From: Terriglobia bacterium
GTDB taxonomy: Bacteria; Acidobacteriota; Terriglobia; Acidiferrales; UBA7541
Reading direction: 5' to 3'
Length of the DNA: 64,000 nt
Assembly (NCBI GenBank): GCA_020073605.1
Contig: JAIQEW010000005.1
Coordinates: forward strand, 248,001 to 312,000
Shown here: positions 1 through 64,000 of the stretch, piece by piece
Layout of the letters: the number at the start of each line of letters is the position of its first letter
How positions within the stretch are numbered: the first letter of the stretch is position 1
Translations under genes and position numbers: made by a program
The notes under the pieces: model-generated
Databases searched by the model: none
The model's input: the letters and a program-made list of their open reading frames with translations, nothing else
Told to the model about the DNA's origin: nothing

Positions 1-1550
1 TGGGGAATGTGGACGCGGGCGACGCGAAGAACATGACCGGCCACTGCTCCGCCAATCTGCCACTTGGCAATCCGTCGTCGCAAGCCGGATGGAATGGCTG
101 GGGCAACGGCTTGTCGAACACTCGCTTTCAGCCGGCAAAGGGCGCCGGGCTCGCTGCCGATCGCGTCCCTCGCTTGAAGCTGAAATGGGCCTTCGGGCTT
201 CCCGGCGGAGCGGAGACCTACGGCCAGCCCTCCGTCGTTTCCGGGCGCGTTTTCTTCGGCGACTACAACGGTTTCGTCTATTCGCTCGATGCCTCCACCG
301 GATGCGTCTACTGGTCTTTTCATGCGGACGCGCAGGTGAGGACGGCGATCGTCGTGGGTCGCGTCCGCGGCAAAAGCCCCGCGAAGTACGCCGCCTACTT
401 TGGAGACAAGAAGGCCAACATTTACGCCGTCGATGGGCGAACCGGCAAACTTCTCTGGAAAGTGAACGTCGAGCCGCGGCTTCTCGCGCATATCACGGGA
501 GGCGCGGCGCTCTACGGCGGACGCCTGTTTGTGGGAGTCGCCGGTTCGGAAGAAATCGTATCCGCGGATCCGCACTATCCGTGTTGCACGTACCGCGGCA
601 GTCTTTCGGCGCTCGATGCAAACACCGGGAAAACGATCTGGAAGACCTACACGATTGCCGAGGAGCCGAAGCCGACGAAGAAGAATTCTCTCGGCACGCA
701 GCTCTGGTCGCCGGCCGGCGCTTCCATCTGGACCACGCCGACCATCGACCCGAAGCGCCACGCCGTGTACGTGGGAACGGGAAATGCCTTCGCGGCGCCC
801 GCTGCCAAAACGTCAGATGCGATCGTCGCCTTTGATCTGAAGACCGGAAAGATACTTTGGTCCTACCAGGCCCTCGAGAACGATGCTTCTCCCGCCGGCT
901 GCGGAGGGCCCGGCCCCAGAGGCGAACAGTGTCCCGAGAATCCGGGACCCGACTGGGACTTTGCCAACTCTCCGATTTTGCAGACGCTCTCGAACGGCAA
1001 GAGGATTCTCGTCGCCGCGCACAAAGGCGGCCTCGTTGTCGCCGTCGATCCTGACCGCGAGGGCGCGCTGGTGTGGAAGACCGATCTTGCCGAGCCCAAC
1101 GCGGGCGCGGCGATTCAGATCATGTGGGGCGGCGCGGCGGACGCGCAAAACGTCTATTATCCGCTCAAGTCCGGCGCCGTTGCGGCGCTGCACTTGACGG
1201 ATGGGAGTCACGCGTGGCTCGCGCCGATCGAGCCGGCCGTGATTCCTTCGGAAGCGGGCCGGCGTCCGCGCCGCGGCTTCGACGCGGCCGTCACCGCGCT
1301 GCCCGGAGTCGTGTTCGCGGGCGGTTGGGACGGAGTGCTTCGCGCGCTTTCAACCGACGACGGTCACTCGCTCTGGCAATACCAAACCGTGCGCGACTAC
1401 GCGACCGTCAACGGCGTTCTCGCAAAGGGCGGTTCGCTCGGCGCGCCCGGCCCAGTTGTTGCCGGCGGGATGCTCTTCGTTGGCTCGGGATACGTCGGCA
1501 CCGGCAACGGCGTTCCCGGCAATGTCCTCCTCGCCTTCTCGGCGCAGTAG
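1..1550 (+). CDS. PQQ-binding-like beta-propeller protein, 5' partial
   Basis: The frame is open to the left edge of the window, so the first GTG at position 9 is probably internal and the gene begins outside. At least five repeats of the form D-x2-TG-x3-W are visible (LDASTGCVYWSF, VDGRTGKLLWKV, LDANTGKTIWKT, FDLKTGKILWSY and a looser one near the end). This is the tryptophan-docking signature of PQQ-type beta-propellers. The early segment WNGWGNGLSNTRFQP resembles periplasmic PQQ-dependent polyvinyl-alcohol or alcohol dehydrogenases, which often have an N-terminal cytochrome c domain; that part would lie upstream. Likely periplasmic. Substrate cannot be told. A BamB-like structural role is less likely because of the WNGWG segment. 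Confidence 0.8.
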   Translation, partial: GNVDAGDAKNMTGHCSANLPLGNPSSQAGWNGWGNGLSNTRFQPAKGAGLAADRVPRLKLKWAFGLPGGAETYGQPSVVSGRVFFGDYNGFVYSLDASTGCVYWSFHADAQVRTAIVVGRVRGKSPAKYAAYFGDKKANIYAVDGRTGKLLWKVNVEPRLLAHITGGAALYGGRLFVGVAGSEEIVSADPHYPCCTYRGSLSALDANTGKTIWKTYTIAEEPKPTKKNSLGTQLWSPAGASIWTTPTIDPKRHAVYVGTGNAFAAPAAKTSDAIVAFDLKTGKILWSYQALENDASPAGCGGPGPRGEQCPENPGPDWDFANSPILQTLSNGKRILVAAHKGGLVVAVDPDREGALVWKTDLAEPNAGAAIQIMWGGAADAQNVYYPLKSGAVAALHLTDGSHAWLAPIEPAVIPSEAGRRPRRGFDAAVTALPGVVFAGGWDGVLRALSTDDGHSLWQYQTVRDYATVNGVLAKGGSLGAPGPVVAGGMLFVGSGYVGTGNGVPGNVLLAFSAQ

Positions 1551-1888
1551 CATGGCCTTACGGGCCAGTTGTGGGTCAGTGTCCTGTGGCAGAGTTAATG
1601 AGGCACGTGGGTTGCTTCCGGGTACGCCTTTATCAGCCCGCAATAAGTGGCAAGCTTCAATTGGACCCTCCGACTTTCCACAAGCGGACTGCTGGCCCGC
1701 AATAACTTCCGGCTAGTCCGTCAACCGGGCACTCGCCGTCTATGCCGTCAAAGACGCTGCGTTTCTTCAGTAGAGGAAATCCACTCTCAGTTTCTGCCCA
1801 CCACGGTATGGTTAACGCTGCTAATAGTTATACTATGTGACAAGATGCATACGAATCTGCGGCATACCTGCAGTCATCCGAGGTCCAA
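1551..1888. other. Intergenic, no gene seen
   Basis: This stretch of 338 bases lies between the beta-propeller gene and the 673-residue gene. The open frames in it look like shadows without a ribosome site or recognisable protein. The right end becomes AT-rich and holds a possible promoter for the next gene. Confidence 0.6.
1829..1834 (+). promoter_or_regulatory. Possible -10 element (TATACT)
   Basis: TATACT matches the sigma-70 -10 consensus at five of six positions and sits in the only AT-rich patch of the intergenic region, about 55 bases before the TTG start of the next gene. No good -35 is visible at 17 bases. Confidence 0.3.
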
Positions 1889-3910
1889 TTGGAACAGCAA
1901 GAGCGCAATCACGGTGCCCGTAAACTGATAGCCGCGATCTCGTTCTACGACCTCGGCCAGCGCAAGCCCTCGCCTGAAGAGCTGGTGGAAATGGTCAAAC
2001 GGTTCAACTACGAGGCTGGTGCTGCGTTTCTGGCGCGGTTAAACGTTTGCCTGTCGCTCGCAATGGCTTCCAGTGACGACAAGGTCGTCGTCGAAACACA
2101 TAAAAAGCTGACCTCGAACGTCCTGTCGCCGTTACGACTGCAGGAAATCGTAAGCGCGCTCGGGGACAAGCTGTACAAAAGCGCAATCCTTTTGAACCGA
2201 GCCCAACTCTTGTCCGGCATCAAATTGCTCGCACTTTACGCCCAGCGCGAAGGCGGCAACACCCTCGAAACGGAAGCGGAGCGACACCAACTAGGAGAAC
2301 TCGCTCTCACAATCAATTCGTTCTACGGTCCTGACATCGGGGAGCCGAACTGGCCAGCAGGTGACGTATCAGCCCAGCTCACGGCGAGCGTCGAACTTAA
2401 CAACCCGGAGCAAATCTTGAACGGTTTAGTACGCACTAGATGTCTCCTTGGGCCGGTCCTGGACGATTATCAGCAGCACCTCAAGGGTCGGGTTCCCCCA
2501 CCGCCGTTCGAGAGGATCTTCACACTTCTGAATGGACTTAGCTTCAGAGATTTCTTAGACATCACGCTGTACCTGCACATCGAGCACAGCCGCATGTTGG
2601 ACGAATTGATGTCTACGGATCAAATGGCGTACGTCGATGTACGAGAGCCTAAGAGATATGTCTCGGGCGAGAAACTGAAGAGTTGGGCCGAAACCATGGC
2701 TACGAGCCTGGATGACTTGCCATCCTTGGTGCGCGGCTCCGAAGCCGATATCGCATTCTTCTTTGATATGACCATCTTTCGCCAGTTCCCACTCTGGCGG
2801 TCCGGTAATTACAAATATTTCTTAATCGACCCGATGTTCATAGCCGAAAGGCTTTCCTCTTATGGATTCCACTGGACGGTGGTCAACGGACTCGCCGACG
2901 ATCACCTCCGTTATCAATTTCAATGCCTCTGGGGAGAGCTCGTCCAGGAATACGTGCGCCAGCTCTTGAGCGAATCATTTCCGACCGAGTCACAAAGTTT
3001 TCTGCGCCGCCCCACCTATGCCGACGACAGCTCTGAAGTTTTCGACTGCGCAATATTCCTTGGCGATGGTTTAATTCCGATCGAGATCAAAGGGTCGGTT
3101 CTTCCAATCTCGGAAAAGTATGCTGCAAAAGCTGAGCCTTTCTATCAGGGGCTTTCATCGAAATTCGGCAGTGGCCCCGGGGCGGCTGTCGAACAACTCC
3201 TTAGAAATATCGAGCACATTCTTTCCGCAGAGCATCCGCGCGAATCGCCCCAGATACCGTCGGGCCGCATCCGTCGCATACTCCCAATTGTGATCGTGCA
3301 CGAGCCGATTTTTAGATTCGGGGGGCTCGCTAAAACGTTGGCGACCGAATTCACCAAGGGCCTGAAGCGACTCACAATTCGCCCACCCATTGAACCTCTC
3401 TATGTCTATCCGTTCCAGCTCCTGACTGTCGAGGAACTCGAACGCCTCCAGCCGTACATCCAGGACGGCGATTTTGACCTCTTCAATTGTGTGCGCTCGA
3501 AGGCGAAGGAAGACCCGGATTATCAGCTAGGGTTGTGGGAATTCATTACAACTAGATTTCTACAAGCCAACGGCATTAAGCCGCGCGCGAACGAGAAAAC
3601 GATTGGCCGCTTTAAATGGCTGACAAAGGCCCAGTCGTGGCGAGTCTACCGGGGCGATTATTACGACCACTCCCTCGCAGAGCGGCGAAAGGCGACCGAC
3701 TACGCAATCATTAGTGCTAGGCCTATTGGCGGTGACAAATTGCTTTGGGACGAAGTAATAGCATACAAAGAGTTCCCATCGGCGCAGGAAGCCTACAAGG
3801 CGATTCGGGCAATCGCTGCGACTGAATTTCCCAAACAGCCAATCTCGGCAGATGGGTTCGAGTGTTGGGTGGTTGACGAGTTCGGGGTCCCAATTGCGGA
3901 AGCTACATGA
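1889..3910 (+). CDS. Unknown 673-residue protein with PD-(D/E)XK-like nuclease motif
   Basis: I do not recognise the family. Seen: a long soluble protein with no signal peptide or membrane segment. In the middle, D386 (VFDCAIFLGDG) is followed by E399-x-K401 (PIEIKGSV), a D-x12-E-x-K pattern in strand-rich surroundings. That is the layout of PD-(D/E)XK nucleases, where the three residues bind the metal. The N-terminal third is helical. The start is taken as TTG because the upstream stop is only 51 bases away and GAGG lies just before it; no ATG is close. Codon use and GC are visibly lower than in the flanking genes, which suggests acquisition by transfer. It stands alone with no partner gene. 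A defence nuclease is one guess, not shown by the sequence. Confidence 0.65.
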   Translation: MEQQERNHGARKLIAAISFYDLGQRKPSPEELVEMVKRFNYEAGAAFLARLNVCLSLAMASSDDKVVVETHKKLTSNVLSPLRLQEIVSALGDKLYKSAILLNRAQLLSGIKLLALYAQREGGNTLETEAERHQLGELALTINSFYGPDIGEPNWPAGDVSAQLTASVELNNPEQILNGLVRTRCLLGPVLDDYQQHLKGRVPPPPFERIFTLLNGLSFRDFLDITLYLHIEHSRMLDELMSTDQMAYVDVREPKRYVSGEKLKSWAETMATSLDDLPSLVRGSEADIAFFFDMTIFRQFPLWRSGNYKYFLIDPMFIAERLSSYGFHWTVVNGLADDHLRYQFQCLWGELVQEYVRQLLSESFPTESQSFLRRPTYADDSSEVFDCAIFLGDGLIPIEIKGSVLPISEKYAAKAEPFYQGLSSKFGSGPGAAVEQLLRNIEHILSAEHPRESPQIPSGRIRRILPIVIVHEPIFRFGGLAKTLATEFTKGLKRLTIRPPIEPLYVYPFQLLTVEELERLQPYIQDGDFDLFNCVRSKAKEDPDYQLGLWEFITTRFLQANGIKPRANEKTIGRFKWLTKAQSWRVYRGDYYDHSLAERRKATDYAIISARPIGGDKLLWDEVIAYKEFPSAQEAYKAIRAIAATEFPKQPISADGFECWVVDEFGVPIAEAT

Positions 3911-4466
3911 GGGAACAAGCACCGCGATAAGAAGCATGCTGGCCGTAGTGGCGGCATCTACGTGCTTCGGTACGGACCAGCGTCCGTACCGCGGTCTCCG
4001 CTTTGTGTCAGATTCCGAGTCCCTAAGCTCTTGCCAGCCGGCAAAGGCTCGCAATCGGACGTGTTGTTGGCAAACCGGAAGTCATCCAGAAACGGGGTTG
4101 CGGGAAGCGAAGGATTGGGTTCCGGGCGGATAGTCGGATAACGGAAAACCGACCCGTAACCGACGCGCGGCTCGCCTTGGCGCAAAAGTTCGCGGGCCGC
4201 GTCGGTCTTCCCGCAAGCCAATCCCAGTTCTTTACACCAACGATCCCTTGACACACGCCGCCCCGTCCCTAAGATGGTTGCGTGACAATTGGCAACACAT
4301 CGACGAAGACGCAGCGCGGCCCCAAGAAATGCAGCCGCAGTCGCCACCTCTCCGCTGCACATCAGGGTGCCACACCCTGCCGACCACTTTCCGCGCTAAG
4401 TGCTTATAAACAAAGGGTCGCGCCACAGTCAGGTCGACACACTTTTTCACAGGCGAGGCTCGGCCG
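3911..4466. other. Intergenic, no gene seen, one promoter
   Basis: About 550 bases without a convincing gene. Several frames are open in the GC-rich part but none has a ribosome site or recognisable product. A sigma-70-like promoter for the tldD gene lies at 4248-4275. Confidence 0.6.
4248..4275 (+). promoter_or_regulatory. Sigma-70-like promoter upstream of tldD
   Basis: A perfect -35 hexamer TTGACA (4248-4253) is followed after 16 bases by TAAGAT (4270-4275), which matches four of six -10 positions. It would give a leader of roughly 185 bases for the tldD-tldE pair. Confidence 0.5.
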
Positions 4467-5927
4467 ATGATGCGGGATTGGGCCAACCTGGCGATCGAAA
4501 CAGCGACGCGCCGCGGCGCGTCCTACGCCGACGTCCGCGTGATGGACATCCGCCACCGCGAGATTTCGACCAAGAACGGCGAAGTCGGCACACTCCTCGA
4601 ATCGGAATCGCTCGGCATCGGCATCCGCGTGATCGCGAGCGGCGCGTGGGGTTTTTCTTCCACGGACAGGCTCACGCGCGATGGAATTCAAGAGTGCGCC
4701 GCGGAAGCGGTCGCCATCGCAAAAGCCTCGGCGCTCGCGAAGCGCGAAAATGTCGCGCTCGTTCCCGAACAAGCCCACGTCGATACCTGGCAGAATCCCT
4801 TTCTCAAAGATCCCTTCCGCATTCCCGTGGAGCAGCAAATCGATCTCCTTCTCGCGGCGGACAAGGAAATGCGCCGCGTCAAGGGCGTCACCGTCGCCGA
4901 AGGTTCGATGTCATTTCGCAAGATTGACCAGCTTTTCGCATCGAGCACCGGCTCGTCGATCCATCAGATTAAGATGCAATCCGGCGCGGGCATCGTGGCC
5001 ACCAGTTTTGCGGGCAGCGAAATCCAGAAGCGGTCGTATCCCAATAGTTTCGGCGGCCAGCACATGCTCGCGGGTTACGAGCTGATCGAATCGCTCGATC
5101 TGGTGGGCAACGCGCCGCGCATGGCCGAGGAGTGCGTCGCGCTGCACACCGCCGCGCAATGTCCCGAGGGCCAGAAGACGATCATCCTCGGCAGTTCGCA
5201 ACTCGGCTTGCAGATTCACGAATCGATCGGCCATCCCATCGAGCTCGACCGCGTTCTCGGCATGGAAGCGAATTTCGCGGGCATGAGTTTCCTCACCACG
5301 GAAAAGCTGCGCCACCTGAAATACGGCTCCGACATCGTCAACGTGGTCGCCGACGCGCGGCTCGAGCACGGCCCCGGCCTCGGCACGTTCGCCTACGACG
5401 ACGAAGGAGTGCCCGCGCAGTGCACGCCGATCATCACCAACGGCCTTTTCACCGGCTACCTTAGCAGCCGCGAGACCGCGGCGTCGATTGGCGAGAAGCG
5501 CTCTGGCGGCACAATGCGCTGCGAAAGCTGGAATCGCCTGCCGATGATCCGCATGACCAACATCAGCATCAATCCCGGCACTTGGAAGTACGACGACCTC
5601 ATCGCCGATACCGACGACGCGATCCTGATGGAGACGAATCGCTCGTGGTCCATCGACGACAAGCGCTACCACTTTCAGTTCTCGACCGAAATCGGGTGGG
5701 AGATCAAAGGCGGCAAAAAGGGACGCATGATCAAGCATCCGAGCTACAGCGGCATCACCACCGAATTCTGGAACAGTTGCGACGCCATCTGCTCGCGCGA
5801 CTATTGGACGCTCTGGGGCACGCCGAATTGCGGAAAAGGCCAGCCGCAGCAGGTGATGGGCACGGGCCACGGCGCTTCACCTGCGCGCTTTCGCAACGTT
5901 AAGGTCGGCATCGCCTTCGCAAAGTAA
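4467..5927 (+). CDS. tldD: TldD-family metalloprotease subunit
   Basis: TldD with TldE forms a zinc protease that trims unfolded or modified peptides, such as microcin B17 and CcdA in E. coli. The protein has the usual length (486 residues). The zinc motif HExxxH is present as HESIGH with H251, E252 and H256, in a context typical of TldD rather than TldE. The N-terminal domain starts with the familiar GASYADVRV. The partner gene follows after 10 bases, so the two are almost certainly one transcript and one heterodimer. Cytoplasmic. The natural substrate in this organism is unknown; no RiPP precursor or maturation enzyme is seen nearby. Confidence 0.92.
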   Translation: MMRDWANLAIETATRRGASYADVRVMDIRHREISTKNGEVGTLLESESLGIGIRVIASGAWGFSSTDRLTRDGIQECAAEAVAIAKASALAKRENVALVPEQAHVDTWQNPFLKDPFRIPVEQQIDLLLAADKEMRRVKGVTVAEGSMSFRKIDQLFASSTGSSIHQIKMQSGAGIVATSFAGSEIQKRSYPNSFGGQHMLAGYELIESLDLVGNAPRMAEECVALHTAAQCPEGQKTIILGSSQLGLQIHESIGHPIELDRVLGMEANFAGMSFLTTEKLRHLKYGSDIVNVVADARLEHGPGLGTFAYDDEGVPAQCTPIITNGLFTGYLSSRETAASIGEKRSGGTMRCESWNRLPMIRMTNISINPGTWKYDDLIADTDDAILMETNRSWSIDDKRYHFQFSTEIGWEIKGGKKGRMIKHPSYSGITTEFWNSCDAICSRDYWTLWGTPNCGKGQPQQVMGTGHGASPARFRNVKVGIAFAK

Positions 5928-5937
5928 CCTAGCCAAC

Positions 5938-7290
5938 ATGCCCAACAAAAACCCGAAATCGACGCAAGCGGAACTCGAGCGCATCGCCGAGCGCATATTG
6001 AAGCTCAGCGAAGCGGACGGGACCGAAGTGGACGTCAGCTCGACCACGGACGCGCTCACGCGCTTCGCCAACAACACGATCCACCAGAACGTCGCCGAGC
6101 GGACGCTGGGAATTTCCGTTCGCGCGGTCGTCGACGGCCGCACGGCGCGCGCCGGGACGAACAAGACGGACGACGAATCGCTTCGCCGCGTGGCCGCCAC
6201 CGCCGTAAGCCTGGCGCGCAACGAGCCTGAGAATCCAGACCTCCTGCCGATGCTCAAGTCGGAGAAGTATCAGAAGGTCGCGCGGTACTTTGCGTCCACG
6301 GCCGGGACAACCCCGGAGGACCGCGCCCGCGCCGTCACGCGCGTCTGCAAAATGGCTGATAAGCAGAAGCAAACGGCTGCCGGAATCTTCGCGAGCGGCT
6401 CATCGCAATCCGTGATGGCGAATTCGCGGGGGCTTTTCGCGCACTACGAGCAGACGCGTTCGGAATTCTCGGTGACGATTCTGGAAGAGAATTCCTCCGG
6501 CTGGGCCAAGTCGAATTCGCCCGATATCCATAAGATCGACCCCGGGGCGCTCGCCGAAAAAGCCAGCCGCACGGCATCTGATTCGCGCCAGCCTCGGGAG
6601 ATTTCAGCGGGCCGCTACACCACGATCCTGTCGCCCTCCGCCGTCCTCGATCTGGTGGGCTTCCTTTTCTATGATTTTGCGGGCACGGCGGTGCTGGACA
6701 AGCGCTCCTGCCTGACGGGCCGCATGGGCAAGAAAGTGTTCGGCGAAAACATCACCATCTGGGACGACGCCTATCATCCGCTCCAGAGCGGGCCGCCCTA
6801 CGACGGCGAGGGGCTTCCGCGGCAAAAGGTGCTGCTGGTCGATCGCGGCGTCCCGAAGAATCTTGTCTATTCGCGCGCGACGGCGAAAAAGATGAAGACG
6901 AAGCCGACCGGCCACGGCTTTTCTCTGCCCAACGAATACGGCGAAGCGCCGATGAATCTGGTTTTCGCGGGCGGCGACAAATCGATCGATGAAATGGTCC
7001 GCACCACCGACCGCGGCATCCTCGTCACGCGGCTTTGGTACATCCGCGAGGTCGATCCCTACGAAAAGATTCTCACCGGGATGACGCGCGACGGAACGTT
7101 CCTGGTCGAGGATGGCCGCATCGCCGGCGGCATTCGCAATTTCCGCTTCAATCAGAGCGCGATCGAGATGCTCGCGAATGTGGAGATGCTCGGTCCCGCG
7201 GTGCGTGCGGCCGGGGAAGAGTCCTTCGAAATGGTCGTTCCAGCGATGAAGATCCGCGACTTCCACTTCAGCGAAGTCACGAAGTTCTAG
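5938..7290 (+). CDS. tldE: TldE/PmbA-family protease subunit
   Basis: This is the non-catalytic partner of TldD. The 450-residue protein carries the PmbA/TldE fold with the N-terminal segment SSTTDALTRFANNTIHQN, which matches the D-x-L-x-RF-A-N-x-x-I-H-Q pattern of the family, and a C-terminal half rich in the beta structure shared with TldD. It lacks the HExxxH zinc motif, as expected for TldE. It lies 10 bases after tldD on the same strand. The 80 bases after its stop separate it from a convergent gene. Confidence 0.9.
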   Translation: MPNKNPKSTQAELERIAERILKLSEADGTEVDVSSTTDALTRFANNTIHQNVAERTLGISVRAVVDGRTARAGTNKTDDESLRRVAATAVSLARNEPENPDLLPMLKSEKYQKVARYFASTAGTTPEDRARAVTRVCKMADKQKQTAAGIFASGSSQSVMANSRGLFAHYEQTRSEFSVTILEENSSGWAKSNSPDIHKIDPGALAEKASRTASDSRQPREISAGRYTTILSPSAVLDLVGFLFYDFAGTAVLDKRSCLTGRMGKKVFGENITIWDDAYHPLQSGPPYDGEGLPRQKVLLVDRGVPKNLVYSRATAKKMKTKPTGHGFSLPNEYGEAPMNLVFAGGDKSIDEMVRTTDRGILVTRLWYIREVDPYEKILTGMTRDGTFLVEDGRIAGGIRNFRFNQSAIEMLANVEMLGPAVRAAGEESFEMVVPAMKIRDFHFSEVTKF

Positions 7291-7371
7291 TGGAGCACTC
7301 AGAGAGTTTCTATGTCATCCGGAGTCCGCCGCGGCGGGCGAGGGATCTGCTTTTTGCTGGAAAAGGTCGCG

Positions 7372-8322
7372 CTACTGCTCGGCGAACTGAAGGCTTGAAA
7401 TCGCGCGGGCGATGACGTTTTCCTGAATCTGCACGAGGTCGTTGTCGGCGCGGGTCATCCCGAAAATCGTGTAGAGCTTTGGGCCGCGCGGCACGAGGAC
7501 GACCACGCCGGACCAGTCGTGCTGGTCCACGCTGCCGCGAAAGCGGTGCTCGGTTGCGGCGGTCCCGGATACCGTGATGTGCTCCTCGCCAAGCGGCCGG
7601 AAGTTTTCCATCACCTCGCGCAGGCGGCGCTCGGTGGAGTCCATGTCGGTCGCGAGCGATTTTCCCGCCGGCTCCTGCCCGATCAGAAGATAGGTCCTGT
7701 CATCCGAGGTTCCCATCGCGGTGATCGCTCCGGGAAGAACGGCGGGCGCCGCCGCGATCACTTCCCACGTCGGCGGCTTGTACATCCGGAAGCGATACGT
7801 TTCGTTGACGTAGGTATTGCCCGTCACGGTTTCGCGAATCGGCTCGGGACCGGGCGCCTTCAGTTGCGGAGCGCTCGCCACCGGCACAGTCGGAGCAGGC
7901 GTGGCTGCGGCAACGACTGGCGGCACAGGCGCAGCAGTAGGCGCGAGCTTCTTCGTGACCAGCGGCACCGGAACAGCAGCAGAAATTGCAGCAGGCTTTG
8001 GGGGCGCTGGAGCCGGAGTTGGAACGGCGGCAGCAGCTGTCTTAGATCTTTCGGGCGCGGCAGGCTTTTCAGCAGCAGCCTCGGGCTTCGCGTCGGCGGC
8101 AGTCTTCGTCGCATCGGACATGCTGATGGATACGACCTGGTCCTTTTGCACGACGGCGTAGCCGTAACTCGTCTTCACCTTGAACGAGTTCTCCTCGAAA
8201 CCGACGATGGTGCCGGAGATCTTCGAGCCGTCCTTGAGCTTCAGATCGTCGGCTTGCGCCGCATGTTCCCCGGACACAAGGAGCAGCGCGGCAACGCACA
8301 GGAATGATTTTCGCCGCTTCAT
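7372..8322 (-). CDS. Secreted protein with Pro/Ala-rich linker, unknown function
   Basis: Start taken at the ATG at 8322 (MKRRKSFLC), which begins a clear signal peptide ending near HAAQA-D; an open extension upstream is ignored. After the signal comes a short SH3-like strand segment (LKDGSKISGTIVGFEENSF) of the kind that often follows signal peptides in Acidobacteria. Next is about 90 residues rich in A, P and V, then a C-terminal domain of about 150 residues (NETYRFRMYKPPTWEV onward) that resembles PsbP-like or stress-induced lipoprotein domains. Exported, probably periplasmic. Function unknown. It converges on tldE. Confidence 0.75.
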   Translation of the reverse strand: MKRRKSFLCVAALLLVSGEHAAQADDLKLKDGSKISGTIVGFEENSFKVKTSYGYAVVQKDQVVSISMSDATKTAADAKPEAAAEKPAAPERSKTAAAAVPTPAPAPPKPAAISAAVPVPLVTKKLAPTAAPVPPVVAAATPAPTVPVASAPQLKAPGPEPIRETVTGNTYVNETYRFRMYKPPTWEVIAAAPAVLPGAITAMGTSDDRTYLLIGQEPAGKSLATDMDSTERRLREVMENFRPLGEEHITVSGTAATEHRFRGSVDQHDWSGVVVLVPRGPKLYTIFGMTRADNDLVQIQENVIARAISSLQFAEQ

Positions 8323-8393
8323 GAATTCGAGTATCGCTCCGGGAGATGCGGGCGGCAAGCCTGCCCGCGGCGGCGTTGTTGGGTTAGTCAGCC

Positions 8394-9209
8394 TCAGCGC
8401 TTGCGGCGGGGACGGGAGGCCGCACGGCGGCGAGTGGTTCGTTTTCGTGCGGGCTTGGCGCCCACTTTCAGCGCGAGGAGCTCGCGCCGCAGGCTTTTGA
8501 ATTCGTCTTCCAGCGCGCGAAATTCCTTTTTTGCTCCGTCGAACGCGCCCTCGCGGCCCATGGACTGGAGCTTTTCCGCGGCCGCAACCGCTTTCTGCGC
8601 GCCAAAGAGTCCGATCGAACCCTTGAGTGCATGTGCGATCGAAGCGAGTGCCTCGGCGTCGCGGCGCGCGATGGCGCGGCGCAGGATCGCTAGTTTCTTC
8701 GGTGCATCCGCGAGGAAATTCTTCACGAGCGAGCGGAGAATCATTTCATTCCCCCGGGTCGCGCGGAGCAGGTGCGCCGCCAAATTGTCGGAGTACGAAC
8801 CTTGCGGCACCAATTCCACCTGGTCGGAAGTGGGCGGCTGCGAACGGCGCGCGAGCACAGCGAGCAAACTGAAGAGCTCCCCCATGCGAACGGGCTTGGC
8901 AAGGAACGCGTCCATGCCCGCCGCGAGGCAGAGTTTCTCATCCGTCTCCGTGCCATTTCCTGAAAGCCCAACGATGACGGGGCGCTTTCCGCCGGGAGCC
9001 TGCTGTTGGTGAATGGCGCGCGTGGCGTCGATCCCGCTCATGCCGGGCATTTCCTGGTCCATGAACACGATTTCAAATTCGCCGCGTTCGAGCGCGGCGA
9101 CGGCTTCGCGTCCATCGCGGGCACTCGTGACGGTATGTCCGCTCTTCTGGAGCAGCTCCGTCAAGAGCTTGCGAGTGGTGTCTTCGTCCTCGGTGACAAG
9201 AATGCGCAT
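8394..9209 (-). CDS. Receiver domain fused to Hpt phosphotransfer domain
   Basis: Start set at the ATG at 9209 (MRILVTEDED), where the receiver fold begins; the open extension upstream is not domain sequence. Residues about 1-120 form a CheY-like receiver with the acidic pair EDED, the phospho-acceptor Asp in IVFMDQEMPG and the lysine in FLAKPVR. After a linker, residues about 155-240 form an Hpt domain with the phospho-histidine in IAHALKGS. The C-terminus is a strongly basic Arg/Lys tail. Such proteins relay phosphate between a hybrid kinase and a second regulator. The cognate kinase is not obvious; the LytS kinase next door is of another type. Confidence 0.85.
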   Translation of the reverse strand: MRILVTEDEDTTRKLLTELLQKSGHTVTSARDGREAVAALERGEFEIVFMDQEMPGMSGIDATRAIHQQQAPGGKRPVIVGLSGNGTETDEKLCLAAGMDAFLAKPVRMGELFSLLAVLARRSQPPTSDQVELVPQGSYSDNLAAHLLRATRGNEMILRSLVKNFLADAPKKLAILRRAIARRDAEALASIAHALKGSIGLFGAQKAVAAAEKLQSMGREGAFDGAKKEFRALEDEFKSLRRELLALKVGAKPARKRTTRRRAASRPRRKR

Positions 9210-9351
9210 AAGCGTTCCAGCCGCGAGAGGGGGAAACGGGAAGCGGCAGGTCTTCCTCAACAGGATCAACTTGTCGAATGGCCGCCGCAAGAGTTTTTGT
9301 GGTTGGGTGAGTTGGACGCGTTACTGCGCTATGTGACGCCCGTTTCGGGAG

Positions 9352-10122
9352 TCAGCGGTCGAGAAAGGCGCGAAGGCGGGCGTGGCCTGCGCGGCTGACA
9401 GGGAGCTGCGCCCCGGTGGTCAGAACGGCAACGTGGGTGTCCTTGCCGTACGGCTCGATCTTGACGACGCGCTCGAGATTGACGATGTAGGAGCGGTGGA
9501 TGCGCAGAAAGCGCGAGGGATCGAGCGCGGTTTCGAGGCTCGAGATCGTCTGCTGCTTCAGGTGCTTCTTGCCGCCTGAAGCGAGGGCGACGTAATCGTC
9601 CTGTGCCTCGGCGTAGTCGAGCTTCGCAACCGGGATGATGAAGACGCTCGTGCCGTCGCGCACCGGGATGCGGTCGAGATATTGCGACGGGGGGCGCGCG
9701 GCGGCGGCCAGCTCCATGGCGGGGAGCAACGCGGACGGCAATTTGCCCGACAGGCGCTCCTTGGCGCGCTCCAGCGCCGCTTCGAAGCGTGCAGCGCTGA
9801 TGGGCTTCAGCAGGTAATCCACGGCGTGCACCTCAAAGGCGCGGATGGCGAACGTGTCGTAGGCGGTGACGAAAATGACGGCGCGATCGGCACCGATCAA
9901 TTCGAGCACCTCGAAGCCGTCGAGCTTCGGCATCTGGATATCGAGAAACAGGAGATCGGGATCGAGCTCCGCGGCGCACTTTACGGCCTCGAAGCCGTTC
10001 GCACATTCGGCGACGATTTCGATTTCCGCGTGCGCGGAGAGGAATTCGCGAAGCACTTGGCGGGCCAGGTCCTCGTCGTCCACAATCATCGTCCGTATCT
10101 TCTTGTTTTCCTCGCGAGTCAC
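9352..10122 (-). CDS. LytTR-family response regulator
   Basis: An N-terminal receiver (MIVDDEDLARQVL, phospho-Asp in LLFLDIQMPK, Lys in YLLKPIS) is followed by a C-terminal LytTR DNA-binding domain (from about residue 155; FLRIHRSYIVNL is the typical core). The start is the GTG at 10122, which overlaps the TGA of the kinase gene upstream in the GTGA arrangement, so translation is coupled. LytTR regulators usually control envelope, autolysis or exopolysaccharide genes. Together with the kinase and the LiaF-like gene before it, an envelope-stress role is inferred. Confidence 0.9.
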   Translation of the reverse strand: MTREENKKIRTMIVDDEDLARQVLREFLSAHAEIEIVAECANGFEAVKCAAELDPDLLFLDIQMPKLDGFEVLELIGADRAVIFVTAYDTFAIRAFEVHAVDYLLKPISAARFEAALERAKERLSGKLPSALLPAMELAAAARPPSQYLDRIPVRDGTSVFIIPVAKLDYAEAQDDYVALASGGKKHLKQQTISSLETALDPSRFLRIHRSYIVNLERVVKIEPYGKDTHVAVLTTGAQLPVSRAGHARLRAFLDR

Positions 10123-11189
10123 GAAGATCGCTCCTTGGTTTCGGCGGGAAGCCGGATCGCGACGCGAAAGCACTGGCCTTCGATGTTGGTGCCAAAGCTG
10201 GCCCGGCCGGCGTAACGCGCTTCGAGCCGCTGGCGAACGTTGGCAAGCCCAACGCCGTTTCTGCGGCGCGGCGGGGCCTCGGGATCGAAGAGATTTTCGA
10301 CGACGATCGAGATATCGCCGTCACGGCACTCGGCCGAGAGACGAATCCAGCCACCTTCGACGAGATTCGCAATGCCGTGCCCCACGGCGTTTTCAACGAG
10401 CGGTTGGAGCAGGAGCGGCGGCACTTGCGCGGTCAGGGCCTCGGGGTCGATCGCTTCTTCCATACGAAGCCGGGCGCCGTAGCGGATTTTTTCCACGGCC
10501 AGGAATGCGTGAACGAGGGAGATCTCTTCCTCGAAAGGAATCGACGGCTTTTCGCCGAGGCCCAACGTGCGCCGCAAAAAGTCGCCGAGCAGGATGCACA
10601 TCTCGCGGGCCTTCGACGGGTCGGAGGCCGTGAGAGCGCTGATCGAATTCAGGCTGTTGAACAGGAAATGAGGGTTCACCTGGGCCTTCAAGGCTCTCAA
10701 TTCCGCTTCGCGCGCGAGCACGCTCGCCTGCATTACGCGGGCTTCGGCTTCGCGGGAAGCCTCAACGGCCAGCAGCACGTAGTGGAATCCGACGGCAAGC
10801 AAGTAGAGAAGGACGCCGGTTCCGAACAGAAGAGGGAAGTCTTTAGAGAGCCGGACATCGACGCCGCGAAATTCCTCGAGCCCGGTAAGCATCCGGCCAA
10901 GAATCCTCGCCGCCAGCAGCCAGATCGCGCTCGCCACGAGTGCGGCGGCGATATGCGTCGCCAGAAAGCGCGGCAGGCTGGAGCGTTCGAGCGGTGTGGC
11001 CTGGCATGGATACCACGCCGCGAGACACACGAAGGCATACAGCAGACAGAGAATCAGGGATACGGTGGCTGCTTCGAGCCAGCTCAGGCCGCCGGGCACG
11101 GCGAGCAGATACGTGAGCATTCCGGCGAGAGGAATCCAGCCCAGGAGGTAGAGCAGAAGCCGGCGGAGTTGGGCGAGAATGGGGTGCAT
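10119..11189 (-). CDS. LytS-type sensor histidine kinase
   Basis: Start set at the ATG at 11189 (MHPILAQLRRLLLYL), eight bases after the stop of the preceding gene; the open extension upstream is not used. The protein has four predicted membrane segments in the first 160 residues. A His_kinase domain follows with the phospho-histidine in NPHFLFNSLNSI, then an HATPase domain with the N box LVENAVGHGI. This is the kinase class that pairs with LytTR regulators, and its partner follows with a 4-base overlap. No extracellular sensor domain is visible, so the signal may be sensed in or through the membrane, perhaps by the LiaF-like protein encoded just before. Confidence 0.9.
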   Translation of the reverse strand: MHPILAQLRRLLLYLLGWIPLAGMLTYLLAVPGGLSWLEAATVSLILCLLYAFVCLAAWYPCQATPLERSSLPRFLATHIAAALVASAIWLLAARILGRMLTGLEEFRGVDVRLSKDFPLLFGTGVLLYLLAVGFHYVLLAVEASREAEARVMQASVLAREAELRALKAQVNPHFLFNSLNSISALTASDPSKAREMCILLGDFLRRTLGLGEKPSIPFEEEISLVHAFLAVEKIRYGARLRMEEAIDPEALTAQVPPLLLQPLVENAVGHGIANLVEGGWIRLSAECRDGDISIVVENLFDPEAPPRRRNGVGLANVRQRLEARYAGRASFGTNIEGQCFRVAIRLPAETKERSS

Positions 11190-11197
11190 GAGAGCGG

Positions 11198-12316
11198 TCA
11201 GTTCTTGACGTTCAGGCCTCCAAAAATCGAGACGCCTTTGATGATCAGTTTTTTCGGAGGGGGACCGGCCGGTGATCCTGAGCCGGATGGGGATTGACTC
11301 GGCGGCTCCGGATGGCGAGTTCTGTCGCTGGCGCCTCCAAAGATTCCGACGTTTTCGAGGACCACTTCCCAATTCGCGGGAACGCGAATCTCACCGCCGC
11401 CGAAAATGGTGACAATTTCAATGTGAGTTTCGGGGCCTTGAATGTCGGCCTCTGTCAGATCGATGTCGAAGCCCCCGAAGATAGAAACAACCTCGCCGCC
11501 AAGGAAGTTCTTGGTGACGTAGCGGCGCCGCCCTCCCCAGAAGACGTTGACCAAGTTGAGCCGTGGTTCCGACGTTGCAGACCAGTTGCGGGGAGCTTGC
11601 CATGAGCCGTGCATGCGCCCACGGTAGTCATCCGTGCGCTGCTGAAAATCATTCCAGGGTCTCGCGGATGAGCGCATGCGCTCGCCGAATTCATCCATGC
11701 GGCGGCCGAAATCACGCCACGGATCCGCGGGCTCGCGCGCGCCACGGGCGTAATCCTGCCCGAAGTTGGCTTGTGTTTGCGGCCCGGCACCTGGATGCGG
11801 CCCGCCAAACGGAGGCGGCACGCTACCGGGCGGTGGCACATCCATTGGAGGCGGCACGCTACCCGGGACGTTCGGAGTTCCGGCAGCGGGCGGCGGCACG
11901 TCAATCGGAGGCGGCGCATCGCTCGTAACATTGGGAGCTCCGGGAGTGGGTGCGGGGGGCGGCACCGGATGGTCCTCCCAGTTGGATCTGTTTTCGTACC
12001 TCCGCAAGATCAGGAGCACGCCCACGCAAATCAGAAAGACGGGCCAAATCGTCGCGATGCGGATGTAGTTGAACCCGAGTTCCTCGAGTTGGAAGGAAAT
12101 CCCGAGGAGGGTGAGGAATCCACCCCAGAAGCGCCCCACCGAATTCTGATCTCCGAGAAGTTTCCTTAGACCGAAGTAGATCAGGATGAGAGGCCAAAAC
12201 AGAAATACCTTGCCTGCCTCGACGAATCCGAGCTGGTCGAGCAGTAGCACAAAGCCCAGCAACACAATCAGCACGCCGATGACGAGATGGCGGCTTGGGT
12301 GCCGTGGCTCAAACAC
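11198..12316 (-). CDS. LiaF-like membrane protein with Pro-rich linker
   Basis: The start is taken as GTG at 12316, preceded by AGAGGAGA and overlapping the upstream stop by eight bases. The N-terminal 100 residues hold four hydrophobic segments in two repeats (GVLIVLLGFVLLLDQLGF; GFLTLLGISFQLEELGF) like the LiaI/LiaF transmembrane module. A long Pro/Gly-rich linker with repeated VPPP blocks follows. The C-terminal domain has repeated I-FGG motifs (VVSIFGGFDIDL, IVTIFGGGEI, VGIFGGAS, VSIFGGLNV), as in the cell-wall-active antibiotic response family. In Firmicutes LiaF restrains the LiaS kinase. Here it sits next to a LytS/LytTR pair, so a similar sensory or inhibitory role is inferred. Confidence 0.8.
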   Translation of the reverse strand: MFEPRHPSRHLVIGVLIVLLGFVLLLDQLGFVEAGKVFLFWPLILIYFGLRKLLGDQNSVGRFWGGFLTLLGISFQLEELGFNYIRIATIWPVFLICVGVLLILRRYENRSNWEDHPVPPPAPTPGAPNVTSDAPPPIDVPPPAAGTPNVPGSVPPPMDVPPPGSVPPPFGGPHPGAGPQTQANFGQDYARGAREPADPWRDFGRRMDEFGERMRSSARPWNDFQQRTDDYRGRMHGSWQAPRNWSATSEPRLNLVNVFWGGRRRYVTKNFLGGEVVSIFGGFDIDLTEADIQGPETHIEIVTIFGGGEIRVPANWEVVLENVGIFGGASDRTRHPEPPSQSPSGSGSPAGPPPKKLIIKGVSIFGGLNVKN

Positions 12317-12650
12317 CGGGCTTTTCTCCTCTGGAACGAACGGAACGCCCGCGTGTCTGGCCGGGTAGAACCACCGGCAGGAGCATGGCGATGCCGACGG
12401 CCACCAGAAGCGACGGCCAGAATTCACAAACGGCCGCGAAGCCCGTGAGATTGAAGCGCGCGGCCACAAGGTTCCAGGCCGTCGCGACGATCATCGAAAC
12501 GGGCCAAAGATTGGGTGAAGTGGCATGCTCGTAACCAAGCATGCCCAATTGAATCACAGTTCCGAGGAAAATCAGCGCACCAGCCGGAAACAGGACTGCT
12601 GTCCGGGAAATTGACTTGCCGGAAACGAACTGGGATTCCGCTGCGGTCAT
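12309..12650 (-). CDS. Small membrane protein, first gene of the LiaF-like/LytS/LytTR operon
   Basis: Of the possible starts, the ATG at 12650 is chosen because GGAGGAG lies six bases before it. The 113-residue product has three to four hydrophobic segments (VLFPAGALIFLGTVIQLGML; a middle pair; SLLVAVGIAMLLPVVL). It resembles the LiaI-type hydrophobic module also seen in the following gene, so it may be a paralogue of that module. Its stop overlaps the GTG start of the LiaF-like gene. No enzyme motif seen. Confidence 0.75.
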   Translation of the reverse strand: MTAAESQFVSGKSISRTAVLFPAGALIFLGTVIQLGMLGYEHATSPNLWPVSMIVATAWNLVAARFNLTGFAAVCEFWPSLLVAVGIAMLLPVVLPGQTRGRSVRSRGEKPGV

Positions 12651-12803
12651 TGCCATCTCCTCCGGTCCAAACTCAGAACTGAACATGGCGGGAGATTACC
12701 GGCAACACCCCGGGCCGTCCCGGACTTTTCGGCGAATGGCGGCGGATTACCGGCGAATGGCGGTTGCAGGAGAGCGGGCGCGACCAGCTGCCGGGCGGAG
12801 TCC

Positions 12804-13286
12804 TCAGCGGCAGCCCGCGCCCTGAGCAGGGCAGACCGGCTGTCCAGCGATTCCGGCGTTGTGGACGGCGAGGACGGAATGGAGGGCCGTGTTCGCCGTC
12901 GCGCCAACCATCCAGAATCCCTTCGCTCTCCCGGTCCGTTCGGAGCGCGCTTTCGTGTGGTGCTGCAGGAGAAGCTGGACTCCCGTGAGCGCCATGCCGA
13001 TGCTGTACATCCTCGCGCGTCCCGGACGGCTTCCGAAGAGGGGATTGATTTCGTGGACGCGAGGGTTGCTGCTGAGAGCCCACTGCGTCGTCTCTATGTC
13101 GGCGATCGTCGCCCCGATCTGGAGCCCGGCGAAAATCCAGAATTTTTTGTCGGCGACTTTTGGATGTGATTTCAGAGCCGGTGCGTCAGGCGATTTGGGA
13201 GGATCCGGTTGAGTCTCAGATTGCGCCTTAGCCGGCGCGACAGCAAAGCAGAGAAGCATGATTGCAATTGCGAGGTTCCTTTTCAT
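12804..13286 (-). CDS. Exported hypothetical protein
   Basis: 160 residues beginning MKRNLAIAIMLLCFAVAPAKAQ, a clear signal peptide with cleavage after AKA. The mature part has two weakly hydrophobic helices (FWIFAGLQIGATIADIETTQ and MYSIGMALTGVQLLLQHH) and ends in a Cys-containing tail. The pattern is like acidobacterial envelope proteins of unknown function in which a D-x-E-x-T-T motif lies in the first helix. No function can be assigned. The small membrane gene upstream on the same strand is 108 bases away. Confidence 0.6.
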   Translation of the reverse strand: MKRNLAIAIMLLCFAVAPAKAQSETQPDPPKSPDAPALKSHPKVADKKFWIFAGLQIGATIADIETTQWALSSNPRVHEINPLFGSRPGRARMYSIGMALTGVQLLLQHHTKARSERTGRAKGFWMVGATANTALHSVLAVHNAGIAGQPVCPAQGAGCR

Positions 13287-13394
13287 GGGCCCTATTCCTT
13301 TGGGATATTGGTTTCCTGTGGATAGATTTGCAGCTAATTGCGCGGAGGTCCTGGAGAGTGCGGGTCGATGGGGATTGCAGTGCGACGCACTCGA

Positions 13395-13757
13395 TCATAG
13401 CGTCATCCCAAGCCAGAAGGCCGCCACGAGGACTCCCGCGAGCAGGAGCACGAGGCGCAGCCGCTTCTTCCTCGCGGCATACACAATAGCTCCCATCGCG
13501 CAGAGGAGAAACAGGAGCTCGGGCCAGAAGAGCCGGGAGTCGAATGCGCCGGGCCACTGGCCGGCCTCGTCCCGGAGCCAGATCGATGCGAACGAAGTGG
13601 CCGCAGCGAGTGAGATGGCGATGACGCCCCCGAGCGCCATGCCCTTCGCCCAATCCGGTATGACCCAGTCCCGTCTGGTCTCGCGCCAATCCAGCCACGT
13701 CAGCGCGACGACCAGCCCCACCAAAATCAGAACGAAAACCGCCACGTCCCCTCCCAA
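13395..13757 (-). CDS. Small four-helix membrane protein, unknown
   Basis: 120 residues with four hydrophobic segments (VAVFVLILVGLVVALTWL; MALGGVIAISLAAATSF; LLFLLCAMGAIVYAA; LVLLLAGVLVAAFWLG) and positive residues between them. The frame is preferred over a longer overlapping frame on the same strand because only this one shows a coherent membrane pattern. Family not recognised. Confidence 0.55.
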   Translation of the reverse strand: MGGDVAVFVLILVGLVVALTWLDWRETRRDWVIPDWAKGMALGGVIAISLAAATSFASIWLRDEAGQWPGAFDSRLFWPELLFLLCAMGAIVYAARKKRLRLVLLLAGVLVAAFWLGMTL

Positions 13758-14289
13758 GCTCGCGCGATTCCGAGTTGCTGGAGCCGCGCGAAGGCCGCTG
13801 GCGTCGATTCACACCCTCAGAGCGGCGCCGCGTGTTTCCCCCGACGGATCCGCTGCCTCGACGACTACCTCCACCTCTTCAAATCCGAGCCGTACTGTTA
13901 CGCAGGCCAAAATCGCGCGCCTGCATGTCCGAGAGCCTTGCAAGCGGTGACATCAATCCCTGAATGGATTGGCAATCCGCCAACCAAATGGCTAATACGA
14001 CTCCCGGGACGGCGACCTGCTATGTGCCAGTGGCTCAAGGGGATGGCGTCGTCGGCAGAGAGTGCCGAATAGGGAACGGCGGTAAGTGCGGATTTCGCTT
14101 AGCTGGAGTTCCCAAACCCGGCAACTGGTTAGATTAGAGAAGAAGGCCTTTGCACGTCAGGGGCGCTTCGAGGGCTTCCAATGCCGCCAAGAAATTGGGT
14201 ACTAGTAAGGGGTCCCGTTGCGCTCCTCACAACGAGCCGGAAGGGGCGAGATTGGCGATCTGATCCGATCTGCTACGATAAACGGGCAC
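13758..14289. other. Intergenic, no gene seen
   Basis: About 530 bases. The left half is GC-rich with accidental open frames. The right half contains a run of motifs that loosely recall a cobalamin riboswitch, but the pairing does not hold up and no B12 gene follows. The right end carries the extended -10 of the GDPD gene. Confidence 0.5.
14271..14279 (+). promoter_or_regulatory. Extended -10 promoter of the GDPD gene
   Basis: TGC-TACGAT, a TGn extension plus a -10-like hexamer, lies 10 bases before the ATG at 14290. The same layout occurs before several other genes in this window. Confidence 0.4.
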
Positions 14290-15015
14290 ATGCGAGCCCC
14301 TTGGATCATCGCGCATCGAGGCGCTTCGGGCCACGCGCCGGAGAATACTCTGGCTGCGTTCGAGCAGGCCGTGGCGCTGGGGGCGCAATTCATCGAGACG
14401 GACCTGCACCTCACGAGGGACGCCCGGTTCGTCGCCATACACGACAGCACGCTTGACCGGACGACAAACGGCCACGGGGAGGTGCGCAACTTCACGCTGG
14501 CGGAGCTTCGCAAACTGGACGCGGGCATGTGGTTCGACCGTTCGTTTATGGAGCAGCGCATCCCGACGCTCGAGGACGTGCTGGCATTCGCCCTGAAGCA
14601 CGACGTGGTTTTCTACCTCGAGATCAAGTACGAGGCGGCCTGGGGGATGCATCACGCCCTCGCCGCGGCTTTGCAGGGAACCGACAACGCGTCGCGGACG
14701 ATCGTGATTTCATTCGATCCATCGACGCTGGCTTCGCTGCGGCGGCTCAACGCGTCGATCATGCTGGGGCTGCTCGTTGAGGAGCCGAAGCCCGGGATGG
14801 TCCAGGAGGCGGTGAATGCGGGCGCGCGGCAGGTTTGCCCGCGCTGGGACCTGGTGACGCGCGAGTTGGTGGAGGAGGCGCACCGCTCGGACCTGCACGT
14901 GGTGACCTGGACCCTGAACGAAGCGGACAAGATGCGGGGCGCGATCGAGGCGGGCGTGGACGGGATCATGACGGATGTGCCGGACCGGCTCCGCGCGGTG
15001 ATCGAAGACAGGTAG
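14290..15015 (+). CDS. Glycerophosphodiester phosphodiesterase
   Basis: Hydrolyses glycerophosphodiesters to glycerol-3-phosphate and an alcohol. The start is the ATG at 14290 (MRAPWIIAHRGASG), where the TIM barrel begins. Family motifs in order are AHRG (catalytic His), APENT (metal Glu), ETDLHLTRD with the second metal residue pair, IHDST with the second catalytic His, FYLEIK, and the C-terminal WTLNEADKMR and VDGIMTD. The length of 241 residues is normal for cytoplasmic GDPDs. No signal peptide, so intracellular lipid turnover is likely. It stands alone and converges on rsmA. Confidence 0.92.
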   Translation: MRAPWIIAHRGASGHAPENTLAAFEQAVALGAQFIETDLHLTRDARFVAIHDSTLDRTTNGHGEVRNFTLAELRKLDAGMWFDRSFMEQRIPTLEDVLAFALKHDVVFYLEIKYEAAWGMHHALAAALQGTDNASRTIVISFDPSTLASLRRLNASIMLGLLVEEPKPGMVQEAVNAGARQVCPRWDLVTRELVEEAHRSDLHVVTWTLNEADKMRGAIEAGVDGIMTDVPDRLRAVIEDR

Positions 15016-15054
15016 CCACGAAGGTTTCCCCCCCTCGCAGCCATCACCCGGGAT

Positions 15055-15843
15055 TCAAATGAGATTCGCAAATAGCGCGGCGAAGTGCGCGAGTGTGAGC
15101 TGCTCGGCGCGCGCGTCCGGACGCAGGCCGCAGGCGGCGAGCGCAGCGTGGATGCGCTGGTCCGGCGCCATCGCGCGCAGATTGTTGCGGAGCGTTTTGC
15201 GCTTTTGCCCGAAGCATGCCTGCACAAAAGTGAGGAATCTCTTTTCATCGGCGACATGCAGGGAAGCGCGCTCGCCGGGAAGGGTCATGGAAACGAGAGC
15301 CGACCTGACGCGCGGAGGCGGGCGAAATGCGCCGGGCGGAATTCGCAAGGCGATTTCGGGCTTTGTATAGAACTGGCACGCAGCGGAAAGATATGCGTAC
15401 TCGTGGCGACCGGGGCGCGCCACGATCCGCTCGGCGACTTCGAGTTGCATGACGACGTGAATCGAGGTGATTCGTTCTGCGTAGCCGAACAGGTGATGGA
15501 GGATCGGCGAGGTGATGTAGTACGGCAGATTGCCGTACACGCGGAATTTGCCGGGGGCCAGCTTTCCGATGTCGAGCTTGAGGACGTCGCCGGCAACGAC
15601 TTCGACGCCGGGCCATTTCTCCGGCTCGGCGCGAAGGCTTTGCGCCAATCCTTCGGCGAGGCGCGCGTCGGCCTCGATGGCAACGACGCGGCTCCCCTCG
15701 GCGGCCAAGAGATGCGTCATCTCGCCGTGGCCCGCGCCGATCTCGATCCAGGTTTCGTCCGGAGTGCGCGGCAGGGTATCGAGAATGCGTTGTTGCCAGC
15801 TTGCGTCCGCGAGGAAATGTTGACCCATCCGCTGTCGCGCCAT
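15055..15843 (-). CDS. rsmA: 16S rRNA dimethyladenosine transferase
   Basis: Dimethylates the two adjacent adenines near the 3' end of 16S rRNA. Start set at the ATG at 15843 (MARQRMGQHFLAD), where homology begins. The SAM site is IEIGAGHGEMTHLLA, with acidic VVAIEAD and VVAGDVLK. The catalytic motif is NLPYYITSPILHHLF, the signature of KsgA/RsmA. The length of 262 residues is normal. It is on the opposite strand to glgA, with 115 bases of divergent promoter space between them. Confidence 0.95.
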   Translation of the reverse strand: MARQRMGQHFLADASWQQRILDTLPRTPDETWIEIGAGHGEMTHLLAAEGSRVVAIEADARLAEGLAQSLRAEPEKWPGVEVVAGDVLKLDIGKLAPGKFRVYGNLPYYITSPILHHLFGYAERITSIHVVMQLEVAERIVARPGRHEYAYLSAACQFYTKPEIALRIPPGAFRPPPRVRSALVSMTLPGERASLHVADEKRFLTFVQACFGQKRKTLRNNLRAMAPDQRIHAALAACGLRPDARAEQLTLAHFAALFANLI

Positions 15844-15908
15844 CGTGGGATTGAGTGTAGCAATGCGAAACAGGAGTAACAAATGCACCGTGACCGCCGG
15901 AGATTGGC

Positions 15909-15937
15909 TTGACGGATGCGGAAGCGTCCGCTACCGT
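15909..15937 (+). promoter_or_regulatory. Possible sigma-70 promoter of glgA
   Basis: TTGACG (15909-15914) and TACCGT (15932-15937) are separated by 17 bases. The -35 is good and the -10 is poor. The implied leader would be only about 15 bases. Confidence 0.3.
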
Positions 15938-15958
15938 TTTTATCTCGACTGACCGCGC

Positions 15959-17425
15959 ATGAAAATCCTGTTCGTATCCTCGGAAGGACTTCCGTATTCA
16001 AAAACCGGCGGGCTTGCGGATGTGGTCGAAGCGCTGCCCAAGGCGCTGCACGGGATGGGCCACGAGGTGGCTATCCTGCTGCCGAGGTATCACGGAAACA
16101 AGATCACGTCGACGCTGGTTTCGAGCGTGACGGTCGCGCTGGGCGACAGGCTGCGGTTTCCCGCGATTTGCGAGGGACCGTCGGTCGAAGGCGTCCGGTA
16201 CTTCTTCGTGGATGATCCCGCGTTTTTTGACCGCGCCCAGCTCTACGGCGACAAGACCGGCGATTATCCGGACAACGCGGAGCGCTTCGCCGAGTTTTCA
16301 CGCGCGGCAATCGAGTTCATGAAGCGCGTATGGCTGCCCGACGTGGTGCATTGCCACGATTGGCAGTCGGCGCTCGTGCCGGTGCTTTTGCGTACGCAGC
16401 ATGCGGCCGATCCGGTGGTACGTTCGCTGCCCGTGGTCTTCACGATTCACAACCTGGGATATCAGGGAGTGTTTCCACAGGAAGCGATGCGGAAAATCGG
16501 GCTGCCCGACAATCTGTTCACGATGGACGCGCTCGAATTCTACGGCAAGGTGAACTTCCTCAAGGGCGGCTTGATCTACGCCGATTATCTGACGACGGTG
16601 AGCCGCCGCTACGCGAAAGAAATTCAGACGCCGGAGTTCGGATCCGGGCTGGAGGGCGTCATCCGCAACCGGGCCGAACGGTTGGTGGGCATCCTGAACG
16701 GAGTGGACTACGGCGTTTGGAGCCCCGAAGCGGACAAGCTGATCGCTCAGAATTATTCGGCGCACAATCTCGACGGAAAGAAGGCGTGCAAGAAGGATCT
16801 TCTCGCGGCGTTCAAATTGCCGGAGGAGAATCTGGAGCGGCCGCTGATCGGGATCGTTTCGCGCTTCGCGGACCAGAAGGGATTTGACCTGATCGCGGAG
16901 ATTGCGGGCGACCTGATGAAAGAGAATCTCGCGATCGTCGCGCTGGGGACGGGCCAGCCGGAATACGAGAAGCTCTTCAAAGCGGTCGCGGAGAAATATT
17001 CGGCGCGCGTGGGCGTGAAAATCGGTTACGATAACACCCTCGCGCACAAAATCGAGGCCGGAGCGGACATGTTTTTGATGCCGTCCCGCTACGAGCCGTG
17101 CGGGCTGAACCAGATTTACAGCCTGCGCTACGGCACGGTTCCGGTGGTGCGCGCGACCGGCGGACTCGACGACACGATTCAGAACTTCGGTTCGAAGACA
17201 CAGCAGGGAACTGGGTTCAAGTTCGAGGAGTACGACGGAGAGGCGCTTCTCGCGTGCGTTCGGGCCGCGCTCAAGGCATACCGCGACCCGAAGGCGTGGC
17301 ACGCGGTGCAGGCCAACGGCATGGCAAAGGATTTTTCGTGGAAGACTTCCGCGGCGGCGTATGTCACGCTATATGAAGCAGCTAAGAGAGCTCGAATCCC
17401 AAGGGTAGCTGGATCATCTAAATAA
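15959..17425 (+). CDS. glgA: Glycogen synthase (ADP-glucose type)
   Basis: Transfers glucose from ADP-glucose to the growing alpha-1,4-glucan. The protein starts MKILFVSSEGLPYSKTGGLADVVEALPKAL-like, with the KTGGL loop that binds ADP-glucose. The C-terminal Rossmann domain has GIVSRFADQKG and the Glu-containing SRYEPCGLNQ loop of GT5 enzymes. The length of 488 residues fits bacterial GlgA. No other glg gene is in the window, so it is a detached glycogen gene. A thioredoxin gene follows 49 bases later and may be co-transcribed. Confidence 0.94.
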   Translation: MKILFVSSEGLPYSKTGGLADVVEALPKALHGMGHEVAILLPRYHGNKITSTLVSSVTVALGDRLRFPAICEGPSVEGVRYFFVDDPAFFDRAQLYGDKTGDYPDNAERFAEFSRAAIEFMKRVWLPDVVHCHDWQSALVPVLLRTQHAADPVVRSLPVVFTIHNLGYQGVFPQEAMRKIGLPDNLFTMDALEFYGKVNFLKGGLIYADYLTTVSRRYAKEIQTPEFGSGLEGVIRNRAERLVGILNGVDYGVWSPEADKLIAQNYSAHNLDGKKACKKDLLAAFKLPEENLERPLIGIVSRFADQKGFDLIAEIAGDLMKENLAIVALGTGQPEYEKLFKAVAEKYSARVGVKIGYDNTLAHKIEAGADMFLMPSRYEPCGLNQIYSLRYGTVPVVRATGGLDDTIQNFGSKTQQGTGFKFEEYDGEALLACVRAALKAYRDPKAWHAVQANGMAKDFSWKTSAAAYVTLYEAAKRARIPRVAGSSK

Positions 17426-17474
17426 CGGCGCGAGAACCGGCCGAGCGGTCCGGAAGGCGCTGTAAAGGGGAATC

Positions 17475-17810
17475 ATGGCAGACAACATCCAAGCCGTAAC
17501 AGACGCAAGTTTTCAGGCCGACGTAATCGAAGCCAGCAAGACGCAGCCCGTGATGGTCGATTTCTGGGCCGACTGGTGCCGGCCGTGCCACGCGCTGACA
17601 CCCACGGTCGAGGAGATCGCGCGGGAGCAAGCGGGTAAGATCAAGGTCGTGAAACTCAACGTCGATGAGAACATGAACGTGCCGGGAAAGTTCAACATCC
17701 GTGGCATACCGACCCTGTTGCTCTTCAAGGGCGGGCAGGTGGCGGACCAGATCGTCGGCGCGGTGCCGAAAGATCAGATCGTCAAGGCCATCGAGCGCCA
17801 CACCTCCTAG
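17475..17810 (+). CDS. trxA: Thioredoxin with a WCRPC active site
   Basis: The 111-residue single-domain protein has the thioredoxin fold: VMVDFWADWCRPC at the active site, the buried Asp before it, and the cis-proline loop RGIPTLLLFKGG. The active site is WCRPC instead of the usual WCGPC. AAGGGG precedes the ATG at a good distance. No signal peptide, so it is a cytoplasmic disulfide reductase. A Gly-to-Arg change between the cysteines should alter redox potential, which is an inference. It follows glgA on the same strand. Confidence 0.93.
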   Translation: MADNIQAVTDASFQADVIEASKTQPVMVDFWADWCRPCHALTPTVEEIAREQAGKIKVVKLNVDENMNVPGKFNIRGIPTLLLFKGGQVADQIVGAVPKDQIVKAIERHTS

Positions 17811-17843
17811 GCGCGATTCCTTCTCGAGTTGAAATCCTTCCAG

Positions 17844-17865
17844 GGGGCGGACCACGGTCCGCCCC
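17844..17865 (+). terminator. Hairpin after trxA
   Basis: GGGGCGGACC and GGTCCGCCCC form a perfect 10-bp inverted repeat around a two-base centre, 34 bases after the trxA stop. No T-run follows, so it may be a transcript-protecting stem or a REP-like palindrome and not a simple intrinsic terminator. Confidence 0.45.
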
Positions 17866-18102
17866 TAAGTGTTCCGCTGCGAGTTTGAGCTGCGCGACCG
17901 CAGCATGAACCAGTTTCTTGCGCCGACCACGGTGTCTTCGGCCACGATTAGAAACCTGACCTTTTAAATTCCGCCGGGTGAGTTGTCACCTTCTGTGAAG
18001 CTATCCACCGGAGTGTTGGAGTCTGGTATCCCCGTAATAGATCGCGCCCATATTAGCCGACACGCAGTGTGCGTCGTTGCGGCGCGCAGATCGAGACGGG
18101 AG

Positions 18103-18108
18103 TATAAT
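18103..18108 (+). promoter_or_regulatory. Consensus -10 (TATAAT) before the radical SAM gene
   Basis: TATAAT matches the -10 consensus fully and is 21 bases before the ATG at 18130. No convincing -35 is seen at 17 bases, and the leader would be about 15 bases without a clear ribosome site. Confidence 0.45.
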
Positions 18109-18129
18109 TAATGTGAACGGTAATCTCCC

Positions 18130-19254
18130 ATGCAAGACCTGAAAATTCTCGATCCCGCCTCTTCGCTCCACGAAGCCCGCTGGTGGGAGCCTGAGCCAAA
18201 CAACAAGGTGCACTGTTACCTTTGCCCGCGCCACTGTCACATTGGCGAAGGGCAGGCCGGGTTCTGCTTCATCCGCGCGAATCAGGGCGGCAAACTATAC
18301 AGCCTTGGCTACGCGCATCCTGCCGCGCTACAGGTCGATCCCATCGAGAAAAAGCCTCTCAACCACTTTCTTCCCGGCACGCGCGTCTTTTCGATGGGCA
18401 CGGCCGGCTGTAACATGGGCTGCTTTTTCTGCCAGAACTGGAGCATTTCGAAATCCCGCGCCGATCAGGTTGGCTCGTCGGACATTCCGCCCGAAGACGT
18501 CGTCCAGCTCGCGATTCGTTACGGCTGCCCGTCGATCGCTTTCACCTACAACGAGCCGACCATCTGGGGCGAATACGTCATCGACATCTGCCAGGCCGCG
18601 AAGGAATACGGCATCAAGACAGTCATGGTCTCGAACGGCTACGTCACCCGTGAAGCCTTTCACGACATCTACGACCACATCGACGCTGCCAACATCGACC
18701 TGAAGGCATTCACCGAGAATTTCTACGGCCGGATGACGCTCACGCACCTTCAGCCGGTTCTCGATACCCTCCAGTGGCTGAAGAACGAGACGAAGGTCTG
18801 GTTCGAGATCACGAACCTGATCATTCCGACGCTCAACGATGCTCCGTCCGAGACCCGCGCCCTTGCGGAATGGGTCCTCGAGCATCTCGGGCCGGATGTG
18901 CCGCTGCATTTCACGGCCTTCCACCCCGATTTCAAGCTGCAGGACAAGCCGGGCACGCCGCCGGAAACGTTGCATGCCGCGCGCGCCACAGCTCTCGAGG
19001 TCGGGCTGCACTATGTTTATGAGGGCAACATTCACAGCGATGGCGGGCACACATTCTGCCCGTCCTGCAAGACGCTCCTGATTCGGCGCTCCTGGCACGA
19101 TGTGCAGCAGAATCGCCTCAAGGACGGCTGCTGCCCGAACTGCGGTTTGGCGATCCCCGGCCGTTGGACCAACACGCGGGCTGACTTGGAAGGAAGCGGG
19201 CGCCGAAAGGCAGCAGCATTCGCATCGGAACGGTATGAGGATCTGAATCTCTAG
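18130..19254 (+). CDS. amrS: AmmeMemoRadiSam-system radical SAM enzyme (AmrS type)
   Basis: A radical SAM protein with the cluster motif C-x3-C-x2-C in GTAGCNMGCFFCQNW. It has an N-terminal pair of cysteines (HCYLCPRHCHIGEGQAGFC) and a C-terminal zinc-ribbon-like region (FCPSCKTLLI and CCPNCGLAIP). This arrangement is that of AmrS-like proteins, relatives of pyruvate formate-lyase activating enzyme. In many genomes AmrS is linked with MEMO and AMMECR1 proteins; neither is in this window. The substrate is not established here. It lies directly left of an inserted transposon, which starts 70 bases after its stop. Confidence 0.88.
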   Translation: MQDLKILDPASSLHEARWWEPEPNNKVHCYLCPRHCHIGEGQAGFCFIRANQGGKLYSLGYAHPAALQVDPIEKKPLNHFLPGTRVFSMGTAGCNMGCFFCQNWSISKSRADQVGSSDIPPEDVVQLAIRYGCPSIAFTYNEPTIWGEYVIDICQAAKEYGIKTVMVSNGYVTREAFHDIYDHIDAANIDLKAFTENFYGRMTLTHLQPVLDTLQWLKNETKVWFEITNLIIPTLNDAPSETRALAEWVLEHLGPDVPLHFTAFHPDFKLQDKPGTPPETLHAARATALEVGLHYVYEGNIHSDGGHTFCPSCKTLLIRRSWHDVQQNRLKDGCCPNCGLAIPGRWTNTRADLEGSGRRKAAAFASERYEDLNL

Positions 19255-19316
19255 CCGGTGAAGGAATAAAGAGCGCCGGCAACGCGGCCTCTGCCGTGAC
19301 AGGCCGTCATTCAACC

Positions 19317-19324
19317 CCAAGCCT
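19317..19324. repeat. Target-site duplication, left copy (CCAAGCCT)
   Basis: This 8-bp sequence directly flanks the left inverted repeat of the IS1595-family element. It is repeated exactly at 21647-21654 after the right end. Confidence 0.9.
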
Positions 19325-19354
19325 GGTAATTATCCCCACAAGACAAGTAGGCCA
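19325..19354 (+). repeat. Left terminal inverted repeat of the IS1595-type element
   Basis: Starts GGTAATTATCCC and ends ACAAGTAGGCCA. It matches the reverse complement of 21617-21646 at 24 of 30 positions, with a 12-base perfect block at the inner end. Confidence 0.9.
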
Positions 19355-19382
19355 AAATGTGGTACTTTTGGAGGTGACGGAG

Positions 19383-19412
19383 ATGATGCATCTGAATGTG
19401 AAGGTGCATCAT
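19383..19412 (+). promoter_or_regulatory. Inverted repeat covering the start codon of the IS passenger gene
   Basis: ATGATGCA (19383-19390) and TGCATCAT (19405-19412) are perfect 8-bp arms. In RNA the stem extends to 10 bp with one U-G pair (19383-19392 with 19403-19412) and a 10-base loop. The right arm contains the AAGG-like ribosome site edge and the first two bases of the start codon at 19411. Either a translational lock or a protein operator. Confidence 0.5.
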
Positions 19413-20214
19413 GAAGGGATGCACTCTCTTGGAACTCCTGCGCTTTTACGCTGAAGCCTATCTTCGGCTTGCGAAGGAACTGCAAGACTTAGAAATGTGC
19501 CTCTATGCCGATAGACTTGAAAACGTTCATGCTGGAAAAGAAGAATCGGTTCTCCATGAACCAGAACACGCGAAGTTGGTATTAATTAGCGCGAAAATGT
19601 CGTGTGAGAAGATTGGGTTACAAGTGTCCGCTGTTCATGCTGGAGAATTGTTGACTTCCGTTGCACGCAAGCGCCTGACTTCGAGCGATGTGAAAGCTCT
19701 CCATGAAAACATTGATCGGGAGTTGAGCTGTCATTTCTTTGTCGGAATATCAGAAGATCGAAAAGCCTTTTACTGTGAAAGTCTCAAGGGGTGGGAGGAA
19801 ATCACCGCGAAGTTTCCAGAAGCAACGGAAGATATAGAAGAAATGAATAAGTGTTTCGCGCTCTGCCGATATTCAGCGGCAGTCTTTCACTCCCTTCTCG
19901 TAATAGAACATGGCTTGGTTAAGTTCGGAAATCTGTTGGGGGTGATCGATCCGAAGGTAGGTTGGGATGCAAGTTATAGAAAGCTAGAATCAATCGTCAA
20001 CGCTGGCAGGAATGAAAATAAGACTGGCCTAGAATTCAGTTCGCTTGAGCAATTGAATGTTTGCGTTCAGGCCATGAAATTGGCGTGGCGCAATAAAGTA
20101 GATCATGCCGCTGGGAAACCTCAAGTAATGGGTGGTGGATTTGCGCCTTATGTAGCAGAAGAAATCATTTCTACGACCCGTGGGTTCATGCGCCGATTGT
20201 CAGAAATTTCTTGA
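19411..20214 (+). CDS. IS passenger: unknown 267-residue protein with an R-x4-H motif
   Basis: I do not recognise the family. The protein is soluble, alpha-helical by pattern and has no signal peptide. Near the C-terminus R227-NKVD-H232 (WRNKVDHAAGKP) fits the R-x4-6-H motif of HEPN ribonucleases, and the helical context (VCVQAMKLAWRNKVDHA) is right for it. The motif is short, so the assignment is tentative. Codon use is AT-richer than in chromosomal genes around it. It lies inside the IS, on the strand opposite to the transposase, with its start codon in a hairpin. Its end is 10 bases from the convergent 95-residue gene. A toxin or defence role is a guess from the motif. Confidence 0.75.
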   Translation: MKGCTLLELLRFYAEAYLRLAKELQDLEMCLYADRLENVHAGKEESVLHEPEHAKLVLISAKMSCEKIGLQVSAVHAGELLTSVARKRLTSSDVKALHENIDRELSCHFFVGISEDRKAFYCESLKGWEEITAKFPEATEDIEEMNKCFALCRYSAAVFHSLLVIEHGLVKFGNLLGVIDPKVGWDASYRKLESIVNAGRNENKTGLEFSSLEQLNVCVQAMKLAWRNKVDHAAGKPQVMGGGFAPYVAEEIISTTRGFMRRLSEIS

Positions 20215-20224
20215 GAGCATGTTC

Positions 20225-20512
20225 CTAATTTGCTTTAGGGGGTTTTTCTTCAAATGGCCCGAACTGGTGTTCAACAAGCGCTATTGCTAGCCGAAGAGTT
20301 TGCAAGGGCTGAGAGAGAGCTTCTTGCTGCTTTTGGTCTAAGGGACTGTTCAGATTATCTTGAAAAGCCTGCTTTAGTTCCTCAGAAGGAAGCAGCGTCA
20401 ATCGCAAGGCGCGTAACTCCAAAACGAAAGCATTCAAGACCTGCTGTAAACCCGCCATATTCGAGAATCCGTTCCTGACGTGTAATGCTAGGTTCTTCGT
20501 TTCGTCTTGCAT
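20225..20512 (-). CDS. IS passenger: unknown 95-residue protein
   Basis: A small soluble, helix-rich, acidic protein starting MQDETKNLALHVRNGF. The call rests on an ideal ribosome site (AGGAGG with eight bases before the ATG) and a protein-like composition with heptad-like leucines (LQQVLNAFVLELRALRLTL). No known family. It converges on the 267-residue gene with 10 bases between stops and diverges from a possible 45-residue gene. It could be a partner or antidote of its neighbour, but nothing in the sequence shows this. Confidence 0.6.
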   Translation of the reverse strand: MQDETKNLALHVRNGFSNMAGLQQVLNAFVLELRALRLTLLPSEELKQAFQDNLNSPLDQKQQEALSQPLQTLRLAIALVEHQFGPFEEKPPKAN

Positions 20513-20548
20513 CGCTTCGCCTCCTTTTGATCGTGATAGACTAGGCCT

Positions 20549-20686
20549 ATGACGCGAACGAACAAGGAACTAAAACCCAGGGAAGAAACGCAGAAGAAGA
20601 TGCATGGTATCACGCGCACGGGATTCCACGCTCTGTTACGGAAAGCCTCTAAACCTGCCTCGAAGCCCTCTCCAAGATCGACCTGA
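20549..20686 (+). CDS. Possible 45-residue protein inside the IS
   Basis: A short frame begins MTRTNKELKPREETQKKMHG and ends in a Lys/Pro/Ser-rich tail (ASKPASKPSPRST). It is very basic. It starts 36 bases from the divergent 95-residue gene and runs over the 3' end of the transposase gene on the other strand. The composition looks protein-like, but the ribosome site is weak. Confidence 0.35.
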   Translation: MTRTNKELKPREETQKKMHGITRTGFHALLRKASKPASKPSPRST

Positions 20687-21587
20687 ATTGCTGGTTTCCC
20701 ATGTGCCGCCTGTTGTACCGGAAGCAGTATTCATCCAAGTAGGTCTGCAAATACTCCGGCGAAACCGAGTGATAGACTCCGCCTATTCCGCGCTTGATTA
20801 GGCTCCAAAGTCCCTCAACGCTGTTGGTATGGATGTGGCCTTGAACGTAGATTCTCCGATCATGCTTGATTGTGTAGTGGCGGAATTTGGCGGGTTTGCG
20901 ATCACTGGTACGCATTGTCCCGATACCGTCATAGCTGCGGTGTTGGTCGGTGTAAATTGTGCTTCCGGGCAGGACGTGCTTGCGAATCTGCTTCAGCAAG
21001 GTAGAGCCTTTCACGTCTTTGACTACCTTGGCGACTACCAAGCCTTTGCGTTGCACGATGCCGATAACAGGGGTTTTCTTCTTATCCCCGCGCATCGGTC
21101 TGCCAGTTCCGTACTTACGGACCCCGCCGTAGTACATTTCATCTACCTCGACCGTTGGTCCCTCCAATTGCAGATCGCCTTCTGACAACAGACTGCGGAC
21201 CTGCTTGAAGATGCGCCATGCGGTTTTGTAGGTGACGCCAGTCTCGCGCTGGACCTGCTTTGCGGAGATGCCACAGCGTGTAGAACCCATGAGATACATG
21301 GCATAGAACCAAGTTTTGAGCGGGGTGCTGGACTTCTCGAAGATAGTCCCCGCCAGCGGATAGATGTGGGAGCCGCAGGACTGGCACGCATACGCGGTAC
21401 GATTGCCAACGCGATAGTGCTTAGTCGATTTGCGGCACTTCGCGCAGGGAGCCATGCCGTTCGGCCAGCGTTGCTCTTTGATGTATTCCAAGCACGCTGA
21501 ATCGTTGGGAAACTCGTTATTGAAGTCCCGCATTGAATAGCGTAGTTCTGCGGGTATGTGCTGCTTAACTTTGCCGTCGTTTGCCAT
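20649..21587 (-). CDS. IS1595-family transposase (ISXO2-like)
   Basis: 312 residues, full length for the family. Order of parts: an N-terminal zinc ribbon (C48-x2-C51 and C68-x2-C71), a helix-turn-helix (about 105-130, SAKQVQRETGVTYKTAWRIF), then the DDE-type catalytic core. D149 is in VEVDEMYYGG, D214 in IYTDQHRSY, and N255/E258 in HTNSVEGLWS. The IS1595 core typically ends in N or E at this place. The gene begins 60 bases inside the right end of the element. No frameshift or stop, so the enzyme should be functional. Confidence 0.93.
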   Translation of the reverse strand: MANDGKVKQHIPAELRYSMRDFNNEFPNDSACLEYIKEQRWPNGMAPCAKCRKSTKHYRVGNRTAYACQSCGSHIYPLAGTIFEKSSTPLKTWFYAMYLMGSTRCGISAKQVQRETGVTYKTAWRIFKQVRSLLSEGDLQLEGPTVEVDEMYYGGVRKYGTGRPMRGDKKKTPVIGIVQRKGLVVAKVVKDVKGSTLLKQIRKHVLPGSTIYTDQHRSYDGIGTMRTSDRKPAKFRHYTIKHDRRIYVQGHIHTNSVEGLWSLIKRGIGGVYHSVSPEYLQTYLDEYCFRYNRRHMGNQQFRSILERASRQV

Positions 21588-21616
21588 GTCCTATCCCTCG
21601 ACAGGATTCTCTCAAA

Positions 21617-21646
21617 TGGCCTACTTGTTGTCAAGGGATACTTACC
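21617..21646 (-). repeat. Right terminal inverted repeat of the IS1595-type element
   Basis: Read inward on the minus strand it begins GGTAAGTATCCC and ends ACAAGTAGGCCA, matching the left end at 24 of 30 positions. Confidence 0.9.
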
Positions 21647-21654
21647 CCAAGCCT
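21647..21654. repeat. Target-site duplication, right copy (CCAAGCCT)
   Basis: Exact copy of 19317-19324, directly outside the right inverted repeat. Confidence 0.9.
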
Positions 21655-21709
21655 TTACTTTCGCTTTCTATTCGCCTACCATCGTAATCGTTCTCGACAG
21701 CAAGCCACC

Positions 21710-22330
21710 ATGATCTCTCCCGCCAGCCCGACATGCGCAGACGTCACTAATTCCCCAGCGCCGTGGGTGCTGCCCGGATCGGGCCTCTCCGTATTTTATG
21801 GCCGGCCGGAAGCGCCCCGGCTTTCGCACTACTTTTTGCCGCGCGTCTTGCTGAGCGGCAGGCGCGTGCTGTACGTGGATGGGGCAAACCGCTTCGATCC
21901 GCTGCTCCTGGCGCGAATGGCTCGCCAGCGAGGACGAACGCCAGCCGAGTTTTACGAGCGGGTGCGCGTGGCGCGGGCCTTCACCTGTTTTCAACTGACC
22001 GAGCTGCTGGGCCGCGTGCCGCGCCTTCTTGCCGGATTTACCGCCGAGGCCCTGATCGTCACCGGACTGCCGGAGTTGTACTTCGATGAAGATGTGCACG
22101 AGCGCGAAGCGCGGGTTTCCTTTCGCCGCGCGCTTACTGCGCTTGGCGCGTTGCGTTCTCTGCCTTTGGGCATCGCGCTTTTTTCCGACGCCACATCGTT
22201 TCAAACGCCGCGGCGCGGGATGTTCCGCGATCTGACCTCGCAGGCTTCGCATATTTGGCACTTCGATCTCGATAGCGACGGCAAGCTGCGCCTCCTGGGC
22301 GAAAAAGCGGCGCTGCCACTTCCGGCGTGA
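21710..22330 (+). CDS. Degenerate RecA/Rad55-like ATPase fold protein
   Basis: Start at the ATG at 21710 (MISPASPTC); the frame also runs on upstream into the IS, which cannot be coding. The body has a RecA-core layout. A G-x-P-containing loop is at residues about 33-44 (FYGRPEAPRLSHYF), where Walker A should be but with no GKT. Next are VLYVDGANRFDPLLLARMA (about 53-71) as in the RecA/KaiC Walker A-distal strand, then LIVTGLPELYFDEDV in the Walker B position. Nucleotide binding is therefore doubtful. It starts a three-gene operon with a small protein (10 bases on) and a family B polymerase. By analogy with ImuA, a RecA-like protein that serves an error-prone polymerase, it may be an accessory factor. 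That is inference. Confidence 0.7.
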   Translation: MISPASPTCADVTNSPAPWVLPGSGLSVFYGRPEAPRLSHYFLPRVLLSGRRVLYVDGANRFDPLLLARMARQRGRTPAEFYERVRVARAFTCFQLTELLGRVPRLLAGFTAEALIVTGLPELYFDEDVHEREARVSFRRALTALGALRSLPLGIALFSDATSFQTPRRGMFRDLTSQASHIWHFDLDSDGKLRLLGEKAALPLPA

Positions 22331-22339
22331 GGATTCGTC

Positions 22340-22684
22340 ATGGGCCGCACACTCCCCACCTTTGTCCAGTTAGTCGAAGAAGCGGCCCAGAAATGGCGGA
22401 AGTTTCGCCGCGCCTTGCGGCGCGAAGACCAGGAACACTTTGACCGGCTGTTTCATCGCGTCCGCTGCTACACGCAAGCGGCGACGTACCAGTGCAACGA
22501 CAACCCGATGGAAGCCATTCTGCTTTCCATTGCACTAGACCAAGAGAAGCGGATTGCGACGCTCGAAAGATTGGCAGGGTGCGAACATGCGTCTCACGGG
22601 ATGGATTCTCGACCTTTACCCTTGCCCGCAGGGGATGACGCTCTGGCTGCTGACCCCGAACCAGACCACACACAAACTGACTGA
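22340..22684 (+). CDS. Small unknown protein between the RecA-like and PolB genes
   Basis: 114 residues starting MGRTLPTFVQLVEEAAQKW, helical and rich in Arg and Glu for the first 80 residues, then a low-complexity acidic/proline tail. It begins 10 bases after the RecA-like gene and its last 98 bases overlap the polymerase gene in another frame. The helical N-terminal part looks like a real folded protein; the tail may be present only because it overlaps. No family recognised. Position suggests it is part of the polymerase machinery. Confidence 0.7.
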   Translation: MGRTLPTFVQLVEEAAQKWRKFRRALRREDQEHFDRLFHRVRCYTQAATYQCNDNPMEAILLSIALDQEKRIATLERLAGCEHASHGMDSRPLPLPAGDDALAADPEPDHTQTD

Positions 22685-24773
22685 CGACTCTTTCCGGCCT
22701 TCGTTCTACGTCCATGCGGACGAATCTGCGTTGCAGCAGCTTGCTCACATAATCCCAGGTCGGTTCCGCGCAGACTGCCGCCGAATAGAACGCACGGACA
22801 TTTGGCAAGCGCAGCCGATCCGAACGCTCGAAATCGCCGTGCACAACCCGATGCTCTTTCGTTCGGTGGTCCATTTTGCCCAGAGCGTGGATGCCGACGC
22901 GCGTCTCTATAACTCCGACCTGATGCTCGCGTCTCTGTACTGCTGGGAGCGGAACCTGTTTCCGCTGGCGCGCGTGGAAGCGGACGTTGATGAAGAGGGA
23001 CGAATTCTCGGCCTTGCCTGTGTGGACGATCCCTGGGCGCTCGACTACGAGTTGCCGCCGCTCCGGATCATGGAGATGAGGCTGGCGGGCCTCTCGCACG
23101 TCAACCCGGCCCACGGGCGGAGGGGCGCTCTCGAAGTCGAGATCGACGGCGAGGCTCACTCGCTCGACGATTCCGACATACCCGCTGCTGAAAACTTCGC
23201 CCGGCTGCTGAAACGATACGATCCCGATCTTCTTCTCACCGACTGGGGCGACTCGGCGGTGTTGCCGCACCTGCTTCAGCAGGCGGAACGCTGCCGCATC
23301 CGGCTCCCGTTGAACCGCGACTCTTTGCCTATCCAGCAGAGCCGCGGGCGCAGCTACATGAGTTACGGGCGGATTCTGTTCAAGGAATCAGCCACGACGC
23401 TTTTCGGCCGCCTGCACGTGGACGGCTCGAACTCTTTCATGGCCAGCAAGTGCGAACTCGCGGGGCTGTGGGAGTTCGCGCGCGTGACGAAGCTGCCCAT
23501 CCAGTACGCCACGCGGACGACGGCCGGCACGGGCATTTCCTACATGCAAATGGAGCTTGCCTGGCGCGACGGCGTGCTCATCCCGGCGCAGAAGGCGGAG
23601 CCGGAGGATCTGAAGACGCCGGATGAGCTGCTCTGCGCGGATCGCGGCGGCCTCGTCTTCACGCCGAAGATCGGCTTCCACGAGAACGTGGCGGAACTTG
23701 ATTTCGTCAGCGAGTACCCGAGCATCATGGCCAGATTCAACATCTCGCCGGAGACGGTGAACTGCCACTGCTGCCCGGATACGCCGCGCGTTCCCGAGCT
23801 GGGCTACCGTATCTGCCAGAAGCGGCGGGGCATCACCAGCCGCGTCGTCGAACGGCTGATTGCGAAACGCACCGCGCTGAAGCGGCTCCAGCGCGCCGCC
23901 ACAGGAGACGCGGCGCAGCGGTACAAATTGCAAAGGGACTCGCTCAAGTGGCTGCTGGTCTGCTGCTTCGGGTACACCGGCTACAAGAACGCTCGATTCG
24001 GAAAGATCGAGGCCCACGAAGCCATCAACGCCGTCGCGCGTGAAACGCTTCTGGTCGCCAAAGAGATTGCAGAGGGCCAGGGCTACGAACTTCTGCACGC
24101 CCTCGTGGATTCGATGTACGTCCGGAAACCGGGCGCCACGCCGGAGGACTACGAAAGGCTCGCGCAGGAAATCGAGACGAAAACCAATCTGCCGATGGCA
24201 GTCGAGTCCGTCTACCGCTACGTTGTATTCCTGGCTTCGAAGCAGTATGCGGATGTGCCTGTGCCGAATCGTTTCTTTGCCGTCGGCGGCGCGGACGGAT
24301 TGAAAGTGCGAGGCCTCGAACTGCGCCGGCACGATACGCCGCCGATCGTATCCCGAATGCAGCACGAAGTTTTGGAAATCCTGGCCGAAGCGAGCGATTA
24401 CGAGACCTACTGCCGGAAGCTCGAAGATGCTCAAAGAGTGCTCGATCGTTATCTGGAGCGTGTGGAAGAGGGCAGCGCCACGGTGGAGGAGTTGGTGATC
24501 AGCAAGCGAATCACGAAGCCGCCCCGCGACTACGAGAAGGCCAGTGTCGTTGCCATCGCCGCGCAGCAACTGTATGGACACGGCGTGAGGCTGCGGCCCG
24601 GGCAAACCATCGAATACGTCATCACGGATGCGGACAATCGTGTCCCGAACGATCGCGTTCGCGCATACGCGCTATGGGAAGGATGGCGGGGATACGACCG
24701 GGGAAAATATCAGGAGATGGTGCGCGAGGCGTTTGCGCCGTTCGAGCAGTTCGTGCGCTCGTTTATCCGCTGA
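22587..24773 (+). CDS. Family B DNA polymerase, probably without proofreading
   Basis: Start set at the ATG at 22587 (MRLTGWILDLYPCPQGMTLW), with AGGG upstream, giving 728 residues. Polymerase motif A is D372-FVSEYPSIM, where the usual SLYPS reads SEYPS. Motif B is around K454 (KWLLVCCFGYTGYKNARFG). Motif C is HALVDSMYV with D508 in the essential second Asp position, the first Asp being replaced by Leu. The N-terminal half has the exonuclease-domain position, but no DxE Exo I motif is visible there and the Exo II region keeps only DWGD near residue 219. Loss of proofreading is inferred. It resembles archaeal-type PolB and not E. coli PolII closely. With the RecA-like gene in front, a translesion or repair polymerase is plausible. 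Confidence 0.88.
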   Translation: MRLTGWILDLYPCPQGMTLWLLTPNQTTHKLTDDSFRPSFYVHADESALQQLAHIIPGRFRADCRRIERTDIWQAQPIRTLEIAVHNPMLFRSVVHFAQSVDADARLYNSDLMLASLYCWERNLFPLARVEADVDEEGRILGLACVDDPWALDYELPPLRIMEMRLAGLSHVNPAHGRRGALEVEIDGEAHSLDDSDIPAAENFARLLKRYDPDLLLTDWGDSAVLPHLLQQAERCRIRLPLNRDSLPIQQSRGRSYMSYGRILFKESATTLFGRLHVDGSNSFMASKCELAGLWEFARVTKLPIQYATRTTAGTGISYMQMELAWRDGVLIPAQKAEPEDLKTPDELLCADRGGLVFTPKIGFHENVAELDFVSEYPSIMARFNISPETVNCHCCPDTPRVPELGYRICQKRRGITSRVVERLIAKRTALKRLQRAATGDAAQRYKLQRDSLKWLLVCCFGYTGYKNARFGKIEAHEAINAVARETLLVAKEIAEGQGYELLHALVDSMYVRKPGATPEDYERLAQEIETKTNLPMAVESVYRYVVFLASKQYADVPVPNRFFAVGGADGLKVRGLELRRHDTPPIVSRMQHEVLEILAEASDYETYCRKLEDAQRVLDRYLERVEEGSATVEELVISKRITKPPRDYEKASVVAIAAQQLYGHGVRLRPGQTIEYVITDADNRVPNDRVRAYALWEGWRGYDRGKYQEMVREAFAPFEQFVRSFIR

Positions 24774-24836
24774 CCTATGACGGCCGCGGCAGGCCGCATT
24801 GGGTTGAAAGGCTCGTCTGACATTCGCGGGAAAAAA

Positions 24837-24913
24837 TGGCGGGGACGACGAGACTCGAACTCGCGACCTCTGCCGTGACAGGGCAGCGTTCTAACCGACT
24901 GAACTACGTCCCC
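24837..24913 (-). tRNA. tRNA-Asp (GTC)
   Basis: Cloverleaf on the minus strand: acceptor GGGGACG pairs with CGTCCCC, anticodon stem CTGCC/GGCAG with loop CTGTCAC and anticodon GTC, T-arm loop TTCGAGT. The 3' CCA is encoded. 77 bases. It was probably in tandem with tRNA-Val before the island inserted between them. Confidence 0.96.
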
Positions 24914-24930
24914 GCGGTATCTTCACCAGA

Positions 24931-24977
24931 TGGTGGGCGGTCAGCGATTTGAACGCTGGACCTTCCGGGTGTAAACC
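24931..24977 (-). repeat. Attachment-site repeat: 3' fragment of tRNA-Val
   Basis: 47 bases identical to the 3' part of the complete tRNA-Val at 27345-27391, from the anticodon loop to the encoded CCA. The 5' half is missing, so it is not a functional tRNA. It lies 17 bases from tRNA-Asp and marks the distal end of the island. Confidence 0.92.
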
Positions 24978-25127
24978 CGTTCCCACCTGCCATCTCACAC
25001 TCTATCAGAGTTGGTAAGCGCCTATCAAATCTGTGATTTTGCTAGAATCAGTGATCGGCCCTGATCTACTCGGATAGGCAGTGAGTTACTACGCTTTTCA
25101 CCACAGTTCGGAGCCGCGAGGTAGGAC

Positions 25128-25502
25128 GTGTCTGAAAAGAAGCGCGGGCAGAAGACGGACCAAGCCGATGGGGTCGTGCGGATAGCTTATCCGCGTGGCG
25201 ATCTTGAAGCCTATATCAAAGCGATTGAACGCGGACAACACGAGGCCGTCGAGGAACTTGATCGTGTTAATGAGAATCGGAAGGGTAAACGCAAGCTGCG
25301 CCTGCCAATAGAAGTGTCGTTTCTCGACGCGGCCGGAAACAAAGAGTTCACCTTCTCCACTTCCGGCAGTCCACCACCAGAGGTGTACTTCGAAAGAGGG
25401 CTAAGCACTGCCGACCTTCCCAACTTCGCTTATGTGGTCGCAACGGACGGCAGGGAAAAAATCGTCATTCGCATCGAGTTTGAAGATGCCGTTGTGCAAT
25501 GA
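25128..25502 (+). CDS. Island gene 1: unknown 124-residue protein
   Basis: Starts with GTG after a GAGG ribosome site (GAGGTAGGAC-GTG). The N-terminus is Lys-rich (MSEKKRGQKTDQ). After that come a charged helical part and a C-terminal strand-rich segment (FAYVVATDGREKIVIRIEF). No signal peptide or membrane segment. Family not recognised. It is followed after 68 bases by island gene 2 on the same strand, so the two may form an operon. A small regulatory or antitoxin-like protein is possible from size and position only. Confidence 0.65.
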   Translation: MSEKKRGQKTDQADGVVRIAYPRGDLEAYIKAIERGQHEAVEELDRVNENRKGKRKLRLPIEVSFLDAAGNKEFTFSTSGSPPPEVYFERGLSTADLPNFAYVVATDGREKIVIRIEFEDAVVQ

Positions 25503-25570
25503 GACGGCCCGCTGTTGACCGTCCGATGAAAGTGTCGTAAACGTCTATGGGTTGAGGACTTTGTCCCACG

Positions 25571-26395
25571 ATGAGCTGGACAGATCGATTCGATGACATT
25601 CATACCCTGAGGATGTTTGTTGATGTTTGCCAAGCGGGCTTGTCAAGCGCTTTGCATGCAACCCGGGTAGTTGATGTATTGAAAGATAGTCATGAGAAAT
25701 ATGGCAAGCCGGAGCGATTTGCGTCGGACGAGTATTACCGTGCAGCGAAGAAACAGGCGGAGAGGGAACAGATATTTGCCAGTGACCAGGAATCGAAAGG
25801 CTTCACATACCTTTATGGTCTAGCTTCAATAAAACTCTGGAGCATTCTCGAATCGACGATCGACGATGTCGCGTTGGAATGCGTTCTGAGCCCTGAGAAA
25901 TGTAGCGACGGAAAGCTGCTAGCGGGATTAAAAGGGCCACTCCTAGAGTTTTTCACATCGTCTCCTGATGAACGTGCAGAACTTCTCGTTCGGCAGTTGA
26001 AACAAGACGTTAGGTCAAGCATGCAAAAAGGAATAGGACGGTACGAAGCGATTCTCGCGCCATTGGGTGTCGAAGGTGCCGTTCCCGACGCGGTGCGACG
26101 GGTGATATTCGAACTCGCGGAGGTGCGAAATGTCCTTGTGCATCGTCGAGGATTTGCTGATAAGCGATTCGTTTCGAGTTGTCCGTGGTTTGGTGCCACT
26201 CTAAATAACGAGTTGCCACTGAAGGAAGAACACTTCCTCCGTTACGAACTCGCGGTGAGCTGTTACCTTCTCGAAATAGATTTGCGCTTTCGTCGCCGGG
26301 ACCATCCTCCTGATTTCGAACCAGAGACGAAAAATGACGTCATCAACCTGAGGGATGAACTGCTAAAGAGGCTCGAAGGCGCACTTGCGCAATAG
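25571..26395 (+). CDS. Island gene 2: unknown protein with HEPN-like RNxxxH motif
   Basis: 274 residues, soluble, helix-rich. R186-NVLV-H191 within FELAEVRNVLVHRRGFADKRF matches the R-N-x3-H form of the HEPN ribonuclease motif, and the preceding helix with E-V-R-N is in the expected context. The N-terminal half contains LYGLASIKLWSILES, like the first long helix of such folds. HEPN proteins serve as ribonuclease toxins in toxin-antitoxin, abortive infection and CRISPR systems. Whether this one is active is not shown. It follows island gene 1 and may pair with it. Overall similarity to a named family cannot be claimed. Confidence 0.7.
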   Translation: MSWTDRFDDIHTLRMFVDVCQAGLSSALHATRVVDVLKDSHEKYGKPERFASDEYYRAAKKQAEREQIFASDQESKGFTYLYGLASIKLWSILESTIDDVALECVLSPEKCSDGKLLAGLKGPLLEFFTSSPDERAELLVRQLKQDVRSSMQKGIGRYEAILAPLGVEGAVPDAVRRVIFELAEVRNVLVHRRGFADKRFVSSCPWFGATLNNELPLKEEHFLRYELAVSCYLLEIDLRFRRRDHPPDFEPETKNDVINLRDELLKRLEGALAQ

Positions 26396-26575
26396 AGGAC
26401 GCTTTCCTGCGCATCACACTGACGACGCCGTGGGCGTGGGATGTCTCCGTCTCCATTCCGCGCGAGCTTCATGGAGTTGGATGGAGAACGCCCCAAGGCA
26501 GCAATCGATCTTATCGCCGACGCGAAATGCGCTCAGATTCGAGCCTACGAAGCGGAGTTTGGTCCGTGGGACGGA

Positions 26576-27295
26576 TTAAGAACCGACTGCGCAAGAGCGA
26601 ATGAAGTCCAGTCCCTTTCTTAGCAGCGCATAACGGCTTGGAGGATCAGCAAAAACATTTTGGTTGTTCGGCTGTTGCAGTCGACTTACGAGACCAAAAC
26701 TCTCTAGTTTAGCGAACGCGCTTTCTCTCGCTGGGTCATGTGAATCAGCCCAAAATCCTTGGGGCCAGCGTTGGTATGCATCATAGTGGCTGATTCGTCC
26801 TTGCACACGTACGGTGTCGCCATGGATACGAACCAGCTCATTGAGGAGCTGCACCTCGTAGTCCGATAGTTGAGTCGCCGTTCGCATCATCTCTTCGACA
26901 TCATCCGCTTCTGGCTTTGGAACCAGCGTAAGCGACTTCGCCAAGATTCTTCCGATGCGCGTCACTCGAGATTTGGCCCTTGTTTGTTCGGCTTTTTTCA
27001 ACCCATCTTGTAGAAGTGTCAACCATTCGGGCAGGCGTTGCGGATCTTTTCGGATAACCTGAAGTTCCTTTTCGTGTCTTCTAACTTCGTCCTTGACCAC
27101 TTCGAGCGTCAGTTCGATCTTTTCCAGTCGATCAGCCGCTACGCGCCCGATTATCTTCTCTGCGGCCGATCCGAACGGCCACGGAAGACCTAGCGCCTCG
27201 GCAAACGCGGCGAGTCGCGCAACAACCGGATCGGAAGCCAGTGCTTCGATTTCGAGGTGAGTCTCTACGGCGCTGATAGGGTCGTCGATAGCCAT
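26576..27295 (-). CDS. Island gene 3: unknown 239-residue protein, Abi-like layout
   Basis: Start at the ATG at 27295 (MAIDDPISAVE); the frame is open further upstream through the tRNA gene, which cannot be coding. The middle is a charged coiled coil (about 55-110, LEKIELTLEVVKDEVRRHEK). The C-terminal third looks like a winged-helix-type fold (SDYEVQLLNELVRIHG, then LESFGLVSRL and YALLRKGLDFIRSC). An early amphipathic stretch LPWPFGSAAEKIIGRV may be a membrane contact. The layout recalls abortive-infection proteins of the DUF4393 type, but I cannot confirm it. Convergent with island gene 2. Confidence 0.6.
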   Translation of the reverse strand: MAIDDPISAVETHLEIEALASDPVVARLAAFAEALGLPWPFGSAAEKIIGRVAADRLEKIELTLEVVKDEVRRHEKELQVIRKDPQRLPEWLTLLQDGLKKAEQTRAKSRVTRIGRILAKSLTLVPKPEADDVEEMMRTATQLSDYEVQLLNELVRIHGDTVRVQGRISHYDAYQRWPQGFWADSHDPARESAFAKLESFGLVSRLQQPNNQNVFADPPSRYALLRKGLDFIRSCAVGS

Positions 27296-27344
27296 CCTGG
27301 AATCGCTACATTTTCCACTACAGTGAAAAGTTGGCGACTGTAAG

Positions 27345-27391
27345 TGGTGGGCGGTCAGCGATTTGAACGCTGGACCTTCCGGGTGTAAACC
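27345..27391 (-). repeat. Attachment-site repeat within intact tRNA-Val
   Basis: The copy of the 47-bp repeat that forms the 3' part of the complete tRNA-Val. Identical to 24931-24977; identity ends exactly in the anticodon stem. Confidence 0.92.
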
Positions 27392-27420
27392 GGATGCTCT
27401 AACCGCTGAGCTAACCGCCC
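27345..27420 (-). tRNA. tRNA-Val (TAC)
   Basis: Cloverleaf on the minus strand: acceptor GGGCGGT pairs with ACCGCCC, D-arm with AGCTCAG, anticodon loop TTTACAC with anticodon TAC, T-loop TTCAAAT, encoded CCA. 76 bases. Its 3' part serves as the attachment site of the island. Confidence 0.96.
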
Positions 27421-27770
27421 ATCGAGCCATCGTAGCAGAAGCCAGACGCTGGAGGCTAGCGCTTGAACGTCTCCAGCTTGATCCCGGGCGCTTCCGACGA
27501 AGTTCTTCGCACACCTATCGGACACATTCCATGAAGTCCGGCTCGCTCCTTCCGATGAATCCATAGAGGGCTCGCGTCTCGACTGCCGTTTTCGGTCAAC
27601 CTGTACCTTGGTACAGGAGCAAAATTTTGCCTGTACGAAGGTACAGAGTACCGTGCGGCGGATCGGATGTTAGCTGATTCACTACGAACGGCGCAGCGCG
27701 TCGCCAATTTCCGGCCGGGTGCGTGCTACGCTGCAATCTCGCGGGGTTCTAGTACCGCCCACGCACAACC
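27421..27770. other. Intergenic between tRNA-Val and pilB, twin palindromes
   Basis: 350 bases with no gene. It must hold the divergent promoters for tRNA-Val and the pil operon. The notable content is the pair of 16-bp palindromes at 27601-27646. Confidence 0.6.
27601..27646. promoter_or_regulatory. Two CTGTAC-N4-GTACAG palindromes 30 bp apart
   Basis: CTGTACCTTGGTACAG (27601-27616) and CTGTACGAAGGTACAG (27631-27646) share both half sites and differ only in the centre. Between them is the 12-bp palindrome GCAAAATTTTGC. The centres are 30 bp apart, close to three helical turns, which suits two repressor dimers side by side. The core fits CTGT-N8-ACAG, but the regulator is unknown. It lies 125 bases before pilB. 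Confidence 0.65.
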
Positions 27771-29489
27771 ATGTCTTCGAGACTCGGTGAAATACTCGTC
27801 AAAGACAGCCTGATCTCCGCGGATCAGCTGAAGCAGGCGCTCGACTACCAAAAGAAAAATGGTGGCCGGCTGGGCACATGTCTCGTCAAGATGGGTTTGG
27901 TCAGCGACGACGACATCACTGCGGTGCTTTCCCGCCAGTACGGCGTTCCCTCGATCAATCTGAAGTTTTATGAAGTCGATCCGGCGGTGATCAAACTCGT
28001 GCCGCAGGAGACCGCGGTCCGCTACCAGATCGTTCCGCTTTCCCGCGTGGGCTCGACGCTCACGATCGCGATGACCGATCCGACGAACGTCTTCGCGATG
28101 GACGACATCAAGTTCATGACCGGGTTCAACGTCGAACCCGTCGTCGCCTCGGAAACCGCGATCAGCGAGGCGATCCACAAGTTCTACGGCGAAGTCGAGA
28201 GCGTCGAAGAGCTCGACAAGGTAATGAAGGACCTGACGGGCGAGGAAGTGGACGCTCTCGAGCTTGCAGCCGAAGAATCCGAGATGGACCTGGCGAGCCT
28301 CTCGAAGGCCGCCGAAGAAGCTCCCATCATCAAGTTGTGCAACCTGATTCTCACCGACGCTGTCAAGCGCGGCGCGAGCGACATTCACGTCGAGCCCTAC
28401 GAAAAGGAATTTCGCGTCCGGTTCCGCATCGACGGAATTTTGCAGAACGTGATGGCTCCGCCCTTGAAGCTCAAAGACGCGATGACGAGCCGTATGAAGA
28501 TCATGTCCAAGCTCGACATCAGCGAGAAGCGGCTGCCGCAAGACGGCCGCATCATGATCAAGTACCTCAAGGACGGGAAGAGGAAAGAACTCGACTTCCG
28601 CGTTTCGACCGTCCCGACGCTGTTCGGCGAAAAGATCGTTCTCCGGTTGCTGGACAAAGAAAACCTGCGCCTGGACATGACCAAGCTCGGATTCGAGCCG
28701 GAGGCGCTGGCCAAGTTCGAAAAGCAGATTCTGAAGCCCTACGGCATGGTGCTCGTCACGGGGCCTACAGGATCGGGAAAGACGAACACGCTGTATTCCT
28801 CGGTCGCGCGCCTCAATACCGCGGAAACGAACATCATGACCGCCGAGGACCCGGTCGAATTCCAGCTCCCCGGAATCAACCAGGTCCAGATGAAAGAGCA
28901 GATCGGGCTCAATTTCGCGTCTGCCCTCCGCGCTTTCCTGCGGCAGGACCCGAACATCATCCTCGTCGGTGAGATTCGAGACTTCGAGACGGCGGAAATC
29001 GCCGTCAAGGCCGCGCTCACCGGCCACCTGGTGCTTTCGACCCTGCATACGAACGACGCGCCATCCACGATCAGCCGGTTGATGAACATGGGTATTGAGC
29101 CATTCCTGGTGGCCACTTCGGTCAACCTGATTTGCGCGCAGCGGCTCGTTCGCCGCATCTGCGTGCAGTGCAAGGAGCAGTTGCAGATTCAGTCGCCGGC
29201 GCTGATCGAAGCGGGCTTCACGCCGGAAGAGGCCTCGAAAACCACTGTGCAGCACGGCAAGGGCTGCGCCACGTGCAACAACACCGGCTACAAAGGCCGC
29301 GTCGGCCTGTATGAGGTCATGGAAATCAACGACGACCTCCGCGAGCTGATTCTCGTAGGAGCTTCGGCACTCGAACTCAAGAAGAAAGCCCTGGAACAGG
29401 GAATGATCACGCTGCGACGCAGCGGCTTGCAGAAAGTGGCCGCCGGCTTGACGACCATGGAAGAAGTATTGCGCGAGACCATTCTGTAA
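27771..29489 (+). CDS. pilB: Type IV pilus assembly ATPase PilB
   Basis: Extension motor of the type IVa pilus. 572 residues: an N-terminal MshEN/GspE-N domain (LGEILVKDSLISADQLKQAL), then the secretion ATPase core with Walker A GPTGSGKT near residue 331, Asp box (TAEDPVEFQ), Walker B (ILVGEIRDFETAEIA), His box (LSTLHTNDAPSTI) and a tetracysteine zinc motif (CVQC and CATC). This combination is PilB and not PilT. It is the first gene of a run pilB-pilT-pilC-pilS-pilR-pilA. Expression may be controlled by the twin palindromes upstream. Confidence 0.95.
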   Translation: MSSRLGEILVKDSLISADQLKQALDYQKKNGGRLGTCLVKMGLVSDDDITAVLSRQYGVPSINLKFYEVDPAVIKLVPQETAVRYQIVPLSRVGSTLTIAMTDPTNVFAMDDIKFMTGFNVEPVVASETAISEAIHKFYGEVESVEELDKVMKDLTGEEVDALELAAEESEMDLASLSKAAEEAPIIKLCNLILTDAVKRGASDIHVEPYEKEFRVRFRIDGILQNVMAPPLKLKDAMTSRMKIMSKLDISEKRLPQDGRIMIKYLKDGKRKELDFRVSTVPTLFGEKIVLRLLDKENLRLDMTKLGFEPEALAKFEKQILKPYGMVLVTGPTGSGKTNTLYSSVARLNTAETNIMTAEDPVEFQLPGINQVQMKEQIGLNFASALRAFLRQDPNIILVGEIRDFETAEIAVKAALTGHLVLSTLHTNDAPSTISRLMNMGIEPFLVATSVNLICAQRLVRRICVQCKEQLQIQSPALIEAGFTPEEASKTTVQHGKGCATCNNTGYKGRVGLYEVMEINDDLRELILVGASALELKKKALEQGMITLRRSGLQKVAAGLTTMEEVLRETIL

Positions 29490-29501
29490 TCGGAGGAGAA
29501 G

Positions 29502-30614
29502 ATGGCTGGCATCACACTGAGCGAGCTACTGAAGAAGATGCTCGACATGTCGGGGAGCGACCTGCATCTATCAACGAATAGCGCGCCGCGCGTGCGCGTC
29601 CACGGCAAGTTGCGCCCGCTCGACATGCCACCGCTCACAGCGGCGGACACGAAGGCGCTCGCCTACAGTGTGCTGACCGACGTGCAAAAGCACCGCCTGG
29701 AGGAAAATCTCGAGCTTGACTTCTCCTTCGGATTGAAAAGCCTTGCGCGTTTTCGAGGCAACATCTTTCACCAGCGGGGCGCCGTCGCGGCCGTTTTCCG
29801 GACGATTCCCTGGGAAATCAAAAGCTTCGATGCTTTGGGTCTCCCGGCGATCGTCCGCAGCCTGTGCGACAAACCCCGCGGACTCGTCCTCGTGACCGGC
29901 CCGACCGGTTCGGGTAAATCCACGACGCTCGCCGCCATGCTCGACAAGATCAACAACGAGCGCGAAGAGCACATGATCACGATCGAGGACCCGATTGAAT
30001 TTCTTCACAACCACAAGAAGTGCCTGGTCAATCAGCGCGAGGTTCACTCGGACACGCACTCATTCGCAAATTCCCTCCGCGCCGCTCTTCGAGAAGACCC
30101 TGACGTGGTGCTGATCGGCGAAATGCGCGACCTTGAAACGATCGAGTCGGCGCTGCGCATCGCCGAAACCGGCCACTTGACATTTGCGACTCTGCACACG
30201 AACTCCGCCGTATCGACCATCAACCGTATTGTGGACGTTTTCCCGGCTCACCAGCAGCCGCAGGTTCGGGCGCAACTCTCGATGGTGCTCGAAGGAATTC
30301 TTTGCCAGTCCCTGCTGCCGCGTATCGATGGCCGTGGCCGGGCCATGGTGATGGAGGTCCTGATCCCGAACGCCGCGATCCGCAACCTGGTTCGCGAGGA
30401 CAAGATTCACCAGATCTATTCGGCGATGCAGACGGGAACCGGGCAGACCGGAATGCAGACGTTCAACCAGAGCCTTTCGAACGCCTATTTCCAAAAGTTA
30501 ATCACTTTGGAAACGGCGCTTTCGAGATCCTCGAATCCAGACGAATTACAGGATTTAATTAACCGTGGGGTGACCTCGCCGCCTGCTGGCGGCCGAGTTC
30601 CTGTCCGGCGGTAA
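29502..30614 (+). CDS. pilT: Pilus retraction ATPase PilT
   Basis: 370 residues, with a PilT-type N-terminal domain (SDLHLSTNSAPRVRVHG), Walker A GPTGSGKS near residue 133, Asp box (TIEDPIEFLH), Walker B (VLIGEMRDLETIESAL), His box (FATLHTNSAVSTINRI) and the C-terminal AIRNLVRE motif that PilT needs for retraction. No tetracysteine motif. A GGAGGAG ribosome site precedes the ATG; the gene lies 12 bases after pilB. Retraction drives twitching motility and DNA uptake in known systems. Confidence 0.95.
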   Translation: MAGITLSELLKKMLDMSGSDLHLSTNSAPRVRVHGKLRPLDMPPLTAADTKALAYSVLTDVQKHRLEENLELDFSFGLKSLARFRGNIFHQRGAVAAVFRTIPWEIKSFDALGLPAIVRSLCDKPRGLVLVTGPTGSGKSTTLAAMLDKINNEREEHMITIEDPIEFLHNHKKCLVNQREVHSDTHSFANSLRAALREDPDVVLIGEMRDLETIESALRIAETGHLTFATLHTNSAVSTINRIVDVFPAHQQPQVRAQLSMVLEGILCQSLLPRIDGRGRAMVMEVLIPNAAIRNLVREDKIHQIYSAMQTGTGQTGMQTFNQSLSNAYFQKLITLETALSRSSNPDELQDLINRGVTSPPAGGRVPVRR

Positions 30615-30637
30615 GAGGGAGAGGGAGGTAACAGATC

Positions 30638-31849
30638 ATGCCGGTTTTCACATATCGCGGAGTCAACCGCGCAGGCGCAAAGATTACGGGAGAGCGCACC
30701 GCGGAGAACAAGGCCCAACTGGCGGCGATGCTGCGCCGGGAGCAGATCAACGTCAGCAAGCTCTCGGAAAAGGGCAAGGAATTCAATATTCCGACCTTCG
30801 GAACGGGCGTGGAAGCGAAGGAGTTGGCGATCTTCACGCGACAGTTCTCGGTCATGATCGATGCCGGCTTGCCCCTCGTCCAGTGCCTCGAGATTCTGGC
30901 CGGGCAGCAGGAGAACAAGACCTTTCAGAAGATTCTCAACAGCGTGCGGGCTTCGGTCGAGGGCGGTGCCACCCTCTCCGCCTCGATGAAGCTGCACGAA
31001 AAGATTTTCGATCCGCTCTACTACAACATGGTCGAGGCCGGAGAAACGGGCGGTATTCTCGATACAATTCTCCAGCGCCTTTCGACTTACATCGAGAAGA
31101 ACGTCAAGCTGAAGCGCGCCGTAAAGTCGGCGATGATCTATCCGGTCGCGGTCATTTCGATCGCCGTCCTGGTTATCGGGCTTCTGTTGTGGAAGGTCGT
31201 CCCGATTTTCGTGACTCTGTTCAACGGCCTTGGCGTTGACCTGCCCCTCCCCACCCGCATAGTCATCGCTCTCAGTAACTTCGTCGGAAGCATTTACGGC
31301 GCGCTGGTTGTCGTGTTCGCAATTGGTGCCGGCTTCGCCGTGAAGTTTTGGTATGGCACGCCGCCAGGGCGGATGATGGTCGATAGGTTGCTGCTGAAGG
31401 CCCCGGTAGTCGGAATCGTTTTGCGCAAGATCGCAGTGGCGCGCTTCACGCGCACGCTCGGCACGTTGATTGCGAGTGGCGTGCCCATCCTGGAAGGCTT
31501 GGATATCACCGCTCGCACTTCGGGCAATGCGGTCGTCGAAAAGGCCATCTCGCAAACTCGCAAGGCCGTCGAGGCGGGGCGCTCGCTGGTTGACCCTTTG
31601 AAGGAGACGGACGTTTTCCCCGGCATGGTGACTCAGATGATCGGCGTTGGCGAGCAGACCGGCGCGATGGACGCCATGCTCCAAAAGATTGCCGACTTCT
31701 ACGAGGACGAAGTGGACTCTGCCGTGAAAGACATGCTGACCGCGATCGAGCCAATCATGATTCTTTTCCTGGGCCTTGTCGTCGGCGGAGTCGTCATATC
31801 GATGTACTTACCGCTGTTCTCGTTGATCGGCAAGCTGTCTGGACACTAA
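30638..31849 (+). CDS. pilC: Type IV pilus platform protein PilC
   Basis: Inner-membrane platform that connects the PilB/PilT motors to the growing pilus. 403 residues with two T2SSF domains (start of the first near ELAIFTRQFSVMIDAGLPLV, the second near RFTRTLGTLIASGVPILEGL) and three to four membrane helices, the last close to the C-terminus (IMILFLGLVVGGVVISMYLPLFSL). GGGAGG precedes the ATG. It follows pilT by 23 bases. A second GspF-type protein is encoded at 38482. Confidence 0.94.
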   Translation: MPVFTYRGVNRAGAKITGERTAENKAQLAAMLRREQINVSKLSEKGKEFNIPTFGTGVEAKELAIFTRQFSVMIDAGLPLVQCLEILAGQQENKTFQKILNSVRASVEGGATLSASMKLHEKIFDPLYYNMVEAGETGGILDTILQRLSTYIEKNVKLKRAVKSAMIYPVAVISIAVLVIGLLLWKVVPIFVTLFNGLGVDLPLPTRIVIALSNFVGSIYGALVVVFAIGAGFAVKFWYGTPPGRMMVDRLLLKAPVVGIVLRKIAVARFTRTLGTLIASGVPILEGLDITARTSGNAVVEKAISQTRKAVEAGRSLVDPLKETDVFPGMVTQMIGVGEQTGAMDAMLQKIADFYEDEVDSAVKDMLTAIEPIMILFLGLVVGGVVISMYLPLFSLIGKLSGH

Positions 31850-31978
31850 ATCGCAGTTTGTCGCAGCCTCCGCGGCGGGCGCGCAGAAAGGGCGTCCGCC
31901 GGTTGCGGGTCCGTCGGCCAACCTCTTCCGCAGCCACTGGGGTTCAACGCGGAGTTAGAAACCATCGGCGAATCTGAA

Positions 31979-33679
31979 ATGAAACCCATACCCAGCGTGA
32001 GTGAATGGCTTCCCTGGCTGGGCCGCGTCCGTTTCCTGGTCATCACGTTCCTTTTGGCGGTCGTCGTGGTCGTCCGCCAATGGACACCGCTCCCAGTGCC
32101 GGTATTGCCCCTGTTTGGGCTGGTGGCCCTGTGGTACACCATCGCGACGCTCGATCTGATTCTTCAGCGTGAGGCTCCCCAAGCGCTCTGGGTGGCGCCG
32201 GTTCAAATCGCTCTGGATCTCGGGATCATAACCGGCGTCGTGTATGCGAGCGGCACGCAGGACAGCTACTTCGTTTCTCTGTATCTCCTGGCGATTTTGA
32301 TGGGAACCATTCTGTTCTCGCGCCGAGGCGCGTTTTTGGTGGCGGGCTTCAGTTTTGTGCTTCTCGGATGCGTGGTCGAGTTGACCTATTACGGCATGAT
32401 TTCGCGCACCGCGATTTCGATGCCTGCTCCGCGAGCGCTCGAATCGTGGCTGGCGAGTAACTTTTTTGCGTTCTTTGCGGTGGCCTATTTGGGGAGCTTG
32501 CTTGCGCAAACCATTCGGACCAAGGGCGTCGAACTCGAGGAGAAAAGTGAAGCCCTGAAGGATCTGCAAGCTTTCAACCGCGACATCATTGAATCGATGC
32601 GCGGCGGCTTGCTCACGACGGACCTCGAAGGGCACATTCTGCTCGTAAACCGGTCCGGCGCGGAGATTACGGGGCACGGGTTCGGCCTGCTTCGCGGGGA
32701 AAAAGTGGCGGACGTATTCCCCGGATTCTGGCCTGTCGAGATGGACGACACGGGCAATCCGTTGGCGCTGCGCAAAGAGGTCGAATTCCGCACTCCCGCC
32801 GGTGTGACCCGATTCCTGGGCGTGTCGATTTCGCCGCTACGGACGGGTCACAACCAGGCCAGCGGCTTTGTGTTCAACTTCCAGGACCTGACGGAATTGA
32901 AGCGGCTCGAACGCGAAGTGCTCACGAAGGAGCGGATGGCTGCGCTTGGGCGGCTATCGGCGGCCATCGCGCACGAGATACGCCAGCCCCTCACGGCCAT
33001 GACAGGAGCGCTCAAGGAGCTCGCCCGGCTCGCGCCTCTTGAGGATGACGACAAAAAGCTGGTTCAAATTGTCAGTCGCGAGTCGCAGCGTTTGAACCAG
33101 ATCATCACCGACTTTCTGGACTATTCCCGTGAAAAGAGCTACGCGTTTGCGGATGTCGATATCGTTCCACTGATCGAAGAGACGCTGCTGCTGATCGAGC
33201 GGCATGCGGCCACGTCGGGCAAGGTTCGCGTGGAGCGCAACTTCCTGACACGCAGGCTTCGCGTGCGCGCCGATCGCGATGCGATCAAACAGGTTCTTTG
33301 GAATCTCTGTAACAACGCGCTGCGAGCGATGCCCGAGGGTGGCGTTCTTTCAGTAGTCCTCGAATCGGAAGGGGAGTTGGCGCGAATCTCGATTCACGAC
33401 ACGGGAACTGGATTTGATCCGCGCACCGCGGCCCGCATGTTTGAGCCTTTTCAGTCGGGTTTTCCCGGGGGGACGGGACTTGGTCTGGCCATCGTGTACC
33501 AGATTCTTCAGGCGCACCACGGGCGGGTGCGCGTCGAAACGGAGCCGGAGCTAGGGGCGGAGTTTATTGTCGAACTTCCCCTGGTGCAGCGGGTTCGGGC
33601 AGGCGCTCGTCGGGAGCAAGGGGCCAGCGGCGAAGCTCCTGCTCCTCCGCCGGTGGAGCGCATGGTAGGGAAGGCATAA
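31979..33679 (+). CDS. pilS: PilS-like sensor histidine kinase
   Basis: 566 residues. Six predicted membrane helices occupy the first 170, as in PilS. Then come a PAS domain (about 200-300, ESMRGGLLTTDLEGHILLVN), HisKA with the phospho-His in IAHEIRQPLTAM, and HATPase_c with N box NLCNNALRAM and G boxes (DTGTGFD, GGTGLGLAIV). In Pseudomonas PilS senses pilin level in the membrane and phosphorylates PilR. Here pilR follows after only seven bases, so the pair is clear. It ends in a Pro/Ala-rich tail. Confidence 0.92.
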   Translation: MKPIPSVSEWLPWLGRVRFLVITFLLAVVVVVRQWTPLPVPVLPLFGLVALWYTIATLDLILQREAPQALWVAPVQIALDLGIITGVVYASGTQDSYFVSLYLLAILMGTILFSRRGAFLVAGFSFVLLGCVVELTYYGMISRTAISMPAPRALESWLASNFFAFFAVAYLGSLLAQTIRTKGVELEEKSEALKDLQAFNRDIIESMRGGLLTTDLEGHILLVNRSGAEITGHGFGLLRGEKVADVFPGFWPVEMDDTGNPLALRKEVEFRTPAGVTRFLGVSISPLRTGHNQASGFVFNFQDLTELKRLEREVLTKERMAALGRLSAAIAHEIRQPLTAMTGALKELARLAPLEDDDKKLVQIVSRESQRLNQIITDFLDYSREKSYAFADVDIVPLIEETLLLIERHAATSGKVRVERNFLTRRLRVRADRDAIKQVLWNLCNNALRAMPEGGVLSVVLESEGELARISIHDTGTGFDPRTAARMFEPFQSGFPGGTGLGLAIVYQILQAHHGRVRVETEPELGAEFIVELPLVQRVRAGARREQGASGEAPAPPPVERMVGKA

Positions 33680-33686
33680 GAGGCAC

Positions 33687-35072
33687 ATGGCGCACCTGCT
33701 GATTGTCGATGACGAGCATTCCATCTGCGAACTTCTGGAGATCAGTTTCCGGAAGGAGGGCCACAAGGTTGAAACAGCCACCAGCGGAGAAGCGGCCAAG
33801 CGGCAGCTAGCCTCGAGGATATTTGACATCGTCGTTTCCGACATCTGCATGCCCGATATGGACGGTGTCGAATTGCTGCGCTACTGCAAGGAAACCGCCC
33901 CAGACACAACTTTCATTCTGATCACCGGTGTGCCCACCATCGACACGGCAATCGCTGCCGTGAATTTCGGCGCGGATCGCTACGTAATCAAAGGCGACCG
34001 GCTGCTCGACGAGCTCCGGCCGGCCGTGCGGCAGGTGACTGAGAATCTGGCGCTTAAGAAGGAGGCCGGCTACCTGCGCCGCGAGCTCCGTCGCCTCACC
34101 GGGCTGGATCACATGATCGGCACGAGCCCGAAGATGCGCGTGATCTTCGAGCTGATTGAAAACATCGCTCCGCAGCCGAGCCGCGTCCTGATCACAGGTG
34201 AAAGCGGCACGGGAAAAGAACTCGTCGCGCGTGCCATTCATGAGAATAGCAATCGCGCCAAGCAGCCGTTCATCACGATCAATTGCGGCGCATTCCCGGA
34301 GACCCTTCTCGAATCCGAGCTTTTCGGCTACATGAAGGGCGCTTTTACGGGCGCAAACGAAAACCGCCGCGGATTGTTTCATGCCGCCCATGGCGGCACG
34401 CTCTTTATGGACGAGATCGGGAACATGAGCGTGACGATGCAGGTGAAGCTATATCGCGTTCTTCAGGAGGGCAAAGTCCGACCCATCGGCAGTACCGAAG
34501 AAACGGAAGTGGATGTGCGGGTGATCGCCGCAACGAATAAGAACCTCGAAAAGGAAATTGCCGAGGGCCGCTTCCGCGAGGATTTGTACTATCGGTTGAA
34601 CGTCATCCCCATTCATCTTCCGCCGCTGCGCGAGCGTCGTGAGGACATTCCGCTCCTCGCCCGGGAATTCTTGGGGCGCTTCGCGAAGTCGATGGGCAAG
34701 AAAATTGACGGCATCGAGCCCGAGGCGATGCGCCTGCTCGAAGTCTACGAGTGGCCCGGGAACGTGCGTGAACTCGAGAACACGATCGAGCGCGCCGTGG
34801 CCTTGGAAAGCGGAAGCCGGATTTCGGCGGAATCTCTGCCGGACCGCGTCCGCAACCATTCTCAGGCATCCGTTCCGCATGCTTCGCACAACGGCGACGG
34901 AGGCTCTCTGCCGGACGAAGGTTTGAATCTTGAGGAGCATATCCAGCAAATCGAGCGGTCCTACCTGCTTGCCGCTTTGGAGCGTTCGGGCGGTGTGCGC
35001 ACGCAGGCTGCCGGGCTCCTAAGGATGTCCTATCGCTCGTTCCGGCACTATGCCAAGAAGTACGGTGTTTGA
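33687..35072 (+). CDS. pilR: PilR-like sigma-54-dependent response regulator
   Basis: 461 residues. The receiver has phospho-Asp in IVVSDICMPDMDG. The AAA+ domain has Walker A GESGTGKE near residue 171, the sigma-54 contact loop GAFTGA near 218-223, and Walker B GGTLFMDEIGNM. The C-terminal Fis-type helix-turn-helix is near the end (GVRTQAAGLLRMSYRSFRHYAKKYG). It follows pilS immediately. A sigma-54 promoter lies 230 bases downstream, before pilA, which is its expected target. Confidence 0.94.
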   Translation: MAHLLIVDDEHSICELLEISFRKEGHKVETATSGEAAKRQLASRIFDIVVSDICMPDMDGVELLRYCKETAPDTTFILITGVPTIDTAIAAVNFGADRYVIKGDRLLDELRPAVRQVTENLALKKEAGYLRRELRRLTGLDHMIGTSPKMRVIFELIENIAPQPSRVLITGESGTGKELVARAIHENSNRAKQPFITINCGAFPETLLESELFGYMKGAFTGANENRRGLFHAAHGGTLFMDEIGNMSVTMQVKLYRVLQEGKVRPIGSTEETEVDVRVIAATNKNLEKEIAEGRFREDLYYRLNVIPIHLPPLRERREDIPLLAREFLGRFAKSMGKKIDGIEPEAMRLLEVYEWPGNVRELENTIERAVALESGSRISAESLPDRVRNHSQASVPHASHNGDGGSLPDEGLNLEEHIQQIERSYLLAALERSGGVRTQAAGLLRMSYRSFRHYAKKYGV

Positions 35073-35385
35073 ACCCGCCCTCGCTAAACTCCCCTTCGCC
35101 CCGGACCGATATCCTTGACCAGGCCTGCTGGCCAGCCGTTTTCGTCATTCGCACATGTCAAAAATTGTCGCTTCCGCGAGCTTCCGCGGCGGGGCGACGG
35201 ATCTCTCGAGTCGGTTGAAGGGAATGGGTTCCTGTATCTATCTGAGAGCACACGGTATAATGGATTTGTGTTGCAAGAGTAAACTTGCGTTGTCCAGCTG
35301 GCATCACCCTTGCGAGATATCCAGGCGTACCCCGCCAGGGAGTACTCTAAAAGAGATTATGGAGCAAGGCTCCTAGGAGAAGAGA
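35073..35385. other. Regulatory region of pilA
   Basis: 313 bases without a gene, holding the sigma-54 promoter and room upstream for PilR binding. I did not find a clear repeated upstream activator site by eye. Confidence 0.65.
35299..35314 (+). promoter_or_regulatory. Sigma-54 promoter of pilA
   Basis: TGGCATCACCCTTGCG matches the -24/-12 consensus TGGCAC-N5-TTGC, with GG and GC separated by exactly 10 bases. It lies 72 bases before the pilA ATG and just after pilR. Confidence 0.88.
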
Positions 35386-35901
35386 ATGAACAAGAGACAA
35401 AAGGGCTTTTCACTTATCGAATTGCTGATCGTCGTGGCGATCATCCTGATCATCGCGGCTATCGCAATTCCGAACCTGCTTCGCGCCCGCATCGCGGCCA
35501 ATGAGGCATCGGCTGTGGGTTCGGTGCGCTCGATCGTGACGGCGGAGATTTCCTATTCCTCAACGTGGGGACAGGGATTTGCCGCAACGATCGCGAATCT
35601 GGGAGGCGCCACGCCGTGTACCGCGAGCGCGGCTACCTCCTGCTTCCTCGATCCAGTCCTATCGGTTGCTCCTTTCCAGAAGAGCGGATACACGCTTTCA
35701 GCGGCCGGCTTGGGTGCGGCCTGCACGGCAGCCGCTCCTTGCACGCGCTTCGTGGTTGGGGCTGTTCCGATGACGGTGGGCCAGACGGGCCAGCGCACCT
35801 TCTGCAACGACCAATCCGGCGTGAGTCGTTTTGACGCCGCAGGCGGCGGTGCACCAGCGACGGACACGGCTTGCCAGGCGTTTCCGGCGCTCGGAAACTA
35901 G
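35386..35901 (+). CDS. pilA: Type IV major pilin
   Basis: 171 residues starting with a short basic leader MNKRQKG, cut before FSLIELLIVVAIILIIAAIA. This is the class III signal with Glu at mature position 5. The hydrophobic N-terminal helix assembles the pilus core. The globular part has four cysteines that could form two disulfides, as in bacterial pilins. The AGGAG ribosome site is well placed. It is preceded by a sigma-54 promoter and followed by a strong terminator, so it is probably a separate, highly expressed transcript. Confidence 0.95.
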   Translation: MNKRQKGFSLIELLIVVAIILIIAAIAIPNLLRARIAANEASAVGSVRSIVTAEISYSSTWGQGFAATIANLGGATPCTASAATSCFLDPVLSVAPFQKSGYTLSAAGLGAACTAAAPCTRFVVGAVPMTVGQTGQRTFCNDQSGVSRFDAAGGGAPATDTACQAFPALGN

Positions 35902-35922
35902 TAGTTTCGGCGCTGTTCGAGG

Positions 35923-35955
35923 CGGGGAGGAAGTCGAACTTCCTCCCCGGTTTTT
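35923..35955 (+). terminator. Rho-independent terminator after pilA
   Basis: A 12-bp stem (35923-35934 with 35938-35949) with loop CGA is followed at once by a T-run (TTTTT at 35951-35955). It separates pilA from the second pilin gene. Confidence 0.88.
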
Positions 35956-35997
35956 CCAAAGAGGGAGTTCGTTCCAGACTGAAAGGTGCATCGGATC

Positions 35998-36549
35998 ATG
36001 AGAATCCCAACCATCGGCCGGAAGAATAACCAGAGACGCCGTCAACAGGGCTTCTCCTTGATCGAACTTCTCATCGTTGTTGCCATCATTCTGATTATCG
36101 CGGCCATCGCCGTCCCAAATCTGCTCAGAGCGCGCATCTCGGCGAACGAAGCGGCGGCGGCATCCGGCGTGCGGACGGTTACAACGGCTGCAATGAGCTA
36201 TAGCTCGACATACGGAAACGGTTATCCGCCTGATATGGCTACAATGGGCGGGGCCGGCGTTGCGAATTGTAACCAGGCAATCCTGTTGGACCCACTCATG
36301 ACGAACCCGCCCAATCAAGAGGAGGGTTTCATATACGGGTACACAGCTGTTGGCGCGCCAGTGACTGCGCCGGCCGGGTGTGCCGCACCGGGCGCGTCTG
36401 GATATCTCGTGACAGCAACCCCCGCCAGCCCGGGTGTCACGGGCGTGCGGAGCTTCTGCAGCTACCAGCCCGGGGTCATCCACTTTGACAACAATGGTGC
36501 TACCGCAGCCAGTCAGGCCGCTTGCGAAGCGTTGCCCCCGCTCCAATAG
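35998..36549 (+). CDS. Second type IV pilin
   Basis: 183 residues from the ATG at 35998; an in-frame GTG at 35986 is an alternative. The leader is longer and more basic (MRIPTIGRKNNQRRRQQG) and is cut before FSLIELLIVVAIILIIAAIAVPNLLRAR, very close to PilA. The globular domain differs from PilA and carries four cysteines in a different spacing. The gene lies behind the pilA terminator and has no sigma-54 promoter of its own that I can see, so it may be expressed differently. A paralogue that could be a minor or alternative pilin. Confidence 0.9.
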   Translation: MRIPTIGRKNNQRRRQQGFSLIELLIVVAIILIIAAIAVPNLLRARISANEAAAASGVRTVTTAAMSYSSTYGNGYPPDMATMGGAGVANCNQAILLDPLMTNPPNQEEGFIYGYTAVGAPVTAPAGCAAPGASGYLVTATPASPGVTGVRSFCSYQPGVIHFDNNGATAASQAACEALPPLQ

Positions 36550-36596
36550 GCCCCTTCGGTTGTCTTCTTGGTCGTACAGAGATTATGGCGAAAGGG

Positions 36597-36616
36597 TTTC
36601 CGGCGCTCGGAAACTG
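36597..36616 (+). repeat. Copy of the pilA 3' end
   Basis: These 20 bases are identical to the end of pilA (35880-35899) and in frame encode the same C-terminal FPALGN before a stop. They lie 47 bases after the second pilin gene and suggest the leftover of a third pilin copy. Confidence 0.6.
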
Positions 36617-36675
36617 ATTGCCATAGCATCGTACGTCGCAGGAATCGCCGGTTGCACACGGGCAAGAGGTGTCTC

Positions 36676-36684
36676 TGTTAAACT
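36676..36684 (+). promoter_or_regulatory. Extended -10 promoter before the lolA-like gene
   Basis: TGT-TAAACT, ending six bases before the ATG at 36691, so the transcript would be leaderless or nearly so. Confidence 0.4.
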
Positions 36685-36690
36685 CAGCCG

Positions 36691-37389
36691 ATGCTTCGCG
36701 GCGCATTCGGATTGATGCTCCTTCTGGTTGCGGCGGGTTCCTTTCGAGACGGCGAATCGATTCGCCGGGCGCTCGAAGCGCGATATCAACACGCCCGCAC
36801 GCTGAAGGCTGTGTTCTTCGAGCGCTACAGCGATGGACACGGTGGCGCGATCGCAGAGTCGGGCACGGTCTATTTCTCCCGTCCAGGGCGAATGCGCTGG
36901 GAGTATGAATCCCCGGAGCCGAAACTCTTTCTCGTGGATGGCTCGAATGCTTGGTTTTACGTCCCCGCCGATCGCACCGCGAGCCGCGCGAAAATGAAGG
37001 AAAGCTCCGACTGGCGGACGCCTCTCGCCTTGCTCGCGGGCAAGGCTGACCTTTCGAAATTGTGCCGAAGCCTTACGGTCGTCGCCCCCGGCTTATCGGT
37101 TGCGGCCGCCAGGAGTGCTGAGCCGCTATCCCCCGGCAATGCGGTCCTGCGATGCGCTCCGCGTCTCGATCAGGACGAGTCAGGGGGCGTGAAGGAAGTT
37201 CTGTTTGAGGTCGATTCGGAGGCACGGCTGGTTCGCGTGGTAATTCGGGAGGCGGGTAACGCCGAGACGGAGTTCCGCTTCTCCAACTGGCAGGAAGACA
37301 TCACAATTCCCGAAGCGAAATTCCACATTCAGCTGCCCCCGGGCGTCGCGATCGTTGACGAGGAATCTCTGGCAGGCCAGATGAGGTGA
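36691..37389 (+). CDS. LolA-like outer-membrane lipoprotein carrier
   Basis: 232 residues with an N-terminal signal (MLRGAFGLMLLLVAAGSF). The LolA fold signature follows: a helix, then strands with ARTLKAVFFERYSD, SGTVYFSRPGRMRWEYESPEPKLFLVDG and NAWFYVPADR. LolA carries lipoproteins across the periplasm to the outer membrane. The sequence is divergent from proteobacterial LolA, so an assignment to the family is safe but to the exact role is not. It stands alone after the pilins. Confidence 0.82.
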   Translation: MLRGAFGLMLLLVAAGSFRDGESIRRALEARYQHARTLKAVFFERYSDGHGGAIAESGTVYFSRPGRMRWEYESPEPKLFLVDGSNAWFYVPADRTASRAKMKESSDWRTPLALLAGKADLSKLCRSLTVVAPGLSVAAARSAEPLSPGNAVLRCAPRLDQDESGGVKEVLFEVDSEARLVRVVIREAGNAETEFRFSNWQEDITIPEAKFHIQLPPGVAIVDEESLAGQMR

Positions 37390-37404
37390 GGTTGTAGTCG
37401 ATCG

Positions 37405-38262
37405 TCAGTCGCGAAGAAACGCCGTCGTCTCCCGCAAAAAGACATCGAGCTGGTCATGGTGTAACCAGTGGCCGGCGTTGGGAATCTTCACAAGGCGGCT
37501 GTTTCGAATCGCTGTCTTGCGCCGGTCGGTTTCCGCGATTGGCAAGAAACTCTCCATACCCGAGAAGAACAAAACCGGGCAGGCGATCTGACCGAAGAGC
37601 TGGATGGTGTCGTCGATGTGGTATCCGTAGGGAGGGAACACGCGGACGTAGTTGTCGAATTTCCAGACAAGCGATCCATCCGCGTCCCAGTTTGTGCCGT
37701 GCAGCGTGAGGTGCCGCGCCACTTCGTCCGACAGGTGCGGATTGGCTTCCTGCATCCGCGCGACGGCCGCAGCGAGGTTGGGATAGGTTTTTGTCTGGCG
37801 CTTCTCCGCGTCACGCACCGCTTCAATCCAGGTACGTATGCGTTCCGATGCGGGATCGTGCGCCACGTGATCCGGCGCGAATCCCAGCCCTTCGATTGAC
37901 ACAGCCTTGCGGACACGATCCGGGTATACGCCTGCGTAGTGCAACACGACGCCTCCGCCGAGTGAATGACCCACCATGCGGATAGGGAAGTCGTTGATAA
38001 TATCAAGCAGCGCCGAGAGATCGAGAACGTGCTCAGCGAGGCTGTACATTGCCCCGGGCGCCCATGCGCTGTTCCCATGGCCGCGCAGGTCGAGCGCGTA
38101 GACGTGATAGTGTTCCCGAAGAGACCGGGCCACCCAGTCCCAATTGCGGGCATGGTCGAGTCCGCCATGCACCAGCACAACGGATGGTTTGCCGTCCTGC
38201 CCGTAGTCCCAGAATTGCAGCTTCAGGCGGTCGGAATAGAAGAAATGAGAGATAGGTTCCAT
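37405..38262 (-). CDS. Alpha/beta hydrolase
   Basis: Start at the ATG at 38262 (MEPISHFFYSD); the longer open frame lacks domain sequence. A standard alpha/beta hydrolase of 285 residues: oxyanion motif VLVHGGLDHARNW, DLRGHG, nucleophile elbow VGHSLGGG with Ser, a late acidic residue and catalytic His in NAGHWLHHD. Cytoplasmic. The substrate (ester, lactone or epoxide) cannot be told. It is on the opposite strand between lolA and the second pilus cluster. Confidence 0.88.
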   Translation of the reverse strand: MEPISHFFYSDRLKLQFWDYGQDGKPSVVLVHGGLDHARNWDWVARSLREHYHVYALDLRGHGNSAWAPGAMYSLAEHVLDLSALLDIINDFPIRMVGHSLGGGVVLHYAGVYPDRVRKAVSIEGLGFAPDHVAHDPASERIRTWIEAVRDAEKRQTKTYPNLAAAVARMQEANPHLSDEVARHLTLHGTNWDADGSLVWKFDNYVRVFPPYGYHIDDTIQLFGQIACPVLFFSGMESFLPIAETDRRKTAIRNSRLVKIPNAGHWLHHDQLDVFLRETTAFLRD

Positions 38263-38430
38263 GGTTCTTTCGGCAAGTCCTCCGGAATCCCGCACCGAAC
38301 GCGACTTTAACATAGGTGCTTCGCGACTCGACCCGCGGCCGGAAATTTCGTTCCAGAAGACCCTTTTCCCCGTTGTCACATCCTATTCACAGCCCGTTTT
38401 CACGGCCTCAGTCTTGGTCCGGAAGGGGTA

Positions 38431-38439
38431 TGCTAAACT
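38431..38439 (+). promoter_or_regulatory. Extended -10 promoter of the second pilus gene set
   Basis: TGC-TAAACT, 42 bases before the ATG at 38482, just upstream of a seven- to eight-gene run. Confidence 0.45.
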
Positions 38440-38481
38440 TTGCGTGAGTCGCCTCCCACGGCGGCACGCCGATAAATCATA

Positions 38482-39696
38482 ATGGCCGAATTCGTTTGCA
38501 AAGTCGGGGATGCCTCCGGCCGGATTTTCCAGCAGGTGGAAACGGCCCAATCGGAGGACGAAGCCAGGCAGAAGCTCGCCGACCGGGGACTCTACGTCTT
38601 CACGGTACGGAATCATTTTGATGTCCTCGCCCAGTTCAGCCTGACGCGCAGGGAACGGAAGATTCGCCCGACCGACTTCTTGATCTTCAACCAGCAGTTC
38701 AACACGCTCATCAAGGCAGGCCTGCCGATATTGAGATCCCTGGAGCTATTGGCTGAACGTGCCGCGGCGCCGCGCCTGCGTCCTATTCTGGAGGAAGTGC
38801 GGCAACGGGTCCGCGACGGGGCCCTTTTGTCTGACGCGCTTGGAGCGCAGGGCGCGTTCCCGCCGGTTTACGTGACGGTGGTCAGCGCGGGTGAGCGGAG
38901 CGGCAATCTCACGGGAGTGCTCGAACAATACATCGCTTACTTGCGCGTGAGCACCGGTTTTCGCAGCCGCCTGGTGACGGCCCTGATCTATCCGACGGTG
39001 CTGGTTGCGGTGGCTTTCATTATCGTCACCTATTTGGCTACGTACGCGCTGCCGCAGTTCGCGGATCTGTACCAGCAGCTGAACGTCCCGCTGCCGGCGA
39101 CCACCCGAGTATTGCTTTCCATCGCGATGCCGTTGCGCAACTACTTCCTCGTGCTGATGGCGGCGCTGGCGTTCGCTGTCGCCGCGCTTTTTGTGTGGAC
39201 CAGGTCTGATCAGGGCGCGCTGGCCGTCGACCGCGCAAAACCGCGACTCCCTTTCTTTGGCGACATCTGGCTCAAGGCGCAGATCGCGCAATTCCTGCGC
39301 ACGCTCTCGACTCTTTTGGGAGGCGGAACGCCCCTGGTTCCGGCGCTGCACACCTCGGCAGCGGCGATTGGCAGCCGGCTAGTGGCAACGTCGGTCGATC
39401 AGGCGGCCGAGCGCGTCAAAGAAGGGCAGTCGCTGCATGCGAGCCTTGCCGAGACTCGGCTGGTTCCCGAACTCGCGCTCGAGATGATCGAGGTGGGCGA
39501 GGCCTCGGGCGCGCTGACGGCCATGCTCACGAGCGTGGCTGAGTTCTATGAAAACGAAGTCGATACCGGCCTGCAGCGGTCGCTTTCGTGGATTCCGATC
39601 GTGATTTTGGTGGTCATGGCCGTTGTGGTAGGCTTCATTTTGATCTCGCTGTATCTGCCAATGTTTTCCCTCCAGGTCGGATCGGCAGGGGGATAG
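38482..39696 (+). CDS. GspF/PilC-family platform protein, second copy
   Basis: 404 residues with the two-domain T2SSF layout (FNQQFNTLIKAGLPILRSL and QFLRTLSTLLGGGTPLVPAL) and C-terminal membrane helix IVILVVMAVVVGFILISLYL. It differs clearly from the PilC at 30638. It opens a run with an ATPase, PilM/N/O-like proteins and a pseudopilin-like protein. Nothing here decides between a type II secretion system, a minor pilus or another secretion ATPase system. Confidence 0.9.
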   Translation: MAEFVCKVGDASGRIFQQVETAQSEDEARQKLADRGLYVFTVRNHFDVLAQFSLTRRERKIRPTDFLIFNQQFNTLIKAGLPILRSLELLAERAAAPRLRPILEEVRQRVRDGALLSDALGAQGAFPPVYVTVVSAGERSGNLTGVLEQYIAYLRVSTGFRSRLVTALIYPTVLVAVAFIIVTYLATYALPQFADLYQQLNVPLPATTRVLLSIAMPLRNYFLVLMAALAFAVAALFVWTRSDQGALAVDRAKPRLPFFGDIWLKAQIAQFLRTLSTLLGGGTPLVPALHTSAAAIGSRLVATSVDQAAERVKEGQSLHASLAETRLVPELALEMIEVGEASGALTAMLTSVAEFYENEVDTGLQRSLSWIPIVILVVMAVVVGFILISLYLPMFSLQVGSAGG

Positions 39697-39702
39697 GACT
39701 CG

Positions 39703-41334
39703 ATGGCCACTACCGGCAATAATCCGGCACCCGCGGACGTCGCGAACGACGCCGCCGAACGCGAACAGGCACGGCGCCTGGCCGAACGCTACCGGTGCCC
39801 GTTCATCGACCTGACCGAGCAGCGCATCGATCCGGATCTCTTCCGCAGCATCCCGGCCGAGATGATGTTCCGCTACAACTTTGTCCCGCTCGCGGCGCAC
39901 GATTCGACGCTCGTTGTGGCCATGGCCGATCCGAGCCAATTGCAACTCACCGACGAACTCCGGCTGCTGCTCGGGAAACGCCTGGAGATCAAAGTTGCGA
40001 CAGCGTCGCAGATCGGCGACCTCCTGAAGCGCACCGAACAGTCGCAGCGCGTTCTCGACCAGGCGACCGAGGGCTTCACCCTCCAGGTTGTAAGCGAGGA
40101 AGAAGACAGCGACGAAAACATTTCGATGGAGAAGCTCACGCGGGAAACGGGCGCGAGCCCCGTCGTGCGGCTGGTGAACACCGTTATTTTTACGGCGCTC
40201 GAGCGGCGCGCGAGCGACATTCACATCGAGACGCGCAATTCGGAAGTGGTGGTGAAGTACCGCATTGACGGCGTCCTTCAATTCGCCATGAAGCCGCTCG
40301 ACAAGGAATGGCACGCAACGATCCTTTCGCGCATCAAGGTGATGAGCGAGCTCGACATCGCCGAACGCCGCGTTCCTCAAGACGGCCGTTTTCGGGTGCA
40401 CTACAAGGGCCGCGACGTCGATTTCCGCGTTTCGATCATGCCGTCGGTCCACGGCGAAGACGCCGTGCTTCGCGTGCTCGACAAGGAGACACTCGGCGAG
40501 AAATTCCGCAATCTGACGCTCGATGTCGTCGGTTTCGAACAGGTGGAGGTAACACGTTTCCGGCGCTACATCCACGAGCCGTATGGAATGGTTCTCGTCA
40601 CCGGCCCGACCGGCTCGGGAAAGACGACGACTCTCTACGCCGCCATCAACGAGATCAAGAACGACGAGGACAAGATCATCACGATTGAGGACCCGGTGGA
40701 ATACCAGGTCCGTGGCATCACCCAGATCCCCGTGAACGAGAAGAAGGGCCTCACGTTCGCCCGCGGCTTGCGCTCGATCCTGCGGCACGATCCGGACAAA
40801 ATCATGGTCGGCGAAATCCGCGACCAGGAAACCGCGCAGATCGCAATCAACTCCGCGCTCACCGGCCACCTCGTGTTCACCACCGTGCACGCGAATAACG
40901 TGACCGACGTGATCGGCCGGTTCATCAACATGGGAGTCGAGCCTTACAACTTCGTCTCCGCGCTCAATTGCATCCTGGCGCAGCGCCTGGTGCGCGTCGT
41001 TTGCGACAACTGCAAGAAGAAACTGACGTACGCTCCCGCGGTGCTGAAGGAGTCGGGCCTCGACCCTGCCGAATGGAGCCAGGTGCAATTCTGCGAAGGC
41101 ACGGGTTGCCTGGAATGCTCCGGAAGCGGCTATCGCGGACGCACGGCCATCACCGAGCTTCTCGATCTTTCCGACCGCATTCGCGAGATGATTATCGACC
41201 GCCGTCCGACCTCGGAGATCAAGCGCGTGGCCAGAGAAGAGGGCATGACCTTCCTCCGCGATTCGGGCTTGAGCAAGGTCCGCGCGGGAATTACGACGCT
41301 GCGCGAGATCAATAAGGTGACGTTCCTTGAGTAG
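39703..41334 (+). CDS. GspE/PilB-family secretion ATPase, second copy
   Basis: 543 residues: N-terminal GspE-N-like domain (about 10-130), Walker A GPTGSGKT near residue 301, Asp box (TIEDPVEYQ), Walker B (IMVGEIRDQETAQIA), His box (FTTVHANNVTDV) and a tetracysteine motif (CDNC, CLEC). It starts seven bases after the platform gene. It is nearer to GspE than the PilB at 27771 (VHANN in place of LHTND). It should power the second machine in the window. Confidence 0.92.
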   Translation: MATTGNNPAPADVANDAAEREQARRLAERYRCPFIDLTEQRIDPDLFRSIPAEMMFRYNFVPLAAHDSTLVVAMADPSQLQLTDELRLLLGKRLEIKVATASQIGDLLKRTEQSQRVLDQATEGFTLQVVSEEEDSDENISMEKLTRETGASPVVRLVNTVIFTALERRASDIHIETRNSEVVVKYRIDGVLQFAMKPLDKEWHATILSRIKVMSELDIAERRVPQDGRFRVHYKGRDVDFRVSIMPSVHGEDAVLRVLDKETLGEKFRNLTLDVVGFEQVEVTRFRRYIHEPYGMVLVTGPTGSGKTTTLYAAINEIKNDEDKIITIEDPVEYQVRGITQIPVNEKKGLTFARGLRSILRHDPDKIMVGEIRDQETAQIAINSALTGHLVFTTVHANNVTDVIGRFINMGVEPYNFVSALNCILAQRLVRVVCDNCKKKLTYAPAVLKESGLDPAEWSQVQFCEGTGCLECSGSGYRGRTAITELLDLSDRIREMIIDRRPTSEIKRVAREEGMTFLRDSGLSKVRAGITTLREINKVTFLE

Positions 41335-42316
41335 CTCGCCGAGCCTGGGCACTACCGCAACTCCTTTCTATCAGTCCGGAATCTTTCGCCGCTTCGACCG
41401 CTGGCTGCACGCCATGCCGCACCCGCCGCTCGTCGTGGAGATGGCGGGGGATCATGTGGCCGCGGCACGCTGGGGGAATGTGCGCGGGCACCTCGAACAG
41501 GTTGCCGCGGAATCGCTGCCTGCGGGTTCGGTGATGCCTTCCACGGTTGACACGAACATCACGCAGCCCGAAGCGGTGCGCTCCGCTCTGCGCCGGGTTT
41601 TCACCCGCGTTCCGGACCGGGGCGCGCCGGTCGCGCTTCTAGTGCCGGATCCGGTGGTGCGCGTTTTCATATTGCCGTTCGATACGCTCCCGCGGAGCGC
41701 GGATGATGCGCTGCCGCTGCTTCGCTGGCGGTTGAAGAAGAGCGTGCCGTTCGATGTGGACGAGACGGTTGTTTCCTGGATGCGGCAGAGCGGCCGCAAC
41801 GGCAACCTGGAAGTCATAACGGCGGTGGCGCGCCGTCAAATCATTCGGGAGTATGAAGAGATCGTGGAGTCGCTGGATGCCCATGCCGGCGTGGTGCTGA
41901 GCTCGACGCTGGCGACGCTGCCGCTCCTCGAGGAGCGCGGCACGACTCTACTCGCCCGGCTCTGCGGGAGGACGCTGACCACGGCGATTGTTTACGGTCC
42001 GAATCTGTGCGTCTACCGCTCGACGGAAATGCCGGCTGAAGCGGCTTTGCTCGATCCCCAGGCCATGCTCGACGAGGTTTTCCCGGCGGTCGCGTATTAC
42101 CAGGATACCTGGGGCGCCTCCATCGACCGCGCGCGTCTGGCGGGTTTCGGCGAAAGGGAAGACCTGTTCGGCAGTGCTCTCGCCGGGGAATTGAAGGTCA
42201 ATGTCGGCCCGATGGCCGACGCGGAAGGCGCGCGCGATCTCGACACGCCAGCCAAGGATTTGATTCGCCACGGCCTCGATGCTCTGGCCGGGTGGATGCT
42301 GAACGGGAAGTCGTGA
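41327..42316 (+). CDS. PilM/GspL-like assembly protein
   Basis: 329 residues with an actin-like fold in the style of PilM and the cytoplasmic part of GspL: PPLVVEMAGDHVAAARW at the start, then VALLVPDPVVRVFILPFDTLP and LRWRLKKSVPFDVDETVVSW, the latter typical of PilM-like proteins. It begins with TTG that overlaps the ATPase stop; an internal ATG at 41414 would be an alternative. It would bind the N-terminus of the next protein (PilN-like) on the cytoplasmic face. Confidence 0.8.
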   Translation: MSSSPSLGTTATPFYQSGIFRRFDRWLHAMPHPPLVVEMAGDHVAAARWGNVRGHLEQVAAESLPAGSVMPSTVDTNITQPEAVRSALRRVFTRVPDRGAPVALLVPDPVVRVFILPFDTLPRSADDALPLLRWRLKKSVPFDVDETVVSWMRQSGRNGNLEVITAVARRQIIREYEEIVESLDAHAGVVLSSTLATLPLLEERGTTLLARLCGRTLTTAIVYGPNLCVYRSTEMPAEAALLDPQAMLDEVFPAVAYYQDTWGASIDRARLAGFGEREDLFGSALAGELKVNVGPMADAEGARDLDTPAKDLIRHGLDALAGWMLNGKS

Positions 42317-42383
42317 TCTGCCGGCCCAAATGGATGAGGGGCGCTTCCCGGAAGCCGGCGGCGATGGCCTCTGAGTACCGAAG

Positions 42384-42950
42384 ATGAAGTTACAGCTCAA
42401 TCTCGCCACTGCGCCGCAAGCCAATAACCGGCCGTTCCTCGCCGGCGTCGCTATTGGCGGCACAGTCGGTTTGGTGGCGCTCGTGGTGCTGTCGCACGCT
42501 GCGTTCAGGTCCTGGGAATCCAACCGGGAGCTCCGTGCGGACACCGCGCGCTGGGAAGATCAAATTCGGGTGGACCAACATAAGCAACAGGAGCTGTCAG
42601 CGTATTTTCGCGAACAGGCGGCGCAGCAGGTGCTGGATCGTTCCAATTTCCTCAATTCCCTGATCGACGCGCGTAGCTTTCCGTGGACGAAGATTTTCAT
42701 GGATCTCGAGGAGACACTGCCACCCGGTGTTCGTGTGGTTAGCATCTCTCCCCGGCTCGTGGACGGCCGCGCCGAGGTTGCGCTCGAAATCGGCGCCACG
42801 AGCGACGAAGGGAAGATTCGTTTCCTCGAGGCCATTGAGAAATCGAAGGCCTTCACCGGCATGGTTATGAAGGACGAGCGCCATCCCGATCAGGCCGGTT
42901 CGGCCGATCGGATCGTGCTGGAACTCACGGTCTGGTATTCGACTACATGA
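42384..42950 (+). CDS. PilN-like assembly protein
   Basis: 188 residues. A short cytoplasmic start MKLQLNLATAP, which in PilN binds PilM, is followed by one membrane helix (GVAIGGTVGLVALVVLSHAA), a coiled coil and a ferredoxin-like periplasmic domain (SFPWTKIFMDLEETLPPGVRV). The last four bases overlap the next start as ATGA, so translation is coupled with the PilO-like gene. Confidence 0.85.
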   Translation: MKLQLNLATAPQANNRPFLAGVAIGGTVGLVALVVLSHAAFRSWESNRELRADTARWEDQIRVDQHKQQELSAYFREQAAQQVLDRSNFLNSLIDARSFPWTKIFMDLEETLPPGVRVVSISPRLVDGRAEVALEIGATSDEGKIRFLEAIEKSKAFTGMVMKDERHPDQAGSADRIVLELTVWYSTT

Positions 42951-43498
42951 CCATAAAAGTTGACTGGCGAAACTGGAAACTATGGACCGGCATCGCGCTG
43001 GCACTCGTGCTGGCTGCCGATCTGGCCCTCGGTTTCGTGCATTGGAAGGACTCCAGCCAGGGCCCGCAGGCGATGCGCGTTGAGCGGGATCGTCTGGCGA
43101 TCCGGGCAAAGCTGCTCCGCGCGGACGTGGACCGAGGCGAAAAGATCCGTGCGTCTCTTCCGCAGGCGGGGAAGGACTGCGAAACGTTCTATCACGAATC
43201 GTTTCTGGACGCCGCGACAGGCTACTCCCAGATCGAATCCGACCTCGCGGCCATTGCTTCGCATTCGGGTGTGAAGACGTCCGGCTTCAGTTTCAAGCAG
43301 AAAGAGATCAAGGATCGCGGGGTCACCGAGATATCGATCGACACGGCCGTCGAGGCCGAGTATCCCGCTGTGATTCAGTTCATCAACGGCGTCGAGCGCT
43401 CCAAGAACTTCTACCTACTGGACAGCCTCCACCTGGCCTCGGTGACCACGGGGGGAATCCGGCTGCAACTGCAGCTGCACACGTATTTCAGGACCTGA
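42947..43498 (+). CDS. PilO-like assembly protein
   Basis: 183 residues: short cytoplasmic N-terminus, one membrane helix (WTGIALALVLAADLALGFV), a coiled coil and a small alpha/beta periplasmic domain. This is the topology of PilO, which pairs with PilN. Position directly after the PilN-like gene, with a 4-base overlap, supports it. Sequence similarity to known PilO is weak by eye. Confidence 0.8.
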   Translation: MTIKVDWRNWKLWTGIALALVLAADLALGFVHWKDSSQGPQAMRVERDRLAIRAKLLRADVDRGEKIRASLPQAGKDCETFYHESFLDAATGYSQIESDLAAIASHSGVKTSGFSFKQKEIKDRGVTEISIDTAVEAEYPAVIQFINGVERSKNFYLLDSLHLASVTTGGIRLQLQLHTYFRT

Positions 43499-43501
43499 AC
43501 G

Positions 43502-44050
43502 ATGTCGCGTCGCACGGAAATCTATCTTCTCGCGGGGCTGGTGGTCATACTGGCCGCGATTCTCTATTTCCGGAACCGTTCCGATGTGCCCGGCATCGCC
43601 GGCGTCTTCGCGGCGGACACGAAATTCGTGCCTCTCGATGTGCAGGAGCCGCAGCTCCGGCTGAACCAGCTCGAGAAGCTTCGCAAGCTCGAGTATTCCG
43701 GCTCGCACCGGAACATTTTCGTGGCCGCGCCGCCGCCGGTCCCCAAGCCGGTGGGCCAGGCCGCGGCCGCCCCGCCACCTTTCGTGGGGCCTATGAAGCC
43801 TCCGCCCCCGCCTCCGCTGCAAGTGCCGGGAGAGTTTTTCGGGTACGCCGCGCAGCCGAAGACGGGGCGGAAGTTCGCCTTCATCGCCAGTGGAGACGAT
43901 ATCCTCGTCGTAGCCGAAGGCGACACATTCTTGAATAGCTTTCGCGTCGTACACATTGGAAACGACTCCGCAGACGTCGAGGAGATTTCCACGGGACGCC
44001 GCGCGACCGTTCCGATGACTCAGCCGCCGAACCAGGCGTCGAATCCATGA
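43502..44050 (+). CDS. PilP/GspC-like protein with Pro-rich linker
   Basis: 182 residues: one N-terminal membrane helix (IYLLAGLVVILAAILYF), a linker rich in Pro and Ala (about 80-110), and a C-terminal beta domain (EFFGYAAQPKTGRKFAFIASGDDILVVAEGD in outline) similar to the homology region of PilP/GspC that contacts the secretin. It ends overlapping the next start (ATGA). Since no secretin gene is here, its partner must be elsewhere. Confidence 0.75.
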   Translation: MSRRTEIYLLAGLVVILAAILYFRNRSDVPGIAGVFAADTKFVPLDVQEPQLRLNQLEKLRKLEYSGSHRNIFVAAPPPVPKPVGQAAAAPPPFVGPMKPPPPPPLQVPGEFFGYAAQPKTGRKFAFIASGDDILVVAEGDTFLNSFRVVHIGNDSADVEEISTGRRATVPMTQPPNQASNP

Positions 44051-44988
44051 GCGTGAGTTCAGCGCGCCATCCGCGTACAGCGCCCGCGCGGCGCCGTTCC
44101 GGCGAGTCGGGATCGGCCTACCTGATCGCGCTGTTCATGGTTCTGGTGCTGGTGATTACGTCGCAGGCTGCGATGAAAAACCTCGTGACGGAGGGCCGCC
44201 GCCAGCGGGAAGCCGAAACGGTCTGGCGCGGCAATCAGTACGTTCTGGCGATTCAGCGTTACTACCGCAAGACCGGGCACTACCCCCAGAACCTCGACGA
44301 TCTGAAGAACGGTCTCCCCCAGCTTCATTTTCTTCGCCTCGCGGCCTACAAGGATCCGATGAACAAAGACGACGGCTCGTGGCGGCTGATCTACGTCAAC
44401 GCGTCCGGGCAAATCATCGGCAGCACGAAATACGCCACGCTGCAACAGATGGCTCTGCTCGATCTCAATGGCGGCCAGCTTCTCACAGCACAGCAAGGGG
44501 CGATGCCGGGCATCCCCGTCTCAAGCATGGCTTCGGGCACGAGCGACACGAGCAATCAGAGCGCGCAAGGCTCGCAGCAGGGCGGAACTTCGACGGGCCA
44601 AGGATCCACCGGAGGCGTCACTGACAACTCCGGTGCCGCAGGGCAGAGTTCCGGCCCGGGCCAATCGGCTGGATCGAGCCAGCCCGGCAATCCGGCGGTC
44701 GAGCTTAAGCCCACCGGCCCGGTCGACGGGCCCGTGATAGGCGGCTTTGTTACGGGCGTCGCCAGCAGGGTGGATAAGCCCTCGATTAGGGTGTACAAGG
44801 GCGGGAAGAAGTACATCGATTGGGAGTTCATCTGGAACCCGATCGAGGATCAGGCGCGCGCCGTGCAGCAGGGGCTAACTCCACAGGCGCCACAGCCCGG
44901 CCAGCCTGGGCAACCGATTACTCCCGGTTTCGGTGGAACGATCATGCCGGGGCCTTCGACTTCCCAGCCTCCCGCGCAATCTCCTTGA
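44047..44988 (+). CDS. Pseudopilin-like protein with Gly/Ser/Gln-rich tail
   Basis: 313 residues. The N-terminus (RRSGESGSAYLIALFMVLVL) has the place of a prepilin signal and helix but lacks the usual Glu at mature position 5. The following segment RRQREAETVWRGNQYVLAIQRYYRKTGHYP is typical of GspG-like pseudopilins (x-YY-x-GxYP). From about residue 160 a low-complexity stretch rich in G, S, Q and T appears, then a Pro/Gly-rich end. Coupled to the previous gene by a 4-base overlap. Role: minor pseudopilin or tip factor, inferred. Confidence 0.7.
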   Translation: MSVSSARHPRTAPARRRSGESGSAYLIALFMVLVLVITSQAAMKNLVTEGRRQREAETVWRGNQYVLAIQRYYRKTGHYPQNLDDLKNGLPQLHFLRLAAYKDPMNKDDGSWRLIYVNASGQIIGSTKYATLQQMALLDLNGGQLLTAQQGAMPGIPVSSMASGTSDTSNQSAQGSQQGGTSTGQGSTGGVTDNSGAAGQSSGPGQSAGSSQPGNPAVELKPTGPVDGPVIGGFVTGVASRVDKPSIRVYKGGKKYIDWEFIWNPIEDQARAVQQGLTPQAPQPGQPGQPITPGFGGTIMPGPSTSQPPAQSP

Positions 44989-44997
44989 GGTTTCGAC

Positions 44998-45447
44998 ATG
45001 GCAGCCGACCCCGAAGTTGATCCAAAGCTGCGAGCGGGAATCCGCACGTACCTGATTGTTTCCGCTGTGTTCCTCGCTCTGGGTCTAGCGTACGTGGGCT
45101 GGGTCTTCTTCTCTCGCTGGCAGGGGAATCGCGCGATCGAGGAGCGCGCAGCCGCCGAAAGGCGCGCCCAGGCTGAGCAGACCTTCGAGGGAATGGGCGG
45201 GGAGCGTTTCGAGATTCTTACGTTCTACGCGCTGCCGGGCGAGATTCGTCCGGGCGAGGAAGTGGACCTGTGCTACGGCGTGTCGAACGCGAAGTCCGTG
45301 ACGCTCGAGCCGCAGAAAAACGCCGTCTGGCCCTCTTACAGCCGTTGCGTTAAAGTCTCGCCCCGGAAAACAACAACCTATACGCTGACGGCCACCGACG
45401 CCGCCGGCCACACGAAAACAGCGACCGTCACCGTGGAAGTACGATAG
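44998..45447 (+). CDS. Membrane-anchored protein with Ig-like domain
   Basis: 149 residues: one membrane helix near residues 18-38 (YLIVSAVFLALGLAYVGWVFF), a charged spacer, then an Ig/fibronectin-like beta domain with YALPGEIRPGEEVDLCYGVSNA and repeated Thr-rich strands to the end. Two cysteines could form a disulfide. It is the last gene of the second pilus run, nine bases after the pseudopilin-like gene. No function known. Confidence 0.7.
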   Translation: MAADPEVDPKLRAGIRTYLIVSAVFLALGLAYVGWVFFSRWQGNRAIEERAAAERRAQAEQTFEGMGGERFEILTFYALPGEIRPGEEVDLCYGVSNAKSVTLEPQKNAVWPSYSRCVKVSPRKTTTYTLTATDAAGHTKTATVTVEVR

Positions 45448-45484
45448 CGGGATTTGCCCGGCGCAAGCAGGCGGGGCGGTCAGC

Positions 45485-45986
45485 CTACTCCCCTCTGGGC
45501 TCCCAGAGTTCGATGCGATTGCCGTCAGGGTCCTTCGCCCAGCCGAAGCGGCCGTTGGGTTCGTCGTCGATCTTGTCATCCACCTTCACGCCCTCCTGTC
45601 GGAGCTGCGCCAATAACCGATCGAGATTCGCGACGCGGAAATTGATCATGAAGGAGGAGCGGCTCGGCTCGAAATATTTCGTGCGTTCGGAGAAACATGG
45701 ATAGCACAGTCGAGCCGGCCTTTTCCGGATGGTCCTTCTGCCTCCACTGAAACGGGTGATATTGGGGTGCGTCATCGCCCGGCCCAGCCTTTTCTAGTTC
45801 GATACCCAGATGCTCGCGATACCACTCGCCGAGCTTTCCGGGGTTTTGAGCCTTGAAGAAGATTCCGCCCACGCCCGTCACCCGCAGCGCATCCTTGTCG
45901 CCGCGCGACGCGCGCGCCGATTCCAGAGCCATTCCCAGGATAAAGCTGAACGCTACGGTGCCAGCAATCCACATGTCTGATTTCAC
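45485..45986 (-). pseudogene. VOC-family (glyoxalase-like) gene with one-base frameshift
   Basis: The N-terminal half starts with GTG at 45986 after GGGGAAG and shows a membrane or signal helix (MWIAGTVAFSFILGMALESA), then VTGVGGIFFKAQNPGKLGEWY, the first strand of a VOC domain. The C-terminal half (YFEPSRSSFMINFRVANLD, then GRFGWAKDPDGNRIELWEP, the metal Glu of VOC) is in the next frame. The change occurs at an AAA run at 45693-45695; one base fewer would restore a single continuous protein. Either a real pseudogene or a sequencing or assembly error. Confidence 0.8.
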
Positions 45987-46127
45987 GTTTCTTCCCCGTT
46001 GATGAATTGTCGGTTTGAGTCTCCGTCGCCCCCGGAGATGTACTCCATTGCAAACGCGCCCGTCAACGTGCAAAATGGTTTTGTAGGAGCAGGCCAAGCT
46101 GTCTTTGTTTAGGAGCTGTGCTTAACG

Positions 46128-46673
46128 ATGGCCGTCGAACTCGCGAAGGGCGTCACACTCGAAAAGCCGGGCGAGGTTGAAAACTTCCTGAAGGACGAAG
46201 GCATTCTCTTCGCCTCTCTCGATAAGGTTGTCAATTGGGCGCGCCGCAGCTCGATCTGGCCGATGTCCTTTGGCCTTGCGTGCTGCGCCATCGAGATGAT
46301 GTCGATGGCAGCCTCGCGATACGATATTTCGCGCTTCGGCGCCGAAGTTTTCCGCGGCTCACCACGCCAGTCCGACCTGATGATCATCGCCGGCCGCGTC
46401 TCGCAGAAGATGGCGCCGGTGATCAAGCAGCTCTACGCGCAGATGCCGGAGCCCAAGTGGGCCATCTCGATGGGAGCATGCGCCACGTCCGGCGGCGTCT
46501 TCAACAACTACGCGGTTGTCCAGGGCGTGAATCAGGTGATTCCGATCGACGTGTACGTGCCAGGCTGCCCGCCGCGTCCCGAGGCTCTTCTCTACGCCGT
46601 CTTTCAGCTTCAGAAAAAGATCGACGCCGACCGCGGCAGCTTCCTGCGCTCCCTCAACTTGAGCAAGAGCTGA
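46128..46673 (+). CDS. nuoB: NADH-quinone oxidoreductase subunit B, stand-alone
   Basis: Complex I subunit holding cluster N2. 181 residues with the tandem cysteines in [10 protein letters not shown], the third ligand in [10 protein letters not shown] and the fourth in [11 protein letters not shown]. The loop [10 protein letters not shown] is also family-typical. Full length, no damage. Normally nuoB lies in an operon with nuoA, C and D; none of those are in this window. It could serve a split complex I or be a spare copy. Confidence 0.95.
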
Positions 46674-46703
46674 ACGTCCAGCCAGGGTCTCTCTTCACAA
46701 GAA

Positions 46704-47768
46704 TCACGATCCGGCTTGAGGCAGCACCACGGCCGTCCCACCTTCGAATTCGACGGCGCTCCCCGGCGTGAAATGCTCGCGGCGTAGGTACGCCATTCCG
46801 ATGGCCCTGCCTTCCGCGGGAGAAAACGCAGAGCTCGTCACATAGCCTACGTCCGCGCCATCTGCGCGAAGTTTCGTGCCCGGCAATGGCGGCGCAGCGC
46901 TCGAAAATTTCAGACTCACGCGCTTGCGGTTGACTTGCCCGCGCGACCGTACGCGCTCGACGATTTCCTGTCCCGTATAGCATCCCTTTGAAAAGCTGAT
47001 GTGCGTGTTCTCCAGCACCGCTTCGTGCGGGATCATCGAGTCGTTGAAATCGACGGGGAACCACGGCACGCCGGCCTCCAGCCGCAGCGCGTTGAGTGCG
47101 GCCATCCCGATGGGCTCGCCTCCGTGGGCGCGGATGCCTCCCAGCAGCTTTTGCCACAGCGAAGGCAGCCAGTCTCGCCGCGCGACTATCTCCACGCCCG
47201 TTGTCCCGAAGTGCGACCGCCGCAGGACCTGGCACCGGATGTGCTCGATGGCTACGTCGCGGATCGACATTTCGGGAAGGTCTTCAATCGCCAAGCCGCA
47301 GGCCTGCTGGATGATCGCGGCCGCACGCGGTCCTTCCAGCGCAAGGCTGCCGGTGGTTTCCGTGGCATCGGCGATCTTCACGTCGGATGCGATGATGTAT
47401 TTCTCGAGCATCGCCACCGCGCGCTCCCGCGCGGACACATGCGTGCGCACCAGCACCTTTTCCGGCTGCAGATAGATTTCAAGCTCGGCGAGAATGTGCC
47501 CTTGGGGATTCAGCAGCAGGGCCAGAGCCCCGCTCCCTTCCGAAAGCGCCTGGATGTTGTTGGAAGTGATGGCGTGGAGGTACTTCACGCGGTCGCGGCC
47601 GGTGAGCACTAGCACGGCGTGCCAGCTCGTATCGAAGAGCGCCACGCTGTGTCGCGCGGCGTGGTATTCCTTCTCGAAATCCGAGAAAACTTCGGGCAGC
47701 ACGCAACCCTGAAACTCGGCGAGCCGTGCTCCCGCCGCTCGATGCTCTTGAATCAGTGGCGTGTCCAT
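46704..47768 (-). CDS. ygfZ: YgfZ/GcvT-like folate-binding protein
   Basis: 354 residues with a GcvT-type barrel. The family signature is KGCYTGQEIVERVRSRGQVN, with the conserved Cys of YgfZ (COG0354), which glycine-cleavage T proteins lack. YgfZ helps repair or assembly of Fe-S enzymes, including tRNA methylthio-transferase MiaB in E. coli. It converges on nuoB, itself an Fe-S protein, and is divergent from hemW. The link to Fe-S enzymes fits but is not proof of a shared role. Confidence 0.9.
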   Translation of the reverse strand: MDTPLIQEHRAAGARLAEFQGCVLPEVFSDFEKEYHAARHSVALFDTSWHAVLVLTGRDRVKYLHAITSNNIQALSEGSGALALLLNPQGHILAELEIYLQPEKVLVRTHVSARERAVAMLEKYIIASDVKIADATETTGSLALEGPRAAAIIQQACGLAIEDLPEMSIRDVAIEHIRCQVLRRSHFGTTGVEIVARRDWLPSLWQKLLGGIRAHGGEPIGMAALNALRLEAGVPWFPVDFNDSMIPHEAVLENTHISFSKGCYTGQEIVERVRSRGQVNRKRVSLKFSSAAPPLPGTKLRADGADVGYVTSSAFSPAEGRAIGMAYLRREHFTPGSAVEFEGGTAVVLPQAGS

Positions 47769-47869
47769 TGTGGTCGATTGCCTGGAGCAAGTGCTTGACG
47801 CGTCAGACCTGACTCTCTGGAATCTATTCTAGCAGATGCGTCCGCCCTGTGCGTTCGGGTTGCCCGGTG

Positions 47870-47878
47870 TGCTAAATT
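47870..47878 (+). promoter_or_regulatory. Extended -10 promoter of hemW
   Basis: TGC-TAAATT, 11 bases before the ATG at 47890, giving a very short leader. Confidence 0.4.
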
Positions 47879-47889
47879 CGAAACATCCC

Positions 47890-49041
47890 ATGAGCGTTGG
47901 CGTTTACATCCAGGTGCCCTTTTGCCAGACGAAGTGCACGTACTGCAATTTCCATACGGGCGTGGTTTCGCGCGATCGATACGAACCTTACGCCGAGGCG
48001 GTGTGCCGCGAGATCATCGAGTCGACTGAATCCGCGGCGCCGGCCGTCGACACGGTTTACGTCGGCGGAGGCACTCCGAGCCTTCTCGATCCTGCCGCGC
48101 TGGCCAGAATTCTAGACACACTTCGCCGCACATATCCCGGGGAGCCTTCGGAAATTACTCTCGAAGCCGATCCGGAAACGATCACGCCTCAGAAGGCCGC
48201 TGCGTGGTACTCGTTCGGCTTCGACCGAATCAGCCTCGGCGCGCAGTCCTTCGAGGATCGCGAGCTTCGCGCTGCCGGTCGGATGCATCGCCGCGAGGAC
48301 ATTTGTCGCGCCGTGGATCTGCTGCGCGCTGCCGGTTTCCGCAACATCAGCATGGACTTGATCGCCGGCCTTCCACACCAGACTCGCGAATCCTGGGAAG
48401 CCTCGGTCAGCCAGCTCCTTCGCGTTTTCCCCGAACACGTTTCGATCTACATGCTCGAGATCGACGAAGGCAGCCGCCTCGGCCGGGAATTGCTCGAGGG
48501 CGGCACACGCTACAGCGCCGAAGCCATTCCGAGCGACGACGCGATGGCCGAATTCTACGAGTCCGCCTGTGCGCGGCTCGCCGCTGCGGGCTACGAGCAC
48601 TACGAAATCTCCAACTGGGGCTTGCCGGGCCGGGCGTCGCGGCACAACCTGAAATACTGGCGCCGGGAGCCATACTTCGGCTTCGGCGCGGGCGCGCACT
48701 CGTTCGATGGCGTCACGCGCTGGGCCAACGTCCACGATCAGGCCCGCTACGTCGCGCTAATCGAGCGCGGCACGTCGGTGCGCGAGCAAATGGAGACCAT
48801 CCAGCCCCTGCAGGCGTTCCACGAGGAGTTTTTTCTTGGCCTGCGCCAGCTCGAGGGGATCGACTTCGAGCAGATCGCGCGCGATTACCAACCCCACCTG
48901 GGCAATCTGATTCTGACCGTGCGCGACCGAATCGACAACCTGCGTTCGTGCGGATTCATACAGCTCGAGGGCGAGCGGCTGCGCATTGCCCCCGATCACA
49001 TCACGGTCTCGAACGAAGTCCTGGTTCAATTGCTTGGCTGA
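47890..49041 (+). CDS. hemW: HemW-like radical SAM heme chaperone
   Basis: 383 residues from the ATG at 47890 (MSVGVYIQVPFCQTKCTYCNF). The cluster motif C-x3-C-x2-C is followed by F, as in HemW/HemN. Other family blocks: TVYVGGGTPSLL, FDRISLGAQSFEDRELRAAGR and the HemN C-terminal domain starting near HDQARYVALIERG. HemW lacks the N-terminal extension with the extra Cys that true HemN oxidases carry, and this protein lacks it too. So it is a heme-binding chaperone and not a coproporphyrinogen dehydrogenase, by family knowledge. Confidence 0.92.
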   Translation: MSVGVYIQVPFCQTKCTYCNFHTGVVSRDRYEPYAEAVCREIIESTESAAPAVDTVYVGGGTPSLLDPAALARILDTLRRTYPGEPSEITLEADPETITPQKAAAWYSFGFDRISLGAQSFEDRELRAAGRMHRREDICRAVDLLRAAGFRNISMDLIAGLPHQTRESWEASVSQLLRVFPEHVSIYMLEIDEGSRLGRELLEGGTRYSAEAIPSDDAMAEFYESACARLAAAGYEHYEISNWGLPGRASRHNLKYWRREPYFGFGAGAHSFDGVTRWANVHDQARYVALIERGTSVREQMETIQPLQAFHEEFFLGLRQLEGIDFEQIARDYQPHLGNLILTVRDRIDNLRSCGFIQLEGERLRIAPDHITVSNEVLVQLLG

Positions 49042-49083
49042 TGGGTCGGCGCTGCTGCGAAAGCAGAGCGGTAGGCAGCGATG

Positions 49084-50472
49084 CTAATTCTCAAGACCGA
49101 GGGTACGGATCTTCGTGAGGAGAGTCTTGTACGACACGCCGAGCTTTTCGGCCGCGCGCGTTTTGTTCCACTTCGATTCGCGCAGCGCATTCTGAATCTT
49201 GAACCGCTCCACATGCGTCACCGCGCGTTGAGAGACTTCTTCGAGCGGTCCTTCCCATAGAAACTGCTCTTCGAGCATGCCGTCAGGCATGTCGTCACGA
49301 TTCGGCTTCGGGGCAGGCAATTGCAGCGCTTCGGTGCCGATCTCTGAGCCGTTGACCAGAATCGCCGCCCGTTCGATAGTGTTCTGCAATTCGCGAACGT
49401 TCCCAGGCCACGGGTAGGTGCGCAAACGCGCGCGCGCATCTTCACTGAGCGATAGCGCCGGCTTGCGGAATTCGCGCTTGAACCGTTCAAGAAAATGTTC
49501 CGCCAGCAGCAGGACGTCGTCTCCCCGGTCGCGCAGCGGCGGAATGGTGATGGGCACGGCTGCAATCCGAAAGTACAAATCCTCTCGAAATGTTTTGTCC
49601 GCAACGGCCGCGCGAAGGTCCTTGTTCGTCGCGGTGACGATTCGCACGTTCGCTTCGATTTCCTGCGTGCCTCCGACGCGCTCGAATCGCCTCTCCTCCA
49701 GCACGCGCAGCAGCTTGCTCTGAATCGCCAGCGGCAGCTCTCCGATTTCGTCGAGAAACAGCGTGCCGCGGTGCGCAAGCTCGAGCTTGCCGATCTTGCG
49801 CGCTCCCGCTCCGGTATAGGCCCCGCGCTCGTGGCCGAACAGTTCGTTTTCGACCAGGCCCTCGGGAATCGCCGCGCAGTTCAGCGCCACAAACGGCTGC
49901 GCCGCTCGCGGGCTCAGGTGATGGATCGCGCGCGCGAAAAGCTCCTTGCCCGTTCCGCTTTCGCCGAGCAGCAGGACGGTCGAATCGGTCGCGGCGACGC
50001 GCTGCGTCATCTGGCTCGCTTCCTTCATTGCCGGATGCTCGCCCACGATCCGCGGAAAGCCGTAGCGTTCGGCGTACTCCTCGCGCAGAAGCAGGTTCTC
50101 GCGCAGCAGCTCCTGCTGCCGGGTCGCCCGCTCGAGCAGCAGTTTCAAGTGGTCGAGGTCCACCGGCTTCTGGATGAAATCGAAGGCCCCTTCCTTCATC
50201 GCCGTGACGGCCTCTTCCACCGAGCCGTACGCCGTCATGATGATTACGGGAAGAGTCGGCTCGACGCGTCTCGCCTCGCGCAGGACGTCGAGGCCGGAAT
50301 GTCCGGGAAGCTTCAGGTCGGAGAGGACGAAGAGATAGCGCCGGCCGCGCACCTTGTCGATCGCCGCGTTTCCGTCGGGCGCCTCTTCCACGGTGTAACC
50401 CGCGCGCTCGAGTGCCTTGCGGAGCATGGCCCGCAGCTCAGCTTTGTCCTCGACAAGGAGTACGGGTTCCAT
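49084..50472 (-). CDS. NtrC-family sigma-54-dependent response regulator
   Basis: 462 residues. Receiver with phospho-Asp in YLFVLSDLKLPGHSG and Lys in FIQKPVD. AAA+ domain with Walker A GESGTGKE, sigma-54 loop GAYTGA and Walker B GTLFLDEIGEL. Fis-type DNA-binding end (WNKTRAAEKLGVSYKTLLTKI). It is last in a leftward group with a PAS kinase (51157) and a secreted coiled-coil protein (50485), so the kinase is its probable partner. Targets unknown; I see no sigma-54 promoter close by. Confidence 0.93.
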   Translation of the reverse strand: MEPVLLVEDKAELRAMLRKALERAGYTVEEAPDGNAAIDKVRGRRYLFVLSDLKLPGHSGLDVLREARRVEPTLPVIIMTAYGSVEEAVTAMKEGAFDFIQKPVDLDHLKLLLERATRQQELLRENLLLREEYAERYGFPRIVGEHPAMKEASQMTQRVAATDSTVLLLGESGTGKELFARAIHHLSPRAAQPFVALNCAAIPEGLVENELFGHERGAYTGAGARKIGKLELAHRGTLFLDEIGELPLAIQSKLLRVLEERRFERVGGTQEIEANVRIVTATNKDLRAAVADKTFREDLYFRIAAVPITIPPLRDRGDDVLLLAEHFLERFKREFRKPALSLSEDARARLRTYPWPGNVRELQNTIERAAILVNGSEIGTEALQLPAPKPNRDDMPDGMLEEQFLWEGPLEEVSQRAVTHVERFKIQNALRESKWNKTRAAEKLGVSYKTLLTKIRTLGLEN

Positions 50473-50484
50473 GGCAGAAAGTTT

Positions 50485-51111
50485 CTAGCGGGCCCAGCCG
50501 GAGTCGCCGCCCGACTTGCGCAGGTCGTCTTCCGCATCGGAGATAGCCTGCTGGTCCGCCGCCACTTGTTTCTTCTTCCCTTCGATAGCGGCGGTCTTCT
50601 TGTTGATGTCGTCGCGGGTCATGCCTTGCTGCATCGCCTTGACGGGGTCGCTGTAATTCTGGAGGTTCAAGACGCCCAGCTCCCGCTCCATCACATCGAG
50701 ATCCGCCTGATCTTGCGCGAGTTTGCGCCGCAGCTCGGCAAACTTATCGCGCCAGGATTTTTCGTCTTCCGCCGTCCCGGCAGTTGGAGTGCCGCCCGCC
50801 GCTGTGCCTTCCGCCGCCGCTTCGCCGCCCGGAGCGGGTTCCTTGCCGACCGTCGAGACGCCGCCTACTGCCGAGAGATTATCGTTCGTGAAGACTTTCG
50901 CAGACTTGGGCGTCTCCTTTTTCTGCTCGCGCGCCTTGCGCGCCGCGTCGCCGAGGGATTGCTGCTGGGGCGCGGACGCCTGCGCCGCCTGGGGCTGAGC
51001 CGCCGCGGTGGATTGCCCGCCCGCTTGCGCCTGATTTTGGTCCTGCGGCTGGCACCAGCTGCTCGCCGGAATCACAAGCATCGCCGCGACTACCCACGGT
51101 CGTCTGCGCAT
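50485..51111 (-). CDS. Exported coiled-coil protein, unknown
   Basis: 208 residues with signal peptide MRRRPWVVAAMLVIPASSWC. A Gln/Ala-rich low-complexity region follows, then a charged coiled coil (about 120-200, FAELRRKLAQDQADLDVMER and KKTAAIEGKKKQVAADQQA). The ribosome site AGGAGG is ideal. It lies between a kinase and its regulator (12 bases before the latter), so it may be part of the signalling unit, for example as a periplasmic input factor; this is inferred from position. The C at the signal end might also act as a lipobox, but the context is poor. Confidence 0.75.
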   Translation of the reverse strand: MRRRPWVVAAMLVIPASSWCQPQDQNQAQAGGQSTAAAQPQAAQASAPQQQSLGDAARKAREQKKETPKSAKVFTNDNLSAVGGVSTVGKEPAPGGEAAAEGTAAGGTPTAGTAEDEKSWRDKFAELRRKLAQDQADLDVMERELGVLNLQNYSDPVKAMQQGMTRDDINKKTAAIEGKKKQVAADQQAISDAEDDLRKSGGDSGWAR

Positions 51112-51156
51112 GGCTACGCCTCCTGAAACGCTCGATTGCCTAAGCCATCTATCAGT

Positions 51157-52578
51157 TTAGATGCGTGCTGCCTGGGAGGGGAATAGAGACGGCGAGGGCT
51201 CCTGCCGCAAAGGTAACCACAGGAGGAACTCTGCCCCGCCACTGGCCCGATTGCGGGCCTCGATGCTTCCGCCGTGCTGCAGCGCCACCTTCTGGACCAC
51301 GGCGAGGCCCAGCCCGGTGCCCTCGGACTTCGTCGTATAGAACGGCAGGAATATCTTGGGCAGGTCGCGCTCCGGGATGCCCGGTCCGTTGTCCGCGACG
51401 CAGATGCGCTGCCACTTCCGGCCGCCGAGATCCTCCATCGTGCCGGAGATCGTCACGCGCGGATGTTTCCCGGCTCCCCGCGCCGCTTCGGCCGCGTTGC
51501 GCGTCAGGTTTACCAGCGCCTGCCGGAGGAGCGCCTCGTCTCCGGGCAGCTCCAGGAATTTGCCTTCGCGCGCGACTTCGCACTCCGGGACGGACTCTTG
51601 CAGCTCGTCGGCCACGCGCTCGACCAGTGCGTCCATGGCTACCGTCTCGTACACGATTTCGAGCGGCTTGGCAAAACGCAGAAACTCCGTGACGACGTGG
51701 GTGAGCGCCCGCGTCTGTTCCAAAATCTTCTCGGACGAATCGCGGATTTCTCCCGGCTTCGCTTCACTGCGGATCATCTGCGCGTAGCCCGAGATGGTCG
51801 CCAGCGCGTTCTTGAATTCGTGCGCGATGCCTGCGGACATCTCTCCGAGCGCAGCGAGGTTTTCCTTCCACCGGATCTGCTTTTGCAGCGCCGTCAACTC
51901 GGTTAAGTCGCTCATGAGGCAGAGCGCGCCGCTCACCGTTCGCTCGGGCGCCGCCGGAGGATCATTCAGGCTCCTGCGCAGGGCCAATCGCGCATGGCGG
52001 TAGATCGGCGATATCGTCACGCCGAGCCGCCGCACTTCGCCCTGCGCCGTTAGGTGTTCCACTTCGCTGCGTTGAAAGGTTTTTCCTTCGCGCAGGCACG
52101 CCGTCAGCATCTGTGAAAGACCGGAATCGTCTCCTAGAATCTCCTTGTACGACCGGTACCGCACGGGCCGAAGGCCGAGCGCCTGTTCCGCGGCGGCGTT
52201 CGTCGAGCTGATCGCCCCCGTCGCGTTGACCAGCAGCAGGCCGGTCGGCATGTTCCGGGTCACTTCCTCGGTCATTCGTTCGGATTCCTGCGCGCGTTCC
52301 TGCGCCATCACGTGCAGCCTTGCCAGCTCTTTTTCCTGCGCGCGGAGTTTTTCGATCACGCCCTGCATCGACGCGGCCATGAACGCGGAGGCATTATCGG
52401 TGTCCGTCTTGGGATTCGCCCAGTCGTCCTTCGGTCTGATAGGTCTGCCGCGGATGATCCTTCGCGCGACCCATACTAGTGCGACGACCGCGCCGAAGAG
52501 GAACGCGAACATCAGCACGATGTCCACGATCCCGAGATAGGATATCCCGGCGGGATGAGCAGGTAGGGGCGCTGTCAT
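51157..52578 (-). CDS. PAS-containing sensor histidine kinase
   Basis: Start at the ATG at 52578, just after a GAGAG site; a TTG two codons upstream is an alternative. One N-terminal membrane helix (IVDIVLMFAFLFGAVVALVW), a coiled region, a PAS domain (about 105-230, MPTGLLLVNATGAISSTNAA), HisKA with the phospho-His in GIAHEFKNALATISGY, and HATPase with N box NLTRNAAEAA and G boxes DNGPGIP and EGTGLGLAVV. The histidine context HEFKN is typical of NtrB-like kinases that pair with NtrC regulators, and such a regulator is encoded two genes on. Confidence 0.92.
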   Translation of the reverse strand: MTAPLPAHPAGISYLGIVDIVLMFAFLFGAVVALVWVARRIIRGRPIRPKDDWANPKTDTDNASAFMAASMQGVIEKLRAQEKELARLHVMAQERAQESERMTEEVTRNMPTGLLLVNATGAISSTNAAAEQALGLRPVRYRSYKEILGDDSGLSQMLTACLREGKTFQRSEVEHLTAQGEVRRLGVTISPIYRHARLALRRSLNDPPAAPERTVSGALCLMSDLTELTALQKQIRWKENLAALGEMSAGIAHEFKNALATISGYAQMIRSEAKPGEIRDSSEKILEQTRALTHVVTEFLRFAKPLEIVYETVAMDALVERVADELQESVPECEVAREGKFLELPGDEALLRQALVNLTRNAAEAARGAGKHPRVTISGTMEDLGGRKWQRICVADNGPGIPERDLPKIFLPFYTTKSEGTGLGLAVVQKVALQHGGSIEARNRASGGAEFLLWLPLRQEPSPSLFPSQAARI

Positions 52579-52603
52579 CTGCAAGACTCTCGTCGCATCG
52601 CCA

Positions 52604-53467
52604 TTATCGCACCATCAGCATCGAGGCGTACCAGTCCACCAGCGGCGTCCCGAAGAACACCACCAGCAGCGCCGCCATGCCGAGAAACGTGCCAAACGGT
52701 AATTCGTAGTTCGAATCCTTCCGCCGCGCCAGAATGAATACGATGCCCAGCACGCTTCCGAGCACAGAACCGGCGAGGATGGTCAGCAGCGTTCGCTTCA
52801 ATCCTAGGAACGCGCCTGCCATCAGCATCATTTTCACATCGCCGAGACCCATTCCTTCGCGCCCGCGCAGGCGAAAATACGCCTCCGAGAAGAGCCACAG
52901 CACGCCGCTCCCGAATGCCGCGCCGAGCAGCGCATCCGCGATCGATACCACCGGCGCCGGGGGAGGGAAGTCAAATACGCGATTCGCGAGCCAGAGCGCC
53001 GTTCCGTCCGAAGGCTTTGTAAACAGGCTCAGCGCCAGCGCCAGCGCGAAGCCCGTGTAGTTCACCACATCGGGCAGGATTCTTTCGCGCAAGTCCGTGA
53101 ACACCAGCACGGTCAGCAGCGCCGAGAAAATGGCCCATTTCAGGGCCTCGGGCGTCAGCCCGAACGCGAGATAGCATCCCCAGAAGAGCAGCGCCGTCAG
53201 CAGCTCGACCACCGGGTACATCCACGAAATCTTCGTCTTGCACGCTCGGCATTTCCCACCGAGCAGCAGCCAGCTCACCACCGGGATGTTGTCGTACGGG
53301 CGGATCGGCGCGCCGCATTTCGGGCAGGCGGACGCCGGCATCACAATGGACTTCTTTTCAGGGATTCGCACGATACAGACGTTTAAAAAGCTGCCGATGA
53401 TCAGCCCGAACAGGAACGCAAATATGCCGATTAGCGTTGAGGGAGCCACCATTTGATTCTGCAACAT
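52604..53467 (-). CDS. pilD: Prepilin peptidase (A24 family)
   Basis: Inner-membrane aspartic protease that cuts the leader from type IV prepilins. 287 residues, about eight membrane helices. The N-terminal cytoplasmic loop has the zinc-type pair CPKCGAP and CRACKTK. Active-site Asp residues are in VFTDLRERILPD and in GMGLGDVKMM (the GxGD motif). It should process PilA and the second pilin at 35-36.5 kb, although it is encoded 17 kb away with a two-component system. It precedes the PAS kinase by 25 bases and is divergent from a GNAT gene. Confidence 0.94.
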   Translation of the reverse strand: MLQNQMVAPSTLIGIFAFLFGLIIGSFLNVCIVRIPEKKSIVMPASACPKCGAPIRPYDNIPVVSWLLLGGKCRACKTKISWMYPVVELLTALLFWGCYLAFGLTPEALKWAIFSALLTVLVFTDLRERILPDVVNYTGFALALALSLFTKPSDGTALWLANRVFDFPPPAPVVSIADALLGAAFGSGVLWLFSEAYFRLRGREGMGLGDVKMMLMAGAFLGLKRTLLTILAGSVLGSVLGIVFILARRKDSNYELPFGTFLGMAALLVVFFGTPLVDWYASMLMVR

Positions 53468-53584
53468 CGCTGGACGCCTCTCAAGCCGCCCCCGCCCCGT
53501 CGTGCCCGACTGCTAACACACTCCGCAAGGCTATACTGGCCACGGGTCACTCCGCCGCATCCGCGCGGCCTGAAAGGAGTTCTC

Positions 53585-54100
53585 ATGAAGAAGGCCAAGC
53601 CGAATACCGCCAAGCGCCCAGCGCTGCGCATTCGCCGTGGCACCGTGCGCGACGTCCCCGCGATCTTGAAACTGATCCGAGCGCTCTCAAAATACGAGCG
53701 TTTGACTCGCGAATGCCGGGCCACCGCGAAGCGCCTGCGCCGCGATGGCTTCACAGGGCGCCCCTATTTCGAGACCCAAATCTGCACGCGAGGCGGCCGC
53801 ACCGTCGGCTTCGCGCTCTATTTCTTCACATATTCGACTTTCCTGTGCCGCCCGACCCTGTATGTCGAGGATATTTTTGTGCTGCCAGAGGAGCGCGGCA
53901 AGGGCGTGGGCAAGGCACTGCTGTCAACCCTCGCCCGCATTGCGATTCGAAAAAGCTGTGGCCGCATGGAGTGGGCCGTCCTCGACTGGAACTCTCCGGC
54001 GATCAAGTTTTACCGCCGGCTCGGAGCGCGATTGCGCAAGGAGTGGGTGCTCACGCGCCTCACAGAAGCCCATATTCGCCGCCTCGCCCGCTCGACCTGA
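53585..54100 (+). CDS. GNAT-family N-acetyltransferase
   Basis: 171 residues from the ATG at 53585, with AAAGGAG six bases before it. The acetyl-CoA loop is in LPEERGKGVGKALL (R-x2-G-x-G). Other family parts: IRRGTVRDVPAILKLIRAL at the start, YVEDIFVLPE before the loop and WNSPAIKFYRRLGA near the end, all typical of diamine-acetyltransferase-like GNATs. The substrate cannot be fixed. The N-terminal 15 residues are basic. Confidence 0.9.
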   Translation: MKKAKPNTAKRPALRIRRGTVRDVPAILKLIRALSKYERLTRECRATAKRLRRDGFTGRPYFETQICTRGGRTVGFALYFFTYSTFLCRPTLYVEDIFVLPEERGKGVGKALLSTLARIAIRKSCGRMEWAVLDWNSPAIKFYRRLGARLRKEWVLTRLTEAHIRRLARST

Positions 54101-54160
54101 GTGCTGCGGCGCTCGTAACTGGGTTGTGGGGGCGTTGGCTTCTGGCACGGTCGCCAGCTG

Positions 54161-54169
54161 TGTTAGACT
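54161..54169 (+). promoter_or_regulatory. Extended -10 promoter of the TonB-C gene
   Basis: TGT-TAGACT, seven bases before the ATG at 54177. Confidence 0.4.
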
Positions 54170-54176
54170 CCGGGTA

Positions 54177-55013
54177 ATGTTTGAGTCCCTCAGCCTTGCG
54201 CTCGCGATTTCTTTGATTCTTGGCCTGTCCGGTGACGGACAAAAGGACAAGCACTCTGGGCAATTCGGTGCGTTGGTCGTTACAGCGACGGCGATTGTTA
54301 GTGCCGAAATCAAGAACGACGACTGGCACGATGTTGCGATCTTCGTGAACGTCAAGAACACTGGCGAGAACGCCGCATGCTCTTCTTTCTCAACGAAGCT
54401 GAAGGGCGCTTACGACCTTGAGTATGGCGAGAATTCACTCGTGGGTCTTCGTTCTCACGTGCCCAGTCCGCCACGCGTTTGGCAGATGTTGCCTGGAGAA
54501 GAGTCGAAGGGCGCATACGTCTTTTACGTAAAGAACGGAGTTGATCCCATCGAGTTAGTGGTGAAGTTGGAGTCTAGGAGCATCCGCTGCGATTCCGCGC
54601 AGGGCGGGAATAGGGATGGTGTGATTCTTCCCGACGAAATTAAGCTGGACGTTCATGACCTTCCAGCACCGAAGACTACTGAGTACAGCGCGAGCCAGGA
54701 GTACGGCCCAGACAGCGGTGTGCCGAACGCCGGAGCGCGAGGGTACCGCGTCCCCATGTGTCTCTATTGTCCGCCCGCCGAATACAGCTCTGAGGCCATG
54801 GCCGCGAAAGTGCAGGGCGTCGTAGTTCTGATGGCGACTATTACAGCGGACGGTGACGTGACAGACATTCGCATTACAAAGGGGCTTGGCTACGGTCTCG
54901 ACGAAGAAGCTGTCGACGCGGTTCAGCGGTGGCGCTTCCGGCCCGCGCTCGGCCCGGATGGCAAGCCCGCTGCTGTTCGACAGGCCATCCAAGTCTCGTT
55001 CCGGTTGCGCTGA
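54177..55013 (+). CDS. Exported protein with TonB C-terminal domain
   Basis: 278 residues from the ATG at 54177 (MFESLSLALAISLILGLSG, a signal-like start). The frame is also open upstream across the GNAT gene, which is not coding there. The middle (about 35-150) is a beta-rich domain of unknown family that looks like an Ig-type fold. The last 80 residues are a TonB C-terminal domain (VQGVVVLMATITADGDVTDI; GLDEEAVDAVQRWRFRPA). Proteins with this domain but no membrane-anchored Pro-rich TonB part are common in Acidobacteria; energy transduction is not assured. Confidence 0.8.
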   Translation: MFESLSLALAISLILGLSGDGQKDKHSGQFGALVVTATAIVSAEIKNDDWHDVAIFVNVKNTGENAACSSFSTKLKGAYDLEYGENSLVGLRSHVPSPPRVWQMLPGEESKGAYVFYVKNGVDPIELVVKLESRSIRCDSAQGGNRDGVILPDEIKLDVHDLPAPKTTEYSASQEYGPDSGVPNAGARGYRVPMCLYCPPAEYSSEAMAAKVQGVVVLMATITADGDVTDIRITKGLGYGLDEEAVDAVQRWRFRPALGPDGKPAAVRQAIQVSFRLR

Positions 55014-55663
55014 TCGCCTGAGTTGGGAGAGGAATCGCGCCGCCGGTCGATCCTCCCTGATTTCCCGGGAAGGAAGAAATCTCTCGACCTCGGCTGGTTG
55101 TTCAGGGTGACGTTCCTCCGAACAGGTCGTCAGTTTCGGCAGCACCCGCGCTAAGATATATTCTTCTCCTCCCCACATGACATCTTGGCTGGAACGAAAA
55201 ATTCATGGCTATGGGCGCATGCGCTTCGCACAGGAGCCGAACCGCCGCACGCTGTCTTTCGACTGGGGCCTTGAGCACCTCGGAGGCGACGCAGCCCTGA
55301 TGCTTTTTCGCCGGCATCCATTCCACACAACCACATCCTTGAAACCGTGCGCGCAATGTGCCAGCCTAGAATTGGAATTTTGGAGTTCGAGATTTGAGCG
55401 TGAAGAGTACAAGGCGAAGACAGGTCAACGCGTCAGGCGGATGGGCGGATTCTTACCAAACTTGGTCGACACACCCTGCCGGGCAAACACCCAGCCAACT
55501 CATTGAAAACAAAGGTTTGGGGCACAAGAAGGGTGTCACACTTTTTGAGGCGCCGCATGACACCGCCGCAGACCCGATAAAGCCCCGCCCGCTCCTCGAA
55601 TCCTCCTCTTTCGCTCCTCATCCCTTGCACCCACACCATAAGGTATATTCATCTTCTCGCCCA
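55014..55663. other. Intergenic with a truncated gene copy
   Basis: 650 bases between the TonB-C gene and the hydrolase. It contains a duplicated 5' end of the hydrolase gene (55150-55290) and then about 370 bases in which I see no further gene. Confidence 0.6.
55155..55290 (+). pseudogene. Truncated duplicate of the 5' end of the downstream hydrolase gene
   Basis: From the ATG at 55177 the frame reads MTSWLERKIHGYGRMRFAQE, then goes on with the same order as the true gene at 55664 for about 38 residues, with five substitutions, before similarity stops after GLEHLGG. The bases before the ATG, including a TATATT -10-like box, are also similar in both copies. The copy therefore includes the promoter. 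It continues as an unrelated frame to 55506. Confidence 0.75.
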
Positions 55664-56701
55664 ATGACATCCTGGCTTGAACGAAAAATCCATCGCTACG
55701 AGCGCATGCGTTTTGCGCAGGAGCCGAACCGCCGCACGCTGCCGTTCGACTGGGGGCTCGAGCACATCGGCGGCGCCAGCCACCCGGAACCTCGCGCCTT
55801 CCTTGAGCGATTTGTCACGGAAGCCGTCGCGCAGAGCGACGACTGGTACGCGGTCACGCCCGCCAGCGACTACGCGCTTGCCGACAACGTCCTCACGTTC
55901 ACCAGCGCCATTGCTTCGCCTTGGCCCGAGAACAACCGCGTTCACGCCCAGCTTTTTCCCGCGCGGCGCAACGACAAGGCGAAGGGGCCGGCGGTCGTGG
56001 TCCTCGCGCAATGGAACGCGCGCTGGGAAGAGCAGCAGAACGTCTGCCGCTGGCTGAACCGCCTCGGCATCACGGCGATCAAGATGAGCCTGCCGTATCA
56101 CGACCGGCGCGCCATCCCCGGTCACCCGCGCGCCGACCACCTCGTGGGCCCCAACATCGGCCTCACGATGCAGGCGGGCCGCCAGGCGGTCGCGGACGTT
56201 CGCCGTACGCTCCGCTGGCTCCAGCAGCAGGGCTACAACCGCCTCGGCGTCCTCGGCACGAGTATCGGCTCGGCGATCGGATTCATCACCATGTGCCACG
56301 AGCCTGCCTTGCGCGCGGGTGCCTTCTTGCACGCCTCGACTTACTTCGGCGAGGTCGTCAGCCATGGCCTCACGACGCAGAACGTGTGGGAATCGCTTCA
56401 GACCGGCGTCTCCCGCGAGGAGTTGCGCCACTATTGGTCACCCATCAGCCCCTTCCCGTACATCTCGAAGCTGCGCAACGGGAACGGCGCGGGCAAGAAA
56501 CTTCTGCTGATCACCGGGCGCTACGACCCGACATTCTGGCCCGAATTCACCGACGCGCTCTTGGAAAAGCTCCGCGGCGAGCAAGTGGAATTCGAAAACC
56601 TGTCGTTGCCGTGCGGGCACTACTCATTGGGGGTTGCGCCCTTCAGCTACGTCGCCGGCCTTCGCTTTGGTAGATTTCTTCGACGGGCTCTTGCAGAGTG
56701 A
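55664..56701 (+). CDS. Alpha/beta hydrolase family protein (ABHD18-like)
   Basis: 345 residues from the ATG at 55664 (MTSWLERKIHRYERMRFAQE); the open frame upstream is not coding. The nucleophile elbow is GVLGTSIGSAIGF, an acidic residue lies in ITGRYDPTFWPEF, and the catalytic His is in LPCGHYSLGVAPF. The overall order fits the large alpha/beta hydrolase group near ABHD18, of uncertain function. No signal peptide. Its promoter and first 38 codons exist in a second, broken copy 490 bases upstream. Confidence 0.85.
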   Translation: MTSWLERKIHRYERMRFAQEPNRRTLPFDWGLEHIGGASHPEPRAFLERFVTEAVAQSDDWYAVTPASDYALADNVLTFTSAIASPWPENNRVHAQLFPARRNDKAKGPAVVVLAQWNARWEEQQNVCRWLNRLGITAIKMSLPYHDRRAIPGHPRADHLVGPNIGLTMQAGRQAVADVRRTLRWLQQQGYNRLGVLGTSIGSAIGFITMCHEPALRAGAFLHASTYFGEVVSHGLTTQNVWESLQTGVSREELRHYWSPISPFPYISKLRNGNGAGKKLLLITGRYDPTFWPEFTDALLEKLRGEQVEFENLSLPCGHYSLGVAPFSYVAGLRFGRFLRRALAE

Positions 56702-56710
56702 GGATCGTCG

Positions 56711-58228
56711 CTAGCGGAGCAATGCGATGAATTTCCCGGCGGCAATAGCGCGTGCGACCGCTTCGATGTCCGGAGCCAGCGACCGGTCGGCGTTCACGGA
56801 TTCGGAAACCGACCGCACGATATCGTAGGCCTTCTTCGTCTCCGGGCCGGGCCGCAGCGGCGATAAGAGGTCGATGCCCTGGCATGCCGCCAGCAATTCG
56901 ATCGCGAGAATATTGCGCAGATTGGCGAGCATCGGTTCGAGCCTTCGCGCCGCACCCATTCCCATCGAAACGTAATCTTCCTGGTTCGCCGACGTGGGAA
57001 TGGAATCCACGGAATGAGCGGCGGCGAGCGCCTTCATCTCGCTCGCGAGCGCCGCGGCTGTGACCTGCATGATCATGAAGCCTGAATTGAGCCCGGCGTG
57101 GCGCACTAGGAACGCCGGCAACTGGCTCGTCTGCGGGTTCGTCATCTGCTCGGTGCGCCGCTCGGAAATTCCCCCGAGCGTCGCGAGCGCAACGGCCAAA
57201 TGGTCCGCGGCCATCGCGAGCGGCTGGCCGTGGAAGTTCCCCCCGCTGATCACTTCGCCGGAATCAGCAAAGACCAATGGATTGTCTGTCGCGCTGTTGA
57301 GCTCGATCGCGAGCGTGGCGCGGACATGTGCCAGCGCATCGCGCACGGCCCCGTGTACCTGGGGCGCGCAGCGCAGGCTGTAAGGATCCTGCACGCGCGA
57401 ATCTTTGTCTGGCGAGCGGTGCGACTCGCGGATTTCGCTGCCGCGGTTCATCCGCTCGATGTTTCGCGCTGTGACGGCCTGTCCGGCATGGGGACGCACC
57501 TTCGCGATGCGCGCATCGAACGCCGAAGGGCTTCCGCGCAGCGCATCGAGCGACAGTGCCGTCGCCACGTCCGCCGTGTCCACTGCGATTTCCGCCTGGC
57601 GCAAGCCGAGCGCCAGCAGCGCGAGCATCGCCTGCGTGCCGTTGAGCAGCGCGAGGCCCTCTTTCGCTTCGAGCACGAGTGGGGTGATTCCGGCCAGCCG
57701 CATCGCTTGCGCTCCGGTCATTGAGCGGCCTTGAAAGGTGGCATGCCCCTCGCCAATCACCACCAGCGCGAGGTGTGCGAGCGGAGCGAGGTCACCCGAC
57801 GCGCCGACGGACCCTTGCGAAGGAATGATGGGATGCACGCCGCGGTTCAGCATGGCGACGAGCGTCTCCGCCACCACGGGCCGCACGCCCGAAAACCCTT
57901 TGGCGATTGCATTCGCCCGCAACGCCAGCATCGCGCGGGTGGCGTGCTCGCTAAGAGGCGCGCCAACGCCGCACGCGTGGCTTCTCACGAGATTGAGCTG
58001 GAGATGGCGGATTTCGTCGTGCGAAATCCGAGTGGTGGCCATCTTTCCGAAGCCGGTGGTCACGCCGTACACGGCCGCGTCATTCTCAATCAGCCGCGCG
58101 ATCACGGCCCGCGAGGCGTTCATTCGATTGTGCGCAGCTAGGGGAATTTCTGCTTCGGCGCCGTCGAAGACGATGCGATAAAGATCCTCGAGCGTGAGGC
58201 GCTCGCCGTCGATTTGAACCCCACTCAC
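56711..58228 (-). CDS. hutH: Histidine ammonia-lyase
   Basis: Converts L-histidine to urocanate and ammonia, the first step of histidine breakdown. 505 residues; the MIO prosthetic group forms from Ala143-Ser144-Gly145 in GSVGASGDLAPLAH. Other blocks: VYGVTTGFG at the N-terminus, RSHACGVG and TNPQTSQLPAFL. Starts with GTG overlapping the methyltransferase stop in a GTGA junction. No hutU, hutI or hutG is in the window. Tyr- or Phe-specific relatives cannot be fully excluded, but the RSHACGVG block with His favours histidine. Confidence 0.9.
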   Translation of the reverse strand: MSGVQIDGERLTLEDLYRIVFDGAEAEIPLAAHNRMNASRAVIARLIENDAAVYGVTTGFGKMATTRISHDEIRHLQLNLVRSHACGVGAPLSEHATRAMLALRANAIAKGFSGVRPVVAETLVAMLNRGVHPIIPSQGSVGASGDLAPLAHLALVVIGEGHATFQGRSMTGAQAMRLAGITPLVLEAKEGLALLNGTQAMLALLALGLRQAEIAVDTADVATALSLDALRGSPSAFDARIAKVRPHAGQAVTARNIERMNRGSEIRESHRSPDKDSRVQDPYSLRCAPQVHGAVRDALAHVRATLAIELNSATDNPLVFADSGEVISGGNFHGQPLAMAADHLAVALATLGGISERRTEQMTNPQTSQLPAFLVRHAGLNSGFMIMQVTAAALASEMKALAAAHSVDSIPTSANQEDYVSMGMGAARRLEPMLANLRNILAIELLAACQGIDLLSPLRPGPETKKAYDIVRSVSESVNADRSLAPDIEAVARAIAAGKFIALLR

Positions 58229-59094
58229 GTCCGCACGCCCGTGCCGATCACGATCTCGAGCGGCATCGTGATCACTTTGCCGTCCGAGATCTTTCGAAGC
58301 CCGGCGAAGATCTCAGCCTCCGCCTTCGCGCGGGTTTCGGGAGTCAGTTTGGCTACGAGCGGTCGAAACGGCGCCGCAACCTCCGTGAACTGGTGCCAAT
58401 ACTCCTCCGGCGATCCCGCCCAACGCCCCTGCACCGTTCGCACTTCTTCCTTTACGTCCGCAAATCCAGCGGCCTTGAGCCGGCTTTCGAGCAGGCCGCG
58501 CTCGCCGAACATGAACGCATGCGGCGCATCGGGATCGGGCGGGGGCACTTCAACGTACTTGAGCAGGATGCCGACTGTCGTCGAAAAAAACGCCTGCTCT
58601 CGGGTGCCCCAGACGACGAACGCGACGCGCCCGCCGGGCTTCAAGACTCTGCGGCATTCCTGGAACGCCTTCACCTGATCGGGGAAGAACATCACGCCGA
58701 AGCGGCAAGTGACGACGTCGAAGGATTGGTCCGGGAAGGGAAGCGACTCGACATTGGCGACCCTGAAATCGATGTTGCGCAGCCCACGCGCGCGCGCCAA
58801 TTCCTCAGCGAGGCCGATCATTCCCGGGCCCAGGTCGGTGGCCGTCACATGGCCGGACGGTCCTACGGCCTCGGCAACCGAAAGCGCCGGATCGCCCACG
58901 CCGCTCGCCAGGTCCAGCACGTGCATTCCGGATCGCAAGCGCGCCGCTTCGAGAACGGCCTCGGTGGCGCCGCGTGTGAACGCAGCCATCTGGGCATGCC
59001 ATTTCCGCCATGCCGCGACGGTCTGCTGGTCGGTCCACTCCTCGCGCAGCTTTTCGCGGAACTTTTCAACCTTTGCGGGATCAATAGCGCTCAT
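58225..59094 (-). CDS. Class I SAM-dependent methyltransferase
   Basis: 289 residues with a Rossmann methyltransferase core: SAM motif MHVLDLASGVGDPALSVAE, acidic motif VTATDLGPGMI, then VANVESLPFPDQSFDVVTCRFGVMFF and LKPGGRVAFVVWG, typical of the UbiE/Coq5-like group. No substrate clue. It lies between the thioesterase and hutH in the leftward operon, with its stop overlapping the hutH start. Confidence 0.88.
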   Translation of the reverse strand: MSAIDPAKVEKFREKLREEWTDQQTVAAWRKWHAQMAAFTRGATEAVLEAARLRSGMHVLDLASGVGDPALSVAEAVGPSGHVTATDLGPGMIGLAEELARARGLRNIDFRVANVESLPFPDQSFDVVTCRFGVMFFPDQVKAFQECRRVLKPGGRVAFVVWGTREQAFFSTTVGILLKYVEVPPPDPDAPHAFMFGERGLLESRLKAAGFADVKEEVRTVQGRWAGSPEEYWHQFTEVAAPFRPLVAKLTPETRAKAEAEIFAGLRKISDGKVITMPLEIVIGTGVRT

Positions 59095-59127
59095 TAGCGG
59101 CCTCCATGGAGGAATCGGATCCCCGCC

Positions 59128-59556
59128 TTAAGGCGCGGGGTGCTTATGCGTGCCGGTGTGAAAATACTTCAGGTACTTCTCGGGAATCGATTTCGGCCGG
59201 CCCTGACGATCGCAAACCACGTGCAGCGTTTCGCCCGTGGCAATCAGCTCGCCCGATCCCTGATGGATGATCTCGTAGCCGAAGCGGAGGGTGCGCCGGT
59301 GCGATTCGACAACGCGCGTCCGCACGGTGAGGAGATCATCGAAGCGCGCAGGGCGCTTGTACCGGCAGGAAGCCTCCGCAACGACCATCAGGCAATCATC
59401 CTCAATTTCCATCTGCTTGTAGGTGAATCCCAGGTGCCGGCAAAGCTCCACGCGGCCGACCTCGAACCACGTGAAGTAGTTGCCGTAATAGACCACGCCC
59501 ATCTGGTCCGTTTCGGCGTAGCGCACGCGGATCGTGGCGTCGGCGTAGTCTTTCAT
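59128..59556 (-). CDS. Hotdog acyl-CoA thioesterase (YbgC/FadM-like)
   Basis: 142 residues, one hotdog domain. The active-site region is IRVRYAETDQMGVVYYGNYFTWFE, with the Asp of the 4-hydroxybenzoyl-CoA thioesterase type I family. Here the usual H of VVYH is Y. Next is the helix VGRVELCRHLGF and the dimer strand CRYKRPARFDDLLTV. Hydrolyses an acyl-CoA, perhaps to relieve CoA traps in the neighbouring catabolic pathway. It lies eight bases from the enoyl-CoA hydratase gene. Confidence 0.9.
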   Translation of the reverse strand: MKDYADATIRVRYAETDQMGVVYYGNYFTWFEVGRVELCRHLGFTYKQMEIEDDCLMVVAEASCRYKRPARFDDLLTVRTRVVESHRRTLRFGYEIIHQGSGELIATGETLHVVCDRQGRPKSIPEKYLKYFHTGTHKHPAP

Positions 59557-59563
59557 CGCGCGC

Positions 59564-60346
59564 TCACCCTCCTCCCCACTTAGGCGGCCTTTTTTCGAGG
59601 AACGCTGCGATGCCCTCGCGGAAATCGGGCGTCGTGCGAATGTCGGCGTTGGCTTCTAGGGCGACTTCCAGTTCCGCGCGGATGGCTACCTTGTCGAAAT
59701 TCAGGAGCAGTTTCTTCGTCTGTGCGACGGCAGTCGGGCTCGCTGCGAGCAACAGGCCGGCGATTTCACGCGCCCGCGGCATCAGCGCTTCCATTGGGAC
59801 CACTTCGGTAAGCAGCCCGATGCGGTGCGCCTCCGCCGCGTCGATGATCCTTCCGGTCAAGAGCAGGTCCCGCACGTGCTTGTCGGAGATCTTCCGGCGC
59901 AGGAAGACGGCAACGATCGCAGGCATGAACCCGAGCTTGACCTCGGTGTATCCGAACTTAGCCTCGGGCACTGCGAGCGTCAAATCAGCCAGCGTGGCGA
60001 TTCCGCATCCTCCGGCAATGGCCGAGCCGTTCACCGCCGCGATGATCGGCTTCGGAAAGCTGTACAGCCTGTAAAACATCTTCGTGATGCGCCGCGCATC
60101 TTCCAGGTTTTTCTGTTGTGTCTGCTTTGCCAGGTGCTGCAGCTCATCGAGATCCATCCCGGCGCAGAAGGCTTTTCCCGACCCGGTCAGAATCACAACG
60201 CGCGCCGAGCCTTCTTCAGCCTGATCGAGCGCGCCGAGAAGGTCCGTCACCATCTGCGCGGAGATCGCATTGCGCTTCTCCGGCACGGTCAGCGCGATCG
60301 TGGCGATCTGATCGTCGCACTGGTACGTCAGTGTTGGATAGCCCAT
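59564..60346 (-). CDS. Enoyl-CoA hydratase/isomerase family protein
   Basis: 260 residues of the crotonase fold. The oxyanion-hole segments are GKAFCAGMDLDEL and NGSAIAGGCGIATLADL. The catalytic Glu position is kept in FGYTEVKLGFMPA, which recalls methylglutaconyl-CoA hydratase. Since an HMG-CoA lyase and an MccB-like carboxyltransferase are encoded next to it, hydration of 3-methylglutaconyl-CoA in leucine breakdown is the most likely role. That is an inference from context. It ends in a short Pro/Gly tail. Confidence 0.88.
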   Translation of the reverse strand: MGYPTLTYQCDDQIATIALTVPEKRNAISAQMVTDLLGALDQAEEGSARVVILTGSGKAFCAGMDLDELQHLAKQTQQKNLEDARRITKMFYRLYSFPKPIIAAVNGSAIAGGCGIATLADLTLAVPEAKFGYTEVKLGFMPAIVAVFLRRKISDKHVRDLLLTGRIIDAAEAHRIGLLTEVVPMEALMPRAREIAGLLLAASPTAVAQTKKLLLNFDKVAIRAELEVALEANADIRTTPDFREGIAAFLEKRPPKWGGG

Positions 60347-60365
60347 TTCCCGCCTGCTCCAAAGA

Positions 60366-61271
60366 TCAATTCGGCTTTGCAGCCTCGGATTCGTGCGCGT
60401 ACTTCTCGCGCAATTCGCCGGTCATGGCGCACGCCACAGCGAGCGACTTCGTATCGATGCCGGTCGCGACACCGCGCGCCGCCAGGGTCGGGAGCACGAT
60501 CTCGGTCGGAATATTTCCCGCGAGCGCATCACCAGCAAACGGGCAGCCGCCGAGTCCCGTGAGGGCGCCGTCGAACCGTCTGCAACCAGCCTCATACGCC
60601 GCGAGTACTTTTTCGGCAGCGCTCTCGGGCCGGCTGTGCAGATGGACGCCGATCTCGACTCCCGCGACGCAGTCTTTCACCGCGCGGTATAGATGCGCGA
60701 CATCCTCGGGCGACGCGGTGCCCACGGTGTCCGCCAGCGAAACGGTGCGCACGCCCACGTCCTTCAGCCACACGAGCGCATCTTCGACGATTTCCGGACC
60801 CCAGGGTTCGTCGTACGGGTTGCCGAACGCCATGGAGATGTAAACCACCAGCTTCCTCCCCGCCGCCTTGGTCTCGCGCTGGAGTTTTTCGACCAGCGCG
60901 CGTGATTCGGCGCGTGACATGTTTGCATTTGCGCGCCGGAAGTAGGCGGAAATTGAATACGGGTAGCCGAGGGTCGTCACGCCGGGAGCGGAGAGTGCGC
61001 GGTCAAGCCCCTGGTCGTTGACCACGATGCCGATGATCTCCGGCGCTTCGCCCGAGGGAAGCTTCACCCGGCTTAGCTCTTGCATCACGGCGTCGCTATC
61101 CGCCATCTGCGGCACGTGCTTGGGCGAAACGAAACTGACTGCGTCGATGTGGCGAAAACCCAGCTTCACGAGCCCGGTCAAATACTTCACCTTCTCGTCC
61201 GTCGGAATCACGTGCGTCAGGCCCTGCCATGCATCGCGCGGGCATTCCACGATCGTCACCGTATCCGCCAT
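60366..61271 (-). CDS. Hydroxymethylglutaryl-CoA lyase
   Basis: Splits HMG-CoA into acetyl-CoA and acetoacetate. 301 residues from the ATG at 61271 ([17 protein letters not shown]); the start overlaps the carboxyltransferase stop by one base (TGATG). The TIM barrel has the metal and catalytic residues of the family: PRD at the start, HLHSRPESA, and the signature GLGGCPFAGDALAGNIPTE with the catalytic Cys. The usual R-D-G-L-Q motif reads P-R-D-A-W-Q, so it could be an HMG-CoA lyase-like member with a different substrate. Confidence 0.88.
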   Translation of the reverse strand: MADTVTIVECPRDAWQGLTHVIPTDEKVKYLTGLVKLGFRHIDAVSFVSPKHVPQMADSDAVMQELSRVKLPSGEAPEIIGIVVNDQGLDRALSAPGVTTLGYPYSISAYFRRANANMSRAESRALVEKLQRETKAAGRKLVVYISMAFGNPYDEPWGPEIVEDALVWLKDVGVRTVSLADTVGTASPEDVAHLYRAVKDCVAGVEIGVHLHSRPESAAEKVLAAYEAGCRRFDGALTGLGGCPFAGDALAGNIPTEIVLPTLAARGVATGIDTKSLAVACAMTGELREKYAHESEAAKPN

Positions 61272-62983
61272 CAGGTCTGCAACACTCCCGTCTTGAATTC
61301 GGCGACGTGCGGATTCAGGGCGGCAGACTCCAGCGCCTCGATCAAGGCTTCGCGCGTGTGCGCCGGGTCGATGATGGCGTCCACCCACAATCGCGCCGCG
61401 GCGTAGCGCGGATCGGTTTGGCGCTCGTAGGTCGCGCGGATCGATTCGTACAGCTCTTTCTTGTCTTTCTCAGTTAGCTTCTTGCCTTCGCGCTCGAGCT
61501 GCTTGATCCGGAGCTCCACCAGCGTCCCGGCGGCCGATTCGCCGCTCATGACGGCGTAGCGCGCCGTCGGCCACGCGAACATGAACCGCGGGTCGTACGC
61601 CTTTCCGCACATCGCATAATGGCCCGCGCCGAAAGTGCCGCCGCAGATCACGGTAATCTTGGGCACCACGCTGTTCGCCACCGCGTTGACCATTTTCGCG
61701 CCCGCGCGGATGATCCCGCTCCCCTCGGCTTCCTTGCCGACCATGAATCCGTTCACATCATGCAGAAAAATGAGCGGCACCAGGTGCTGGTTGCAATCGA
61801 GGATGAACCGCGCGGCCTTGTCCGCGGATTCCGTGTAGATCACCCCGCCGAACTCGATTCGCTTTTCGCCGCTGCCCGGGGCCGCGACGGTCACGTTCTT
61901 CTTCTGGTTTGCGACGATTCCAACCGCCCAGCCACCGATCCGCGCGTATCCGCACACGACCGTCTGCCCCCGTTCCGCGCGGTATTCTTCGAATTTGCTG
62001 CCGTCCACCATCCGGGCGATGATTTCGCGCACGTCGTACTGCTTCGAGGGATCCGCGGAAAAAATCCCGTAGATCTCGTCCGCCGGGTATGCGGGCGGCT
62101 CGGCTGCCTTGTGGTCGAATGGCGCCCCGGGCGGATGGCCAATCTTATCGACGAGCGCTCGCAGGCGCTCGATGCAAGCCACGTCGTTCGGCTCGCGGAA
62201 ATCGACGGTCCCGCTTGTCTGCGCATGCATCTGCGCGCCGCCGAGCTCTTCCGCCGAGCTTTTCTGTCCGATGGCCGCCTGCACCAGAGCAGGCCCCGCG
62301 AGAAAAAGGCCGCTGCCTTCGGTCATCAGGATGTGGTCGCACATGACGGGCAGGTACGCGCCGCCCGCGACGCACATGCCCATGATCGCGGTGATCTGCG
62401 GGATTCCCATCGCGCTCATCACGGCGTTGTTGCGGAAGACGCGCCCGAAATCGTCGGTGTCTGGAAACACATCCTCTTGCAGCGGCAGAAAAACACCCGC
62501 TGAATCGACAAGGTAGATCGTGGGGATGCGGTTTTCGATGGCGATGTTCTGCGCGCGGATCACCTTCTTGGCGGTCATGGGGAAGAACGCGCCGGCTTTC
62601 ACCGTTGCGTCGTTGGCGATGAGCATAACGCGGCGGCCCGCCACGCGACCAAGCCCTGTGACCGTGCCTGCAGCAGGAGCGCCGCCCCATTCCTCATACA
62701 TTTCGAACGCTGCGTAGATCCCCAGCTCGAAGAACTCGGTCTTGGGGTCGATCAATTTCGCGATGCGCTCGCGCGCCGTCAATCGGCCCTTCTTGTGCTG
62801 CGTTTCAATGGCCTTCGGACCGCCGCCCTGCCGGATTTTCTCTTCTTCGTTCTTGATTTCGGTGAGCCGGTCGATCAGCGCGCGGCTGTTCTTCTGGAAC
62901 GAGGCGGCTTTGGTATCGAGGCGTGTTCCGATGACTGTCCCAGCCACGGCGCGCGCCTCGTCGGAATCTGTCTTCAGCGTCAA
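61271..62983 (-). CDS. Acyl-CoA carboxylase beta (carboxyltransferase) subunit, MccB-like
   Basis: Carries carboxybiotin's CO2 to an acyl-CoA. 570 residues from a TTG at 62983 ([13 protein letters not shown]), which sits two bases after the stop that would end the B12 gene. The N-terminal part has [16 protein letters not shown] and the acyl-CoA site [21 protein letters not shown], as in methylcrotonyl-CoA carboxylase beta. [11 protein letters not shown] and the C-terminal [20 protein letters not shown] are also typical. The HMG-CoA lyase and hydratase neighbours support leucine degradation. The biotin carboxylase subunit is not in the window. The same frame is open through the B12-domain gene, so a fusion protein is possible (see 62985-63364). 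Confidence 0.9.
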
Positions 62984-62984
62984 A

Positions 62985-63364
62985 TCAGGCTCCCTGCGGG
63001 GCGGCGGCCACGCGCTGGCGAATGAAATCGACGCCGCGATGCCGGCCTTTTTCAATCCCGGGATGTCGGCCTCCGGGATGATTCCGCCGATCAGCACGGT
63101 GACGTCCGTCATGCCCTTGGCGCGCAGGAGGTCCATCAGCCGCGCGCAAAGCGTGTTGTGCGCGCCCGAGAGAATCGAAAGGCCGATGACGTCGACGTCC
63201 TCTTGAAGCGCCGCCGATGCGATCATCTCCGGCGTCTGGCGCAGGCCGGTATAGATCACTTCCATCCCGGCGTCGCGCAGCGCGCGCGCGATCACTTTTG
63301 CGCCGCGGTCGTGCCCGTCGAGGCCCGGCTTCGCAATCAGCACCCGTATCTTCTTGTCCACCAT
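62985..63364 (-). pseudogene. B12-binding subunit of acyl-CoA mutase, internal deletion and frameshift
   Basis: Start at the ATG at 63364 ([21 protein letters not shown]). DGHDRG is the D-x-H-x2-G motif whose His ligates cobalt, followed by SILSGAH and [21 protein letters not shown]. After that the family normally has a FGPGT segment; here it is missing and the frame changes near 63033. The expected end [15 protein letters not shown] and its TGA at 62985 are in the other frame. In the starting frame the reading runs without a stop into the carboxyltransferase gene, making a fused frame of 698 residues. Real deletion or assembly error cannot be told apart here. Confidence 0.75.
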
Positions 63365-63438
63365 GTTCGTGCAAGGATACTTCAAAACCTTCGGAAATGT
63401 GTCTGGGCAGGTGTGTTTGGTGGGGCCTTCCGAAAGGC

Positions 63439-64000
63439 CTAGGTGATCGCGGTTTCTTCGTAAACGCCGAAGGACTCGCGCATCGCGTCGCAGATTTCAC
63501 CGAGAGTGGCGTACGCCTTCACGGCTTCGTAGAGATGCGGCATCAGGTTCTCGGAGCCGGGGGCGGCTTTACGCAAGGAATTCAATCGCCGCTCGACTTC
63601 GTCGTGCGACCGCTCGGCGCGCAGTCTCCGCAGCCGTTCCGCTTGGCTTTGCGCGACGGTCTCATTGATTTGCAGGATCTCGATCGGTTTCTCTTCGCCC
63701 ACATAATCGTTCACGCCTACGATGATTTTCTCTTTTCGATCGACCGCCACTTGATACAGGTACGCCGCGTCCGCGATCTCGCGTTGCGGGTAGCCGCGCT
63801 CGATGGCCGCCACCATCCCGCCGAGAGCGTCGATTTTGTCGATGTAGTCCCGCGCGCCACGCTCGATTTCGTTGGTCAGCGTCTCGACAAAATACGAGCC
63901 CCCGAACGGGTCGGCCGTACTTGTGACGCCGCTTTCGTGCGCGAGGATCTGTTGCGTGCGAAGGGCAATCGTCGCGGCGGATTCGGTCGGCAGCGCCCAT
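63439..64000 (-). CDS. Acyl-CoA mutase large subunit, C-terminal part (5' partial)
   Basis: Only the last 186 codons are inside the window; the frame is open through the right edge. The sequence [20 protein letters not shown], then [21 protein letters not shown] matches the end of the methylmalonyl-CoA mutase catalytic barrel, followed by the usual helical tail. The separate small B12-binding gene comes 74 bases later, so this is the two-gene type of mutase (methylmalonyl- or isobutyryl-CoA mutase-like). Which substrate it takes depends on residues outside the window. Confidence 0.88.

Follow-up and report, generated by a model that had tools for sequence, protein, structure and literature searches.

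Introduction

What is the role of a bacterial family B DNA polymerase whose gene follows, on the same strand, those of a degenerate RecA-like protein and of a small protein? Such a cassette is present in the stretch of DNA analysed here (hereafter the window: 64,000 nucleotides, bases 248001-312000 of contig 23 in a genome of 3.66 Mb), which comes from a Terriglobia bacterium. The closest named relatives of this genome are Acidobacteriota, one of them a Candidatus Acidiferrales genome with a PolB2 that is 79% identical. The original prediction, made from the sequence of the window, likened the cassette to an ImuA-ImuB-DnaE2 mutasome in which a PolB stands for the usual polymerase, and proposed an undescribed translesion or break-repair module. 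The mutasome-like logic has withstood our checks, as neither the exonuclease site, nor the ATP loop, nor the linkage of the genes gave grounds to refute it. The module is, however, not undescribed: it is the known PolB2 operon, iRadA-PPB2-PolB2 in the bacterial gene order (PMC4104785, PMC7544198, PMC11791011, PMC8764526).

This operon was recorded in 2013-2014 in archaea and several bacteria, and Makarova et al. 2014 linked PolB2 to arCOG07300 and to an inactivated RadA, with lexA in some cases (PMC4104785). Bacterial polymerases of this type were called G2/PolB2 in a 2020 survey (PMC7544198), archaeal PolB2 was assayed and found to be an active extender without proofreading (PMC8764526), and a 2026 survey gives the same assignment again (PMC12926913). 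Timinskas et al. 2025 named PPB2 and iRadA, modelled a heteropentamer, with PPB2 as a trimer, and drew the comparison with the Pol V mutasome; they describe the MGRT arm and the D(K/R) motif, and iRadA-PPB2-PolB2 is the only order that they report for bacteria (PMC11791011). A literature search for iRadA and PPB2 together returned this 2025 paper alone. Acidobacteriota are not named in the main texts of the PolB2 papers cited here, in which no assay of a bacterial PolB2 is reported and the bacterial complexes are predicted in silico. The cassette studied here can be placed in the PolB2 mutasome family on solid grounds; it shows a gene overlap specific to its lineage, and the indirect evidence that it is under SOS control is good.

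Organization of the locus

The three open reading frames proposed for positions 21710-24773 were confirmed, in place and on the forward strand (table 1), and encode in order a RadA-like protein, a small protein and a family B polymerase. The genes had been described as packed, with a 10-base gap and then an overlap; the overlap is real, whereas the gap between iRadA and PPB2 measures 9 bases.

Table 1. Features of the PolB2 operon and its upstream region (positions in the window).
Feature	Position	Strand	Remark
Putative LexA/SOS box TTCGCTTTCTATTCGCC (21660-21676) and likely promoter	21651..21687	+	overlapping
iRadA	21710..22330	+	206 aa from ATG
PPB2	22340..22684	+	114 aa, N-terminus MGRTLPTF
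PPB2 tail / polB2 start overlap, out-of-frame	22587..22684	+	98 bases
PolB2 (bacterial G2) B-family polymerase	22587..24773	+	728 aa

Directly upstream, on the opposite strand, lies an IS1595-family (ISXO2-like) transposase gene (20649-21587); approximately 70 bases separate its start from the putative SOS box downstream, which appears intact. Inverted repeats were sought at the ends of this element and none was convincing. In a close relative (L015), a DUF72 gene occupies the place of the transposase. The other ORFs adjoining the cassette (19411-20214, 25128-25502 and 25571-26395) have no Pfam match.

The polymerase

The third gene product belongs to the B family (PF00136, E=6e-30). The closest NCBIfam model, PRK05761.1-2, covers residues 6-722 with 398 bits, below its cut-off of 516, and the best Foldseek matches of the AlphaFold2 model (single chain, pLDDT 83) are archaeal PolB. 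Both catalytic aspartates named in the original prediction, D372 (motif A, LDFVSEYPSIM) and D508 (motif C, ALVDSMY), are invariant in an alignment of 24 sequences. That prediction had not mentioned that motif C reads LVD (L506-V507-D508) in place of DxD, the first Asp being replaced by Leu506 and the second kept. The D(K/R) motif corresponds to D352-R353, equated with Sulfolobus D253-K254 by its position relative to motif C; in the alignment D352 is invariant and followed by K or R.

The exonuclease DxE motif is missing, as first stated: the 24-sequence alignment has no conserved DxE (Exo I) site, and the tripeptide D153-Y-E155, considered as Exo I, was rejected as a chance occurrence that is not kept in relatives. 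At Exo II, located by counting positions in alignments that included the Deep Vent and Pyrococcus abyssi polymerases, the N has become W220 and the D V225; these alignments also set Leu506 against the first motif-C Asp. On these sequence grounds, the 3'-5' exonuclease domain is inactive, with both Exo I and Exo II sites lost. A simple pattern search retrieved no canonical beta-clamp motif in iRadA, PPB2 or PolB2; such motifs are reported in only some PolB2 complexes (PMC11791011).

With the first motif-C Asp replaced and the exonuclease site lost, the polymerase might have no catalytic activity, leaving the complex with a structural or regulatory role, a view put forward for the family in 2008 and 2014 and taken in PMC2527604. 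We consider this very unlikely, since D372 and D508 are invariant throughout the 24 sequences, a purified archaeal PolB2 in which this motif-C residue is likewise missing polymerises robustly (PMC8764526), and primer-independent PolBs devoid of the equivalent Asp are active (PMC7544198).

The RadA-like helper

The first gene product had been called RecA-like. The RecA/Rad51-type fold is indeed present, and is more exactly RadA/Rad51-like. The Pfam Rad51 match is weak (residues 52-124, E=9e-4, below cut-off); a profile built from 23 sequences retrieves Pyrococcus RadA from the PDB (E=1e-10), and RadA or Rad51 accounts for 50 of the 50 PDB matches listed by Foldseek for the AlphaFold2 model (single chain, pLDDT 87). 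The protein keeps the RadA/Rad51 core and has neither the N-terminal helical domain nor the ATPase residues. In line with the reported loss of Walker A, a search of iRadA for the pattern GxxxxGK[S/T] found none, and a turn of only four residues, between strand 25-30 and helix 35-48 of the model, stands at the place expected of the P-loop. From the missing pattern and the short turn, iRadA is, as modelled, a RadA/Rad51-type core without an ATP-binding loop, of archaeal type and not of RecA type. The profile and structure comparisons suggested as a check of the cassette have thus returned a RadA/Rad51 fold without a normal ATP-binding loop, and no intact exonuclease site. Nor is iRadA a duplicate of recA, as far as the RecA family model recognises such genes: searched with it, the genome yielded the true recA only.

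A RadA homologue that shares its promoter box with recA (see below) could be taken for part of a double-strand-break or recombination-coupled repair module, loading the polymerase at recombination intermediates. However, iRadA without P-loop and N-terminal domain cannot work as an ATP-driven recombinase, published models place it as a subunit of the polymerase complex (PMC11791011), and the ORFs of the operon include none for a nuclease, a helicase or an end-joining factor. No finding favoured the break-repair role of the original proposal as such, and we give this explanation only a slim chance.

PPB2 and its overlap with polB2

The small protein has no match by sequence in Pfam, NCBIfam or the PDB, and no solved relative. 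Across 23 aligned sequences from Acidobacteriota, Elusimicrobia and Ignavibacteriae, MGRT and residues T7, W19, F22, R24, L26, R27 and R42 are invariant, and the protein encoded in the window begins with this MGRT motif, including the conserved Arg3.

The overlap between PPB2 and polB2 amounts to 98 or 104 bases in the 14 Acidobacteriota loci measured (14/14), most of which share the length found in the window, and ranges from -449 to +26 bases in six loci from other phyla; some polB2 starts in this set were inferred from homology, because these loci have no common start codon, and the overlap lengths there carry the same assumption. Among pairs with the same residue, identity at the third codon position is 0.67 in the overlap versus 0.38-0.55 in later windows downstream. 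This raised synonymous conservation is consistent with a double coding constraint, to which translation-initiation signals could also add. The long Acidobacteriota overlap, together with its synonymous conservation, is a detail new here.

Linkage in other genomes

The linkage of the three genes, proposed as a check of the module, is kept outside this strain: iRadA, PPB2 and PolB2 occur in order in 22 of the 24 named loci with sufficient upstream sequence, from three phyla, a count that includes one locus with iRadA truncated by the contig end (L024) and one with iRadA and PPB2 in a shared open frame (L016). The two exceptions are Nitrospirae loci. The upstream region is masked in one (L041); in the other (L031, Nitrospiria), PolB2 is present and neither iRadA nor PPB2 is detectable within approximately 5 kb. 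Neighbours known from the published operon recur in relatives: DUF72 is encoded upstream in L015 as well as L018 and close by in L037, a SRAP gene is a neighbour in L035, and LexA is encoded directly upstream in L032 and L036. As a separate observation, an open frame in L010 (3-2564) fuses iRadA-like sequence to PolB2 from residue 59, with PPB2 absent; this could reflect either deletion or misassembly, the L010 genome holding several PolB2 fragments.

PolB2 was found in 16 of the 61 genomes in a search of relatives, many of them incomplete, and its presence there is clearly patchy. This patchiness, along with the transposase gene directly upstream where L015 has DUF72, might suit a decaying, non-functional acquired cassette, which is hardly credible with all three frames open, the catalytic residues and MGRT conserved, and a promoter box in place before iRadA.

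A promoter box in common with lexA and recA

By reading the regions upstream of iRadA in relatives beside those of lexA and recA in this genome, we spotted a direct repeat common to the three promoters, TTCGC-N6-TTCGCC, with an 11-base period. In the window, this putative SOS box stands 50 bases before iRadA and is overlapped by a likely iRadA promoter (TTTACT ... TACCAT, assigned by eye). In the genome (G000, 3.66 Mb), the pattern TTNGCTTTNNNTTCGCC is matched exactly at four sites, before lexA (C17:15087), recA (C17:35633) and iRadA (window 21660) and at C21:172262, and the pattern TTNGCTNTTNNTTCGCC at exactly two, before lexA and recA (reversed control: 0); as the pattern was picked after viewing these promoters, these genome counts describe it rather than test it. 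With one mismatch allowed, there are 9 matches in the genome versus 9 for the reversed control, and weak matches were therefore left uncounted. Two near-matches also lie at C5:6602-6651, before a response-regulator-like gene, and in several relatives, too, the box is followed by a gene of this kind. Gapped palindromes were searched upstream of iRadA, and none is common to the Acidobacteriota loci.

The box precedes iRadA in 17 of 19 Acidobacteriota loci, versus 0.34% of mononucleotide-shuffled upstream regions. The longer exact pattern occurs in 25 of 41 family genomes, and its reversed control in 0 of 41. Eight of the 30 family box sites examined precede lexA (one in our own genome, the others in 7 further genomes) and one precedes an iRadA-PPB2-PolB2 operon; other sites precede genes whose translations look like DinB-like polymerases and uracil-DNA glycosylases. 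This family-wide occurrence is independent support for the box. Since iRadA has the box in common with lexA and recA, the operon is very probably SOS-controlled via this putative LexA box; that LexA binds it, that damage induces the operon and that the proteins are active in this bacterium are inferences. The presence on a PolB2 operon of a box matching that of lexA and recA is also new here.

Proposed mechanism

With high confidence we read the cassette as the operon of a bacterial PolB2 mutasome, a predicted complex of three proteins that would be made upon damage and extend mismatched or lesion-opposed primer ends. Its most likely role, once damage has occurred, is to extend mispaired primer ends beyond lesions. 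DNA damage would lead to LexA cleavage, freeing the direct-repeat box before iRadA, and iRadA, PPB2 and PolB2 would then be co-produced. A Rad51-type oligomerisation motif would join PolB2, devoid of a proofreading site, to the ATPase-dead RadA homologue, one PPB2 subunit would reach the polymerase cleft near the DNA with its N-terminal MGRT arm, and the resulting complex would extend such primer ends. Prior base insertion would plausibly be carried out by another polymerase, e.g. the single Y-family enzyme of the genome. Gene content and order, motifs, two protein folds, linkage and the promoter box are our own evidence for this scheme; the complex architecture (models) and the extender activity (archaeal enzyme) come from the papers cited above.

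More speculatively, and rather doubtfully for now, the Acidobacteriota PolB2 mutasome may be a distinct form, in which PPB2 has gained a conserved C-terminal tail, encoded in another reading frame across the 5' end of polB2 and possibly coupling translation or adding a contact; the complex would then be the main SOS-induced error-prone polymerase, controlled by a divergent direct-repeat LexA box and working with a co-induced DinB-like inserter.

In any case, the SOS-type promoter of this copy, in a phylum widespread in soil, makes damage-induced mutagenesis by a non-archaeal B-family polymerase a hypothesis that can be put to a concrete test, for which the putative regulon box gives a practical point of entry. 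Searches of the genome returned a single Y-family match and a single DnaE match, both outside the cassette, hence no sign of UmuC, ImuB or DnaE2; the genome housing this PolB2 operon with its SOS-type box thus appears to be without Pol V and ImuB-DnaE2.

Comparison with known systems

Like the ImuA-ImuB-DnaE2 and UmuD'2C-RecA (Pol V) mutasomes, the cassette combines a RecA/Rad51-family helper, an accessory subunit and a polymerase, here predicted to be error-prone and very probably under SOS control. These systems differ by their C-family or Y-family polymerase, their non-homologous small subunits and their RecA-type helper, and an identification of the cassette as ImuA-ImuB-DnaE2 was rejected, as the operon has neither a Y-family ImuB nor a C-family DnaE2. 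Closer is Dpo2 of Sulfolobus islandicus, an archaeal PolB2 (PMC8764526, PMC7390963) that likewise has no proofreading, misses the first motif-C Asp, is accompanied by genes for RadA-like and small partners and is linked to DNA damage; it differs in being archaeal and not under LexA. As for the box, the LexA box of Acidobacterium capsulatum (Mazon et al. 2006, as relayed in PMC3323433) appears alike in its 11-base period and TTC core, whereas its flanking letters, as given there, are unlike TTCGC-N6-TTCGCC.

The nearest system is the PolB2 mutasome itself (PMC11791011, PMC4104785), with which the cassette has in common the three components, the bacterial order, the MGRT arm, the D(K/R) motif, the motif-C substitution, the dead exonuclease and ATPase sites and, in relatives, the DUF72, SRAP and LexA neighbours. 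The copy in the window differs in having no adjoining lexA or DUF72 and no clear clamp motif, and the Acidobacteriota are set apart from the published complexes (PMC11791011) by the 98-base PPB2-polB2 overlap and a longer PPB2 tail.
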